From NCBI GenBank assembly GCA_937864295.1, contig CALMJA010000025.1:1-64000 (forward strand): 64,000 bases of DNA. Direction: 5' to 3'. The stretch is from an uncultured Candidatus Altimarinota bacterium. GTDB taxonomy: Bacteria > Patescibacteriota > Gracilibacteria > BD1-5 > UBA6164. Below the pieces are notes generated by a model. It made no database searches, was not told where the DNA came from, and saw only the letters and a list, made by a program, of their open reading frames with translations. Position 1 is the first letter of the stretch; every line of letters starts with the position of its first letter. This document shows positions 1 through 64,000 of this stretch, in pieces. The translations under genes were made by a program, and so were the position numbers.

Positions 1-1419
1 TCTAAAATAGCTTCATGAGAAGCAGGTTGAATAACTCAAAGTATTTGAGCATATCAAGTTGAATTACCTCAATGAAATATTACATTTTTAGATACTCCAT
101 GACATGAAGCTTTTACTGTTATGAGAGCTAGATGAGCTAAATCTACAGATATTGCTATATTAGTAGTTGCTGCTGATGAATGAGTTAAACCTCAAACTAT
201 TGAATCTATTAGTCATGCTCGTGAAGCAAATATTCCTGTTATTGTTGCTATAAATAAAATGGATAAAGTTTGAGCTAATCCTGATCATGTTAAATGACAA
301 TTAGCAGAACATTGATTAGTTGCTGAGGATTGGGGTTGAGATACTCCAATGGTTCCAGTTTCTGCTCATACTTGATTTTGAATAGATGATTTACTTGAAA
401 TTATTCTACTTGTTGCTGAAATGAAAGAACTTAAAGCAAATCCAGATAGAAATTGAGTTGCTACAGTAATTGAATCACATCTTGATTGAAATTTAGGACC
501 TGTTGCTACAGTATTGATAAATACTTGAACAATTAATTCAGGTGATAATATAGTTTGTCAAGATTCTTATTGAAAAGTAAAAATATTAAAAAATTATCAA
601 AATCAAAAAGTTAAATTTGCTAAACCTTGAGATCCAGTTTTAATTGTTTGACTTGATAGAGTTGTAGATGGTTGAGATATATTGCAAGTAGTAAATACTT
701 CAGATATTGCAAAAGATAAGGCTGTTGAATATAAAGTAGTATTAGAAAAACAAAAGAAATCTAGTAGTTCATGACTTGAATTACTTATGTCAAAAATTAA
801 ATCTTGAAGTTTAAAACAATTAAAAATTATATTAAAAGCAGATACTAATTGATCTCTTGAGGCAATTAAAGCTGCACTTGTTAAATTATCTACTCCAGAA
901 ACTACAGTTTCTATAATTCTTGCATGAGTATGATCAATTACTGAATGAGATATCTTAATGGGACAATGAAGTTCTGCAATTCTTGTTTGATTTAGTGTTT
1001 GAGTTTTACCAACTGCAAAATCAACTTTAGAATCTTCAAAAGTAGAATTTATTTCTAGTGATATTATTTATCATATTACTGAAAAAATAGAAAAAATTGT
1101 TACATGAATGCTTGATCCAAAAGAAATAGAAATAATAATATGAAAAGCAAAAGTTGGTTGAATATTTTTTACTGATAAGAAATTTATGATTTTATGACTT
1201 GTTGTACAACCAGAAAATAAAATTGAAAATAATACATTAGTAAGAATTATTAGAAAAAAGAAAATGATTTGAACTTGAAAAATTGAATCATTGAAACAAT
1301 GAATGCTTGAAGTTAAAGAGGTTGAAGGACCAACTGAATGTTGAATTAAGTTAGTTACAAATGTTATAATTGAAAATGGGGATGAATTAGAAATTTATAA
1401 ATTAGAAATACAAAAATAG
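1..1419 (+). CDS. infB: Translation initiation factor IF-2, C-terminal part (5' end outside window)
   Basis: GTPase that brings initiator tRNA to the 30S subunit. The visible 472 codons begin inside the G domain: the G3 motif DTPGHE lies at residues 31-36 and the G4 motif NKMD at 85-88, followed by the beta-barrel and C-terminal tRNA-binding domains. Many glycines are encoded by TGA, for example in the GEAGGITQ-like stretch at the very start. The gene ends in TAG inside a hairpin terminator. It heads the translation block, as infB often neighbours ribosomal genes. The missing N-terminal part lies upstream of the window. Confidence 0.97.
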
Positions 1420-1441
1420 GATAGTTTTATCCTATTTTTTT
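1412..1441 (+). terminator. Intrinsic terminator of infB
   Basis: Inverted repeat AAAATAGGAT / ATCCTATTTT with a run of eight T; it includes the infB stop codon. Confidence 0.85.
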
Positions 1442-1468
1442 TGATATTTATAAGTATATATGTTAATA
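1441..1468 (+). promoter_or_regulatory. Possible promoter for the cNMP-binding gene
   Basis: TTGATA and TTAATA separated by 16 bp, about 30 bp before the start codon. Weak -10 but the same spacing as the better promoters in this window. Confidence 0.4.
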
Positions 1469-1498
1469 TTATTAAAATATATTTTTTAATACTATTTT

Positions 1499-1924
1499 AT
1501 GAATATTCTACATTGAATAAAGTTACTTTCTGATTTAAGTGAAAATGATAAAGATAATCTAAGTTTATTTTGCCAAGAAAAATCATTAAAAAAATGAGAA
1601 ATCCTTTTTAAAGAAGGTGATGAAGCAAATGCTATGTATATACTTAAAAGTTGAACTTTTGAGATAAGAAAAAGAATTAATTGAAAAGAGGTTATTTTAT
1701 GAAATGTAATGGCAGAAGAATTACTTTGAGAAATGGCATTATTTTGAGATACTAATAAAAGAATGGCTACTGCGATTTCATTAGAAGATTCTAACTTAGT
1801 TACTATTTTATCTTTTTCTATAAAAGATTTAGCAAAAAAATACCCTTTACTGTTAAATAAAATCAAAGATATAATAAATGATAGAATTATTGATAATAAA
1901 ATAGTTGAAACGTCAATAAAATAA
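1499..1924 (+). CDS. Cyclic-nucleotide-binding domain protein
   Basis: 141-aa protein made of one cNMP-binding (Crp-like effector) beta-barrel, roughly residues 10-125. Seen: a GEILFKEGDEANAMYIL stretch, then GEMALFGDTNKRMATAI, the family's phosphate-binding-cassette region (usual pattern GE-AL----R-A). There is no HTH domain after the barrel, so it is not a complete CRP-type activator; it is more likely a stand-alone sensor or regulatory subunit. It has its own terminator on either side, so it is probably monocistronic between infB and infA. Ligand unknown. Confidence 0.8.
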
Positions 1925-1962
1925 AAAATATTTAAACTAATAAATAGCTTAATAGTCAATAT

Positions 1963-2014
1963 AAAAGAACCAAATGCAAAAAATAAAAAAAAGATTTGCA
2001 TTTGGTTCTTTTTT
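1963..2014 (+). terminator. Intrinsic terminator after the cNMP-binding gene
   Basis: An 18-bp inverted repeat (AAAAGAACCAAATGCAAA and its complement) with a 14-nt loop, ending in six T. Confidence 0.85.
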
Positions 2015-2057
2015 GTATAGAATATCGGCACATTTTTGTTATTTTATTGACTTACTC

Positions 2058-2288
2058 ATGTCAAACAAAGAAGATAAAATCGAGGTAGAATGAACTATAA
2101 TTAAGGCTCTACCTGGTCTGGTATTTGATATTCAATTACCAGAAGAGTTTTGATGAACAATTATCCAATGATACCTTAGTTGAAAGATGAGAAATAACTT
2201 TATAAAGCTTATCGAATGAGATAAGGTTTTGGTTGAGTTGTCTCCATATGATTTGACTAAATGAAGGATAGTTTTTAGGCAAAAATAG
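2058..2288 (+). CDS. infA: Translation initiation factor IF-1
   Basis: 76-aa OB-fold protein that occupies the 30S A site during initiation. Family landmarks are visible: an N-terminal KIEVEGTIIKALPG stretch, a central GKMRNNFIKLIEGD segment and a C-terminal SPYDLTKGRIVFRQK (bacterial IF-1 has SPYDLTKGRI). Five glycines in the protein are TGA-coded. It is first in the run infA-rpmJ-rpsM-rpsK-rpsD-rpoA-rplQ, the conserved distal end of the alpha operon. No Shine-Dalgarno sequence precedes the ATG. Confidence 0.97.
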
Positions 2289-2344
2289 TTTTTTTCTGTA
2301 TTTTATCAAAAACAGAATATTTTAATTGATTACTTATTTTGGTT

Positions 2345-2461
2345 ATGAAAGTAAGACCATCTGTAAAACCAATTTGCGACAAATGTAAAGTTGTTAGAAG
2401 AAAATGAGTTGTCAGAGTTATTTGTAGTGTTGATCCAAAACACAAACAAAGACAATGATAA
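2345..2461 (+). CDS. rpmJ: 50S ribosomal protein L36
   Basis: 38-aa zinc-ribbon protein of the large subunit. It reads MKVRPSVKPICDKCKVVRRK and ends VDPKHKQRQG, with the Cys-x2-Cys pair, a third Cys and His of the zinc-binding form. The last glycine is TGA directly before TAA. Its place between infA and rpsM is the standard bacterial order. Confidence 0.97.
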
Positions 2462-2512
2462 TAATCAAATATTGTAACAAACTATTTTATATTTAATTAT
2501 ATAACAAAGAAT

Positions 2513-2881
2513 ATGGCAAGAATTGCTTGAGTAAATTTACCAAATGGTAAACATGTTGAGATAGCACTTACTTATATCTATGGTATAGGTAGAACTGCTT
2601 CAAATGAAATTCTTAACAAAGTTGGAATTGAAAAAACAACAAGAATCGAAACTATTTCAGAAGCTGATTTAGATAAAATCAGAGATGAAATAAAAGAAAA
2701 TCATGTTGTAGAATGAGATCTTAGAAGATTAATTGCTGGTAATATTAAAAGATTACAAGAAATTAATTGTTATAGAGGTCAAAGACATAGAAAAAGACTT
2801 CCAGTTAGAGGTCAAAGTACAAAAACTAATGCTAGAACTAGAAAAGGTAAAGCAACAGCTATCGCTGGTAAAAAGAAATAA
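2513..2881 (+). CDS. rpsM: 30S ribosomal protein S13
   Basis: 122-aa S13 of the 30S head, contacting tRNA and the L5 bridge. Seen: [26 protein letters not shown] start, then the arginine-rich [14 protein letters not shown] motif and the basic tail [15 protein letters not shown]. Length matches the family. TGA codes for conserved Gly6. It lies 51 bp after rpmJ and 47 bp before rpsK. Confidence 0.97.
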
Positions 2882-2928
2882 TATTTTTTCTTTAACTATG
2901 AATAATATTTAAAAATTTAATTTATATT

Positions 2929-3321
2929 ATGGCTAAAACTACTATTAAAAAAAGTAAAAAAACTAGACAAATAATACCTCATGGACAAGCTCATATAAAT
3001 GCTACATTCAATAATACTATTGTTAGTATTACTGATGAAAAAGGTAGTGTTTTAACTTGGTCATCTGGATGATCTGCTGGTTTTAAAGGTGCTAGAGAGG
3101 CTACTCCATATGCTGCACAAGTTGTAGCAGAACAAGCTATATCAAAAGCAAAAACACTTCACTCTATTGAGTCAGTTGATGTTTATGTTAAATGAATAGG
3201 TATTGGTAGAGAACAAGCTATTAGAGGTTTAATCTCTGGTGGGGTTGATTTAAAAGCAATTTTTGATATCACTCCAGTTCCACACAATGGATGTAGAAAG
3301 AAAAAAGTAAGAAAATTATAA
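2929..3321 (+). CDS. rpsK: 30S ribosomal protein S11
   Basis: 130-aa platform protein. The [15 protein letters not shown]-like segment and the C-terminal [11 protein letters not shown]-like segment (here [19 protein letters not shown]) identify S11. [14 protein letters not shown] stretch has TGA glycine. Family-typical length; next to rpsM and rpsD as in most bacteria. Confidence 0.97.
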
Positions 3322-3380
3322 TTCTTACAATTTATTAAAGAAAAAAACAATTTTTTAAATTTTAAATTTTAAATTTAATT

Positions 3381-4004
3381 ATGAGGTATACTTGACCAAA
3401 GAAAAAACTTTGTAGAAGAGAAGGTGTAAATCTATTTGGTACTGAAAAATACGATTTAACTGACTCGAAAAGAGCTCCTCTAAGAAGTAGAAAAGCAAGT
3501 GAGTTTGGTACTCAATTGAGAAAAAAACAAATGGCAAAAAGAATGTTTTGACTATCTGAAAAACAATTCGCTTCTTATTTTAAAAAAGCTCAAAATTCAA
3601 ATAGTGTATGAACTACTTGAGATAAAATGTTACAATTCTTAGAATTAAGACTTGATAATGTAGTTTACAGAGCAAATTTTGCTAGAACTAGAATTCAATC
3701 TAGACAATTCGTAAGCCACGCACATTTTACTTTAAATGGTGTTAAGGTTGATGTTCCATCTATTGCTGTAAAAGTATGAGATGTAATTGCATTAAGAGAT
3801 AAATTGAAAGAATCTGCTTTATACAAATCATTATTAGAAGAATTAGAAGAATTTTCTAAAGCTAATAAAGGTAAAGTAAGTGCTTGTAAATGGATTGATG
3901 TTGATTCTAAAAAATTAACAATAACTATATTAGCATTACCTGGAAAAGAAGATTTTGACCAAATAATTGATATCCAAAAAATAGTTGAGTTTTACTCAAA
4001 ATAA
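3381..4004 (+). CDS. rpsD: 30S ribosomal protein S4
   Basis: 207-aa primary 16S-binding protein. The start [20 protein letters not shown] and the S4 RNA-binding domain around residues 95-160 ([26 protein letters not shown]) are clear. Only the last 66 codons are TGA-free, so a standard-code gene caller would report just that piece. It is followed 40 bp later by rpoA. Confidence 0.96.
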
Positions 4005-4044
4005 TAAATGGTAATTTATGTTATTTTTGTAATCAATTTAAAAT

Positions 4045-5025
4045 ATGCACATTATTCATAATACAATAGGTGTTCCTAAAATTACTCAAAAAGATTTAGA
4101 TAATTCTACTTCTTCTTTCATTGTAGGACCGTTACCAAAGGGGTATGGTGTAACTTTAGGGAATTCTCTTAGAAGAATACTTTTGTCTTCAATTCCTTGA
4201 ACTAAAGTAACTTGAATAAAAGTAAAAGGAGTTACTCATGAATATTCAACGCTACCTTGAGTTAAAGATTCAATTATTGATATAATGTTAAATCTAAAAT
4301 GATTGGTATTAGCGAAAAACGATATTTGAGTAGAATGGTTAAAATTAAACAAAACAAAATCTTGAAAAGTTACAGCTGCTGATATTAAATCAAGTGCTTG
4401 AATAGAAATAATCAACAAAGATTTATATATTACAGAAATCGATCAAGACGGTTTAGAATTAGATATTGATATAAGAATCGAAAAATGAGTTTGATACTTA
4501 ACTCAAGAAGAATTATTAGAAAAAGAAGAAGATGTTGAAGTATTGTTACTAGATACTAACTTTTCACCTGTATTAAATGTTAAATATAATATAGAAAAAG
4601 CTAGATTCTGAGAAATGATTAACTTAGATTCTTTGGAAATGACTATAACTACTGATTGATCAATATCTCCAGTAAATGCATTGAAATTTTCTTGAGATAT
4701 GTTAAATTCTTATTTTTCAATATTTAATGAAGAATCTTTACAAGTAGAATGACAATTCATTTCTAATGTAAAAGAATTAATATCTAGAGAAAAAGAAGAA
4801 GTTCAAGAAGAGTTAGAAAAGGAAACTTACACTCCAATTGAAATTATGTGATTATCTCCTAGAACATTAAACGCTTTAATTAATTGAGATATACTTTCAA
4901 TTGAAAAGCTAACTAAATGCACTGAAACAAAACTTTCTTCAATCAAATGATTTGGTAAGAAAGCTATGACAGAAATTAGATCATCTCTTGCTGAGAGAGG
5001 TTTAAAGCTTTTAGGTGATGACTAA
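4045..5025 (+). CDS. rpoA: RNA polymerase alpha subunit
   Basis: 326-aa alpha subunit. N-terminal assembly domain shows [20 protein letters not shown]-type residues near 35-55; the C-terminal domain (about residues 265-326) carries [24 protein letters not shown] and ends [16 protein letters not shown], so the DNA- and activator-binding CTD is present. Length is normal. Located between rpsD and rplQ, the usual operon order. Confidence 0.97.
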
Positions 5026-5053
5026 TATATCTAATTTATAATTTTATATACAA

Positions 5054-5416
5054 ATGAGACATAGAGTTAGAAAAAACTTAAAGTTCAATAATAAAAGTTT
5101 TGCACATAGAGATGCTATGGAAAGAAACTTATTAACATCTTTTTTCTTACATAAATCTATACAAACTACAGAAAAAAAAGTTGCATTAATCACTCCGATG
5201 GTTGATAAACTAATAAATGTAGTTAATACAAAAGATGAAATGAACGCAATTAGATATGTAATGAAATATCTATACACAAAAGAAGCATCATTAGAATTAT
5301 TTAAAAATGTTGCTCCAAAATATAAAGGAAACAAAACTTCTGGTTTTACTAGAGCTACTACTATTAAATATAGAGATGGTGATGCTGCTAAATTAGTTAA
5401 ATTAGAATTAGTTTAA
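5054..5416 (+). CDS. rplQ: 50S ribosomal protein L17
   Basis: 120-aa L17. Start MRHRVRKNLKFNNKSFAHR matches the family (MRHR--KLGR-S-HR), and the end GDAAKLVKLELV matches the usual RRGDAA-MA-IELV. It has no TGA glycine, since its few glycines are GGA or GGT. It follows rpoA by 28 bp and precedes rplM by 24 bp. Confidence 0.96.
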   Translation: MRHRVRKNLKFNNKSFAHRDAMERNLLTSFFLHKSIQTTEKKVALITPMVDKLINVVNTKDEMNAIRYVMKYLYTKEASLELFKNVAPKYKGNKTSGFTRATTIKYRDGDAAKLVKLELV

Positions 5417-5440
5417 TATTTACTTAAGTCTAAATAGAAA

Positions 5441-5869
5441 ATGAAAACTATTACTCCAACACAATTAAAAGGTGATGAAAGAAAATGGTATATAATTGAT
5501 GCAAAAGAACAAACTCTTGGTAGATTAGCTACAAAAATTGCTGTAATCTTAAAAGGTAAAAATAAAGCATCATTTGCACCTCACTTAGATAATGGAGATT
5601 ACGTTATAGTAACTAACTGTGATAAATTTAGTGTAACTGGTAAAAAATTATCAGACAAAATTTACTACAGCCATACAGGTTACTTAGGTGGTCTTAAAGA
5701 AATTTCTTTAGAAAATTTATTAGAAAAAAAACCATTAAGAGCTTTAGAATTAGCTGTTTATGGAATGCTTCCTAAAAATAAATTAAGAAAAGACATGTTA
5801 TCTAGATTAAAATTATTTACTTGAGATGAACATACTTATGTTGCTCAAAAACCTGAACTTATAAAATAA
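5441..5869 (+). CDS. rplM: 50S ribosomal protein L13
   Basis: 142-aa L13. Landmarks: WYIIDAKEQTLGRLATKIA, the GDYVIVTNCDKFSVTGKK core, YYSHTGYLGGLKE and AVYGMLPKNKLRKDMLSRLKLFTG. A single TGA (Gly128) interrupts the frame in the standard code; the last 14 residues GDEHTYVAQKPELIK follow it and match the family's EHPHAAQ-P ending. Paired with rpsI as in most genomes. Confidence 0.96.
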
Positions 5870-5881
5870 TTAAAATTATTT

Positions 5882-6274
5882 ATGGCAAATAAATATACTT
5901 ATAACATTTGAAAAAGAAAAACTGCTTCTGCTCAAGTAAAATTATTTGAGGGGAAGGGGGAAGATATGATAAATGGTAAAAAAACTTCAGAATATATAAC
6001 TAGAACAGATTTGTTTGAAGTTGTATATGCTCCATTAAAAGCTTGTAAAGCTAAAGATGAGTTTTATTTTGAAGTTGAAATTACTGGTTCATGAATTTCA
6101 GCACAAGCTGATGCAATTAAATTAGGATTATCTAGAAATTTAGCTGAAAAAAATGAAGGATTTAAAAAAATTCTTAAAGCTGCTGGATTTTTAACTAGAG
6201 ATGCTAGAAAAGTTGAAAGAAAAAAACCAGGACAAAAGAAAGCGAGAAAATCTCCATCTTGGTCAAAAAGATAG
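5882..6274 (+). CDS. rpsI: 30S ribosomal protein S9
   Basis: 130-aa S9, whose C-terminal tail reaches the P-site tRNA. Seen: [17 protein letters not shown] near the start, [23 protein letters not shown] in the middle, and the basic tail [17 protein letters not shown] (family tail K-G--KAR---QFSKR). It starts 12 bp after rplM. Confidence 0.96.
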
Positions 6275-6389
6275 TTTTCTATCTTTGTTCATTATCTGAT
6301 TTAATCAGCTAATAATGTGAATTAATAAATTATTATCTGACTTAGATCGGGTAATGACAAAATATATTTAATTTATAAATATTGTAGAA
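6275..6389 (+). other. rpsI-rpsL spacer with short inverted repeats
   Basis: A 115-bp AT-rich spacer holding two weak stem-loops (CTGAT/ATCAG, and ATTATC pairing with GGGTAAT). No T-run follows either, so these look more like leader structure for the rpsL-rpsG unit than a terminator. No promoter was clear. Confidence 0.3.
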
Positions 6390-6809
6390 ATGCCTACTAT
6401 AAATCAATTAATTAAAAGAAAAAGAAAATCTCCAGTTTCTAAAAGTAAATCACCTGCTTTACAAGTGATTAGAAATTCTATTAGAAAAAAAACTGTTGAG
6501 ATTGATGGAGGATGTCCTCAAAAAAGAGGAGTTTGTGTTAAAGTAACTACAATGACTCCAAAAAAACCTAACTCTGCCCTTAGAAAAGTTGCTAGAGTTA
6601 GACTAACTAATTGATATGAAGTAAATGCTTACATCTGAGGTGAATGACATAATCTTCAAGAACACTCTGTAGTTGCTATTAGAGGTTGAAGAGTAAAAGA
6701 TTTACCATGAGTAAGATATCATATCGTTAGAGGTTTACTTGACTCTGAATGAGTAAAAAACAGAAAACAAGGTAGATCATTATATGGTGCTAAAAGACCA
6801 AAAAAATAG
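6390..6809 (+). CDS. rpsL: 30S ribosomal protein S12
   Basis: 139-aa decoding-centre protein. [13 protein letters not shown] start; [18 protein letters not shown] and a [30 protein letters not shown] stretch carry the two loops with the streptomycin-site lysines. The family's GHNLQEHS and PGVRYH are readable only with TGA = Gly. Ends in [17 protein letters not shown]. Followed by rpsG. Confidence 0.97.
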
Positions 6810-6900
6810 AAACCTTATTTATTAAATAAAATGGAGTAAGTTTAACAATTACTGAAAAATTAAACATTTTATTTATATTATTTATTAATTGTTATTAACA

Positions 6901-7335
6901 ATGAAACAAAACGAACAAATTTCAATGTTTGATAAATTTACTAACTACGTTATGTTAGATGGTAAAAAAAGCATTGCTATGAAAATTATGGATGATACTT
7001 TTGAAGAAATCAAAGCAAAAGGACAAAAAAGTCCTAAAGCAATTTTTGATAAAGCTTTAGAAAATATTATTCCTAAAATTGAAGTTAGACCAAAAAGAGT
7101 TTGAGGTTCTATATATCAAGTTCCTCAAGAAGTAAAACCAAAAAGACAATTATTTTTAGCTTCAAAATGGATTATAGATTCTGCTAGAAGTAAAAAAGGT
7201 GCTTCTTTTGCTAAATTTTTAGCTAATGAATTAATAGAAGCTGCTAATGAAACTGGTACTGCTTATAAGAAAAAATTAGAAGTTTATAAAATGGCTGAAG
7301 CTAACAAAGCTTTTGCTAGATTTGCAAACAGATAG
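6901..7335 (+). CDS. rpsG: 30S ribosomal protein S7
   Basis: 144-aa S7, the 30S head assembly protein. Seen: SMFDKFTNYVMLDGKKSIAMKI, EVRPKRVGGSIYQVPQEV (family EV-SRRVGGATYQVP-EV) and the basic C-terminal segment KMAEANKAFARFANR. The ATG used begins MKQNEQ; an in-frame TTG four codons upstream gives MLLT and is less likely. No fus or tuf follows, unlike the usual str operon. Confidence 0.95.
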
Positions 7336-7375
7336 TATAATATCTAATATTTATTAATTCATAATTTAACTAAAA

Positions 7376-7648
7376 ATGGCTCACAAGAAAGCACAATGAG
7401 CTACCAGTAATGGTAGAGACAGTAATGCTAAGAGACTTGGTGTAAAACTATTTGGAGGACAACAAGTTATATCTGGTAACATTATTGTTAGACAAAAAGG
7501 TAATAAATTTTGGCCAGGGGAAGGTGTTTCTCAAGGACATGATTTTACACTTTTTGCAATAAAAGATGGTATTATCACTTTTACACAAAAGAAAAGAGTA
7601 AGATTTGATGGTAGAAAATTCGTTGATACTTACATTTCAATTGTATAA
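7376..7648 (+). CDS. rpmA: 50S ribosomal protein L27
   Basis: 90-aa L27, reaching the peptidyl-transferase centre with its N-terminus. [24 protein letters not shown] matches the family start without the cleaved extension of Firmicutes. The third residue of the usual AGGST tract is Gln here. Core segment [31 protein letters not shown]. Ends in a clear terminator. Confidence 0.96.
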
Positions 7649-7651
7649 TTT

Positions 7652-7683
7652 AAAAAAGTCAATATTTAATATTGACTTTTTTT
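7652..7683 (+). terminator. Intrinsic terminator of the ribosomal block
   Basis: AAAAAGTCAATA / TATTGACTTTTT hair-pin with a long T-run, just after the rpmA stop. Confidence 0.88.
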
Positions 7684-7699
7684 ATTTTATTTTTATAAT
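7672..7699 (+). promoter_or_regulatory. Promoter driving the ncRNA candidate
   Basis: TTGACT (inside the descending arm of the rpmA terminator), 16-bp spacer, TATAAT. Consensus-quality and identical in spacing to the recA, rpsT and gyrA promoters. No protein gene follows on this strand. Confidence 0.6.
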
Positions 7700-7704
7700 T
7701 TAAG

Positions 7705-7879
7705 TGTAAAATATATGTTAAAGTAATATATTACTTTAATTCAAGTGAAAAACTGGATAATAGCCTTAAACCAAAAGTACACCAATTAATTGGTGCAACT
7801 TGATTAAATTTCTTTATGGAATTAGTTTTACAATCAAATAAAAAAGATATGCATTTATGCATATCTTTTTTATTTGATT
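7705..7879 (+). ncRNA. Candidate structured non-coding RNA (about 170 nt)
   Basis: Between a consensus promoter and a perfect hairpin terminator lies sequence with no open frame but dense pairing. GTAAAA near the 5' end can pair with TTTTAC just before the terminator and close a multi-branch structure. Inside are a 22-nt perfect palindrome (7718-7739), a helix TCAAGT/ACTTGA that encloses a perfect 16-nt palindrome CACCAATTAATTGGTG, and a helix AATTTC/GGAATT. I did not recognise a known class: it lacks the SRP RNA apical motif and is too short for tmRNA or RNase P. 6S-like RNA remains possible. Pairings are by eye. Confidence 0.5.
7832..7879. terminator. Perfect-palindrome bidirectional terminator
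   Basis: A 23-bp perfect inverted repeat with a 2-nt loop and A/T runs on both flanks. It can end the ncRNA on the + strand and the sugar nucleotidyltransferase gene on the - strand, whose stop codon lies in it. Confidence 0.85.
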
Positions 7880-9045
7880 ATTTCTCATGGCATTGTAAAT
7901 GCATCGTTTTCAATCATTCTTCAAGGGTATACCAATGTATTAACTCAAGTTCTAACATTATCTCATATTACACATCAAAGCTTTCTTAAGGTACTATCAA
8001 TTAATTTTCATTTTACCATAACTTTTATGTTTGAATTATCATGTCTCCGATCCATAGATATAAATCATGCAGCAATATTAACATTGTTTCATATAACAGA
8101 TGATCATATATATCAGAAGTGTTTTGCTTTTGTATTATCTCATATTGATACTTCTTTCACTTCGGTATGTCCTATACAACTATTATCTCAAATTACAACA
8201 TTTCATCTTAAATGTGCATTTGGTCATATTTCAGAATTTTTTCATATGTAAGCATTTCATTCTATATATGTTCCACTTTTAATTATAGCACCTGATTCTA
8301 GTATAATTTTTCATTTAATAACAACTCAATCTTCTATTTTTCATTTAATTTCAGATTCTTTTAATTTATCAAGAAAAAATGAATTTGCTTTTATTATATC
8401 CCATGGGTAACCAACATCTATAAATTCTTTTTTAATTTCTATTGCTTTTAAAGGATATCTATTTGCAAACTCGTTTATAGCATCTGTTATTTCGTATTCT
8501 CATCTTTTTGAAAGAGGAATATTTTCTACTATATTTAAAATACTAGAATTAAATTTATAAACTCATAAATTTGCCAAATTTCAAACAAATGTTTCAGGTT
8601 TTTCTATTATTTCTCTTACATTATTCTCATTATCAACTTTAAAAATACCATATATTTCAGGATTAGGTACTTGTTTTACTAAAGCTCAATATCATTTGTA
8701 TTCTAAGATTTCTTTTAAATCATTTTTATTAAAAATAGAATCTCAGTTTAATATAATAACATCAAAATCTGATTTTATTCATTTTATTGCTGCTCAAGTT
8801 CATTTTTCATCATTTTGTAAATGATATGTTACAGGAACTCATTTAAAATTATTTCCGAAGTAATTTTCTATTATTTCAGCTTTATATTTTACAACTATTA
8901 TTATTTCTTTTACATATTTATAAATATGTTCTAAATTATGCTCTATAATTGGTTTTCAAAATATTTTTATCATTGGTTTTGGTATAGTATTTGTCAAAGG
9001 TCTTAGTCTACTACCTTCTCATGCTGCCAAAATTATTGCTTTCAT
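7870..9045 (-). CDS. Bifunctional-type sugar-1-phosphate nucleotidyltransferase with left-handed beta-helix domain
   Basis: 391 aa. N-terminal Rossmann-like nucleotidyltransferase: MKAIILAAGEGSRLRPLT (nucleotide-binding G-x-G-x-R-x2-PLT) and KPMIKIFGKPIIEHN, then ILNGDS near residue 100 as metal site. From about residue 250 onward come hexapeptide repeats (IEGNAYIGKNSEIG, IGDSIIGNNVNIAAG) and an ending GDNVRTGVNTLVYPGR typical of GlmU-like archaeal/CPR enzymes. It probably makes a UDP- or dTDP-sugar for cell-surface glycans; the exact sugar cannot be told. The frame carries no TAA or TAG. It stands alone, convergent to the ncRNA. Confidence 0.85.
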
Positions 9046-9128
9046 AAGTGTTTTTTTAAGTTATATTTTTTTTATTTTAAGCTTTTAAATTTTTTTGTAA
9101 AGTTTGCTTTAAAAAAATGATTTTTCTC

Positions 9129-9156
9129 TTGATTTAATCATAAAAAAAAGTATACT
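9129..9156 (+). promoter_or_regulatory. gyrA promoter
   Basis: TTGATT, 16-bp spacer, TATACT, about 37 bp before the gyrA ATG. Confidence 0.65.
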
Positions 9157-9192
9157 TTAGGTATATTTTATGGCTTAAAATAAAGTAAAAAT

Positions 9193-11742
<2,550 letters not shown>

Positions 11743-11743
11743 A

Positions 11744-11774
11744 AAAAAGAAAGCTAATTAGCTTTCTTTTTTGT
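11744..11774. terminator. Terminator between gyrA and the convergent large gene
   Basis: AAAGAAAGCTAATTAGCTTTCTTT palindrome-like stem with flanking A and T runs. The stop codon of the minus-strand gene lies inside it, so it likely serves both genes. Confidence 0.85.
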
Positions 11775-14286
11775 TGTTTACTAAATTTCTAAAATTATTA
11801 ACATGAAAATATGCACCTCAGATAATTCATAATTCCCTTAATTTAGAAGTAAATCTGTCTTCTCATTTTATATTATAAGTTTTATTATCACTTAAAGAGG
11901 ATCATGCATTTGTATATTTTAATAATTCACTATTAAGAGAATTAATAGAGTTATTATTATTATTTAGTTTAACATCTCAAGTATTATTTATAAAATTAAC
12001 TAATTTATTTCAAAAGTTTAATAATTCACTTTTTGATAAAGAATCATCAGTTAAATCAATATTAACATTTCAAATTGCATTAACTAAATCATGTCTAAAG
12101 GTCCATACTCATATTAGATTTAAATCTTTAAAGAAAGAATAAAAATTAACTAAATTTTCACGGTACTTTTCATCTTGAGCAAGCATTGCTTCTTCTGGTG
12201 TAAGATTTAATTTTTGTTTTCAATTAGGTGTGTTTATTTCTAAATTTCATGAGTTTTGGTCATAACTATAATTTTTATTTTCTATTATATTATTGTTTTC
12301 AGTAATATATTGATTATTTATATTATTTAATGTTACTTTATTTTCTTCTGCATAATCTTCAAAACTTAGATTACTTCAAGATTTAACGTAATCAAAATAA
12401 GCTGAAATATTGTTTCAAATAGTATCAAAATTATTAATTTCTTTGTATAAATTTAATATTTCTAAAATCTTATTTTGGTCTTCAATACTTGAATTTTTAA
12501 AATATTTTTTAATAAATTCATTTTTTAAATCATTAATTTTTTGTTCTCTTTCTTCTCATTTTAATAATTTTAATTCTTCTTTTTTTATTTCAGTAAATTC
12601 ATTGAATTTAGAAGATATAAGTTCTCTATTTAATTCTTCTTTTCAATCAACCATTTTTATAAAATCTTTTGAAACTTTAGTTAAGTCCATTTCAGAAGCC
12701 AATTTTTTAATTTCTTGTTTTTTAAAATCTTTAAAATGGTTAATTATTATTCAAAATATTTCTTCTTTCTTTTTACTATCTAATCACTTAATTCATATTA
12801 TATTTAATGTTAATTTTTTAATTATATTATCATCTATTTCATTAATATTTTCAATTATAGATATTATATTTTTTATTTCTTTTGCATTTAATTTTCATTC
12901 TAATTTTTTGTTTAATCATTCTTTAAATTGATTTATTGTTTCTTTTCATAATTTTCATTTTAAATCATTATTTGATTGCTTTGCATCAACTATTTCAGTT
13001 TTTTTATATGATAAATTTTCTCAATTATATATTTTTTTTATATATTCGGCTGTTTTTCTATTTTTTTTATTTATTATATTTATTTTATTTGTTTCTGGAT
13101 TAATTAGATTTTCTTCAATGTAATCTATTAAGTTAGGATATTCTAAATATATCTCTTCTAAAATTTTTCATTTATCTAGAAAAAAATCCATCGCATTTAA
13201 AAAATTGTTTATATCTGATAAATTAAGGTATTTTAATCATTTTATTTTATCTTCTAAACTGTGGTCATTTTTCTTTCATTTTTCATTTAAAAATGCATTT
13301 ATTACATCAGGGTCAGATAATACATTACTAGGTGTATATAAGATATATCAAGGATAAAGTTTAATTATTGAAATTGAAATATCTTTATGAGGTTTTGCCA
13401 TAAATAAAAAAGTACTACCATATCATAAATTTCATGACTCAATTAATTTACATATTATTTTTATATTTTTAGGCTCTTTTTGATTTTGAATTAAATAATT
13501 TGTAATTATTTCTAAATCTTTATTTTCAATACTTTTGTTTTCTGTATTATCAAAATTATTATATTTTTCTTTTAATTTTTCATATTTTACTTTATCTATT
13601 TTATCATATTTTCATATATATATATTTATATCTTGAAACATATCATTTAGTACTATATTATCATTTTTAATTATTGCTTCTATTTTTTCTTTATCTATTC
13701 AAAACGATACAGCTTTTAATAAAATCCATGGAGCAAAATCGACTCATACTTTTTTACATAATTCTTCTAAATTTCATTCTAAAGTATTTTTATCAATATT
13801 TGTTAATGATTCATAAGTTATATCTATTTTTGGATGAAGTAAAAATTCTTTAAAAAATATTGTATTTATTTCATCTAAATATATTCAATTACTTTTTTCT
13901 AAAACTTTGTTTAATAATTCAAAGTCTTGAATTTTTATTATATATTCAGGATTATTTACATAAAAAACTATATTATCTTCTTGATACATTATTTCATCTC
14001 TTCTAGATGATGCTCAAATTGGATTATATTCATTACTTTCATTTCATTTTAATAATTTTAACTGTTGTATTAGTACATTTAAAAATTCTTTTTTTCATTC
14101 TATTTCTTCTAAACGTTGTTTTAATTTCATTTCAGTTTCACTTAAATTTAAATCATCAGTATCAAGTTTTGAAAAATCAAAATTACCTAAAGAATCTATT
14201 TTATTTAATAGTTCTTCTAAGTCTTTTAATTCAAGTGAGTTTATTTCATTTTGATTTAATAATCATTCTATATTTGTTTCTGACAT
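11758..14286 (-). CDS. Large protein of unknown function (842 aa)
   Basis: Not recognised. Very rich in Asn, Lys, Glu and Ile, largely helical by eye, no signal peptide and no clear membrane segment. Begins MSETNIEGLLNQNEIN. The last 170 residues contain NLTPEEAMLAQ...NLVNFYSFFKDLNLIG, which resembles the end of the 748-aa protein upstream (NLSTEEQKLVENN...NIVDFYSTLNKVGL), so the two share a C-terminal domain. It lies downstream of a small coiled gene and the 748-aa gene, all on the minus strand. A structural or surface role typical of giant CPR proteins is only a guess. Confidence 0.85.
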
Positions 14287-14298
14287 TTTATTTTTTTA

Positions 14299-14616
14299 TT
14301 AATTTAAGAGTAATTCAATTTCTATTAGTTCAAATTGTTCTTCTTGTTTTTCAATTTCTATTTTTTTATCAATTTCTTTTTTTATTTTATACTGTTTAAT
14401 TTCTTGTATTATAGATAAATATTCTCTGTATTTATTATCTATAAATTTATAAAGTATTTCTATTTTTCAGCTTTCTAAAAAATCTAGTAATTGTATTAGT
14501 TCTCAATTTGAAAATAATTTAATATTTTTTTTGAGAATAAATTCTAGATTTTTATTATTCATATATCAGATTATTTTAAATATTTTATTTTCTAAAATAT
14601 TTCTATTATCTATCAT
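14299..14616 (-). CDS. Small helical protein of unknown function (105 aa)
   Basis: Hypothetical. Begins MIDNRNILENKIFKIIGYMN; the second half (from about residue 60) is charged and heptad-like, rich in KKEIDKKIEIEKQ, suggesting a coiled coil. A second ATG 18 codons in would give an 87-aa form; the longer start is chosen because the extra residues look like normal coding sequence. Ends 12 bp before the 842-aa gene starts, so the two are probably co-transcribed and may act together. Confidence 0.65.
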
Positions 14617-14670
14617 ATATTTTATAGTTAAATATATATTAAAATAATATCATATTTAATAATTTAAAAC

Positions 14671-14702
14671 AAAAAACAAAGCCTTTTAGGCTTTGTTTTT
14701 TA
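14671..14702 (-). terminator. Terminator of the 748-aa gene
   Basis: AAAAACAAAGCC / GGCTTTGTTTTT stem; stop codon of the gene overlaps its edge. It separates this gene from the two downstream ones. Confidence 0.8.
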
Positions 14703-16946
14703 ACTTCTAATTTTTTGTTCAAAAGCAGGAGAATCAAATCAAAGTAAATTTCATCTAGGAGCAAAAGAAGAAATAAATTTTTGTTCAATTTTAGTATCTC
14801 AAGATTTGTTAACTTGAGCTTCAGCTCAAGAGAATTGAGTATTATTTTTTCTTTCAATATTAGCAACAAAATCATTGATACCAAGAATTGGATTAATAGT
14901 CTCTTCTCAAGTAGATTTTAAGATAGCATTAAGAAAAATTTTAGTTTCATTTTCAGATAAATAATTTTGATCAATTTTAAATCAAACTCATTTAATAGAT
15001 GAAATAACATTAAAAATTTGTTCTTTAATTGGCCATAATTTAGCTAATCAAACTTTGTTAAGAGTAGAGTAAAAATCTACTATATTTTTAAGAGTATCCG
15101 GATTATTTTCAACTAGTTTTTGCTCTTCAGTTGATAAATTTAGTGTTTTTTCTCAAATTTGTACATTTCAATTTTCAGGATTATATTGAGCATCTCAAGC
15201 ATCAATTACTTGATTTGAAGCATTTTCTGTTTTATTTATAGTATCATCAGTTCATATAACTTCCTCTTCAAGTTTTTTCTTTTCAGCATCTAATTTTTTA
15301 ATTTCATTTCTTAAATTTTCATCTGTATTTAATATTTTTTCTAGATGTTCTTTATAATCAAGTTTTCAATTTCATATATCTATTGATTCTTGTTCAGAAA
15401 TTTTACTTACTATTTTTAAAACAGTTTTTGCTTCGGTAGCTTTTGTTGTGCTTGATCTAGCATCTTGTTCATGTTTTCTAGCACCTTCAGGATTTCAATT
15501 TCTTCTAGCTTCATCTGCTAATCTTGTAGATTCTACAGCATCTCTTTTTCATTTTAACTCTGTTTTTTCTGCTGCAAGACTAGTTGCTCTTTTTGGCGAT
15601 AATTTAGCATCATATTTTTTATTGAAATCTTCAATTATTTTAAATACTTTATCTAAATTACTTACACTTAAATTTGATTCAATTTCATTTAATGTTTTAT
15701 CTGTAATTTCTAAAGCTTCTTTATTAGCTTCAATTTCTGATTTTCAATCTTTTATTAATTTTGCTTTAACAGGTTCAAAAAATAGTTTTTTTAAAGCAAA
15801 GTCTTTATTTTTTATTTCTTTATCAAATCTTTTAATTAATTCAGTTTTTTCATCTTTATCATAATTTTTAATTTCTTGTAAATTATTTTTAAAATCTTCT
15901 ATATTTTTAGAAGAATTTAATTTATTAAATAATCAGTTTATTTTTTCTTCTAAAGCTTTTAATGCTTTATCAAATAAATTTATAATTTTATTTACAAAAT
16001 TATCATCAAAAATTTTATTTCACTTATTATCCCTATTTCTTTTTATAAAATCAAAAATTTCCTGTGTTTTTTCTTCTCAAAACTTTGTTTTTAAATTTCT
16101 TGTTGTTAGTTCTCATTTACTTTCTAAAAATCATATATAATTGTTTAAGGCTTTATTTCATAAATTTTTAACATTATTTGTTTTTAATGCAGATTCAACA
16201 ATAGGTACATTTGTTATGTAGTTTCACATACTTGGATGATATGCATGTATATCTCAATTTCAGTTATATCATTTTTCAAGTCATATTCTTTTAATAATAT
16301 CATCTTGAAATTGGTTTGTTCTAATTACTTCTTCTTGTGATGAAAATTTAGCAGCATCTGTTGAATCTAAGCTTAACCATCTAGCTGCATATCAAGCTAT
16401 ATTTCATGTGGTATTTTCTCATTTTTTCTTTCTTTCTTCATTTGAAATTGTTAATAATTTTTTTAATTCTGTTTCTGAAAATTCTTCTTTTTTAAAATAT
16501 TTATCTAATAATTCTTTTTTTTCATTTAATGCTTCAGCTTCTGATCTTGCTTTTTCAGTATCGGTACCTTTCCATTTATCTCAAACTTTACTCCATATAT
16601 TTTTTCTCTCTTTAATTCATCATTTTTCTGCTAAACTAACTATATCAGATAATTCAAACATAATTTTAGTTTTTTCTTTTTCAGTTATTTTTTTATCGTT
16701 ATTTATTGCATCAATAATTGCTTTCTCAAGTTCTCTATACTCTTTTATAAACGAGTTTAACATATTGTCTAATTCTTTATATCTACTAGGATTATTTTTA
16801 CTTTTATCTCTTTCTTTTTTTACTCATTTTGTTAGTTCATATGCCTCTTTAAGAGCGCTTTGTATATCATTATGTGATTCAACTTGTAAAGATAAATTAT
16901 GATATTCAACTTTTCATATTCATTCAGATTCTTGATGAGGATTCAT
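14700..16946 (-). CDS. Large protein of unknown function (748 aa)
   Basis: Not recognised. Mostly charged, Lys/Glu/Asn-rich and probably helical, with coiled-coil-like stretches around the middle (for example LDAEKKKLEEEV). No signal peptide: it begins MNPHQES. The frame has no TAA or TAG but many TGA. The C-terminal approximately 150 residues share a pattern with the 842-aa protein (N-L-S/T-x-E-E, then I/L-V-D/N-F-Y-S), pointing to a common domain in otherwise different proteins. Ends FDSPAFEQKIRS. Nothing indicates an enzyme. Confidence 0.85.
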
Positions 16947-16992
16947 AGTTTTATATAAATTATATATTTTTATTTATATTATTTTACTATAT

Positions 16993-17042
16993 TTTGCTTT
17001 TGAAAGCAAAAATTGGAGCTTTTTTATTTGATAAAAAAAGCT
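16993..17042. repeat. Two AT-rich hairpins upstream of alaS
   Basis: TTTTGCTTT/AAAGCAAAA and, right after it, AGCTTTTTTAT/ATAAAAAAAGCT. They sit between divergent genes. The second may act as a leader structure for alaS. Confidence 0.4.
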
Positions 17043-17086
17043 TTTTATTTAAAATAAAATAAACTTTAAAATTAATTAATTAATTT

Positions 17087-18907
17087 ATGCAATATTTAAG
17101 CGCAGATATAAGACAAAAATACCTAGATTTTTTCCATAGTAAATGACATGCTGTAATTCCAAGTGCACCTGTTGTTCCTGAAAATGATCCAACGGTTTTA
17201 TTTAATACGGCAGGTATGCAACCACTTGTTCCATATTTACTTTGAGAATCTCATCCACTAGGTAGAAGATTAGCTGATAGTCAAAAATGTATTAGAACTT
17301 GAGATATAGAAGAAGTAGGTGATAATAGTCATCTTACATTTTTTGAAATGCTTTGAAACTGGTCTCTTTGAGATTATTTTAAAAAGGAAAGTATAGCTTA
17401 CTCTTGGGAATTTTTAACAAGTAAAGATTGGCTAGCACTTGATCCTAGAAAAATAGCTGTTACAGTTTTTGAATGAGATAATGATGCTCCAAGAGATGAA
17501 GAATCAGCAACTATTTGGGCTAGTGTTGGTATGCCTAAAACAAGAATTTCTTACCTTCCAAAAAAAGATAATTGGTGGGCTGCAGGTGATACTTGACCTT
17601 GTGGACCAGATACTGAAATATTTTATTGGGTATGAACAAGTGAGTTTCCACCAGAATGAAGTAATGTTTGAAATGACGAAAAAAATTGGATGGAAATCTG
17701 GAATAATGTATTTATGGAATTCAATAAATTGCCAGATGGTAGTTTAGTTAAACTTCCTGCTCAAAATGTAGATACTGGTATGTGACTTGAAAGAATTACT
17801 GCAACTTTAAATGGAGAAAAAACAGTATATAACACTGATATTTTTAGTGAAATTATATCTTCAATTTCAAAAGAAATATGAGTTTCATACAATGATGAAA
17901 CTATGAGATCAATTAGAATTATAGCAGATCATTCTAGAACTTCTACTGTTATGATAAGTGACGGAGTAATTCCAGCAAATGTAGATCAAGGTTATGTACT
18001 TAGAAGACTTATAAGAATTGCTATAAGACAAGCTTATAAACTATGATTTAAAGGTGAATTTTTGAGTATTGTATCAAATACTGTTATAGATAAATTATGA
18101 GTTGCATATCCTCATATGATAGAAAAAAGAGAAGAAATTGTTTCTGAAATATTAAGAGAAGAAAAACAATTTTGAGAAACTCTTGAAAAATGATTAAAAG
18201 AATTTGATAAACTAGTTTTTGGTTTTAAAATTGCTTTTGAAAGAACAGGTCAAGTTGTTGATACAATTTCATGAGAAAAAGCTTTTAAACTTTATGATAC
18301 TTATGGTTTTCCACTTGAAATGACAGTTGAATTAGCAAATGAAGCAAATTTAAAAGTTGATAGTGATTGATTTAAAAAAGCATATTTAGAACATCAAGAA
18401 AAATCAAGAACTGCAAGTGCTTGAAAATTTAAATGATGATTATCTGATAGTAGTGATGAAACGACTGCACTTCATAGCGCTACTCATTTACTTTTAGCTG
18501 GTCTTAGAAAATATTTATGAGACAATGTTCATCAAAAATGAAGTAATATAACTGCTGAAAGACTTAGATTTGATTTTTCTAATGATGAAAAAGTTGAAAA
18601 AGATATTTTAGATAAGGTAGAAGCATATGTTAATGATGCTATTAGTGCAGGATTTGAAACTATTATGACAAATATGGATAAAGAAGAGGCTAGAGCTTCT
18701 GGAGTAGAATGAAGTTTTTGGGAAAAATATCCAGAAATAGTAAAAGTTTATTCTATGGTTTGAACAAATTGAACAGTTTATTCAAAAGAATTATGTTGAG
18801 GTCCTCATGTAGAAAATAGTAAAATAATGTGAAAATTTAAAATACAAAAAGAAGAAGCAAGTAGTAGATGAGTTAGAAGAATTAAAGCGGTTTTAATAAA
18901 AGACTAA
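17087..18907 (+). CDS. alaS: Alanyl-tRNA synthetase lacking the C-terminal domain
   Basis: 606 aa against about 875 in most bacteria. The N-terminal class II catalytic core is clear ([30 protein letters not shown]). The editing domain keeps its metal site: HSATH at about residues 463-467 and CGGPH at 570-574. The protein stops about 30 residues after that, so the coiled-coil and C-Ala domain, which help bind tRNA and link editing with aminoacylation, are absent. A terminator follows directly and no fragment of the missing part is seen downstream, so this looks like a true short form. Confidence 0.95.
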
Positions 18908-18917
18908 TAAACAAATT

Positions 18918-18953
18918 AAAACAAAGAAAAACTAGATTTTCTTTGTTTTTTTT
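18918..18953 (+). terminator. alaS terminator
   Basis: AAAACAAAGAAAA / TTTTCTTTGTTTT stem, 5-nt loop, long T-run. Confidence 0.85.
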
Positions 18954-18988
18954 GTATAATATTTTGAGTTTAATAATATCATGTATTT

Positions 18989-19969
18989 ATGGGTAAAAAT
19001 TGAAAAATAAATGTTGTTACAATTGGATGATGAAATTGAAGTTATTGATTATTGTCTAGTATAAGAGATAATGATGATTATAATATATCTGCAATTATTT
19101 CTATGAGTGATAGTTGATGATCTACTGGTATTCTTAGAGAAGAATTCAATATGTTACCACCAGGTGATGTTAGAAGAGCTATTATGGCATTATCTCGTGA
19201 ACATGAAATTGTTAAGCAATTATTTGATTATAGATATGAAAAAGGTTGTAGTGTATGATGACATAATTTATGAAATCTTATAATCACTGCTATGTCTCAA
19301 ATAACTTGAAATTTTGATAAATGACTTAAACAAGTTGCTAAAATGTTTAAAGTTAAATGAAGAGTTATTCCTGTTACATTAGAGTTATCTCATTTAAATG
19401 TAGAACTTGTAGATGGTAGTATTGTAGAATGAGAGACAAATATAGATTTAAAACTTGATGAAAATAGTTCACCTATAAAAAGAGCTTATTTAACACCTGA
19501 TGTAAATGCTAACTCAAAAGCAATAGAAGCTATAAATAAAGCAGATGTTATTATATTATCATTTTGAGATTTATACACTTCTGTTATTCCAAATTTACTT
19601 GTAAAAGGTATAAAAGAAGCAATTAATAAAAATAAAAAAGCAAAAGTTATATATTTTTGTAATTTGATGACAAAACCATGAGAAACTACTGATTTTGAAG
19701 CTATTGATTTTATAGATACTATAGAATTGTATTTATGAAAAGATATAATTGATTATTTTGTAGTAAATAATTGATATATTTCAGAAAAATTGGCAGAAAA
19801 ATATAAAAGTTTAGAAAAGAAAAAACCAGTAAAAGTTAAGTCTGATGATGCTTTTGAATGAAAAAATTATAAAGTAATAGAAGCAGATTTACTTCATGAA
19901 AATACTTTTGTTAGACATTCTTACGATAAGATTGCAAAAGTTATAAAAGACATAATCAAAAAGAGTTAG
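18989..19969 (+). CDS. YvcK/CofD-family protein (gluconeogenesis factor type)
   Basis: 326 aa. Clear family motifs: VVTIGGGNGSYGLLSSIRD at the start, ISMSDSGGSTGILREEF, PPGDVRRAIMALS, GGHNLGNLIITAM, then KADVIILSFGDLYTSVIPNLL and the NLMTKPGETTDF motif. In other bacteria YvcK binds UDP-sugars and is needed for growth on gluconeogenic carbon and for cell-wall balance; the role here is inferred by family. Most glycines of the GGG and SGGS loops are TGA. Convergent with a 62-aa gene. Confidence 0.9.
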
Positions 19970-19996
19970 ACAATTATAAATTGTCTAACTCTTTTT
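19958..19996. terminator. Bidirectional terminator overlapping two stop codons
   Basis: An 18-bp inverted repeat AAAAAGAGTTAGACAATT with 3-nt loop. It contains the stop of the yvcK-like gene and the stop of the opposite 62-aa gene. Confidence 0.88.
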
Positions 19997-20162
19997 CTAA
20001 ATTTTCTAGTTCTTTTTTTTCTTTATCTAATTCTCAAGAATTTTGTGCTTTTTCTAGTTTTAACCTAGCTTTTTCTCTTGCTTCTTCCAAGTCACGAATA
20101 TATTTTCTAACTTGAGCTTTTGTCATTTTTGGATTTGATCATGCTGGTGCAAATTCAGACAT
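19974..20162 (-). CDS. Small coiled-coil protein (62 aa)
   Basis: Hypothetical. MSEFAPAGSNPKMTKAQVRK start, followed by a strongly charged helix with heptads (DLEEAREKARLKLEKAQ ... KELENLEKELDNL). No membrane segment. It converges with the yvcK-like gene and shares its terminator hairpin. Contains two TGA glycines, so it belongs to this genome's code. Function unknown. Confidence 0.7.
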
Positions 20163-20299
20163 AAGATTTTTTAATTAAATTATAATTTTATACTGATCCT
20201 TATTAGAAAACTAAATTATTTCATAATTTAGATCTAATATAGTTCAGCATAAGCAAAGTCAACAATTAAATTTTTTCAAAATTATAATTGCGTCTTAGC

Positions 20300-20908
20300 T
20301 TATATTTCTTTTCTTTCTTTTAGTGCATTAACTAGAGTAATATTATCTGCATATTCTATATATCAACTTGATAATCATCTAGAAAGTCTAGTTATTTTAG
20401 TTTTGTATTTTAGTTTTCTTTTTTCTATTTCTAGTGTTATATAATTGCTTGTAGCTTCTCATTCTATATTTGGATTTGTTGCTAAGATTATTTCTACATC
20501 ATCATCTGATGATATTATTCTTTTGAATAATTCTTCAAATTTTAAATCTCAAATAAAAACTCAATTTATAGGAGAAATAGCTCAACCAAGTACATGATAA
20601 ACTCAGTTAAAACCTCATGTTTCTTCTATTGTTAATAAATCAAGATATTCTTCTACTATTGCTATTAGGTTTTTGTTTCTAGAACTTGATTCACATATTT
20701 TGCATAAATCATTTCATTTATCACATAGGGAATTACAGTTTTTACAAAAACCTATTTTATCTTTTATATTTTTTAAGTTTTCACTTAAATTTTCTATATA
20801 ATTTCTATTTGCATTTAATAAGAAAAAAGCAAGTTTAGTAGCTGATTTTTCTCATATACCAGGCAAATATCATATAGAATTTATTAGTTGTTTTAAACTT
20901 TCAGGCAT
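20300..20908 (-). CDS. recR: Recombination protein RecR
   Basis: 202 aa. RecR acts with RecO (and RecF) to load RecA on gapped DNA. Seen: N-terminal helix-hairpin-helix with LPGIGEKSATKLAFFLL, the four-cysteine zinc finger CKNC...CKIC at about residues 60-75, and the Toprim domain with IAIVEE and the G-x-I-SPINGV and TNPNIEGEATSNYI segments followed by RLSRGLSSGYIEYAD. Length is normal. It lies downstream of the ftsL-like gene, separated by a terminator. Confidence 0.95.
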
Positions 20909-20944
20909 TTTTTTCTATTAGTAAATTTATTTGTATTAGATTAC

Positions 20945-20976
20945 TAAAAAAAGAGTCTTTTGCAAGACTCTTTTAA
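20945..20976 (-). terminator. Terminator of the rsmH-ftsL-like unit
   Basis: AAAAGAGTCTT / AAGACTCTTTT stem with A/T runs, overlapping the stop of the FtsL-like gene. Confidence 0.8.
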
Positions 20977-21338
20977 TAATTATATACATATTGAACATCA
21001 TTTTTTATAACTAGATAATCTGGATTTTCAATTTTTTCCATATTTTCCATATCACTTTCAGACATTATGTTAGACAAACTTTCAAGTTCAGCTATTTTTA
21101 CATCCAATTTTTCTTTTTCCATCAATAGATTTTTTTTCTCTATTTCTAATTGTCTTATATTATATCATTTAGTTGCATTTACATTTAGTATCCAAACATA
21201 ATACAATAGTAACATTGATATTATCGACAATAATGCTATATAAGTCGAATTTACTCAGAAAGTAAATTTCTCTTTTTCTTTTTTTCTTTTAGAAAAATAG
21301 TTTTGGCTAAAATCTTTTGTTACTATATTTGAGTTCAC
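20973..21338 (-). CDS. FtsL/FtsB-like small membrane coiled-coil protein
   Basis: 121 aa, GTG start chosen because a TAA lies just upstream and no ATG is available before the membrane segment. Architecture: short basic cytoplasmic N-terminus (KRKKEKEKF), one membrane helix at about 33-53 (TYIALLSIISMLLLYYVWIL), then a coiled coil (RQLEIEKKNLLMEKEKLDVKIAELES). This layout, and its position 27 bp after rsmH, match ftsL in the mraZ-rsmH-ftsL division cluster. Sequence conservation is too low for certainty; it may instead be a DivIC/FtsB-type protein. Confidence 0.65.
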
Positions 21339-21365
21339 GATTTTTATACTTTACGAAATAATGTT

Positions 21366-22307
21366 TTATATTATTTTTTTTGCAAGTCTAGCTTTTGCAC
21401 TACGACTTCTTGGATTTTGTTTTATTTCTTCCTCACTAGGTAGAATTGGTTTTTTATTTAATACTTTTAGGCTTTTTTTATGTCCACAACTACAAATTAT
21501 ATCATCACAAATACAATCTCTTGTCTCATCTCTAAATATATTTTTTGTTATTCTGTCTTCTAAAGAGTGAAAACTTATAACAAATATATTTGAATCTTTT
21601 TTAAGTAAACTAATAGCATCATGAAGTGATTTTTCTAATACTTCTAATTCACCATTAACTTCAATTCTAATTGCTTGAAAAATTCTTGATTTTACTTTTA
21701 CTCCTCCAGGAATAATTTCTGATAATTCAAGAGTTGTTTCAAATCTTTTTTTTCTTCTTAATTCTACTATATTTTTTGCTATCTTATTTGCTCCAGGTTC
21801 TTCACCATATTTTAAAAATATTTCTCTTAATTCACTATCTTTATAAGAATTTACTATATCAGCAGCAGTTTTTCATTTAGTTTTATTAAGTCTCATATCA
21901 AGTGGACCATCTTTCATAAAACTAAATCATCTATCAGCTTCATCTAAATGTAGAGAAGATAATCATAAATCATAATAGATTCAAGTTATTTCTTTAATTC
22001 AAATTTTTTCTAGTTCATCCTTTAAGTTTCAAAAGTTTGAATTTATTAAGTGTATTTCTACTTTTTTATTTTTGTTTACTTCTTCTAGTCTAATTCTAGC
22101 CAATTCTAAGTTTTTTATATCAGCATCAAATCAAACAAATATATCTCAAGAGTTCATTTTTTCTATCATTTTGCTGGCATGTCATCACATACCTAGAGTA
22201 GAGTCTACAATTATATTTTTTTTATCATTTTTAATTTCAATAGAGTCTACTAATTCAGTTAAAAGCACTGAAATATGTTTATTTTCTATATCTTTTATGT
22301 TACTCAT
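21366..22307 (-). CDS. rsmH: 16S rRNA m4C1402 methyltransferase
   Basis: 313-aa SAM-dependent enzyme. Motifs: VDSTLGMGGHASKM (SAM site, with two TGA glycines), a [29 protein letters not shown] stretch unique to RsmH, VFQAIRIEVNGEL-like (FQAIRIEVNGELEVLEKS) and ISFHSLEDRITKN. C-terminal Cys cluster CICDDIICSCGHKK then PRSRSAKARLA. Length normal. First gene of a unit with the FtsL-like gene. Confidence 0.97.
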
Positions 22308-22600
22308 TAATCAAAAATGTTAAAAAAATGTTAATTTTCAAGAAACTATGTCTATTTATAAGCAAAACTTAATATAGTTTTATTCTTTTTTTCTTAGTTG
22401 TCAAAATATCTATAAATAAACAACTAGACAAGTTGTCTAAAATAAGCTATTGATTATTGTGCTATTAAAAGCTAGTTTTTAACATTTTATTTACATTGTC
22501 TATATTAAAACAAAGTATATATTTAGAGTATATAAAAAAAGTTTGCAATTTTTAAAATATTACTAAAATAGTAATGTTTTATAATTAAAAATTTATAAAA
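22308..22600. promoter_or_regulatory. Divergent regulatory region between rsmH and sufC
   Basis: A 293-bp AT-rich region without a credible gene. It holds an inverted repeat AGACAA-G-TTGTCT near 22432, another (TTACT/AGTAA) near 22560, and the sufC promoter. The repeats are candidate operators, for instance for the Rrf2-family regulator encoded at the end of the cluster, but nothing ties them to it directly. Confidence 0.4.
22496..22523 (+). promoter_or_regulatory. sufC promoter
   Basis: TTGTCT, 16-bp spacer, TATATT, about 75 bp before the ATG. Confidence 0.5.
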
Positions 22601-23335
22601 ATGATAAAGATAAAAAATTTAAAAGTTTGAGTTTGAGAAAAAGTAATATTAAATTGAGTTAATATAGAGTTTGAAATCTGAAAAAATTATTGTTTACTTT
22701 GAAAAAATGGTAGTGGTAAATCAACACTTTCATCTTTTTTGATGTGACATCCATGATATAATTACATTGAATGAAGTGTAGAAATAGATTGAAAAGATTT
22801 ATTTTCTTTATGAGTAGAAGAGAGAAGTGCAGCTTGATTATTTTTGTCATTTCAAAATGTACCAGAAATAACAGGTATAAATTTGTGAGAATACCTTAGA
22901 ATAATTTATAATATTTCATTAAAAAATATAAACAAGGATCAAAAAGATATTTCACCATTTATTTTTAAGAGACATGTTAAAAAATATTTAGATGAGTTAT
23001 CTATTCCTGAAATATTTTTAGATAGAGATTTAAATGTAGGATTTTCAGGTTGAGAAAAAAGAAAGATAGAAATACTTCAAATGAAATTAATTTGACCAAA
23101 ATATATAATACTTGATGAAATTGATAGTTGACTTGATTTAGATGCATTTAGAGCAGTTGCTGAAATGCTTAAGAATTTAAGTAGTGAAAATAATACTCTT
23201 ATTATAATTACTCATTATTTTAAAATCTTGGAATATGTTTCTGTTGATAAAGTTTATGTAATGAAAGATTGAAAAGTAGAAAGAGAATGATGAATTGATA
23301 TGATTAATGAAATTATGGAAAAAGGTTTTGAATAA
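22601..23335 (+). CDS. sufC: Fe-S assembly ATPase SufC
   Basis: 244-aa ABC-type ATPase that powers the SufBCD scaffold. Walker A GKNGSGKST at about 34-42, Q-loop in FLSFQNVPEI, signature FSGGEKRKIEILQM, Walker B YIILDEIDSGLDLDAF, and ITHYFKIL switch histidine. The SGLD and EIDSGLD elements are SufC-specific. Length is normal. It is separated from sufB by a small opposite ORF with its own terminator, so the sufC and sufB transcripts may be uncoupled. Confidence 0.95.
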
Positions 23336-23361
23336 AAAAGGAGAGAGCTTACGCTCTCTCA
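23335..23361 (-). terminator. GC-rich terminator of the islet ORF
   Basis: On the minus strand GAGAGAGCGTAAGCTCTCTC followed by CTTTTTT: a strong stem with a T-run reading away from the small ORF. It also lies directly after sufC on the + strand, where no T-run follows. Confidence 0.75.
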
Positions 23362-23381
23362 CTTGCTAGAAGTCTGAGATA

Positions 23382-23552
23382 TTACTCTTCAGACATAGAA
23401 ACATCGGAAATATGTATTCCTGAACTTCTTCTTCCGGTTTCTTCAGAAATCAATTGCCGGAGCAATTTGTATGAATAACCAGGTTCAACTGACAGTGAAA
23501 TTTTTTTCTTTTTGCCAGTTTTACCAGCTTTATAAGTGATTTCCAAAATCAT
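23382..23552 (-). CDS. Foreign-looking small ORF (56 aa), unknown function
   Basis: Begins MILEITYKAGKTGKKKK and ends SGIHISDVSMSEE-TAA. Its five glycines are all GGN, none TGA; it uses CGG, CTC and CTG codons rare in neighbours, and GC is visibly higher. A classical Shine-Dalgarno GAGGAG sits eight bases before the ATG, whereas native genes here have none. An upstream TTG (23573) would add seven residues but would place the Shine-Dalgarno inside the gene. It carries its own terminator. The product is basic and small and matches no family I recognise. It sits between sufC and sufB in the opposite direction. Confidence 0.6.
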   Translation of the reverse strand: MILEITYKAGKTGKKKKISLSVEPGYSYKLLRQLISEETGRRSSGIHISDVSMSEE

Positions 23553-23644
23553 ATTCCGCTCCTCAATGAACAATTATCACAAAAGAGCAATCAAAAACGA
23601 TATATCCCGGATAAAGTTTATAAAATATAATTTAAAATATAAAA

Positions 23645-25048
23645 ATGTCAAATACAGATTTAAAAAATATGAGTATTTCAGACTCTTGGCATTTTCAAGA
23701 TGAGGTGACATACTCAAATACAATATTAAAATGAATAAATGAAGAAGTTGTTAGACAAATATCTACTTCAAATAATGAACCTGATTGGATGCTAGAACTT
23801 AGACTTAAAGCATTGAAAATATTTGAGTGAAAAGAAATGCCAAAATGGTGACCTGATTTAAGTCGTTTAGATTTAAATGAGATTTATTATTTTGCAAAAC
23901 CAGAGTGAGCTTGAGCTAAAAAAACTTGGGAAGAAGTACCTGAAAATATCAAAAATACTTTTGATAGATTAGGTATACCAGAAGCTGAAAAGAAATCACT
24001 TGCATGAGTTTGAGCACAGTATGACTCTGAAGTAGTTTACCACTCTTTAAAACAAGAATTAATAGATGTCTGAGTTATTTTTGATGATACATCTATCGCT
24101 GTAAACAAATATCCAGATTTAATTAAAAAATATTTTTCTAAATGTATTCCAATATCTGATCATAAATTTGCAGCATTGCATTATGCTGTTTGGTCATGAG
24201 GTACTTTTATGTATATACCAGCTTGAGTTAAATTGACTGAACCGCTTCAATCTTATTTTAGAATGAATAAGAAATCAGGATGACAATTTGAACATACTAT
24301 AATTATACTTGAAGAAGGTGCAGAAGCACATTATATAGAATGATGTTCAGCTCCAAAATATGATGAAAATTCTCTTCATGCTGGATGAGTTGAAATATTT
24401 GTAGACAAAAATGCTCACATGAGATATAGTTCAGTTGAAAATTGGAGTGTTGATACTTATAATTTAAATACAAAAAGAGCTATAGTTCAGGAAAATGCTT
24501 ATATGGAATGGGTAGGTTGAAATATGTGAAGTTGAGTAACTATGCTTTACCCATGTAGTATTTTATTATGAGACAATAGTAAAACTGATATGCTTTGACT
24601 TGCATTTGCAAACAAGGGGCAAAATCAAGATGTTTGAGCAAAAGTTATTCATATATGAAAAAACACTACTTCAAATATAATTTCAAAATCTCTTAGTAAA
24701 TGAGGTTGAATTAGCACTTATAGATGACTTGTTGATATAAAACCAAGTGCAACTTGATCAGTTTCAAAAATAGATTGTGATGCACTACTTTTAGATAATT
24801 TATCTGTTTCAGATACTGTTCCAAATATAATTGTAGGAAATAGTAGTTCTACAGTTGGTCATGAAGCTAGTGCTTGAAAGATAAATGATGATTATTTATT
24901 TTATCTAAGAAGTAGAGGAATAAGTGAAGATGAAGCAAAAGCTATGATTGTAAATGGTTTTATTTCTTGAGTAGTAAAAGAATTACCACTTGAATATGCT
25001 AGTGAAATGAATGTACTAATAAGTATGGAATTTGAATGAGGTTTTTAA
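23645..25048 (+). CDS. sufB: Fe-S cluster scaffold SufB
   Basis: 467-aa SufB, the main subunit of the SufBCD complex. Seen: [18 protein letters not shown] (family G-QYDSE--YH), a [30 protein letters not shown] stretch, [36 protein letters not shown] (family S---CDSLL), and [25 protein letters not shown]. Full length. The glycines of SGGT and EGCS are TGA. First of a tight run sufB-sufA-sufD. Confidence 0.96.
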
Positions 25049-25067
25049 TTTTTATTATTAATAAAAA

Positions 25068-25454
25068 ATGAAATTAGATAAAAAAACAGTACTAGATTTA
25101 ATAGAAAGAAAAGTTGAGAAGATACTTGTTTATTTTTATGATGCTTGATGTTCTGGTACAAAAGTAGATATAAAAGAAGATTTTATAGTAGACGATAGTT
25201 TAGAAAAATTAGAATTAAGCAGCAGTCCATTTTTTGTCTATGTAGAAAAAAAAGATAAGCAAAAGTTTGCTTGAGCTATTATCACAAAAACTATAGTTGC
25301 AGATCATACTTGAAAAGAAAAAATTCGTTATATATTTAATAATGAGCAAGTAAAAGATAGATGTGGTTGTGGAAGTAGTTTTAGTTTTGGTAAAAAAACA
25401 CCTAAATTTGATTTAAGTAAATTAGATTCATTAAAAAATAATTTTAAAAAATAA
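25068..25454 (+). CDS. A-type Fe-S carrier (SufA/IscA/HesB family)
   Basis: 128 aa. Contains the three conserved cysteines of A-type carriers: C28 in DAGCSGTKVDI and C99/C101 in the RCGCGSSF motif (family C-G-C-G-x-S-F). The middle shows EDFIVDDSLEKLELSSSPFFVYVEKKD, the usual strand region. A C-terminal tail of about 20 residues (KKTPKFDLSKLDSLKNNFKK) extends past the typical end. Its stop overlaps the next start (TAATG), so translation with the sufD-like gene is coupled. Confidence 0.88.
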
Positions 25455-26137
25455 TGATAATTAAAGAAAATTGATTTTATGACATAAGTGATATTTTAGA
25501 TTTAGAAATAGTAATTAGTAAATGAATTACTGTTTGAATTTATGATTCATGAATAAATAATAAAAAAATATTTTTAGAAGAAAATAGTTTTTTAGATTTT
25601 TTTTCATTTTTAGAAAATAAAGATAATCACAAAATAGAGTTTTTTCAAAATGAAAATAATTCTATTTTAAATGTAAAATATTTATTATTTTCTAAAAATG
25701 ATGAAGTAATAAAATCTAAAATTTATTCAAAGATTTCAAGTTCTTATTCAAAAAGTGATGTGAAAATACTTTCTCTTATTTGAAATAAGGGGAATATAGA
25801 CTTAGATTGAGTTATAGAAATAGATTCTGGTTTTGAGAAAATAATATGACATTTAAAGGAAGAAAATTTGTTTTTGAGCGAAACTTGAAAAATGAAATGA
25901 ATACCAACATTACTTGTTAGAAGTGATGATGTAGAAGCAAGTCATTCTTGCAAGATTGAAAAAATAAGTGAAAAAAATTTATTTTATTTAAAAAGTAGGT
26001 GAATAGATGAAAAAGATGCACATATATTACTTTTAGAAGCAAATGTTAAATCTATATTTTCTTGTTTATCTATGATTGATAATATTTTTTATGAATCATT
26101 AATAAATAAAATTGTCTATTCTATCAAGGAAAATTAA
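25454..26137 (+). CDS. Minimal SufD-like protein
   Basis: 227 aa, about half the length of typical SufD. The C-terminal segment IPTLLVRSDDVEASHSCKIEKISEKNLFYLKSRGIDEKDAH matches the SufD/SufB family signature (P-L-V-TDDV-A-H-A-IG-ID---LFYL-SRGI), with the histidine and the SRGI motif kept. The N-terminal helical domain is gone; only the beta-helix core and C-terminal helices remain. Starts on the last base of the sufA-like stop codon. Likely pairs with SufB and SufC in a reduced scaffold. Confidence 0.8.
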
Positions 26138-26207
26138 TAAATTTTTTTTGATTTATTTTTGTGAAACTATATAATGTATACCATATTTATAAACTAAAAT
26201 TCTACTA

Positions 26208-26777
26208 ATGAAAAAAGCTATTTCTACATTTTTTTTACTTTTGATTTGTTCTACTTCTTTTTCAGTTTCATTTGCTGAAAGTGTTGATTTAAATACTACA
26301 AGTACTTGAATAACATCTACATGATTAACTTCTACTTGAGAAATAATTAAAATTGAAGAAAATATTGATTTAACAAATACTGGTAGTGAAATTGATGAAA
26401 CTTCGTATATTTATTATTATGGGCAATGATGTAGTCATTGTGCAAATTTAGATAAATATTTTAAATGAGTTTGAGCATATGAAAAGTTAAATATTACAAA
26501 AAAAGAAGTTTATTTTGATGATAAAAATAGACAAGAAATGATGGACGAATGAAAAAGACTTTGATTAAATGAAAGTGAAATTTGAGTACCATTTTTTATA
26601 ATAAATGAATCATGAGTTGAGACTCCTTTAATATGAGATGGTCCGGTTATAGAAAAATTAAAGCCAACTTTATGAGAAGTTCCAGAAAATAAAAATAAAA
26701 CTATTATTTTTACCATATTAATAGTTCTTGCTATAATTATTCCTGTTTTTTTAATAAAATTATCAAACAAAAATTAA
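26208..26777 (+). CDS. Membrane-anchored thioredoxin-like protein
   Basis: 189 aa. N-terminal signal or anchor (KKAISTFFLLLICSTSFSVSFAES), a Thr/Ser/Gly-rich linker, a thioredoxin-like domain with redox motif CSHC at residues 75-78 in YYYGQGCSHCANLDKYFKG, cis-proline segment GVPFFIIN, and a C-terminal membrane helix (IIFTILIVLAIIIPVFLIKL). It therefore works outside the cytoplasm. The next gene encodes a CcdA-like electron carrier two bases later, which probably keeps it reduced. Substrate unknown. Confidence 0.82.
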
Positions 26778-26778
26778 T

Positions 26779-27564
26779 ATGAAAAAAATATTATTAGTGC
26801 TAATTTCTTTGTTATTTGTTTTTTGAATTGCTAACGCAACTTGAGATACTGAAGTAATAATTTCATTAAAAGATAGGTTAGATTTCTTTTGGATCTTGGT
26901 TCCAGCTGCTATATGAGATAGTATAAATCCATGTGCATTTGCTGTTATGTTTATATTATTATCATCAATTCTTAGAGAACAATGAAATAAAAAAACAGTA
27001 ATATTAGCCTGAGCATTATTTACACTTTCTGTATTTATTAGTTATATGGCTATGTGATTATGATTATATAGAGCATTAGCAACAACTGATAGTGTTTTTT
27101 ATTTAAAATTAGTAGTTTGAATACTTTGAGTTTTTATATGACTTGCTAATTTAAAAGATTATTTTTGGTATGGTAAACTTTTTAAAATGGAAGTTCCAGA
27201 TAGCTGGAGACCTAAAATGAGAAATTTATTAAAAAAAGTAGTTTCTCCTATGTGAGCATTTTTTGTTTGATTTTTGATATCATTATTTTTACTTCCTTGT
27301 ACATCAGGACCTTACTTAGTTGTACTTGGTTATTTGGCTTCTGAATCAGAAGTAATTAATACATGGTGATATATTTATATACTTATATATAATCTAATTT
27401 TTATTATCCCAATGATAATAATTACACTACTTATAGGTTTATGATATAAATGAGTTGCTGAACTTAGAGAATATAAAGAATTAAATGTTGAAAAATTACA
27501 TTTAGTAACATGAATAATTATGTTATTACTTTGAGTTTATATTTTATTTGATATTTTAGTTTAA
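26779..27564 (+). CDS. CcdA/DsbD-family thiol-disulfide transmembrane protein
   Basis: 261 aa with a signal-like N-terminus and about six membrane helices. Both halves carry the family cysteine motif: DSINPCAFAVMF and LFLLPCTSGPYLVVLG (P-C in helix 1 and P-C in helix 4). These cysteines move electrons from cytoplasmic thioredoxin to the outside. It follows the thioredoxin-like gene by two bases and is the likely reductant of its CSHC site. No cytochrome c genes are nearby, so a role in protein or Fe-S thiol redox is more likely than cytochrome c maturation. Confidence 0.85.
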
Positions 27565-27568
27565 TTTT

Positions 27569-27970
27569 ATGTACAATGATACAATAACATTTTATAGTAA
27601 AACTCCTCCTAATAAATGAGTATTAACTGATTTTACTATAAAACATTCTGAAGATAATAGTATATGTTGAGATGATTTAGAAGTATATTTAAAAATAGAA
27701 AATAATAAAGTTACTGATTTTTCATTTTCTTGAGAAACTGCAATTATTACAACTGCTTGTGCTTCTATATTTTGAGAATCAATTATATGAATGGATCTTC
27801 AAGAAATACTTGAAAAAAAATATGATTATATAGAAGAACTTATTTGAATGCCAGTTTCTCCTAGAAGAAAACAAGCATCAGTTCTTTGATTATTGACTAC
27901 AATTAATGCAATTCATAATTATTTATGAGATTTAAAAACAATAGATTTTGATGATTTAATAATAGACTAA
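27569..27970 (+). CDS. SufU/NifU-N-like scaffold missing the third cysteine
   Basis: 133 aa. Family segments: SICGDDLEVYLKI (C33 in C-G-D), TTACASIFGESIIGM (C64) and PVSPRRKQASVLGLLTTINAIHNYLGD. In SufU and IscU the last segment has R-x2-C-A-L; here the position is Gln (Q102), so one of the three cysteine ligands of zinc or the cluster is lost, and no other cysteine replaces it nearby. It lies 4 bp after the ccdA-like gene and 3 bp before the Rrf2 gene. Its partner desulfurase (SufS) is not in the window. Confidence 0.85.
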
Positions 27971-27973
27971 AAT

Positions 27974-28378
27974 ATGATAAAATTATCAACAAGAGGTGAT
28001 TATGCAATAAAGACTATTATTTATTTATTAAAAAATAATACTAGTCTTGTTAAAATATCTGAAATTTCAACAAATCAAAAATTATCAGAATCTCTTCTTA
28101 GAAGAGTAGTAGCTGATATGGAAAGAAATTCTATTATAGAAACTATAAAATGAAGAAATTGATGAATTAAAATATGAAAAGATTTAGGATCTATTTCTAT
28201 TTATGATGTATTTTTATCTGTATGAGAAGAGTTATGAATTAGTGATTGTACTAAATGAATGTATTGTGATAATCATGAAAGTTGTCAAACTACGAGTTTA
28301 TATTCTTTGATTCAAAAATCTTTTAATGGAGTTTTAAAACTTTATACTTTAGATAAAATAATAAAAAAAGAAAGCTAA
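27974..28378 (+). CDS. Rrf2-family transcription regulator (IscR-like)
   Basis: 134 aa. N-terminal winged helix (MIKLSTRGDYAIKTIIYLL, ISESLLRRVVADMERNSII, then GRNGGIKIGK as the wing) followed by the three-cysteine Fe-S ligand set in SDCTKGMYCDNHESCQTTSLY at about residues 92-112. Such proteins sense Fe-S or redox state and repress Fe-S assembly genes. As the last gene of the sufB-led run it probably feeds back on the cluster. Length slightly below IscR. Confidence 0.9.
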
Positions 28379-28394
28379 TTTAGCTTTCTTTTTT
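28362..28394. terminator. Terminator between the suf cluster and rplA
   Basis: AAAGAAAGCTAA / TTAGCTTTCTTT stem with A- and T-runs on both sides, between convergent genes. Confidence 0.85.
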
Positions 28395-28399
28395 TATTA

Positions 28400-29080
28400 T
28401 TATGCAATGTCTAATTTAATAGAAGGTCCCATAGCGTTACATACATAAACAGTATTTATATATTTACCTTTTGAACCAACTGGTTTAACATCATTTATAG
28501 TTTTTAAGAAGTATTTTAAATTTTCTTCTAATTTATCAGCACCAAATGATAATTTACCAAAAATAGAGTGAACATTACCTTGTTTATCAGTTTTGAATTC
28601 AAATTTACCAGCTGCAATTTCTTTAATTACACTTAATAAATCAGGAGAAACAGTACCAGCTTTTGGATTTGGCATTAAACCTTTTGGACCTAAAACTCTA
28701 GCAATTTTACCTAAGTTTCTCATCATTGAAGGAGTTGCAATACAAACATCAAAATCTAAAGAGATTTCTCATTTTTCAATTTGTTGAATTAAATCATCAC
28801 CACCAGCAACTAATGCTCCAGCTTTTTTAAGTTCAGCAGCATCACCTTCTGTAAAAGCACAGATTCTTGATACTTTACCTGAACCATTAGGTAGAGTTAT
28901 AGTAGTTCTAATCATTTGATCAGCATATTTTGGATCTAGATTTAAGTTGAAATGAATTTCAACAGTAGGGTCAAATTTAACAGTGTTTGTTTTTTCTAAT
29001 AATTCTACTGCTTCTTTAACTGAGTAAACTTCTGAAGTTATTAACTCAACAGCTTTATTATATTTTTTTCCTCTTGCCAT
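28400..29080 (-). CDS. rplA: 50S ribosomal protein L1
   Basis: 226-aa L1 of the mobile stalk. Begins MARGKKYNKAVELI; includes FDPTVEIHFNLNLDPKYADQMIRTTITLPNG and NLGKIARVLGPKGLMPNPKAGTVSPD. One TGA (Gly at about residue 104) splits it into two pieces in the standard code. rplK is not adjacent, unlike in most genomes. Transcribed alone from a good promoter. Confidence 0.97.
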
Positions 29081-29146
29081 TTGTATAGTTTTAAAAAATA
29101 AAGGTAATAGCGAACTTTATATAGTTCTTCCTTGTAAGGCTGGCAA
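29081..29146 (-). promoter_or_regulatory. rplA leader with possible structured region
   Basis: About 66-nt 5' leader containing a GAACT/AGTTC hairpin and CCTTACAAGG. Ribosomal protein L1 often represses its own mRNA through a leader hairpin resembling its rRNA site; whether this leader does so cannot be judged by eye. Confidence 0.35.
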
Positions 29147-29174
29147 ATTATATATAAAAAAATAAAAAAGTAAA
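29147..29174 (-). promoter_or_regulatory. rplA promoter
   Basis: TTTACT, 16-bp spacer, TATAAT on the minus strand; the -35 lies within the upstream terminator. Confidence 0.6.
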
Positions 29175-29197
29175 ATTAATTTTACTTTTTTATTTCA
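29159..29197. terminator. Terminator downstream of yidD
   Basis: AAAAAAGTAAAATT / AATTTTACTTTTTT palindromic stem with A and T runs. Confidence 0.75.
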
Positions 29198-29225
29198 GGA
29201 ATTATATCTTGAGTCTTTTATCAAA

Positions 29226-29477
29226 TTAATTTTTATCAACTGGATCATAGCCTCATTTATTCCATGGCATACATCTAAGAATTCTTCAAGTTCATTTTAT
29301 AGTTCAAAGTATAGCTCATTTTTTTTCAACTGCTTCTATCATATATTGGCTACAAGTAGGGATATGTTTGCAATAGGGGATATTGTTATTTGCTTTAGCC
29401 CAAATAGAGTGATCTGGTGAAATATATTTTTGATATTTTTCAACAATAGATATTATTATTTTTTGTCCGTTATTCAT
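29226..29477 (-). CDS. yidD: Membrane protein insertion efficiency factor YidD
   Basis: 83 aa. Family pattern is clear: IVEKYQKYISP, IPYCKHIPTCSQYMIEAVEK and GTGRILRCMPWNKGGYDPV. YidD is a small membrane-associated protein that assists YidC; the three cysteines are conserved. It usually neighbours rnpA-yidC-rpmH, but here it stands between rplT and rplA with terminators on both sides. Confidence 0.92.
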
Positions 29478-29489
29478 ATTTTTAAATTA

Positions 29490-29523
29490 AAAAAAAGTTC
29501 TATTATTATAATAGAACTTTTTT
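29490..29523 (-). terminator. Terminator of the rpsT-infC-rpmI-rplT operon
   Basis: AAAAAAGTTCTATT / AATAGAACTTTTTT stem with T-run after rplT. Confidence 0.85.
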
Positions 29524-29524
29524 A

Positions 29525-29869
29525 TTATTTTACAAATTTTACAATTCAAGCAAAAACTTGTGGATTTGAAACAGCTAAGTTTGATAAAACTTTTCTATTT
29601 AATTTAACATTTTTTAAGTATAAAGCGTTAATAAGTTTAGAATAACTTAAACCACTTTCTCTAGAAGCAATGTTAATTCTTACATTCCATAGTCTTCTGA
29701 AATCTCTTTTCTTTCTTCTTCTACCAATGTAAGCATTAGTACCAGCTTTCATCCAAGCATTTCTAGCATTAACAAAAGATCTAGATCTTAACATTCTATA
29801 TCATTTGTTTGCTTTTAAGATTTTACTATGTCTTTTTTTAGTCATCAGACCTCTTTTAACTCTAACCAT
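29525..29869 (-). CDS. rplT: 50S ribosomal protein L20
   Basis: 114-aa L20, needed early in 50S assembly. MVRVKRGLMTKKRHSKILKANKGYRMLRSRSFVNARNAWMKAG, then RRRKKRDFRRLWNVRINIASR. Two TGA glycines: one in KGYR and one five residues before the end (FAGIVKFVK), so a TGA-stop reading loses both ends. Distal gene of the infC operon in its usual order. Confidence 0.96.
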
Positions 29870-29909
29870 CTTAATTTATTAATTATTAATTTAATATTTT
29901 AATCTCATA

Positions 29910-30104
29910 TTATATATGAGGCATTTGTTGTCTAATTTTTTTAGCTTCAGTTCCTGAAACAATTAGACCATATTTATTTCTACCTTTAGCTTTTTTACTT
30001 TTATCAGATAGTAAATGTCTTTTACAAGCTTTTCCAAGTTTAAATTTACCGCTTCCAGTAACTTTAAGTCTTTTTTTAACTCAGCTTCTAGTTTTTAAAG
30101 TCAT
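29910..30104 (-). CDS. rpmI: 50S ribosomal protein L35
   Basis: 64 aa. MTLKTRSGVKKRLKVTGSGKFK start and a KACKRHLLSDKSKKAKGRNKYG middle match L35. TGA codes for Gly8. It stands between infC and rplT as in nearly all bacteria. Confidence 0.95.
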
Positions 30105-30129
30105 ATTTCTATTATTAGAATTATAAAGA

Positions 30130-30642
30130 TTATTTTATAGGTTTTAACATAGCCAAGAAAGTATTTCAATTTTTTTTAATTGGTCAATCAAGTTTATAGT
30201 ATTCTGCTAAACTATTTACAAAAACATTCATTTTTTCACTTGCAATGTTTTCATATTGATTTTCTCTTCATTTTAGCATTAAGCTAACTTTTAGAGGATG
30301 TCATCATTTAGCAAAACCTTCAGCTTGGTTTTTTCTTACTTCTAAGTCATGTTCTCAAATTTTGAAAGTTATCCTTATATTTTTTAAGTCAGGAGCTTTT
30401 CATTTTTGTTTACTTTTTTGTTCTTGTTTTTTTTGTCTATATAAAAATTTACCGTAATCAAGAATTTTTATTATACTCAAATCTCATTTACTTCACATTT
30501 CCATTAAATCTAGTTCTAATGCTTTAGCTTTTTCTCTAGCTTCATCCATAGACATTTCTCATAGGTTTTCTCATTCATCATTAATTAGTTGAATTTTGTT
30601 TGCCCTGATTTCATCATTTAATAGTCTTCTTTTCTCTTTCAA
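30130..30642 (-). CDS. infC: Translation initiation factor IF-3 with non-ATG start
   Basis: 170 aa. Both domains are visible: N-terminal RRLLNDEIRANKIQLINDEGENLGEMSMDEAREKA and the C-terminal KAPDLKNIRITFKIGEHDLEVRKNQAEGFAKGGHPLKVSLMLKGREN. No ATG is available: an in-frame TAA lies four codons before the chosen TTG, and between them only TAT, ATA, CCA and ATC occur. So initiation is at TTG or at the rarer ATC or ATA. Non-canonical starts in infC allow IF-3 to repress its own mRNA in other bacteria. Follows rpsT by 19 bp. Confidence 0.94.
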
Positions 30643-30661
30643 GATTGGTATATATTAGAAA

Positions 30662-30961
30662 TTAAGATATAGATTTTAACATTTTAACAAATTTTGCTTT
30701 TTTTCTTGAACCATTGTTTGCGTGAACTATATTTTTTTTCACTAATTTATCAATGATTGATTGTAAACCAGATTTTGTGTTTTTACCATCTTTATCTTTT
30801 TGGTTTGTATAGATAGCTTTAGCAGCTTCTAAATCTTTGTTTTTTATAGCTTTTTCAAAAGCTACTCTAGCTTCTCTATAAAGTGATCTATAATGATCAT
30901 TTTTAGATTTTCTTTTTTGATTTTGTCTTAATTGTTTTTTTGCAGACGCTAATATTGGCAT
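30662..30961 (-). CDS. rpsT: 30S ribosomal protein S20
   Basis: 99-aa helical S20: MPILASAKKQLRQNQKRKSKN, then a lysine-rich three-helix pattern and IVHANNGSRKKAKFVKML near the end (family IHKN-AARRKSRL). It heads the infC operon, which is unusual since rpsT normally stands alone. Confidence 0.93.
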   Translation of the reverse strand: MPILASAKKQLRQNQKRKSKNDHYRSLYREARVAFEKAIKNKDLEAAKAIYTNQKDKDGKNTKSGLQSIIDKLVKKNIVHANNGSRKKAKFVKMLKSIS

Positions 30962-31060
30962 AAAAAAAAATTTATTTAAATATAAAACTATTATTATTTG
31001 TTTTGATTAAATAACCATATTTGAGGATTGGGCTATTAAATCGGTCTCTTTTGTGCGGCA

Positions 31061-31088
31061 ATTATATAAGAAACTATACAAAAGTCAA
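31061..31088 (-). promoter_or_regulatory. Promoter of the rpsT-infC-rpmI-rplT operon
   Basis: TTGACT, 16-bp spacer, TATAAT. It gives a leader of about 90 nt before the rpsT start. Confidence 0.7.
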
Positions 31089-31101
31089 AAGATTTTTACA
31101 T

Positions 31102-31133
31102 AAAAAAACTAGGATTTTTAACCTAGTTTTTTT
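31102..31133 (-). terminator. pheT terminator
   Basis: AAAAAAACTAGG / CCTAGTTTTTTT stem; its edge touches the pheT stop codon. Confidence 0.85.
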
Positions 31134-33501
31134 ATCTAAGTTCTCATCAAATTTTAGCAACATTTTTTACTATTTCATTTATCAAATTTGCTTTATCTTT
31201 ATCATCAAGAGTTTTTTCAAGTGATTGTATATAAATAGTGAATAATAAACTTCTTTTTCAAGGTAATTTTTCTTCATTTTCATATATATCTATTAAATCT
31301 ACTTTATTTATTATGTTTTTATCAGTTTTTTCAATTGCTAATTTTATTTTACTTGCTTTATTATCTTTATCAATAACAAAGTTCAAATCAAAATTATTTT
31401 CTTGAAAACTTGATATATCTTTTGCTTTTATAGTTGAATAAATAGCACTTTCAAGTGATTCTATATTTATTTCAAAAAATCAGATTCTTGAATTTATACT
31501 GAAATTATTTGCAACTTTTGGATTTATTTCTCAAATTATTCATACTTGTTGTCATCTAACTATTATTGCTCAAGTTCTTCAAGTATGAGCATATTTAGGT
31601 AGAGAAGTAGTATTTTCATATGAAAAATTAAGTACACCTATATATTTTAAGAAATTTGAAACAGTATTTTGAATATCGTAATATGCAATATCTTTGTTTA
31701 TTATTTCAACTCATGATAAATTATAATTTTCAATTACATCAGTTTTGTTTAAATTAAAAACTTTTTCAATTTCAAATAATTTCATTTCACTATATTCATT
31801 TATATTTTTTTCTAATGATAACAATAAATTAGGGATTAAACTTCATCTAAGATGAGTTAATTCTTCACTTAATGCATTTTTCATAGGTATAAGATTTTCA
31901 GTAGTACCTAATGTTTTTTTCATTAAATCATTACTAACAAAAGAATATGTATACATATCAAAGTATCAAATACTTGAAAAATAATTTCTCACATCATTTT
32001 TTATTTTATATGTATTTGTTTGAGCAACTGCTCACATATTTATTTCAGGAATAGTTGAAATTATGTTATTGTAACCAGTAATTCTAGCTATTTCTTCAGC
32101 TATATCAGCTTTAAAATTTAAATCCTTTCTCCAGAATGGAATCAAAAGTTTATCATCTTTTTTTTCTACTCATAGATTATTTAATATTTTTAATACTTCA
32201 GCTTCACTATAATTAGTTCAAACTAATTTATTTATGAATTTTAAATCAAATAAAACATTTATTTCCTTTTGTTTTATAGGGTAGATATCATCAAATGCAG
32301 AGATTTTTATATCTTTTAGATTTTTTTCAAGTTCAGAAACTATAAGTGATAATCAAGCTTCTTGCATGCCATTAACTATATCTTTTTCAAAAACATTTAA
32401 TGCATCAGTTCTAACTCATAATTTTTTTCAAGATTTTCTAATTGTCGCTTGATCAAAATTTGCAGATTCTATTATTATATTTTTTGTAGTATTAGAAACA
32501 GCAGAGCTTTTTCATCCAATAACTCATCCAAGAGCTAGTATTTTTTTATCATCAGCAATTACTATATCTTCACTAGATAATTCATATTCACTATCATTTA
32601 AAGCAACGAATTTTTCTCAGGCTCTCGCATATCTAATAGTTATATTTCATTCTATTTTATCTGCGTCAAAACAATGAGTTGGTTGACCATAAAGGTATAG
32701 AGAGTAGTTTGATAAATCTATTAATAATCATTTAGATGCTATATCACTACTAGCCAAAACTTGTTTTATATAATCTGGACTTTCTATATTTGCTACATTT
32801 TCAACTTTTAATCACATATATCTAGAAACAACTTCAGTTATTTCATTTTTAATTCATAAACTTTTAATTCATGAAAAATCTTTAATCTCATAATTGAAAT
32901 CAAATTTTTCTCAAGAGATAGCATATATTTCTCTTATTATTCAAATGTGAGAAAATAAATCGGGTCTATGATTTATTGCTTTGTTATCTATTTCTAATAT
33001 TTGATCATCTCTTCATACAATTTCATCTATTCAAGTTCAAGTTTTAGCATTTACAAATGATAAATCAAGAATTTCTTTTTCGTCTTTTGCCGGAAATTCA
33101 TTTTTTAATCAGATTTCTTCAGATGCACAAATCATACCATAACTATCAACTCATCTTATAGCAGTTTTTTTCATAATAACTGGTTCTCATTGTCCATGCC
33201 ATAAAACACTTGCTCATATTTTTGCAACTGCTACACCTTGTCAAACTTCTAAATTTGAACCTCAACAAACAATTTGAATGTCTTCGTTTTCTCAAGCATC
33301 AACACTGCAAACTCTTAGAGAATTCGCATCAGGATGTGCTTCTATTTTTGTAATTTTTCAAAAAACTATGTTTTCAAAATCTTTTTTCTCAGAATGTATT
33401 CCTTCTACTTCAGCTGTATGCATAACTAAATCTTTTGCTATATCATCAGCAGATTTAATGTTTTTAATGTATTTTTGTAAAACTTTGTAAGAGATTTTCA
33501 T
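31132..33501 (-). CDS. pheT: Phenylalanyl-tRNA synthetase beta subunit
   Basis: 789 aa. MKISYKVLQKYIKNI start, then the EMAP-like tRNA-binding domain at about 45-150 (VFGKITKIEAHPDANSLRVCSVDAG ... IVCGGSNLEVGQGVAVAKIGA), then B3/B4 and B5 domains (IDNKAINHRPDLFSHIGIIREIYAI). Full length including the C-terminal anticodon-binding region. pheS is not adjacent in the window, whereas most bacteria have pheST together. Confidence 0.95.
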
Positions 33502-33557
33502 TTTTATTCTATTATTAAACTTAATGTATGAAATATATGCAAAAACCTGAAAAAGGC

Positions 33558-33609
33558 AAGAATAACTAAAACGATTGCTAAATATTTAGCAATCGTTTTA
33601 GTTATTCTT
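33558..33609. terminator. 52-bp perfect palindromic terminator
   Basis: A perfectly symmetric inverted repeat of AAGAATAACTAAAACGATTG and following bases. It contains the stop codon of the GyrI-like gene and lies upstream of pheT on the same strand. Confidence 0.8.
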
Positions 33610-34023
33610 TCATATATATATTGTTACTCCAGGATTATTAATATCTATACTATTTTCATATAGTTCATAGTCTGTTTTAAAGTTTCTATTTATATTAGAC
33701 TTCCATATTTTTCACCATACTTTTATTATTTTTTCAGGCATTTCTCAATCTGTGTCAAACTTTTCATAAATTCAATCATTTAAAATTACAGATTCATAAT
33801 TTTCATTATTAGATTCTCATCAGATAATTAAATCATAATTTCATTCTAATAAATTAAAATTTCAATTTTTATCTAATTCATAATTATGATAAACAGCATA
33901 TATTTTTTTACCATCTAATCATAAATTATTAAAATGTCATTTAGAATAAAAATCACTCCATAATTCTCAAATTAAATTAGAGTTTTTATTATTTGTTCTT
34001 ATTTTTATTCATTTTATTTCCAT
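33598..34023 (-). CDS. GyrI-like/effector-binding domain protein
   Basis: 141 aa. Pattern fits the SHS2-type small-molecule-binding domain of GyrI and AraC effector-binding proteins: N-terminal strand, LIGELWSDFYSKGHFNNLG, IYAVYHNYELDKNGNFNLLEGNYDLIIGGES, then EMPEKIIKVWGKIW and a final strand VTIYIGK. There is no DNA-binding domain, so it probably binds or detoxifies a small compound. Lies just downstream of recA. Confidence 0.7.
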
Positions 34024-34031
34024 AATTTTTT

Positions 34032-35018
34032 TTATATACTATTTTTAATTACTTGTTCTATTTCTATAACTAAAGCTGGATTTTCTCTTAAGAAAGCTTT
34101 GCAGTTTTCTCTACCTTGTCCTAATTTAGTTTCTCAGTAAGAGTAAAATGCACCTGATTTTTTTATAACTCCACTTTCAGAACCAATATCAAGGATTTCT
34201 CAAACTTTAGATATTCATTCATTAAACATTACATCAAAACTTGCTTCTTTGAAAGGAGGAGCAATTTTGTTTTTTATTACTTTTACAACTGTTTCACTAC
34301 CCATAACTTCTTTATCCATTCAAGCTCAAGCTTCTATTTTTGCTTTTCTTCTTATATCTAATCTTTGAGAAGCATAAAATTTTAATGCATTACCTCAAGT
34401 AGTTGTTTCAGGACTACCAAACATAACTCATATTTTCATTCTTATTTGATTTATGAAAATAACAGTACAATTTGTTCTATTAATTGCTCATGTTATTTTT
34501 CTAAGAGCTTGACTCATAAGTCTAGCTTGTAATCACATATGAGAATCTCACATTTCTCATTCTATTTCTGCTTTTGGAGTAAGAGCAGCAACAGAATCTA
34601 CAACTATAAGATCAACAGCTCATGAATTTACTAATTTTTCAGTAATTTCAAGTGCTTGTTCACCATAATCTGGTTGAGATATAAGTAAATTATCTGTATC
34701 TACTCAAATTTTTCTAGCATATTCTGGATCAAGAGCATGTTCTGCATCTATAAAAGCTGCAACTCAACCTGCTTTTTGAATTTCTGCAATAGCATGAAGT
34801 GTAAGAGTTGTTTTACCAGATGATTCTGGTCAATATATTTCAACAATTCTTCCTTTTGCATATCAACCACCTAATGCTAAATCAAGTGAAAGAGAACCAG
34901 AACTGAATGTTTCAACTTTTTGTTTCATTCATTCATCTCATAATTTCATAATTGATCATTTCCCAAATTGTTTTTCTATCATTGCTAATGCATTGTTTAA
35001 AGCTTCTTGTTTGTTCAT
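34032..35018 (-). CDS. recA: Recombinase RecA
   Basis: 328 aa. Strand-exchange ATPase. Walker A GPESSGKT at 63-70, [22 protein letters not shown] before it, and the usual L1/L2 region. The start [27 protein letters not shown] is typical. Glycines of GPES and KGSI are TGA. C-terminus ends [20 protein letters not shown] and lacks the long acidic tail of E. coli RecA. The promoter carries an inverted repeat (see operator entry). Confidence 0.98.
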
Positions 35019-35040
35019 AATAATAGAGTTAAAAATAATG

Positions 35041-35082
35041 TATACTTAATTAGTATATAATGAGTATATATCTGTATATACT
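35041..35082 (-). promoter_or_regulatory. Possible SOS-type operators at recA
   Basis: Two inverted repeats: AGTATATA-TCTG-TATATACT (perfect, 4-nt spacer) covering the -10 hexamer and part of the spacer, and TATACT-TAATT-AGTATA just downstream. This placement would block RNA polymerase. A LexA-like repressor is the obvious candidate but is not in the window. Confidence 0.5.
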
Positions 35083-35090
35083 TTTGTCAA
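35063..35090 (-). promoter_or_regulatory. recA promoter
   Basis: TTGACA, 16-bp spacer, TATACT on the minus strand, overlapped by an inverted repeat. Confidence 0.7.
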
Positions 35091-35099
35091 AACTTTTTT

Positions 35100-35330
35100 C
35101 TATAAATCTTTTATTTTATAGTTAGTTTTAAGTCATTCTTTTGTTCATATTGCGACATTTGTACCATTACAAATTTTGCATAAAAATTTATATCCATTTG
35201 GATTTGGTCTTTCAGTTTCAACAAGTTTTCTACAATCTTTACAATAAAAAGATACATCTCATCTATCATCTGAGAAATAATCTCTTTTATCAAATTCTTC
35301 TATATTTACTAAATCAGAAAAGCTAGACAT
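35100..35330 (-). CDS. Small zinc-ribbon protein (76 aa)
   Basis: Two Cys-x2-Cys knuckles are visible: FYCKDCRKLVE and FLCKICNGTN, about 20 residues apart, giving a four-cysteine zinc ribbon. Begins MSSFSDLVNIEEFDKRDYFSDDRGD and ends with a basic IGTKEGLKTNYKIKDL. Such ribbons are common in small CPR proteins that bind nucleic acid; no finer function can be given. Lies upstream of recA, in the same direction. Confidence 0.75.
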
Positions 35331-35348
35331 GTTTTTAAAATTAAATTA

Positions 35349-35957
35349 TTAAAATAAACTCATTATTTCTTGTTTTTTTTCTTCAATTTTTATTATTTTA
35401 TCTTTTTGTAGTTCTATGAAACATCTTAGTGTTGCTTCTACATCTACAAATGCATCATGTGCTCAAATAAAATATTCTCAAAAAACTTTTTTATGGAGTT
35501 CTCAAAGTTTAGGATATTTAAATCTATTTCAGTTTCATTCTAATGCACAATAATCAACAGTTGTTTTCATTGTACATATTATTTGTTTTGGATTAAATTT
35601 ATATTCTAAATTTAATCTTTTTAGTTCCAACTTAATCATATCAATATCATATTCTATATTGTGTCAGATTATTATATCTGGATCATTTATATATGAAATA
35701 ATTTCTTCAATTAAATCTTCTATAAATGGAGCATTTTTTACATCTATATCATATATATGATGAACTTGACTAGCAGCATAGGGAATAGGAGATTTTGGAT
35801 TTATAAGTATATTTACTTTTTTTTCTTCTATAAATTTACCATCTTTTATTTCTCAAAGTATTCAAGCAAATTGTACAATATGTGGTTGAACTTCCAAAGA
35901 AGAATCTTTTTTATTTATAAATCAAGTTGTTTCAGTATCAAATACAAATATTTTCAT
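35349..35957 (-). CDS. DnaQ-like 3'-5' exonuclease (DEDDh family)
   Basis: 202 aa. Exo I FVFDTETTGF near residue 5-13, Exo II IIGHNIEYDIDMIK at about 97-110, Exo III HDAFVDVEATLRCF at about 170-183 with catalytic His and Asp. It is a stand-alone exonuclease, either the proofreading epsilon-type subunit of DNA polymerase III or an RNase T-like enzyme. The C-terminus (KIIKIEEKKQEIMSLF) is short, with a possible clamp- or polymerase-binding tail. Confidence 0.88.
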
Positions 35958-36051
35958 TATATTTTTTTATATTATTTAAAAAATTTGAGAAAAAATAATC
36001 TCTTTTTGGTTCTTTATATATTACAAAATTGATGTCTTTTGTAAAGCTATA

Positions 36052-36092
36052 AAATAAAAAAAGCCTCTTTTTAGGAGAGACTTTTTATTTTT
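36052..36092 (-). terminator. Imperfect terminator after the sigma4/HARE gene
   Basis: AATAAAAA..CTC / GAG..TTTTTATT stem with mismatches and a T-run. Confidence 0.55.
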
Positions 36093-37134
36093 TTAATTGA
36101 TAGTAATTTCTACCTACTCTTTCTATAGCTTTTTTATTTTGTAAATTCATATAGATAGTAGTTTGTTTAACATTTCTTATTTTTAGAACTTCTTTAGTAA
36201 TTTCTTCAGTACTCATAGGTTCTCAGTTTTTTTCAAGAATTGAAGAAATAACATCTAGTACAGTACCTGGATTAAATCCCCATTCTTTTAATGCATATAT
36301 TCATCTTCAAATTAATACGAATTCATTATTTCTAATTAGCTCATTATGAATAGTATTAACTTTTACTTTTTCTTCTAACATTTGTGTAATTTTGTTTGAA
36401 ATTTCAACAAAATGCATAGGAGTTTTTTCTTTTTTCATTACATAAATTGCTTTATCCTTAAGAGTTTTAGGATTAAGGATTTTCCATTTTGTAAGTCAAA
36501 CAAGATTTTCTTCTCAATATACTATATCATCAAATAATTCTAAACTAGAATCAATAAATGTAATAGATACTGGTTTATTTAATCAGCTTAATACATTTTC
36601 AAAAAGAGAGTTTTTAGTAACTACATCTTTTTTCTTTTTTAACACCTTTAATGCTTCTTTATAAACATTTTCAATATCAGATTTTGATATATTTGGTAAA
36701 TAAAAATATATTTGACAACCTAATTTTTGTTTAGATTTTTTTATTTCAAAGTCACTTTGAATAATCATTTCTAAAATAGAATGATTTGCATCAGAGTCTA
36801 TATTTAATTCTTTAATAACATTATTAATTAGTTTGTCTTTTGACATAACACCTCAATGTAATTTTAAGAATTCAATAGAAACATTTTGAATTTTTGTTAA
36901 AAGAGTAGCTTTAATAATTCTACCTATTTTTTTAATTCAAGAGTCTTCAATTTGTCTTACTCTTTCTCTAGTAATTGACGGCGAAAAAGAATTACCTATG
37001 TTTTGTAGGGTTTCTTTATCTCAATTTAATCAAACTCTTCTTTCAATAACATTTTTTTCTTTTTCAGAAAGAGATTTTAGTATATCTTCAAAAGATTTTA
37101 CTATAATTTTATTATTTAAAACTGCATTGTTCAT
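36085..37134 (-). CDS. Sigma-70 region 4 fused to HARE-HTH-type domains
   Basis: 349 aa. The N-terminal 85 residues form a sigma region 4 helix-turn-helix: LKSLSEKEKNVIERRVGLNG...TLQNIGNSFSPSITRERVRQIEDSGIKKIGRI. No region 2 or 3 is present, so it is not a full sigma factor. Later parts have winged-helix repeats of the HARE/RpoE type, clearest near residues 235-290 (MKKEKTPMHFVEISNKI ... FVLIGRGIYALKEWG) and at the end (EPMSTEEITKEVLKIRNVKQTTIYMNL). In other CPR genomes such proteins are annotated sigma-like; it may modulate promoter choice by RNA polymerase. Confidence 0.8.
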
Positions 37135-37206
37135 CTAAATAATTTTAATGTTAATTTTATATAATATATAATTGCTTTTAATAAAAAGTCAAACTTTTTT
37201 ATTATT

Positions 37207-37779
37207 TTAAAATGGTAGCTCCATATTATTTTTCTCTTTTATTTTTTCTCTGTTTTGACTAAGTTGCTCTAAAATAATCTCAGAGTTAGTTTTTTTGAAA
37301 TCTTTTCTTATCAAAAATCATGCAATTAAAATTAATAATCCAGCTGTCATAGACAATATTGGTCAATTTCAATAGACAATATTTTGTCAAAGTGTTGATA
37401 ATCAAATTGCAAAACTTAAAGCAATAATACTAAAACTTATACTTATTAATCATGAATTTATAATTATAAAATGATTTTTAAAATTTAAATCAGTATATAA
37501 TTTTAATTTATCTCTATACGAATTTGATAGTGTTAATAATATTGGAATAATAAAAATTATTAAAAGTAAGTATCAAATATTTCATGAAATTGTATTAAAT
37601 GATGACCAAGTTATATTATTGTCCTTATCTATTACCCAAGGTATAAATAGGCTTATAATTCAAAGCAGACTTCAAAATACTACAATTTGGTTTTTAACTG
37701 GTAAATTTAAATATTTAAATTTTATATTTTTTAAATTACTTAAAATTACTTTTTTTATGTCTTTATTTTTTCTGTTCAT
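37207..37779 (-). CDS. Four-helix membrane protein of unknown function
   Basis: 190 aa. Basic N-terminus MNRKNKDIKKV, then four hydrophobic segments at about 30-45, 60-80, 105-128 and 135-158, and a charged C-terminal tail ending EKNNMELPF. Cytoplasmic ends are likely on both sides. No motif recognised. Divergent from the pilin-like genes. Confidence 0.7.
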
Positions 37780-37875
37780 AATTATTTATTTTGTAAATAA
37801 TGTAAAAACTTTAATAATATTTGATATTTTTGCAAATACTTTATAATAAATTCAATTAATTTTTATTTATATTTG

Positions 37876-38121
37876 ATGAATAATAAAATCGAAATAAAAA
37901 ATTCCTTTTTTGAAACTACATTTTTTATTATAAGTTTTGTGCTTTCATTTTTCAGGTCACTACTTGTTTTTTTTAAATCTATGAAAATGAAAAGTAATAT
38001 TTTCTTTAATTTTTTAGATTTTATATTTAAAAAATGGCCAAAGTATTTTTGGAGTAAACCAAGTTTGTACAAATTGTTTTCTTTTCCTTGAAATTTATTT
38101 AATTATCTATTTAAAAAATAA
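37876..38121 (+). CDS. Small hydrophobic protein ahead of pilin genes (81 aa)
   Basis: Begins MNNKIEIKNSFFETTFF and contains one hydrophobic stretch (IISFVLSFFRSLLVFF) followed by Phe- and Lys-rich sequence. One TGA glycine (SFPGNLF). The stop lies two bases before the pilin-like gene, which supports it being real, but an opposite-strand frame also exists here. Function unknown; perhaps part of the pilus set. Confidence 0.5.
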
Positions 38122-38123
38122 AC

Positions 38124-39293
38124 ATGAATTTAAATAAAAAAGCTTTTACATTAATAGAAATAATGTTGTGAATAGTTATTGTGTCTTTAGTAATTGTTTG
38201 ATGATTTGAATCATATACAAGAGTATGATTGTGAAAAATTAATTTGATGGAAAAGTCAAATATGCAAAAAGATAGTTTTTATTTTAGTGAAAAATTATTT
38301 CAAATAATTAAAGAAGGTTGAACTCTTGATTATGAAGAATATTTTAATAGAGCAACAGTTTCAACTTCATTTTGAAGTTGACATTATTCTACTGAAACTT
38401 GATTTTGAAATTTTTGAAGAAATTGACTAATTAATACAACAACTTATTGAGATTGATTTTATTATTGTATTAGTAAAAATACAACAAAAATGTCTGCTAT
38501 TTGATGTGTTACTGATTTTAATACAAATATAACTTGAACAGCAGGTGCAACAAGAAATATAAATTATACTTGAGTTAGACAAAGGTATGGACAATATAGT
38601 TTTCAATTTATAGATTATAATGTAAATTTTGATAATGATTTCTGAGATGAAGATTGAGATTTAGAAGTTATTTGAGATGATGATGATGAATTTTTATGAG
38701 ATTGACCAATTTCATTTACAGCTTGAAATGATATAAAAGAATTATATCTTATAAGTTGAAATAAGAAAAATAGAACATTAATTAGATGGAATGTTAATAG
38801 AGACCCTGATGCTCCTGCAATTCAAACTTGTTCAATAAGTTGATTAAATGTTATAACTTGAGATTGATGTAGGTGAACAGTAGAATTTTTGAAATTAGAA
38901 TGAGTTGATTGGTGACTTGATCATAATAGTGCAGTAATTGATACTACTCAAAATGATTGAGTTGTTGATACTTGGTTAATTGATAAACAATTTACTTGAT
39001 TATCTAATTTAAATACACTAAATTCTATAATTGCCTGATCAAATTCTAATAATTATCGGAAACCTCTTTTCCCAACTTGAATTAACGTAACAAATTTTAA
39101 AGTTTTTCCTTATCCAAATGTAGAAACAAAATATTTTTGGAAAAACTCTAATATTTCTTCAAATATATCACCATATGTAATTTTGAATTTTAAATTAAAG
39201 CCATCATGGGAAACAAGAAATAAATTGAAAAATAGTTGAAGAGAATTAAATTTTAATACTACAATTAATTTAACAGATATATATAGTAAATAA
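38124..39293 (+). CDS. Type IV pilin-like/pseudopilin protein
   Basis: 389 aa. Prepilin signature at the N-terminus: NLNKKAFTLIEIMLGIVIVSLVIVGG, with Phe at +1, Glu at +5 and a 20-residue hydrophobic helix. TGA codes for Gly within the helix. The rest is Asn-, Thr-, Trp- and Gly-rich with acidic repeats (GDEDGDLEVIGDDDDEF near the middle), unlike small major pilins, so a large minor pilin or adhesin is likely. It is followed 5 bp later by a second membrane-tethered protein. Confidence 0.82.
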
Positions 39294-39298
39294 TTTTT

Positions 39299-40174
39299 AT
39301 GAAAAATAATAAAAAAGCATTTAGTTTGGTAATAGCTATGTGACTTGTATTGATAACAAGTCTTTTAGCATTTACTATTTTAGAATTTATAGTTCCTTTC
39401 TCTAGAGATATTAAATGAATAGAAAATTCAACTAAATCTTATTATCAAGCAAATAATTGAATAGAAAGATGATTATATTTTTTTTCTAAAAGATCAGATT
39501 CTCAATCAAGAACTGAATTGACTAGAGCTTATTCTGTAAATATAGATTATAAATTTTCAACAACATCTTCAGGTGTTGTAATTCCGGCTACGTGAAAATG
39601 AAATAGTAGCTTTAACAAAGATTGGGATACTTTAAGTGTTTCTGATCCTATACAACTGCTTATATGATATGCTTTTATATCAAATCTTGCAACATTAAGA
39701 ATTGATTTCAGAGTTCCTGATTTAAATAATGATCTAATATTATGAGAAACATTGGATTGAACAACAACACCTATGGTTAACTGGCAGTTAATAAGTGAAA
39801 CAGATACTTTAAATTCATTATCTACAACAGTTTTTACTGCTGATAATATTAATAGTTGAGATATGGCATTTTCTTGATTAAATGGTAAGAAAGTTAGTGA
39901 TTCTTCAACTGTTTCTTTTGCAACTTTTTTTTGAACTAATAATTGTAATACAAATAAATGTATATTAAAAATTTCTGTTATTGATGATTTAAAAACTTGA
40001 TCTAAAACTATTCCTTTTTTAGAGTGGAAAATTACTACTTGAGCAAATTCTTTACCACTTCGTTATTCAACAGTCGAATCTATATGAAAATCTAATTGAT
40101 TTAGTAAAAATTTACAAATTAGAGTACCGCAAGAAACAGTTTCAGAAGCTTTTGATTTTACTGTATTTCAATAA
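39299..40174 (+). CDS. PilX-like minor pilin/assembly protein
   Basis: 291 aa. N-terminus KNNKKAFSLVIAMGLVLITSLLAFTILEFIVPFSRD has a cleavage-like KKAFS and a hydrophobic helix but lacks Glu at +5, a pattern seen in PilX/PilK-type minor pilins. Then STKSYYQANNGIERGLYFF, the usual region with an invariant YYxAxxGIE motif of such proteins. Remaining sequence is Ser/Thr-rich beta. Operon with the pilin-like gene; a terminator follows. Confidence 0.78.
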
Positions 40175-40180
40175 AAAAAT

Positions 40181-40230
40181 AAAAGTATCTTCATAATTTT
40201 CAATCAAAAATTATTTTGATACTTTTTTTC
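40181..40230 (+). terminator. Terminator of the pilin-like operon
   Basis: AAAAGTATC / GATACTTTTTTT stem with a long loop. Confidence 0.65.
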
Positions 40231-40251
40231 TTAATTATAAACAACAAACAA

Positions 40252-41274
40252 ATGAAAATATTTACAATAGAAGAAAATGATGCTAATGGTAGACTTGATA
40301 AATTTTTGAAAAAATTATTTCCAAGTGCTAGTATAAGTTTGATTTATAAACTTAATAGAAAAGATAAGATTAAAATAAAATTTGAATGAAGTGAAGGTAA
40401 ATTCAAAAGAAGAGATAATGAATATAAGCTTCAAGTTTGAGATGAAGTTAAGATATTTTTAAGTGATAGTGAATATGATTTATTAACAAAAAGTACAAAG
40501 GCAATTGTAGAAGCACCATTGTGAAAGAATGATAAATTATTAAAAGAAGATATAGTTTTTGAAGATGCTGATTTACTTGTTTTAAACAAACCATCATGAA
40601 TAAATGTGCATCCTTGAGATCATAAAACAAAAGAAACAAATATTATTGCACAAGTACAAGATTACTTATGAGACAAACTTAATAGTCTTACATTTAAACC
40701 TAGTTTAATTCATAGAATTGATAGAGATACAAGTGGTATTTTACTTATTGCAAAGAAAAAAGATATTTTAGTAAAGCTTGTTTGAGATTTCAAAGATCAT
40801 AAAAAAGTTAGTAAAACATATTTTGCTTTGGTTTTAGGTAGACTATCTAGAAAAGAGTGAACAATTACTAAAAAACTTGAAAGAATTGAAGATGCTCAAA
40901 ATGAAAATAAAGTTAGAGTTAGTGAAAATGGTTTAACAGCAGTTAGTCATTTTAAATTAATTGAAGAATACAATTTAAATACTCCAGAATGAAATGTAAT
41001 AATTTCTGCAGTAGAAGTTAGAATTGAAACTTGAAGAATGCATCAAATAAGAGTACACATGGCTAGTATTTGAAATCCTGTTTTATGAGATAAAGCATAT
41101 TGAGATAAAAAAATGAATTCTTATTTAAGTAAGAATTATTCTTTAAGTAGACAAATGTTACATGCATGGAAAATATGATTTTTTCATTATGCTAGAAATA
41201 AAGAATTTTCTCTTGAAGCTAGAATCAAACCAGACATGCAAGAATTTATAGAAAAAATAAAAAGAGCAAAATAG
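40252..41274 (+). CDS. RluC/RluD-family rRNA pseudouridine synthase
   Basis: 340 aa. N-terminal S4-like domain (ENDANGRLDKFLKKLFPSASISLIYKLNRKDKIKI) then the catalytic domain with HRIDRDTSGILLIAKKKD, which contains the invariant catalytic Asp, and FEDADLLVLNKPSGINVHPG ahead of it. C-terminal RIETGRMHQIRVHMAS is the family's R-x-HQIR motif. Isomerises uridines in 23S rRNA; the exact site (RluC or RluD type) is not decided by sequence alone. Confidence 0.93.
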
Positions 41275-41284
41275 CTCTTTTTTT
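41259..41284 (+). terminator. Terminator of the pseudouridine synthase gene
   Basis: AAAGAGC / GCTCTTT stem with loop AAAATA and long T-run; includes the stop codon. Confidence 0.8.
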
Positions 41285-41343
41285 AGTTGATAAAAAGCAA
41301 AATACTTGTATTATTAATAAAATATTTTTTTAAAAATCTTTAT

Positions 41344-42486
41344 ATGATTTGATTTATTTTAAAATTGATGCTTACTAGATGATTATCTATGAAAAGATGG
41401 AATAATTTCCCTAGAATAGAGGATGTAAGCCATATGGATAATGTTGGATATGTTCTTCATATTGCATTGTTTTTATCATATTTAGAAGAAAAAAATGGTA
41501 AAAAAGTAGATAGGGAATTTTTAATTAAAAGAATTATTTTTAACTCTTTTTCTTATCTTTTGATTTCTGATATCAATTCTTGAACTAGAGAATACATAAA
41601 ACAAATCAATGAGAATATATTTTCTCAAATAGAGAAAATTGGTTATGATTTTATATTGTCTATGGATGCACCAGAAAGCATAAAAAATGACATTAGAGAC
41701 ACTCTTTACAATGATAGTGATAAGAAGTTAGAATTACTTATAATAAGTGTTGCAAAGAAGTATGCATGATTAAATGAATGTCTTGTAAATCATAAAATAT
41801 ACTCTGATATTTATGAAGTTCCTCTTGATCAAATAAATAGTTTTTTGTATACAAAAAGAAGCGAATTAAAAAGTCTAGATTTACTTTTATCAAGTGAAAA
41901 TTATAAAAGATATTTATCACATATTAGAAGATTAAATCATTCTATGAGATGGAGTGGTCAAACAAGAATTTTCCCAATTTCTGTTATGTCTCACTTAGTT
42001 GTTATTACTTTTATTTCATATGTTCTTTGAAAAATAGAAAATGAAAATGGTTCAAATCTAGATTTAAAAGAGCTTATGTTAAAATCAATTTATCATGATA
42101 TTCCAGAAGCTATAACTTGAGATATAATAACTCCAACAAAAAAATCTGTAGCTTGATTTGAACATGTTTTGGAACAAGTAGAAATAAAAATGATGGATGA
42201 TTATATATTTTCTTATGTTGATAGTGATTACAAAGAAAGTGTTTCTTCATATATGCTTAAACCTTTTGAATGAGAATTATGAAAAATAGCAAAATATGCT
42301 GATACATTTTCAGCTCTACTTGAAGCAAAAGTTGAGAGAAATTATGGTTGAAAAAACTATAGTGAAATATATAGAAACATCAAAAAAAGAGTGAATAAAA
42401 TAGAATTAAAAAGTATGGATTATATGTTAAAAAATGTAATTGATAGTTTTGATGAAAAAATAGATGATGTACATTTAACTAAATAA
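41344..42486 (+). CDS. Tandem HD-domain phosphohydrolase (YfbR-like)
   Basis: 380 aa. The second half (from about residue 195) is a YfbR-type HD domain: MRWSGQTRIFPISVMSHLVVIT, then SIYHDIPEAITGDIITPTKKSVAG (E. coli YfbR has YHDASEVLTGDLPTPVK) and KYADTFSALLEAKVE. The first half starts MKRWNNFPRIEDVSHMDNVGYVLHIALFLS, the same opening pattern, but where HD should be it reads FNSFSYLLISDINSG. It therefore looks like an internal duplication in which the first copy has lost the metal-binding HD. Predicted nucleotidase activity is inferred from the family. Confidence 0.82.
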
Positions 42487-42493
42487 AAAAAAT

Positions 42494-43228
42494 ATGAAAA
42501 CTTACGATAAATTTCTTGATTATTATGAAGAAGTTGTTAGATGAATAAATAGTCCACTAGAAGATGAAGTAGAATTTTTAAAAGAGGATTGTATAAGAGA
42601 ATATAATCCTGAAGCAAAAACTATTTTGGAACTAGCTTGTGGTACTTGAAGTGTAGCAAAAGAATTTATAAAAGCAGGTTATGAAGTAACAGGTTTAGAT
42701 ATAAATGAAAATATGCTAAAAAAGGCAGAAAAAAATATCTGAAAACAAAATCTTGTTTTATGAGATATGACAAATTTTGATTTATGAAAAACTTATGATG
42801 TAGTGCTTTGTAATTATAATTCTATTTGTCATCTATTAACTTGGAAAGAGTGGCAAGATTTCTTTACTATGGCTTATAAACATTTAAATAAAAATGGTAT
42901 TTTAATTTTTGATATAAATACACTTTTTGAATTTGAAAGTATAACTCGTGATTTTGCACAATTTTATACTTTTTGAGATGATGTAGTTTGTCTTGAAATG
43001 TTTAAAAAACAATCTCATTTTGAATGGCTTATAAAGATATTTAGTCATAAATTGGGTAGTGATTTTGAATTAATTACAGAAGTAGTAAAAGAAAATTCTT
43101 TTCCTATTTCAAAAATAGAAAAAGAATTGAAAGAAGCTTGATTTAAAATACTTGAAAAAGTAGATTATCATTATGGACAAGTTAGTGCTGAGAGTGAAAG
43201 GGTATATTTTATATGACAAAAATCTTAG
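42494..43228 (+). CDS. Class I SAM-dependent methyltransferase
   Basis: 244 aa. Motif I ILELACGTGSVAKEFIKAGYEVTGLDINENMLKKAEK at about 40-75 with the acidic ribose ligand D at the end of strand 2, motif II YDVVLCNYNSICHLL, and NGILIFDINTL. Substrate unknown. It begins 7 bp after the HD gene and may be co-transcribed. Confidence 0.85.
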
Positions 43229-43247
43229 GAATTTCCTAAGATTTTTT
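43218..43247. terminator. Terminator shared by convergent genes
   Basis: AAAAATCTTAGGAA / TTCCTAAGATTTTT palindrome containing both stop codons. Confidence 0.85.
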
Positions 43248-43742
43248 GTTTGGATTTATAAAAAAATTTAATTCTCATCTCATAGCTTCTACATCAGCCC
43301 AAGATTTTGTTTCAAAATCAATAATTGCAACTCCTAGAGTATCCATACCTAGATTTTCATTTTTTGTAAAATATCTAAGTAATCTAGTGATGAAAGGGTT
43401 GTGTCATACTATAATAGCAACATCTTTTTTATTTTCGATTTTTGTAAATAGATTTAAATAGTAATCTAATTTTTCATCCATATGAAAATCATAAATTCAC
43501 TTGTCGTAAACTATTTTATCATTTTCTGCATCTAATTGTTCCCAAAGTCATTCTAAAGTTTCTCTTGTTCTTTTTGCATCACTACAAAAAATAATATCTG
43601 ATTTTATATCTAATTTTTTAAGCAATTTTTGCATAAAAATAACTTCATTGTTTCACTTTTCACTAAGAGGTCTATCAAAATCAATCATAGGAGTATTTTT
43701 AAATCCAGATTTTGCATGACGAACAAGTATTATAGTTTTCAT
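43236..43742 (-). CDS. SixA-like phosphohistidine phosphatase
   Basis: 168 aa of the histidine phosphatase superfamily. The RHG-type motif is [13 protein letters not shown] with catalytic His9, followed by [27 protein letters not shown] and the second histidine in [13 protein letters not shown]. The RHAKS variant with a short single domain is typical of SixA, which dephosphorylates histidine-phosphoproteins. No phosphorelay gene is nearby, so the target is unknown. Confidence 0.85.
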
Positions 43743-43847
43743 AATTTAAAAATAGATTATAAGTAATTTAAATATATTTATTTATTATTATATTGCAATT
43801 TGCAGCAAAAAATTATAATTAAATGGAGTATTTTTAATATAAAAAAT
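43743..43847. promoter_or_regulatory. Divergent promoter region
   Basis: 105-bp spacer between divergent genes. A TTGCAA / TATAAT pair with a 15-bp spacer faces the YbaK-like gene. Confidence 0.35.
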
Positions 43848-44357
43848 ATGCTATACGAAAACATAAAAAAAATATTGAAAGAAAAGGACATTTCTTTTGA
43901 TGAAATAGAGCATTGAGAATCTCAGAGTTGTGAAGATTCAAAGAGATTTAGAGATGAGGCTTGTCTTGAGGGAATTGGTAGTAAAAATATAGTTTTTCAT
44001 GCAAAGTGAGAATATTATCTTGTTACTACGATTTGAGATAAGGAAATAAAAGCTAGAAGATTTAAAAAAGAGTTTGGTACAAAAGATATCAGATTTGCAT
44101 ACCAGGATGAGATTAGTGCTTTGCTTTGAGCAACTATTTGAAGTATTCCACCGTTTTGATTTCAAAATATAACTATAAAAATATTTGTAGATAAAGAGAT
44201 ATTTAATAGCGAATATTTTATGTTTAATCCTGGAATTTCTACAAAAACTATTAGAATTAAAACTCCAGATTTAAAAGAAATCTATCTTTCTTTAGAAAAC
44301 CAAATTAAACTTTTTGAGTTTTTGGAAGAAGAAACAATATTTGAAGAATTAGCTTAA
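43848..44357 (+). CDS. YbaK/ProX-type aminoacyl-tRNA deacylase domain protein
   Basis: 169 aa. Family pattern: EIEHGESQSCEDSKRFRDEACLEGIGSKNIVFHAKGEYYLVTTIGDKEIKARRFKKEFGTKDIRFAYQDEI, then GATIGSIPPFGF (family GG--PG-V-P-G) with the substrate-pocket glycines coded by TGA, and a C-terminal strand pair with FNPGISTKTIRI. It removes misacylated amino acids from tRNA in trans. Specificity cannot be told. Confidence 0.85.
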
Positions 44358-44374
44358 TATTTAAATAAAAAAAT

Positions 44375-45736
44375 ATGAATGTAGATATTATTTTACAATT
44401 ATTGCTTGCAATGTGACTTTGAGCACTTGTGTGAATGGAAAGAGGTATAAATGAAAAAACTAAATTACTTAGTAAATCATCTATTTCATTTTGAGATATT
44501 AGAACATTTGCACTTTTATCTTTACTTTGAGCTATGAGTACTTGGTTAACTATGGATTCAAGTAATATTTTCTTTATAGCTGGAACACTTTTTATAATAT
44601 GACTTTTTATAGTAGTTTATTATTCTTATAGTATTTATAAAGAAAAACAATTTGGTTTAACTACTGAACTTGCTTCAATTGTTACATTTTTTCTTTGAGT
44701 TTTTGTTATGCTAGGTTATGTTCAAATAGCAATTATTATGTCTATAGTTTTGACATTTTTACTTTCATCTAAAGGTTTTATAGAAAAAATACTTGAAAAA
44801 GTAAGTAGAGAAGAATTAAATAATACTATAAAATTTGCAGTTATATCAGTAGTTGTTTTACCACTTTTACCAAATGAAAAATTTTCTATTAGTGATATTT
44901 TGACTTATATTTGATATACAAATCCTTTAAATAACTCTATTGTAAATCTAGAATTTTTAAATTTTTATTGAATCTGGTTTTTCGTAGTTTTGATGTCAGC
45001 AATTTCTTATGCTTGATATATAATGAGTAAAGTTATAGGTGAAAAATGAAGTATTTTGGCAAGTTGAGCTATTGGTTGACTTGTTTCAAGTACAGCAGTT
45101 GCTGCATCTATGTCAGAATCAAGTAAAAAAGATTTAAAAAATACTTCTATGTATGTTGTTTCAACTCTTCTTGCTTCAACTATAATGTTTGTAAGAGTAA
45201 TAATTATAGTGTTATTTTTTAATATAAATATGCTTTCTTCGATCATTTATCCAAGTCTGTTTATGCTTTCTGGAATGGTTTTATATATGGTTTATTTCTA
45301 TTATAGTTCAAAAAATAGAGAAGCATCAAATAATTCTAATTTAAGTTTTGAAGAAAAAAAATATAAGAGTCCTTTTAGTATAGTTCCTGCTTTAAAATTT
45401 GCATCATTTGTACTTTTTATCAAATTCATAGCTTGAGTTTGAGCATTATACAAAGATGTTTGGTGAGATTATTTTTTCTATGTATTATGAATTATATCAT
45501 GATTAGCTGATGTAGATGCTATAAGTCAAACTATGGCAGTTGATGCAGTTGATTGAAAAGTATGAGCTGAACTTGCAGCTATTACTATAATAATAGCTGT
45601 TATTTCAAATAATTTAGTTAAAGGTTCTATTGCTTTAAAATTCTGAGAAAGGAAATTTTGAATTTCAGTTATGATGTGATTTGTAGTTTCTATGATTATG
45701 TGAATAATTGGGATGGTGTTTTTAAAAATAGTATAG
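44375..45736 (+). CDS. MgtC/DUF4010 family membrane protein
   Basis: 453 aa with about twelve hydrophobic helices. The N-terminal MgtC/SapB domain shows LLAMGLGALVGMERGINEKTK and GDIRTFALLSLLGAMS; the C-terminal half is DUF4010-like with ASGAIGGLVSSTAVAASMSESS and ISGLADVDAISQTMA, a pattern repeated in this family. Probably a transporter or regulator of ion balance; not experimentally assigned. Lies 18 bp after the deacylase gene. Confidence 0.85.
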
Positions 45737-45738
45737 AT

Positions 45739-45768
45739 AAAAAGTTCTAGATTTTCTAGAACTTTTTG
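45739..45768 (+). terminator. Terminator of the DUF4010 gene
   Basis: AAAAGTTCTAGA / TCTAGAACTTTT stem with 4-nt loop. Confidence 0.85.
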
Positions 45769-45798
45769 TTTATATTTTTTGAAAAAAAGAGAATAATT

Positions 45799-46091
45799 TG
45801 TCCTTTTGTGATCAAAAGAGACCATTCTGTACTTTTCACATGAAAAGTACCAAAAATGCTTAAGGATTCGAACTTTCGCAGAGAATTGATTTAAGTTTTA
45901 TCTCTCGTATCACGGCGAAATCTCACCCTTAAGAATCCCATTGATACATATCGAAAGATTTTTAATGAAATTAAGATAAGATTTGCAATATAACACTCAA
46001 TGCGAATTTTCATCTGTTTTGCGCTCATTGCGGATTTTTAAGGCTGCATAAGCCTTAAAGACTTTTGGTACCTTTTGGTCACAAAAGTACA
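45799..46091. repeat. Dispersed repeat element, long copy
   Basis: Non-coding and richer in GC than its surroundings. Its ends are inverted repeats: left CCTTTTGTGATCAAAAG with GTACCAAAAATGCTTAAGG further in; right end the complement, TTAAAGACTTTTGGTACC then TTTTGGTCACAAAAGTAC. A GTACTTTT/AAAAGTAC palindrome interrupts the left end. The core contains TATCACGGCGAAAT and CCCATTGATACATATCGAAA, both shared with the copy near 49.9 kb, and an AAGGCT/AGCCTT stem. No ORF of note. It may be a MITE-like or RNA-forming element. It fills the 447-bp gap between DUF4010 and rlmL-like. Confidence 0.65.
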
Positions 46092-46183
46092 TATAACTTT
46101 TTACAAAAGTACATATTGTTTTCTTTTGCCTTTAATTATATTTAAAATATAATCACACCATATTAATTAATAATGAAAAATAA

Positions 46184-47290
46184 ATGAAATTTGTATTATC
46201 AACAATAGCTTGAGTAGAAAGTATTGCAAAAAAAGAAATAGAAAAACAAGGTTGAGTTATAGAAGAAACTATAGATAGACTTATAACTTTTTCATGACCA
46301 GTTGAACTTATTCCTAGAATAAATTTATGGTCTAGAGTATGAAATAAGATGTATATTTTACTAGCAGAAAAGGAAAATGTAGTTACATTTGATGAACTTT
46401 TTGATTTAGTTTCAACTATTTCTTGGAAGAGTTATTTTAAAAAAGATTTTCCTATTATGGTAAAATCAAACTCTACTAGAAGTGAGCTTTTTGCTGAAAG
46501 AACTATTCAAAGTTTGACTAAAAAAGCAATTGTAAAATCAAGAGTTTGAAATGAGGCAATAGTTGATGAAGATACTTCTTTAGAGAAAATGGAAATTTTA
46601 GTTTTAGTTATTGATAATAAAGCTAGAATTTTATTAAATACTTCTTGAAATGCTTTGCATATGAGAGGTTATAGAAGTAAAGCTTGAGAAGCTCCTATAA
46701 AAGAATCTCTTGCTGCAGCTCTTGTTTTGTTATCTGGTTGGAAATTTAGAGAACCATTTTATGATGTTTTCTGTGGTTCTTGAACTATTGCAATTGAGGC
46801 TCTTATGCTTGCGAAAAATATAGCACCAGGACTAAAAAGAAAATTTGCTTTTGAAAGATTATGATTAGTAAATCCTGAAATAACAGAAAATGAAAGAGTT
46901 TTAGCTAGTAAAAAACAATTTGCTTGAGAATATATAATTAGAGCAAGTGATATAGATCCTGAGATGATAGAATTAGCAAAAGAAAATGCTAGAATTGCAT
47001 GATTAGGTGGAGAAATAAATTTTGAAGTAAAAGATTTTAAAGAATACTTAGATAAACCTATTTCTTGAACTCTTGTTTCAAATCCTCCTTACGGAGAAAG
47101 ATTAAAAGATGAAAATTTAAAATCTATGTACAATTCAATAGATAAATTATTTAGACTTAATCCAGAATTAAATTGATGAATTATTTCAAGTTTTATGGAA
47201 TTTGATGATTTAATTAAAAAAGAAACATACAAAAAAAGAAAACTTTATAATGGTGGGGAAATGTGTTATTTTTGGAAGAAAAATATATAA
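46184..47290 (+). CDS. RlmL-like THUMP-domain rRNA methyltransferase
   Basis: 368 aa. N-terminal ferredoxin-like/THUMP region (about 1-150) then a Rossmann methyltransferase: [18 protein letters not shown] (motif I), [25 protein letters not shown] and the N-methylase motif [10 protein letters not shown] at about 300-309. RHMRGYR-like [25 protein letters not shown] precedes motif I, as in RlmL/YcbY. It makes m2G in 23S rRNA in relatives. The second RlmK half of E. coli RlmKL is absent. Confidence 0.9.
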
Positions 47291-47305
47291 TTTTATTTTT
47301 AAAAA

Positions 47306-47638
47306 ATGGCTGAAATTTGAAGACTTTTTCCGAAAGATTTTGATAGTAAACTAAAAACTTGAGAATATATTTTGATAGATTTTAGAACTATAGAAGAAAA
47401 AGAATATTATGGATATATTGAGTGAACACATTTTTTATACGATGTTTATAGACCTGAAATAGTTTCACAAATTGCTTCACTTGATAAAAGTAAAAAGTAT
47501 TTAATTTATTGTTTTCATTGAAACAGAACTCAAAGTGTTTTAGCTTATATGAGTGAAAATAATTTTGATCATGTTTATGATTTAGTTTGATGAATTGAAT
47601 ATTGGGAAAATTATGGATACAAATTAAAAAAAGACTAG
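47306..47638 (+). CDS. Rhodanese-like domain protein
   Basis: 110-aa single rhodanese domain. The active-site loop is YCFHGNRTQSVLAYM with the catalytic Cys69. YILIDFRTIEEKEYYGYIEGTHFLYDVY is the usual N-terminal CH2 motif. Probably handles persulfide sulfur, but no sulfurtransferase partner is adjacent. Starts 15 bp after the rlmL-like gene. Confidence 0.85.
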
Positions 47639-47658
47639 AATTTCTAGTCTTTTTTTTG
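47626..47658. terminator. Terminator shared by convergent genes
   Basis: AAAAAGACTAGAA / TTCTAGTCTTTTT palindrome covering the stops of the rhodanese gene and the opposite gene. Confidence 0.85.
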
Positions 47659-48390
47659 TAATTTACTTAGATATAAATCTACTATATCTTTTGTTAATTT
47701 TATATTTTCTAAATTATTTTCATTTGTTATTTCATCAATTTTTTCTTGTAAAAATGGAGTAACAGGTCTTCATTTCAATCATAATTCAGATATAGAATCT
47801 AAATCAATTCATCTAAAAACTTCAAATAAATATTTTACTTTTTCTATTTTATAACCTTTTGTTTTAAATTCTTTAATATCAAATTTTTTTGTACTTTGTT
47901 TGCTATTTTTTATAAACCACATTAATAATTTTTTTTGATTTTCTTCTGCAACTTTTTTCATTTTCTCTATACCATTTATTGGTTCTTGAGTTGTTGCTTT
48001 TAGTGTAGATTGTCTAGTTGTTTCATCTCTTAATTCCCAGTTTAATGCTTTTCTTATTGCTCTTGTAAATGCAGCAAATGAAGTGTAATTAAATCAATGA
48101 TTATTATGATTTTCCCAAATACTTTGCATAGAAATTTTTTTTCAATAATAGATGAATGCTAAATATTTTACAGGGTCTACTTTTTCTTTATATTCACTTT
48201 CTAACCATGTTTGAAAAGATTGTAATTTTTCGTACATAACTTTTGTTCATTTACTAGCAGAAAAGTTTTCTAGAGATAATTCTATACTTGTTATATCCAA
48301 ATATGCTCAAGCTCCTATGTTTAATCTTAAAGGGTTAAAGTCACTTGGATAAGCTTCTTTTTTAAAATTTTCTTCTTCTCCTAATTTCAT
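47644..48390 (-). CDS. Hypothetical protein (248 aa), possible DNA-binding segment
   Basis: Not recognised. Basic, no signal peptide or membrane helix. Residues about 88-140 (YYGKKISMQSIWENHNNHGFNYTSFAAFTRAIRKALNWELRD) look like a helix-turn-helix or an endonuclease-associated motif in which a nucleic-acid role would make sense. Contains TRQSTLKATTQEP and a lysine-rich C-terminal third. Convergent with the rhodanese gene. Confidence 0.6.
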
Positions 48391-48541
48391 ATAATTAATT
48401 ATTGTTAAGTTTTACTTATATTATCATATGTTGAGATAAATGTAAATTATTTTAATTTTTATATTAAAACATATATGAAATATTTGTAAAGTATATAAAA
48501 ATATGATATATTTATTAAAATATAATTAAATTTAGATAAAT
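48391..48541. promoter_or_regulatory. Divergent AT-rich intergenic region
   Basis: 151 bp, nearly all A and T, between divergent genes; presumably holds both promoters, none with a convincing -35. Confidence 0.3.
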
Positions 48542-49144
48542 ATGTTTGAATATGCAAATATAACTTGGGAATTTGTATGAATGATTGCACTTGTTTTTAA
48601 TATAATTTCATACTTAGAAAAAAATGACAAGATGATGTTTATCATGCTTGCTATATGTTCGTTTTTTTATTGAATTCATTTTTTATGATTATGACTTTTA
48701 ACAGCATCAGTTATAAATTTTTTTGATGTATTTAAAAATTTAGCTGTTATAAAACACAAGAAAAACATTAAACTTTTTTCTATATTTGCTATTGTTTATG
48801 TTATTATTTGATTTGAAACAGGAAATTGAGAAATTCTTTCATATTTATTAACATTGTGATCTATTTTATCACTTTTTGCAGCATTTTATTTCAGATGAAT
48901 TTCTCTTAGAATAGTTTATTTAATAGTTACATTTATATACTTTTTTTATAGTTTTGCTTGAAATTCTATATCTTGAACTCTCACATCATTAGTTTTTATA
49001 ATTACTCTTTCTTCATCTATATATGTACTTTATAGAAGAAGATGATTTTGGTGAAAAGTTAGGTATTGTAAATATCTATTACATAGAAAATGGATAAGAT
49101 TGTTTGCTTCTAGACATAGAAGACTTAAATTTTTAAGATATTAA
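48542..49144 (+). CDS. YgjV-like inner-membrane protein
   Basis: 200 aa, six hydrophobic segments. The opening MFEYANITWEFVGMIALVFNIISYLEKNDKMMFIMLAICSFFYGIHFLGLGLLTASVINFFDVFKNL follows the Imp-YgjV family (gGlh-l-lG-tAa--N). Ends with a very basic tail (RRRGFWGKVRYCKYLLHRKWIRLFASRHRRLKFLRY), presumably cytoplasmic. Function of the family is unknown. Confidence 0.7.
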
Positions 49145-49145
49145 T

Positions 49146-49781
49146 ATGAAAAATACTTGATTTATGTATGATGTATCAATTAATTGAGATTCTGAAGTTT
49201 TAAAAACTCCAAGAGCACCTTGAAATACATCAATTGAAAATGAAAGATTATCTGTTGTATTACATAATTCTTATCTTTGAGATTATGTCCCAGATACAAA
49301 AATTATATCTTCAGATACACATTGATTTTTAACTCATCAAGAATTAGTTAATTGATGAAATCATATAGATTTAGCTATTGAATCTACAAAACAAGATGTT
49401 ATTGATTTACTTGAAAAATGAGTAAGGATGCAAAATGAACAAAAAATTCTTTTTGATATTTTTTGAATGCAATGAATGATAAATCTTTTCAATTATTATT
49501 TTAAATGAACAAATATTAAAAAATTTTCAGATTTATTGTTACCTGCAAATGCAAAATATTTACAATTAATGCACAATTTACCAACAGAGGCACTTGTTCA
49601 GATGAATAGTGATATAAAATCAAAACCTTTTGTTGCATATAATATACTTAGAGATGATAAATGAATACTTCGTTTTATAGATACAGATTATAGACCACTT
49701 GATATTTTTCATCCTTTGAATTTAGTAGGGAATTGGATTACTCAAAAGGCTTTAGCTGATATAAAGATAATAGGAAAATAA
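49146..49781 (+). CDS. Hypothetical soluble protein (211 aa)
   Basis: Not recognised. It begins one base after the stop of the YgjV-like gene, so translation is probably coupled. Residues 1-25 read MKNTGFMYDVSINGDSEVLK; there is a middle region rich in Gln, Asn and Met (GMQGMINLFNYYFKG), and the end FIDTDYRPLDIFHPLNLVGNWITQKALADIKIIGK. No membrane helix. Confidence 0.65.
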
Positions 49782-49816
49782 AAAAACTTAGAATTTTTAA
49801 ATTCTAAGTTTTTTTA
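49781..49816 (+). terminator. Terminator after the 211-aa gene
   Basis: AAAAAACTTAGAATTT / AAATTCTAAGTTTTTT stem with 3-nt loop. Confidence 0.85.
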
Positions 49817-49821
49817 TTATT

Positions 49822-49951
49822 TGTACTTTTGTGACCAAAAGGTACCAAAAGTCTTTAAGAGGAATAATTTTCGCATACAATCTACCAAGTTTTATCTTTC
49901 GTTTCACGGCGAAATATTCCCCTTAAAAATCCCATTGATACATATCGAAAA
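49822..49951. repeat. Dispersed repeat element, short copy
   Basis: Shares with the 45.8-kb element the left end TACTTTTGTGACCAAAAGG, GTACCAAAAGTCTTTAAG, then the core TTTCACGGCGAAAT and CCCATTGATACATATCGAAA. The left end is the exact inverse complement of the long copy's right end, showing they are terminal inverted repeats. The right half is missing; the PD-(D/E)XK gene ends directly at its border. Confidence 0.65.
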
Positions 49952-49954
49952 TTC

Positions 49955-50632
49955 TTAACTTTTAATTTCAATAAATATTATTTTATCTCTTTTATTTTCT
50001 ATTGTATTTTCTAATATTTCTTTTTTCTTTTCATAATAAATATCCATATTTTTTTCTTTATCATAATCTATAATATTTATATTGAATAAAACTATAAATA
50101 AAAAATCCCGTTTAGGCAAATAACTATTTATTTTATCAGGAATAGTTTTTAATGCTTGCATATTCGTTGGTCATTTTATTTCAATTGCAATATTATCAAT
50201 TATTATATCTGGTCTAGAGTAATCAATTGATTTTTCTATATCTAGATTTGGATAATTATTTTTTAAATATCAAGCTAATTCTATTTGATAAGGTTCTTCA
50301 TGATTATAACTTCTTAATGGTTTAAATCCTCTAATTTTTTCTTCTATTTCTAATATCAATTGAGGGAATTTTTCTTTTTGTTCTTCTATTATAATTTTCT
50401 TTTTTTTCTTTTTATAAATTATTATTAAAACAATAGATATAATTAATATTGGTATAAAAATTTTTGTTAGTAATAATATATTATCTATATTTGGTTTAAT
50501 ATAGTTGTTATATATTCAATAAAATCATAATAAAAATATCATTATAACTATTGCAATTAATTTTGTTTCAGCATCATCTTGTTTTTTGCTTTTATAATTA
50601 TTTCTTTTTTTGTAATATTTTTTATAAGCCAT
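49955..50632 (-). CDS. Membrane-anchored PD-(D/E)XK nuclease-like protein
   Basis: 225 aa. Two hydrophobic helices near the N-terminus (about 27-45 and 58-78), a lysine-rich linker, then a restriction-endonuclease-like core: YQIELAGYLKNNYPNLDIEKSIDYSRPDIIIDNIAIEIKGP. D142 and E151-x-K153 fit the PD-(D/E)XK catalytic set, with an upstream Glu in helix 1. The membrane tether suggests action on incoming DNA or an anchored housekeeping role; that is inference. Confidence 0.72.
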
Positions 50633-50633
50633 A

Positions 50634-50674
50634 AAAAAATGTTATTATTAAATTTAATTAATAATAACATTTTT
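50634..50674 (-). terminator. dnaK terminator
   Basis: AAAAATGTTATTATTAA / TTAATAATAACATTTTT stem with A and T runs. Confidence 0.75.
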
Positions 50675-50691
50675 ATTTATTTTTTGCAAAA

Positions 50692-52575
50692 TTACACTCT
50701 CGTAGTATTTCCATCAGTTTCCACTTCTCAATCAACTACTCAATCATCATTTTTAGGTGCTTCTTGTGCTCCTGGTTGAGAGTATAATTTTTGTCCTACT
50801 TTCATCATTTCATCACTTAATTCTTTGCTTGTAGATTCTAATTCATCTTTACTAGCATCAGATTTAGCTAACACTTCTTTTACTTTTGATACTTTTTCTT
50901 CTACAGATTTTTTGTCAGCATCATCTATTTTATCAGCATTATCTCTAATCATTTTTTCAGCTTGTGCAACTGCACTATCAGCATGATTTCTAGCATCTAC
51001 ACCTTCTTTTTTCTTTTTATCTTCTTCTTTTTTTGCTTCAGCTTCTTTTACAAGTCTATCAACTTCAGCATTATCCATACCAGTTGAACCTTGTATAGTT
51101 ATGTGTTGTTCTTTTCCTGTACCTTTATCTTTAGCTTTTACTTTAAGTATTCAGTTTGCATCTATATCAAAACTTACTTCAATTTGAGGAACTCATCTTG
51201 GAGCTGGTGCAATACCATCAAGCATAAATTTACCCAGTGGTTTATTATCTGCAGCCATTTCTCTTTCTCATTGTAATATATGAATTTCAACACTTGGTTG
51301 ATTATCTACAGCAGTTGAAAATGTTTCAGTTTTGTTAGCTGGAATTGTAGTATTTCTAGTAATCATAGCTGTTCTAACTCAACCCATAGTTTCTATACCA
51401 ATAGTAAGAGGGATAACATCTAATAATAATACATCAGTTACATCTCAACCAATAATTCCGGCTTGAATAGCAGCTCAAAGAGCAACAGCTTCATCTGGAT
51501 TTATTCAAGCATTTGGTTTTTTTCCAAAAAATGCTTCTACTTTTGATACTACAAGTGGAACTCTAGTTGATCCTCAAACAAGTAAAACTTGGTCTAAATC
51601 ACTAGCTTTTAATTTTGCATCTTCTAATACTTTTTTACAAGGAGTTAAAGATTTTTCAACTAAATCAGCAATTAATTCTTCAAATTTTGTTCTAGTAATT
51701 GTCATCATTAAGTTTTTTGGACCACTAGAATCAACAGTTATATATGGTAGGTTTATATCATAACTAGTTGTACTAGATAATTCTTTTTTAGCTTTTTCCG
51801 CTTCATCTCTTACTCTTTGAAGAGCCATTGGGTCATTTCTTAAATCAATTGCTTGTTCTTTTCTAAATTCATCAATTATGAAGTCAGTTATTTTTTTATC
51901 AAAATCATCTCAACCTAGGTGAGTATCTCAGTTTGTTGCTAATACTTCAAAAGTACCTTCTTCAGATAATTCAAGAATTGATATATCAAAAGTACCTCCT
52001 CATAAATCATAAACTGCAATTTTTTCATTTTTACCTTTTCAAGCACCATAAGATAGAGCAGCAGCAGTAGGTTCATTTACAATTCTTTTTACTTCAAGTC
52101 CAGCAATTTTTCAAGCATTTATTGTAGCTTGTCTTTGATCATCATTAAAATATGCAGGAACAGTAATAACTGCTTCAGTTACAGTTTGTCCTAAAAATTT
52201 TTCAGCATCTTCTTTTATTTTCATCAAAACATGAGCACCAATTTCTTCAGGTCTTACTTCTTTACCATCAAATTTAATCAAAGCTTCACCATTTTTACCT
52301 TTAACTACTTCAAAAGGTACATTTTTAATTTCATCAAGTACTTCATCATATTTTCTACCAATAAATCTTTTAGCAGAAAAAATAGTTCCAGCATGATTTG
52401 TGATAGCTTGTCTTTTAGCTGGAGTACCAACTATAATATTTCCATCTTTATGAGCAACTATACTAGGAGTTGTTCTATTTCATTCTGCATTTGGTATAAC
52501 TTTTGCTTCTCAACCTTCCATAAAAGCAACACAAGAGTTAGTAGTTCATAAATCTATTCAAATAATTTTTCCCAT
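50692..52575 (-). CDS. dnaK: Chaperone DnaK (Hsp70)
   Basis: 627 aa. ATPase domain starts [40 protein letters not shown]; substrate domain and C-terminal lid ([18 protein letters not shown]) follow; the end [19 protein letters not shown] keeps an EEVD-like acidic pattern. Many glycines, including those of GIDLGTT, are TGA. dnaJ and grpE are not adjacent. Controlled by a CIRCE-like operator. Confidence 0.97.
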
Positions 52576-52631
52576 ATTCAAAAAATTAAGTTTTAAAGTA
52601 TTTTAGTGTCATTTTTATATGACTTGCATAT

Positions 52632-52659
52632 ATATTATCAAATTATTTTTTAATGTCAA
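52632..52659 (-). promoter_or_regulatory. dnaK promoter
   Basis: TTGACA, 16-bp spacer, TAATAT on the minus strand. Confidence 0.6.
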
Positions 52660-52665
52660 AACTTT

Positions 52666-52692
52666 TTAGCACTTTTTTACATTATGTGCTAA
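52666..52692. promoter_or_regulatory. CIRCE-like HrcA operator
   Basis: TTAGCACTT-N9-ATGTGCTAA: the same arm length and 9-bp spacer as CIRCE (TTAGCACTC-N9-GAGTGCTAA), with the outer seven bases of each arm matching. It sits between the dnaK promoter and the promoter of the divergent 41-aa gene, so a HrcA-type repressor could act on both. hrcA is not in the window. Confidence 0.75.
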
Positions 52693-52703
52693 CTATCTAA
52701 TTT

Positions 52704-52732
52704 TTGTGTTTTAAAATATACTATGATATAAT
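52704..52732 (+). promoter_or_regulatory. Promoter of the 41-aa gene
   Basis: TTGTGT, 17-bp spacer, TATAAT, 30 bp before the ATG. Confidence 0.55.
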
Positions 52733-52761
52733 TTATTTAACTTAATATTTTATATGAAATT

Positions 52762-52887
52762 ATGGATGAATTAAATATAGAAAATGAATGAACTTCACTT
52801 CAAGATATACAATTTTCAAATGAATTTGATAAATATGTTTATTATTTAGAACAAAAAAGAAAACAAATTGACGATTTGATAAATTAA
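52762..52887 (+). CDS. 41-aa protein divergent from dnaK
   Basis: MDELNIENEGTSLQDIQFSN and then EFDKYVYYLEQKRKQIDDLIN: an acidic start and a charged helix. One TGA glycine shows use of the local code. It has a good promoter, a terminator and a CIRCE-like operator in its upstream region, so it is likely a real small heat-responsive gene. Function unknown. Confidence 0.6.
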
Positions 52888-53237
52888 AAAGCACGCCTAG
52901 GCGTGCTTTTTTGTTTCTGATAGAAATAGACTCAGGCGGGAAAAAGGCTTAGTTGTGTACCAGCCAATTCCTCAAGAGCTATTTCTTCTCTTCTCCTTTT
53001 TTCTGCTTCTTTTCTTGCTTTCATCATCGCAATTTTTTCTTGCAAAACAGCAATGATTTGTTTTTTCCTTTCTTGTTGTTCAATCGTCAAATTTGACGAT
53101 TTACAAAGTTCAGAATACTCTGTGTAAAGACATGAAGCCTCATGATCTTCTTTACACAAAGTATCGATGTTGCCACCTGGTAAGGGAAGTGAAAAACCCC
53201 AACCAAAGATTGCAAGTCGTGCCTGTTTCCCGGACAT
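52884..53237 (-). CDS. Foreign-looking ORF ending in TGA (101 aa, or 117 aa with TGA as Gly)
   Basis: MSGKQARLAIFGWGFSLPLP start, then a cysteine-containing segment (DTLCKEDHEASCLYTEYSELCK) and a basic coiled coil (EKIAMMKARKEAEKRRREEIALEE), ending QLSLFPA. There the frame meets TGA at 52932. All six glycines before it are GGN. With TGA as Gly it continues for 16 residues (GVYFYQKQKSTPRRAF) to TAA inside a terminator hairpin. Codons (CCC, GCG, GGC, CGA) and GC differ from neighbours. It has a TTGACT/TATAAA promoter, a G-rich stretch before the ATG, and its own terminator. No family recognised. Confidence 0.6.
52886..52913. terminator. Strong GC-rich terminator
   Basis: AAAAAGCACGCC-TA-GGCGTGCTTTTT: nearly perfect and usable on both strands, serving the 41-aa gene and the opposite foreign-looking ORF. 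Confidence 0.9.
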
Positions 53238-53272
53238 TTTGTACCCCCAAAGGTTAGAAAAAAAGTACTTAT

Positions 53273-53300
53273 TTTATATATCAAAAAAATAAAAAGTCAA
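53273..53300 (-). promoter_or_regulatory. Promoter of the foreign-looking ORF
   Basis: TTGACT, 16-bp spacer, TATAAA on the minus strand. It follows the local promoter pattern. Confidence 0.55.
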
Positions 53301-53376
53301 TGTTAATTTTTATTAATATTTATTATTTTTATATTTTGAGTACAATAATAAAAGTATAATAATTATTATTGTAAAA

Positions 53377-53829
53377 ATGATTAAAATAATTAGTTTCGTT
53401 GATAGTTTTAAACATTATGAAGAACCTATAAAAGAGTTTCAAAAGAGATTATGAAATTTTGTAGATTTTGTTAAAATAAAACCTAGTAAAAGGTCAGAAA
53501 TAAATGAAATAATAAGCGAAGAAACTATAGAACTAAAAAAATATTTAGAAAAAACAAAAGGGTATAAAGTACTTCTTTATATAGATAGTAAAACAATGGA
53601 TACTATTGAATTTTCTAAATTTATAGAAGAAAAACAAATGAAATATAGTGATATAGTCTTTATTATATGATGAGCATATTGAGTTGATTATGAAACAATA
53701 AAAGAACAAATTGATTTTAAAATATCACTTTCACCTATGACATTTCCTCATGCACAAGCTATAATGATGCTTTTTGAACAAATATATAGAGCGAAATGCA
53801 TAAAATCTGGAGTGAAATATCATCATTAA
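53377..53829 (+). CDS. rlmH: 23S rRNA (pseudouridine1915-N3)-methyltransferase
   Basis: 150-aa SPOUT methyltransferase. MIKIISFVDS, KVLLYIDSKTMDTIEFSKFIE, then the knot region IVFIIGGAYGVDYETI and SLSPMTFPHAQAIMMLFEQIYRA...GVKYHH, which match RlmH (F-IGGA-G and LS-MT-PH-----EQ-YRA-----YH). Glycines of IIGGAYG are TGA. Length slightly below 155-159 of most RlmH. Confidence 0.93.
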
Positions 53830-53890
53830 AATATATAATCAAAAAAATTATTAAATTGTCACTTTTTTTTATTTTCTCGTTATATTGCAT

Positions 53891-54442
53891 ATGGAAGATC
53901 TAAAAATTATGCAAAAATGTTTAGATTGAGATCTAAATTATTTTTGAAATATATATGATAAATATATAGATAAAATACACAATTTTGTTTATATAAAAAC
54001 AACAAATAAGGAGGTTACTGAAGATATTGTCAGTGATGTTTTTCTAAGCGCTTTAAAAAATATTAATTCTTTTAAAATAGAGGATTGATCAAGTGTGCAA
54101 GCTTGGCTTTATAAAATTGCATATAATAAAGTAATAGATTTTTATAGAACAAATAAAGAACCTGAAGATGTTTGAGATTGTTTAGAAATGTCTTGTAATA
54201 GTGATTTTTCTCAAGATATTGATAATAAAGATAAATTGAAAGAGGTTTTTAAATATTTAGAGACAATTAAAAAAGAACATAGAGATATACTTGTTTATAG
54301 GATTTGGGATGATCTATCTTATAAAGAAATATCTGATATTACATGACTTAGTGTTGATAATTGTAAAAAGATAGTTTCTAGAACTCTAAAAACTATAAGT
54401 GCAAATTTTGTTTTACTTATTATGATTTTACTAATTTTATAA
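53891..54442 (+). CDS. ECF-type sigma factor with hydrophobic tail
   Basis: 183 aa. Region 2: NIYDKYIDKIHNFVYIKTTNKEVTEDIVSDVFLSALKNINSF with VQAWLYKIAYNKVIDFYR; region 4: LKEVFKYLETIKKEHRDILVYRIWDDLSYKEISDITGLSVDNCKKIVSRTLKTI. The last 14 residues (ANFVLLIMILLIL) are hydrophobic, so it may sit at the membrane. It is followed 2 bp later by a membrane protein, probably its anti-sigma factor. Region 4 ends in the usual HTH. Confidence 0.88.
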
Positions 54443-54444
54443 AA

Positions 54445-55311
54445 ATGAAAAATTTTTTAAAAGAATTATATGATAATTTTCCAGAATTAGAAAATTCTAA
54501 GGAAAAAGTAGATAAAGCAGTTTATTATTTAAAAGATAATAAGCCATTTTATGCTGCATCAAATGAATTTAAGACTAAATTAAAAACTAGGTTAGAAAAT
54601 ATTACATCTCTAACCTCTACAAAAAAATCAAATTTTTTTATTTTTGCAATACCAGTTTTTAGTTTGCTATTTATAGTTGTTTGATTTGCTTATTATTTTA
54701 AAGATATAACTTTTTTAAATGATAAAACAAATATTTCTGTTTGAAATCCAATTGAAAATTCAGTTATGAAAATGCAAGTTGTAAATAATGATGTAATTGA
54801 AGAAACATTTGTAGAAATTTGAGAAGATTTGTCTTTAGATAATACAAAGAATACTTTTATTAAAACAGAAAAAAATATAGTAAAAAATAGTGATAAGGAA
54901 ATTGTTGAAAATAAGGTTGATTTAACAATTAAAGAACCAATTATAGAACTTAATATTGAAGAAAATATAAATGAGGCTACTATAGAAAATGATGATATAT
55001 TTAACTTTTTAGAAGCACTTTGAGAAAATTTAGATGATAATCAATCTTTTGGCTCTGATGTAAGTAATATGTGATGAAGTAGTTTGAAAATGATGTGAGA
55101 ATCTGCTCCTATGATTATGTCAGATTCTGTATCTGAATCTGAATCTACTTTTATAATGGAAAGTGAACCTATTTGATTTGAAGATTTTTGTAAAAACAAT
55201 ATTTGAACTATTTATGAAGCAGGAGATGAGAAAATTTGTAGAGTAGATAAAAAAGAATGTTTATCAAGTAATTATGTAAATTGAGTTTGTGAATTTAAAG
55301 AAATAAAATAA
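54445..55311 (+). CDS. Membrane protein, probable anti-sigma factor
   Basis: 288 aa. N-terminal cytoplasmic part of about 70 residues (MKNFLKELYDNFPELENSKEK), one membrane helix at about 73-92 (FFIFAIPVFSLLFIVVGFAYYF), and an acidic, Asn/Ser/Met-rich outer part. The last 35 residues hold four cysteines (DFCKNNIGTIYEAGDEKICRVDKKECLSSNYVNGVCEF), a small disulfide-type domain. Two bases after the ECF sigma stop; placement and topology support an anti-sigma role, though no zinc-binding anti-sigma motif is seen. Confidence 0.7.
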
Positions 55312-55314
55312 AAT

Positions 55315-55351
55315 AAAAGCATAAAATTTAAACAAATTTTATGCTTTTTTG
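55315..55351 (+). terminator. Terminator of the sigma/anti-sigma pair
   Basis: AAAAGCATAAAATT / AATTTTATGCTTTT stem with T-run. Confidence 0.85.
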
Positions 55352-55413
55352 TCACTTTTTTATTTAAATGCCGTTTTATTAATTGTAGTATTTTATTTTT
55401 TAATAAAAAAATT

Positions 55414-57705
55414 ATGAAAAAATCTTTTTTATTATTATGTACAAGCTTGTTTGCTTTTGCTCCTACATATGCAGCATTAGAGGATAATTCAATTGAAGCA
55501 GAATTGGACGCTCAAAAAGTAAAAACTCTTAATACAGATTTTAAATTAAAATCTTTTGAGAGCTGTCAAAATATGGAAGATGTAATGGGTGATTATATTA
55601 AAGAGTATTGGAAAAATAATAAACAAAATTATTATAGATATCCAATGATGTTAGATGATGTTATGTTTTGATCTATGGAAAAATCTGAAGAAGCTGTAAT
55701 GGAAACTTCAAATGTAGTTGCTGATCAAGCATCAGGTTCTCCTGCAACACCTGATTTTTCACAAACAAATAATCAAGTAGTTTGAGTTGATGAATCAGAT
55801 ATCATAAAAACAGATGGTAAATATATATATTATTTTAATGATAGTGATAGTTATGTTTATATCGTTTCAGTTGCAAATAAAGAAATAGTTAAAAAAATAA
55901 AAGTTCCAAAAACTTTTTATTCTCCTATTTTATATTTAGGAAACAATACTCTAACTATTTTATCTAGTTGATATTCAAATCAAGATTATTCAGCTAAATG
56001 ATATTATATAAATAGAAATGATAAAACATATGTTATAGTTTTTAATATTGCAGATGTTAAAGCTCCAAAATTAGATAAATTATATATTACTGATTGAAGT
56101 TTAACTCAATCAAGAAAAATAGGCGATTATATATATATAATTTCAAATAACTATTTTAATATACCATATTATACTTTTAAAAGTGAAGATGATATAGATT
56201 TTTCTGTGTCAGATATAATGCCACAAAAAATAGATATCTCAAAAACAAGTATAAAAGCAAAACAAAATTTAAAAGTTAAATGAGCAGTTGCACCATATAA
56301 TGTAACTTCTTGAAATGTTGCTGATTGTACTAAAATAAGTTATGTTTTACCTGATGAAGAAACAATAAAACAATATGATTTTAATCCAAGTTATAATGTA
56401 ATTTCAGTTATTGATACAAAAGATACAAGTAAAAAAGTAGAAACTTCAGTTATTGCTTGAAGTAATAATCAAATATATATGAGTTTAGATAATTTATATA
56501 TGACTTCAAATATGTATCAAAGTTATGATTTTGCATGTCCTATGAATGCTAGATGTTTTGCTCCTTGGTTTTCTAGAGGATCAAATACACTTTTACACAA
56601 ATTAAATGTGGCTTGAATGAAAGTTACATATCAAGATTCTACAATAATTCCATGAACTCCATTGACTCAATATAGTATGGATGAATATAAAACTGATTTT
56701 AGAATACTTACTCAAACTAATTCTTGGGAAAGTGGTCAAAATGAAAGTCATACAGATTTATACATTCTAGATAAAGCTTTATCTTTAAAATGAAGTTTAA
56801 AAAATCTTTGAACTTGAGAACAATTTAAATGAAGTAGATATATAGGTGATAAATTATTTTTAGTTACATTTGAACAAACTGATCCACTTTTTGTTATAGA
56901 TGTTGCTGATAGTGCTTCTCCAAAAATTTTATGAGAATTAAAAATCCCATGATATAGTACATATTTACATCCATATGATGCAAATCATTTAATTGGTATT
57001 GGTTATGATACAAAAGAAAATGAATGGGGTTGAATAGTTAATTCATGATTAAAAGTAGATTTATATGAAATTAATTATGATAAAAAATGTGGTGATACTT
57101 GATTAACTGCATTAGAAAAATCAAAATGTGATAGTGGTGATTACAAATGAATAATTGTTAAACAAAAATTTACAAAAACTCTAGGATCAAATTGAAGTTA
57201 TAGTGAAGCTTTAGATAATCCAAGAATGTTTATGTGGAAGGCAAGTGATAAAAAATTATTTTTACCTGTAACTCTTTATGGTAATAATTGAGTAGATTTA
57301 TATAGATATACTGATTTCTTTAATGGACTTGTTACTTTATCAATAGATAAAGATGCTTGAATAAAAGAAGATTATAGAGTAACTCATATAGATACTACTT
57401 GACTTGAAGCAGAAAGAGAAAAAGAATGTAGTGTTTATACTAAACAAACTACACAAAGTTCTTGTGTAAAACTTATAAATTGAGAACAATATTGTGAAGA
57501 TAGAGTTTATAATTATGTACCTACTTATTGTTATGCTGAATCTAAAATTTGAGAATATTTAGCATCGAGAAGTTGGAATTATTATAATAGTTTCATAAAA
57601 AGAGCATTATGGGTTTGAGAAAATTCTTATAGTGTTTCAAATTCTTATGTTTCTTCTAATAATATATCAACTTGAAAAGAAATTTTTAAATTACAATTAA
57701 AATAA
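55414..57705 (+). CDS. Secreted beta-propeller protein (COG4880-like)
   Basis: 763 aa. Signal peptide MKKSFLLLCTSLFAFAPTYA-A; residues about 120-140 read QVVGVDESDIIKTDGKYIYYF, the family entry motif, followed by blades with IYIISNNYF, IYMSLDNLYMTS, LYILDKALSLKG, LFLVTFEQTDPLFVIDV and so on. Several Cys pairs near the middle and in the C-terminal part (ECSVYTKQTTQSSC, CYAESK) suggest disulfides. The C-terminus has no obvious sorting signal. Probably exported and cell-surface; located right after the ECF sigma and membrane partner, so possibly under their control. Confidence 0.85.
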
Positions 57706-57737
57706 TAAAAAAATAGCCAATAATTGGCTATTTTTTG
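57704..57737 (+). terminator. Terminator of the beta-propeller gene
   Basis: AAAAAATAGCCAAT / ATTGGCTATTTTTT stem with T-run. Confidence 0.85.
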
Positions 57738-57792
57738 TGTTTTTTACAAAAATATGATTTAATAATATTATTATTATTAAAATATTATATTT

Positions 57793-59136
57793 ATGGACTT
57801 ATCATTTGCATGAGCATGACTTGCTATTTGACTTGCATGACTTTGAATATCTATAGGTCAATGATTTTTGATTTATAAAGCAATGGAAGTTATTGGTAAA
57901 AATCCAAAAATGTCACCATTTTATTTGACTACAACTGTTCTATGAGTTGCACTTGTTGAATCAGCATGAATATATGGTTTAATAGTGGCATTTAAAATAT
58001 TATCCACTACTTTTGTTGATCCTATAACTGCTATTTGAGTTGGTCTTGCAATCTGACTTGCATGACTTTGAGCTTGAGTTTGAGAATGATATTTGGTTTC
58101 AGGTGCTTTGGAAGCTATGAATAAAGATCCTGAAAATAAAAATAAAATTTTAACTTATATGATTTTATTTTTAGCACTTGTAGAATCTTCAGCTATATAT
58201 GGATTAATAATAGCATTTCAATTATTATCAAAACTAGATTTATCTCCGTTTTTAGCTATATGAGCATGACTTTCTGTTTGATTTGCTTGACTCTGAGTTG
58301 CTATAGGTGAATGATTAGTTTCAAGGAGGGCTCTAATTGTTATTTGAGATAAGCCAGAGTTAACTTCTTATTTATTACCTATAACTGTTTTAGGTATAGC
58401 ACTAGTAGAATCAGCAGCAATTTATGGTCTTATTATGTCATTTTCTATTATAAATGCTACAAATTTAGTTGATCCAGTTATTGCTATATGAGCATGATTA
58501 GCTGTATGACTTGCATGACTTTGAGTTTGAATTTGAGAATGAATATTGGTTTCAAATGCTATAGAATCTATGTGAATTTTTAGAGTAAATAAAACAAAAA
58601 CTCTTACTTATATGATTTTATTTTTGGCACTAGTAGAATCATCAGCAATTTATGGATTAATAGTTTGATTACAAATGCTTTCAGTTTGAGATATTTCATG
58701 AATTGGAGCTGTATGAGCATGATTAGCTGTATGACTTGCATGACTTTGAGTTTGAATTTGAGAATGAGTATTATCAGGTAGATCTATATTATTGATATCA
58801 AAAAGACCTACTTTATCAATATTTTTCTTAACTGTAACTATTTTATGAATAGCACTAGTAGAATCAGCAGCTATATATGGTTTAATTATAGCTATACAAA
58901 TTATTTCTACTCCAGCTATTTTAGGAGTTATGTGATTATGAGCATGATTATGAGTTTGATTTGCTTGAATTTGAGCATGAATAGGAGAATGATATATGGT
59001 TTCATGAGCTTTTGAAGCAATGTATAGAAATCCAGCTTATAAGACAAAAATATTAACTTATATGATTTTATGAATAGCACTAGTAGAATCAGCAGCAATT
59101 TACTCTTTATTAGTAGCGTTTAATATCTTATTTTAG
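57793..59136 (+). CDS. ATP synthase c-type subunit with six fused hairpins (copy 1)
   Basis: 447 aa against about 75-90 for a normal c subunit. Six consecutive units, each a Gly-rich helix (for example GAGLAIGLAGLGAGVGEG), a polar loop ending N/D-P, and an outer helix with A-L-V-E-S-A-A-I-Y-G-L. All six carry the ion-binding Glu (E56, E131 and equivalents) followed by Ser and Tyr. In the inner helix the first hairpin has Gln (Q23), the others Glu. Odd hairpins have a T-I-L-G-I-ALVESAAIY style outer helix, even ones Y-M-I-L-F-L-ALVESSAIY, so three two-hairpin units are fused. A terminator separates it from atpB. Confidence 0.92.
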
Positions 59137-59342
59137 TCTAAAAAAAAGACACAAAAAAAAGATTTGATTTTTTTATAAAAATAGTTATTATACCAAACAA
59201 AAAGCTGTTTTAAAAAACCCTAAAAATCCCTTAGAATAGGGAAAAAGCAAATGAAAAAATATAATTTTCATTTGCTTTTTTTTTAGTGTTAACTATACTT
59301 TTTTGGTTTTAATTTATTTGTATAACTTTTTAATACAAACAT
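59137..59342 (+). other. Spacer with terminator between c copy 1 and atpB
   Basis: 206 bp. Contains a CCCTAA..TTAG..AGGG hairpin near 59218, the terminator, and then AT-rich sequence with TATAAC 21 bp upstream of the atpB start, presumably the atpB promoter although the -35 is poor. Confidence 0.5.
59243..59285 (+). terminator. Terminator after the six-hairpin c gene copy 1
   Basis: AAAAAGCAAATGAAAA / TTTTCATTTGCTTTTT stem with nine T. Confidence 0.85.
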
Positions 59343-60188
59343 ATGGATGTACTACATAATTTTTTAAATGCATATTACCATTCATCTGGTGAGCATGTAT
59401 GATTAAACCCATATTTTTTGTGAACATTTATTGTTCTAGGTTTAATACTTATTATTTATTTTTTTGTTACAAAAAAACCAAATTCTAGTTTTTCTATATT
59501 TTTTGATATGATTTTTGAAAAAGTTTATAATTTTTTTGAAGATATATTATGAGTAGAAGAAAAAAAATGGACTAAATTATATATAACAGGTATGTTTTTT
59601 GTTATATTAATTTCAAATCTTTTATGAGTTTTTCTAGAAATAATTTGAATAGGTCTGCCTTTCTTACATGAAGTTATTCATATTCCAACATCTGATATAA
59701 ATTTCAATGTTGCTATGGCTATAATTTGAGTATGTATAGTTATATATGAACAATTTAAATTTCTTTGATTTTGAAAAGCGTTATATGAATATGTTCCTTT
59801 TTTATGAAAAGATTATATTCCATATGAAAAAGGTAAATTAAATAAATTTATAGATATTCCATTGTTTATATTAGTTAAATTTTTTGATATAGTTATATCT
59901 TTATTCTTAGGTATACTTGAAATAGTATGACACTGAGCTAAAATTATATCTTTATCATTTAGACTTTTTGGTAATATAACTTCTTGAGGTATGTTACTTG
60001 CTATGCTTTTGGCATGAGTTGAACTTTTAACTTGATCAATAAGTTGATTTATATTTTCAAAAGAAATTAATTTTCCAATTATATTTCCACTTATACTACA
60101 TTTACAATGATTACTTGTAGCTTTAATACAAGCATTGGTATTTCCTCTTTTGATTGCTATTTTTATTAAAGTAGCAAAAGCGCATTAA
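59343..60188 (+). CDS. atpB: ATP synthase subunit a
   Basis: 281 aa, about five to six membrane helices. Key Arg207 is in SLSFRLFGNITSGGMLL (family SL--RLFGN---G), and LQGLLVALIQALVFPLL near the end carries the conserved Gln (family Q-AY-F--L). N-terminal HSSGEHVGLNPYF resembles typical a-subunit starts. It forms the ion half-channels beside the c-ring. It lies between the two six-hairpin c genes. Confidence 0.96.
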
Positions 60189-60227
60189 AATTATTTACTT
60201 ATTTATATTATTTAATTAAAAATTCTT

Positions 60228-61574
60228 ATGGAAAATTTAGCAAATTTTATATGAGCATGATTGGCAATTTGATTGTCATGAGTTTGAGTTGCTATAGGGC
60301 AATGAATGCTTTGAAAAAATGCTGTTGAAGCTATGTGAAAAAATAAAGATTTATCTTCTTTTTTCTTAACAATTACTATTCTTGGTATCGCACTTGTTGA
60401 ATCAGCTGCAATTTATTGATTAGTTGTTGCATTTAAAATACTTGGTATAGAAGATATATCTATGGCAGCATCAATTTGAGCATGATTAGCTATATGACTT
60501 GCATGAATGTGAGCATGAATCTGAGAACTTATTGCTTGAGCTATGTCTGCTATTAGTAATAATCCAAAAATAAAAGGTAGAATTATGGCTTATATGGTAT
60601 TATTTGTTGCATTGGTTGAAGCTGCTGCAATTTACTGATTAGTTATAGCATTTAAAATACTTTGAGATACAGATTTTACAAATCAAGCTTTTGTTGGTAT
60701 GTGATTGGCAGTTTGATTAGCATGATTATGAGTTGCAATTTGACAATGAATATTAGCTGATAGATCTATGGAAGTTATGTCAAAACAAGAATCTATGATT
60801 TGATTTTTCTTAACAATTACTATTCTTGGTATCGCACTTGTTGAATCTGCTGCTATATATTGACTTGTTGTTGCTTTTGATATTTTTGGTAAAGAATTAT
60901 CACTTATGGCTGCAACTTGAGCATGATTAGCTATATGACTTGCATGACTTTGAGCTTGAGTTTGAGAATGAATACTTATTGCTTGAGCACTTACTGCTAT
61001 AAGTAGAAACCCAAAAATAAAAGGTAAACTTTTAACTTTTATGGTACTTTTCGTAGCTTTAGTTGAAGTTACTGCTATTTATTGATTAATTATTGCATTT
61101 AAAATTTCTAGTGATTTCAATTCTTGAATTGATCAATTAGTATATGTATGAACATGATTGGCTATATGACTTGCATGATTATGAGTTGCAATTTGACAAT
61201 GAAATTTAGCTGAAAAATGATTAGAGGTAATGTGAAAAAACCCATCAATTATTGGTTTTATGTTAACTGTTTCTATATTGTGAGTTGCACTTGTTGAATC
61301 AGCTGTTATATATGCACTAGTTGTTTCATTTAAAATATTATGAGCGCAAGCTACATTATCATGATTAGCTGCTGTTTGAGCATGACTTGCAATATGACTT
61401 GCATGATTATGAGCTTGAGTTGGTGAATGATTATTAATAAAAGGTGCTTTAAAATGAATAAATTCTGATCCAGAATCTAAAGGTAAAACTCTAGCATTTA
61501 TGGTATTGTTCGTAGCATTGGTAGAAGTTGTTGCTATATATTGATTATTAATAGCATTTAAAATTATTGGTTAA
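60228..61574 (+). CDS. ATP synthase c-type subunit with six fused hairpins (copy 2)
   Basis: 448 aa, six hairpins like copy 1. Alternation is sharper: hairpins 1, 3 and 5 have VAIGQG in the inner helix and LVESAAIYGL (or LVESAVIYAL) outside, with both Gln and Ser as in sodium-type c rings; hairpins 2, 4 and 6 have AGVGEG-type inner helices and LVEAAAIY, LVEVTAIY or LVEVVAIY, with Glu but no Ser. Loops contain N-P-K-x-K-G in even hairpins. No break, stop or signal peptide. It starts 39 bp after atpB and ends 23 bp before atpF, so it is in the main atp operon. Confidence 0.93.
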
Positions 61575-61597
61575 TTTTTAATATTTTATTTTATATT

Positions 61598-62071
61598 ATG
61601 GAAGATTTAAAATTAGAATTGATTATTGCTGCTATGATCAATTTTGCTATATTATTTTTTGTTTTTAAACATTTTCTTTGAAAGAAATTATCTGAAGCTA
61701 TTGAAGAAAGAAGAAAACATTTAAAAGCATCTGCTGAAGCTGAAGATATAGCTAAAGCAAAGTTAGAAGAAGCAGAATGACAAGTTAAAAACATATTAGA
61801 TGAAGCTAGAAATAATGCTTCAAAAATAGAAAAAACAGCAGAAGAGCTATCTAAACAAAATACTGCAAAGGCTTTAGAAAGAGCAAGTAAAGATGCAGAA
61901 TATATTTTAGAAAATGCTAAATCTCAAACAGAAAAAGATAGATTAGATATGATTAATTCTATGAGATCTAGAGTTTTGGATTTATCTTTAAAATTAAGTT
62001 CTAAATTATTTTCTAAAGAAACTGCTAATAAAGATTTTTTAGAAAAGGAATTAGATGTATTAACTAAATAA
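61598..62071 (+). CDS. atpF: ATP synthase subunit b
   Basis: 157 aa. N-terminal membrane helix (LIIAAMINFAILFFVFKHFL, about 8-28) then a long charged helix (EAIEERRKHLKASAEAEDIAKAKLEEAEGQ...) typical of the peripheral stalk. The end LSLKLSSKLFSKETANKDFLEKELDVLTK matches the region that contacts delta. Length and place between c and delta genes are normal. Confidence 0.93.
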
Positions 62072-62079
62072 TAAATATT

Positions 62080-62436
62080 ATGACACAAGATGTTAATATA
62101 AATAATTTAACTTTAGAAGAATCTAAAATTTTACTTAATGAAGTTAAATTATATAGAAATTTGAAAAAACAACTTGGTTCTAGGTGAGTAGCTTTATACA
62201 ATAAAATGAAAACTTGAAAAAAGAATTTAGTTGTAGAATATTTTCCAGTAATTTCAGAAGATCTTGCTTGGGAAGAAGCAAATAAAGTATTTAAAAAAAT
62301 ATTTTCTTTAGATGTTAAAAAAGAAGATGTTATATTTACTCCAAAAGAATCAATACTTGGTTGAATAAGAGTATATGTTGATGACTCAGTTATTGATTTA
62401 AGTTATCTAAAAATAGAGAGAATTGTGAAAAAATAA
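62080..62436 (+). CDS. atpH: ATP synthase delta-like subunit, short form
   Basis: 118 aa against about 175-180 for delta. The C-terminal part matches delta: FTPKESILGGIRVYVDDSVIDLSYLKIERIVKK (family P-LIGG--V-V-D-VIDGS). The N-terminal six-helix domain that binds the alpha N-termini is reduced to about 60 residues. Placement between atpF and atpA supports the call. Confidence 0.85.
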
Positions 62437-62465
62437 TAAATAATTTTAATTTTAATATAATTTTT

Positions 62466-63971
62466 ATGTCAAAAGACTTATTAAACAGTATTATAAATGA
62501 TATAGAAGCTAGAATTGATTCTGTTGAATTAAATCCTAGTGTATGAAATGTTGGTGAAGTATTTTACCTATGAGATGGTGTTGCAAAAGTTTCAGGTTTA
62601 AGTCAAGTTTCTTACAATGAAGTAGTTGAATTTGAATCTGGTGCTAGAGGTATTGCTTTAAATTTAGAAGAACATTTTGTTTGAGTAGTAGTTTTATCTG
62701 GATTTAATACAATTAAAGAAGGTGAAAAAGTTTATTCAAATGGAAAAGTTTTAGAAGTTCCAGTTGGTAGAGGTTTAATTGGTAGAGTAGTAGATGCACT
62801 ATGAAATCCTATAGATGGTTTAGGTGATATTAAATCAACTGAAAATTATCCTATTGAAAGAGTAGCTACTTGAGTTATGGCTAGAAAATCAGTTCATGAA
62901 CCAATGTCTACAGGTATTAAAGCTATTGATGCTCTTGTACCAATTGGTAGATGACAAAGAGAATTAATTATCGGTGATAGACAAACTGGTAAAACTCAAA
63001 TTGCAATAGATGCTATTTTAAATCAAAAAGGTCAATGAGTAACTTGTGTATACGTTGCTATTGGTCAAAAAGAAGGTAAAATCGCTAGAATTGTTGAAGA
63101 GCTTAAAAAAAGATGAGCTATGGATTATACTATAGTTGTTGCTGCTTGAGCTTCTGCTCCTGCTTCTATGCAATATTTATCTCCATATGCTGGTTGTGCT
63201 ATGGCTGAATATTTCATGTTTAACAAAGAACATTCATTAATTATCTATGATGATTTAACTAAACAAGCAAATGCTTATAGAGAAATGTCATTATTATTAA
63301 GAAGACCACCAGGTAGAGAAGCTTATCCATGAGATGTATTTTATACTCACTCTAGATTACTTGAAAGAGCATCAAAATTAAATGATGAATTAGGTGCTGG
63401 TTCTATGACAGCTCTTCCTATTATTGAAACTCAAGCTTGAGATGTTTCTGCTTATATTCCAACAAATGTAATTTCAATTACTGATGGACAAATATTTTTA
63501 GAATCAAACTTATTTAATGCAGGTCAAAAACCAGCTATCAATGTTTGATTATCAGTTTCAAGAGTTTGAGGTTCTGCTCAAATCAAAGGTATGAAAAAAG
63601 TTTCAGGTACTTTAAAATTAGACTTAGCTCAATATAGAGAACTTGCTGCATTTTCACAATTTGCTTCTGATTTAGATAAAGAAACAAAAGCACAATTAGA
63701 TAGAGGTGCTAGAATGATGGAATTATTAAAACAATGAGTTTATTCTCCTGTTACAGTTGAAAAACAAATTGCTTCAATTTATGCTGGTTGAAAAGGTTAC
63801 TTAGATGCTATTGATGTTTCTAAAGTTGCTAAATTTGAACATGATTTATATTCTACATTAGATGAAGAAAAAACTATTTTGGCATATATATCAAAAGAAA
63901 AACAAATGAATGAAGAAATTGAAGCAAAATTAATTGAAGTTATTAAAAAAGTTGTTGAATTAAATAAATAA
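62466..63971 (+). CDS. atpA: ATP synthase subunit alpha
   Basis: 501 aa. Walker A GDRQTGKT at 170-177 (the alpha variant, with Q), [16 protein letters not shown] before it, [21 protein letters not shown] as Walker B region, and [26 protein letters not shown]. Starts [17 protein letters not shown]. Glycines of PIGRGQRE and EAYPGDV are TGA. The gamma, beta and epsilon genes are expected to follow outside the window. Confidence 0.98.
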
Positions 63972-64000
63972 TTTTATCAAATAAATTAAATAAATTTTAT

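What the first reader, a model, noticed from the sequence alone, without database searches (positions are those of the whole stretch)
60228..61574. Alternating Gln/Ser and Glu/no-Ser ion sites along the c protein
In copy 2 hairpins 1, 3 and 5 have GQG inside and VES outside, as in sodium-binding c rings (Q32, E65, S66, Y70 in Ilyobacter), while 2, 4 and 6 have GE inside and VE(A/V) outside. In a ring, each site is built from neighbouring hairpins, so adjacent sites would differ chemically around the circle. In copy 1 all six hairpins keep Ser but five of six have Glu instead of Gln. Sites may therefore differ in ion affinity or in whether they bind at all.
Basis: partly seen in the sequence, partly recalled or inferred. 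Interest (0 to 1): 0.75.

Follow-up and report, generated by a model that had tools for sequence, protein, structure and literature searches.

The report
Sodium rotor with two site types
In this uncultured bacterium and its relatives, the spinning ring of the energy-making enzyme ATP synthase is encoded as long chains of up to twelve fused parts, and its neighbouring ion-binding pockets are chemically different, so one wheel may carry sodium at some positions and only protons, or nothing, at others.

Summary
The window (Gracilibacteria-like, UGA = Gly) holds a complete F-type ATP synthase operon with two six-hairpin c subunits. Copy 2 alternates Q/Ser and E/no-Ser exactly as described. Copy 1 has Ser in all six hairpins and Glu in five of six.

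The reading needs correction. A c-ring site takes residues 32 and 65 from one hairpin and Ser66 from its neighbour. Copy 2 therefore alternates E-E-S (the proven Na+ triad of Fusobacterium nucleatum) with Q-E-A/V (like the chloroplast H+ triad). The Glu sites of copy 1 are a known Na+ type, not weakened sites.

In 36 multi-hairpin chains from relatives, every within-pair site is complete (93/93), and E65 is never lost (204/204). Sites between pairs vary (E-E-S, Q-E-V, R-E-V, M-E-S). Chains have 2, 4, 6, 10 or 12 hairpins. Several relatives encode a whole 12-hairpin ring in one gene, so 6+6 here probably makes one 12-hairpin ring with nine complete Na+ sites and three Ser-less ones.

Known kind (multi-hairpin c, two-carboxylate Na+ site), new variant (concatenated F-type rotor with non-identical, covarying sites). 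Ion use is inferred, not measured.

The parts
57793..59136 (+). c subunit copy 1, six hairpins (447 aa). Key residues (inner/E65): Q23/E56, E98/E131, E173/E206, E249/E282, E324/E357, E399/E432; position 66 is Ser in all six
   Evidence: six PF00137 domains; orthologues in G001, G002
59236..59296 (+). terminator-like hairpin with T-run between copy 1 and subunit a; suggests copy 1 is a separate or attenuated transcription unit
   Evidence: -20.1 kcal/mol, z -6.9; conserved in G001; missed by the automatic terminator scan
59343..60188 (+). F-type subunit a, stator Arg in SLSFRLFGN
60228..61574 (+). c subunit copy 2, six hairpins (448 aa): the finding. Odd hairpins Q32/S66 (Q25, Q173, Q324), even hairpins E32/A or V66 (E100, E247, E400); E65 = E58, E131, E206, E280, E357, E433
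60525..60527 (+). copy 2 hairpin 2 inner Glu (E100); followed by a 2-residue deletion relative to orthologues
61598..62071 (+). subunit b
62080..62436 (+). short delta subunit (118 aa; only the C-terminal part of OSCP/delta is recognisable)
   Evidence: PF00213, E 0.003, below cut-off
62466..63971 (+). F1 alpha subunit; gamma, beta and epsilon follow just beyond the window (L087 68-3268)

Best explanation
This is an F-type ATP synthase whose rotor is built from concatenated two-hairpin units. Copies 1 and 2 most likely join into one 12-hairpin ring. Site n uses inner residue 32 and E65 of hairpin n plus S66 of hairpin n-1. The site inside each two-hairpin unit is always complete and of the two-carboxylate Na+ type (E-E-S). 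The site between units is free to vary: in copy 1 it is also E-E-S, in copy 2 it is Q-E-A or Q-E-V, without the Ser ligand. A copy 1 + copy 2 ring would carry nine complete Na+ sites (8 E-E-S, 1 Q-E-S) and three Ser-less sites that most likely hold a proton, or stay locked, while passing the stator Arg. Shown by sequence: hairpin number, residues, operon, periodicity, the family rule. Inferred: joint ring, Na+ as main coupling ion, proton or idle state of Ser-less sites.
For: Complete single F-type operon. Only 12 c hairpins found in the genome. Relatives with one gene of exactly 12 hairpins in the same operon place: G003, G007, G015, G033, G068, and G019 with an extra 2-hairpin gene. Copy 1 is the only complete chain of four or more hairpins whose last hairpin ends in Ser66 rather than Val66, as expected if it joins copy 2 instead of closing the ring. 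Within-unit sites 93/93 complete (87 EES, 4 EET, 2 QES), between-unit sites 37/57; E65 204/204. E32 never faces A/V66 of hairpin n-1 (0/15; class-preserving shuffle mean 4.9, 9 of 20,000 reach 0), the direction of the E. hirae site (PMC2359735). E-E-S at a subunit interface binds Na+ in F. nucleatum (PMC3692424); alignment to 3zk1 and to chloroplast c fixes the residue equivalence.
Against: No ion measurement or atomic site model. T67 (water ligand in F. nucleatum) is Ala or Ser in most hairpins of the window. The covariation rests on about three independent changes at position 66, so the shuffle value is not phylogeny-proof. The heteromeric ring is not shown, and a terminator-like hairpin separates copy 1 from the rest. 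One relative has 10 hairpins (G005) and one 12+2 (G019). No other Na+ pump was found among the two families searched (membrane pyrophosphatase, Rnf/Nqr).
Confidence: 0.66

Rival explanations
1. The alternation is only inherited from the ancestral two-hairpin gene. All 12 sites bind the same ion, with small affinity differences that do not matter.
For: Many two-hairpin relatives already have Q-S / E-V (G009, G011, G012, G018, G027), and tandem copying of that pair gives the pattern for free. E65 and Y70 are kept at nearly every hairpin.
Against: On the tree, the copy 2 between-unit sites come from different states: h2/h3 lies among S66/E32 rows and h4/h5 among V66/R32 rows, and both became Q32 with A or V66 (moderate support). 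In G010 the orthologous chain has S66/E32 and V66/R32 there. The Ser hydroxyl is a direct Na+ ligand in F. nucleatum (PMC3692424).
Confidence: 0.25
2. Copy 1 and copy 2 form separate alternative rings: copy 1 a uniform Na+ ring (12 complete sites as a dimer), copy 2 a strictly alternating ring (6 E-E-S, 6 Q-E-A/V), swapped by expression.
For: A conserved terminator-like hairpin separates copy 1 from a-c2-b. A six-hairpin chain can form a 12-ring as a dimer. Other relatives keep two alternative Fo sets on one F1.
Against: Relatives put 12 hairpins in one gene. Only copy 1 ends in Ser66, as expected for a joint ring. There is only one a subunit gene in the operon.
Confidence: 0.25
3. The Ser-less sites, and the Arg sites (R-E-V) of relatives, are idle: E65 is neutralised without an exchangeable ion, lowering the ions per turn, like the carboxylate-less hairpins of V-type K subunits.
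For: Eight between-unit sites carry Arg at position 32, always opposite Val66. Loss of ligands in one hairpin of a pair is known in V-ATPases (PMC2359735).
Against: E65 is kept in 204 of 204 hairpins, whereas V-type K and A. woodii c1 replace the carboxylate itself in one hairpin (alignment: AQTTGIY). Q-E-A matches working H+ sites of chloroplast c.
Confidence: 0.25
4. Artefact of metagenome assembly or of the genetic code (false fusions of single-hairpin genes).
For: Repeats can collapse or expand in assemblies; UGA-Gly is required to read through.
Against: The same gene structures occur in many genomes of the family, including single-contig and few-contig assemblies. Orthologues share length and pattern. 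Copy 1/2 units are only 67-77% identical at the DNA level, so collapse is unlikely.
Confidence: 0.02

Closest known systems
Fusobacterium nucleatum F-type c11 ring (two-carboxylate Na+ site; 3zk1; PMC3692424)
   Same: E32 + E65 of one subunit with S66 of the neighbour and Tyr70; F-type
   Different: Single-hairpin c, 11 identical sites; Thr67, where most hairpins here have Ala or Ser
Acetobacterium woodii F-type rotor (c1 with two hairpins + nine c2/c3; 4bem)
   Same: F-type Na+ enzyme with a multi-hairpin c in a heteromeric ring; best sequence match in the PDB
   Different: Second hairpin of c1 has Gln in place of the ion-binding Glu; only two hairpins; the other subunits are single-hairpin
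Methanopyrus kandleri A/V-type c with 13 hairpins (PMC2359735)
   Same: Whole or large part of a ring in one chain
   Different: A/V-type enzyme; all 13 sites reported complete for Na+; here F-type with variable sites
Enterococcus hirae V-type K subunit (2bl2)
   Same: Two-hairpin unit with one complete Na+ site made by both hairpins, residue 32/65 equivalents from hairpin 2 and Thr64 from hairpin 1
   Different: One hairpin has lost the carboxylate; V-type; not further concatenated
Chloroplast/cyanobacterial H+ c rings (2w5j, 4mjn, 2wie)
   Same: Q-E-A triad, as at copy 2 site 3
   Different: Single-hairpin, all sites alike, H+ enzyme
Engineered single-chain c10 of Bacillus PS3 (PMC8809890)
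   Same: All ring hairpins in one chain; rings with unequal sites still turn, at reduced rate
   Different: Artificial; H+ enzyme; Asp replaces the carboxylate at chosen hairpins

Membership tests
F-type ATP synthase c subunit | PF00137 hairpins with a carboxylate in the outer helix | tested here: met
   6 domains in each copy; E65 in 12/12
F-type ATP synthase c subunit | Operon with F-type a, b, delta, alpha, gamma, beta, epsilon | tested here: met
   (delta weak: C-terminal part only)
F-type ATP synthase c subunit | Single hairpin per chain | tested here: not met
   six per chain; 1-12 in the family
Two-carboxylate Na+ c ring (F. nucleatum type) | E32 + E65 with S66 of the neighbour and Y70 | tested here: met
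   8 of 12 sites in a c1+c2 ring, given the n-1 geometry
Two-carboxylate Na+ c ring (F. nucleatum type) | Same triad at every site | tested here: not met
   three Q-E-A/V and one Q-E-S site
Two-carboxylate Na+ c ring (F. nucleatum type) | Thr67 as water ligand | tested here: not met
   in the window position 67 is Ala in most hairpins, Ser in c1 h2 and h4, Val in c2 h6, Thr only in c2 h4
Two-carboxylate Na+ c ring (F. nucleatum type) | Na+-dependent ATP hydrolysis, Na+ protection from DCCD | not testable with these tools
   needs protein
Chloroplast-type H+ site | Q + E with Ala at 66 and Tyr | tested here: met
   only copy 2 site 3 (Q173, E206, A132); the other Ser-less sites have Val
V/A-type K subunit | Carboxylate lost in one hairpin of each pair | tested here: not met
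   E65 204/204
V/A-type K subunit | Belongs to a V/A-type operon | tested here: not met
   F-type alpha matches TIGR00962 above cut-off

The most novel reading that the evidence does not exclude
A natural mixed-ion rotor: one F-type ring in which Fusobacterium-type Na+ sites and chloroplast-like H+ sites are interleaved, so each turn moves both ions in a ratio fixed by gene structure. The lineage tunes this ratio by copying or converting two-hairpin units.
Probability: 0.3. Interest if true: 0.9.

Novelty: new variant of a known kind. Interest (0 to 1): 0.72.

Why it matters
Rotary ATPase theory assumes a ring of identical sites with one fixed ion per site. Here nature offers a graded series (2, 4, 6, 10 and 12 hairpins per chain) in F-type enzymes, including rings encoded by one gene, with sites that differ by known ion ligands in a rule-bound way. 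It makes three questions testable: whether a rotor can carry two ions at once, whether the ion/ATP ratio evolves by changing ligands instead of ring size, and how ion specificity switches. It also bears on what drives the ATP synthase of CPR bacteria that lack respiration; for the related Vampirococcus a Na+ role was considered and judged unlikely from its c sequence (PMC8080830).

Tried and rejected
(a) AlphaFold2 of copy 2 and of a 12-hairpin relative gave the expected 12 hairpin helices (one split at the copy 2 deletion) and 24 helices at moderate confidence (pLDDT 74 and 75), but no coordinates were available for measuring site distances. Foldseek against the PDB found only weak hits to designed single-chain helical rings, because library c rings are multi-chain; not used as evidence. 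(b) A phylogeny-aware test of the 66/32 covariation has too few independent changes (about 3) for significance; the shuffle test is reported with that limit. (c) Own genome: no membrane pyrophosphatase, no Rnf/Nqr, one Na+/H+ exchanger; no clear source of a sodium gradient. (d) The automatic terminator scan missed the c1-a hairpin because its stem runs into the T-tract. (e) The 'atpA' labels came from a query in the wrong frame and were ignored; alpha was re-identified. (f) Literature searches found no description of multi-hairpin F-type c in CPR bacteria. ProAD (PMC11738941) notes multi-hairpin c/K subunits with mixed H+ and Na+ sites in general and calls them Na+-specific; its supplement was not read.

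Full report
OBSERVATION. The window is AT-rich and reads with UGA = Gly; its closest named relatives are Gracilibacteria. The region is an F-type ATP synthase operon: c copy 1 (57793-59136), a, c copy 2 (60228-61574), b, a short delta, alpha, and beyond the window gamma, beta and epsilon. Both c proteins hold six PF00137 hairpins; these 12 are the only c hairpins found in the 91%-complete genome, which has one alpha and one beta. Copy 2: Q-VES, E-VEA, Q-VES, E-VEV, Q-VES, E-VEV. Copy 1: Q-VES, then five times E-VES.

SITE GEOMETRY. In I. tartaricus, Q32 and E65 come from one subunit and S66 and the V63 carbonyl from its neighbour; in E. hirae K, Q110 and E139 are in hairpin 2 and T64 in hairpin 1 (PMC2359735, read). 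In F. nucleatum, E32 replaces Q32; its crystal structure shows Na+ bound by E32, E65, the neighbour's S66 and V63, with E32 constitutively protonated (PMC3692424). Alignment of the window hairpins to F. nucleatum (3zk1), A. woodii and chloroplast c fixes the residue equivalence. Written per site (32 and 65 of hairpin n, 66 of hairpin n-1), copy 2 alternates E-E-S with Q-E-A or Q-E-V, and copy 1 is E-E-S at hairpins 2-6. Q-E-A is the chloroplast H+ triad.

COMPARATIVE EVIDENCE. All 48 genomes searched in the family, plus a class-wide sample, were screened, and c genes were read from fetched regions. Chains carry 1, 2, 4, 6, 10 or 12 hairpins. Exactly 12 in one chain occur in G003, G007, G015, G019, G033 and G068. 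In 36 multi-hairpin chains (186 hairpins), every site inside a two-hairpin unit is complete (87 EES, 4 EET, 2 QES), while sites between units are 35 EES, 2 QES, 8 R-E-V, 4 Q-E-V, 3 Q-E-A, 4 M-E-S and 1 N-E-S; E65 is kept in 204 of 204 hairpins. Glu at position 32 never faces A/V66 of the preceding hairpin (0/15). In the opposite direction it would in 8 of 37, and within one hairpin in 37 of 37. This supports the n-1 geometry from sequence alone. A shuffle within odd and even classes reaches 0 in 9 of 20,000, but a tree shows only about three independent changes at position 66, so the statistic overstates the evidence. Two-hairpin c genes of another family in the class keep S/T66 throughout and almost always E or Q at 32.

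UNIT AND HISTORY. The unit of copying is two hairpins (~450 bp). Units are up to 100% identical in G003 and 98% in G068, so expansion is recent and continuing. On the tree of between-unit joints, copy 2 h2/h3 (A66/Q32) sits among S66/E32 rows and h4/h5 (V66/Q32) among V66/R32 rows; the closest orthologue G010 has S66/E32 and V66/R32 there. Thus the strict alternation of copy 2 looks derived from two different starting states, which argues against pure inheritance. Support values are moderate.

RING. Twelve hairpins in one gene in several relatives, 6+6 here, and the fact that only copy 1 ends in Ser66 (other complete chains of four or more hairpins end in Val66) favour one ring from one copy of each. 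That ring would have sites QEV, EES x5, QES, EES, QEA, EES, QEV, EES: nine complete, three Ser-less. A conserved terminator-like hairpin between copy 1 and a suggests the two copies are not simply co-transcribed and keeps the alternative, two separate rings, alive.

MECHANISM. Most likely Na+ is the main coupling ion, loaded at E-E-S sites as in F. nucleatum, and Ser-less sites carry a proton or stay locked. ProAD's published rule would call a site lacking one Na+ ligand H+-specific and the whole multi-hairpin subunit Na+-specific (PMC11738941). Work on single-chain PS3 rings shows that rings with unequal sites turn, with lower activity (PMC8809890). The direction of work in the cell is open: no membrane pyrophosphatase or Rnf/Nqr was found, one Na+/H+ exchanger was.

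LIMITS. No ion measurements, no coordinates for site distances, genomes are mostly metagenome-assembled, and family codes are unnamed. The literature check covers open-licence papers only.

Noticed in passing
L069, L070, L071, L061, L077, L078, L080/L079, L055/L056, L062/L063, L073/L074, L081 (genomes G025, G027, G031, G016, G062, G064, G065, G009, G017, G034, G060): These relatives carry two Fo sets: a + two-hairpin c + b (mostly complete Na+ triads), and a' + single-hairpin c (I/V32, A66, H+-like) + b' + delta + alpha. In the nine of them searched (all but G064 and G065) there is only one alpha and one beta: apparently two alternative Fo motors for one F1.
   Followed up: partly
L107, L108, L109, L110 (G092, G256, G262, G175): Two-hairpin c genes with the hairpin types in swapped order (even-type first), like a circular permutation of the pair.
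   Followed up: no
60525-60540: Copy 2 hairpin 2 lacks two residues just after the inner Glu (GE--LIAGAM against GEGKLIAGAM in G001, G002, G010), which would shift the inner helix register.
   Followed up: partly
62080-62436: Delta subunit is only 118 aa, with just the C-terminal part recognisable; relatives are equally short.
   Followed up: no
L087 4107-7008 (just beyond the window): His-Xaa-Ser radical SAM peptide system: HxsB (TIGR03978 above cut-off), a His/Gly/Ser-rich precursor and an HxsC-like enzyme.
   Followed up: partly
57793-61574: UGA codes 113 of 141 Gly codons in the two c genes, so heterologous expression needs recoding.
   Followed up: no
55414-57705: Secreted beta-propeller protein (PF09826, E 1e-112) directly upstream of c copy 1.
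   Followed up: no
L066, L067, L068, L095, L053, L057, L060, L076: Arg at the inner ion-site position, always after a hairpin with VEVT or IEVT: a possible built-in salt bridge to E65.
   Followed up: partly
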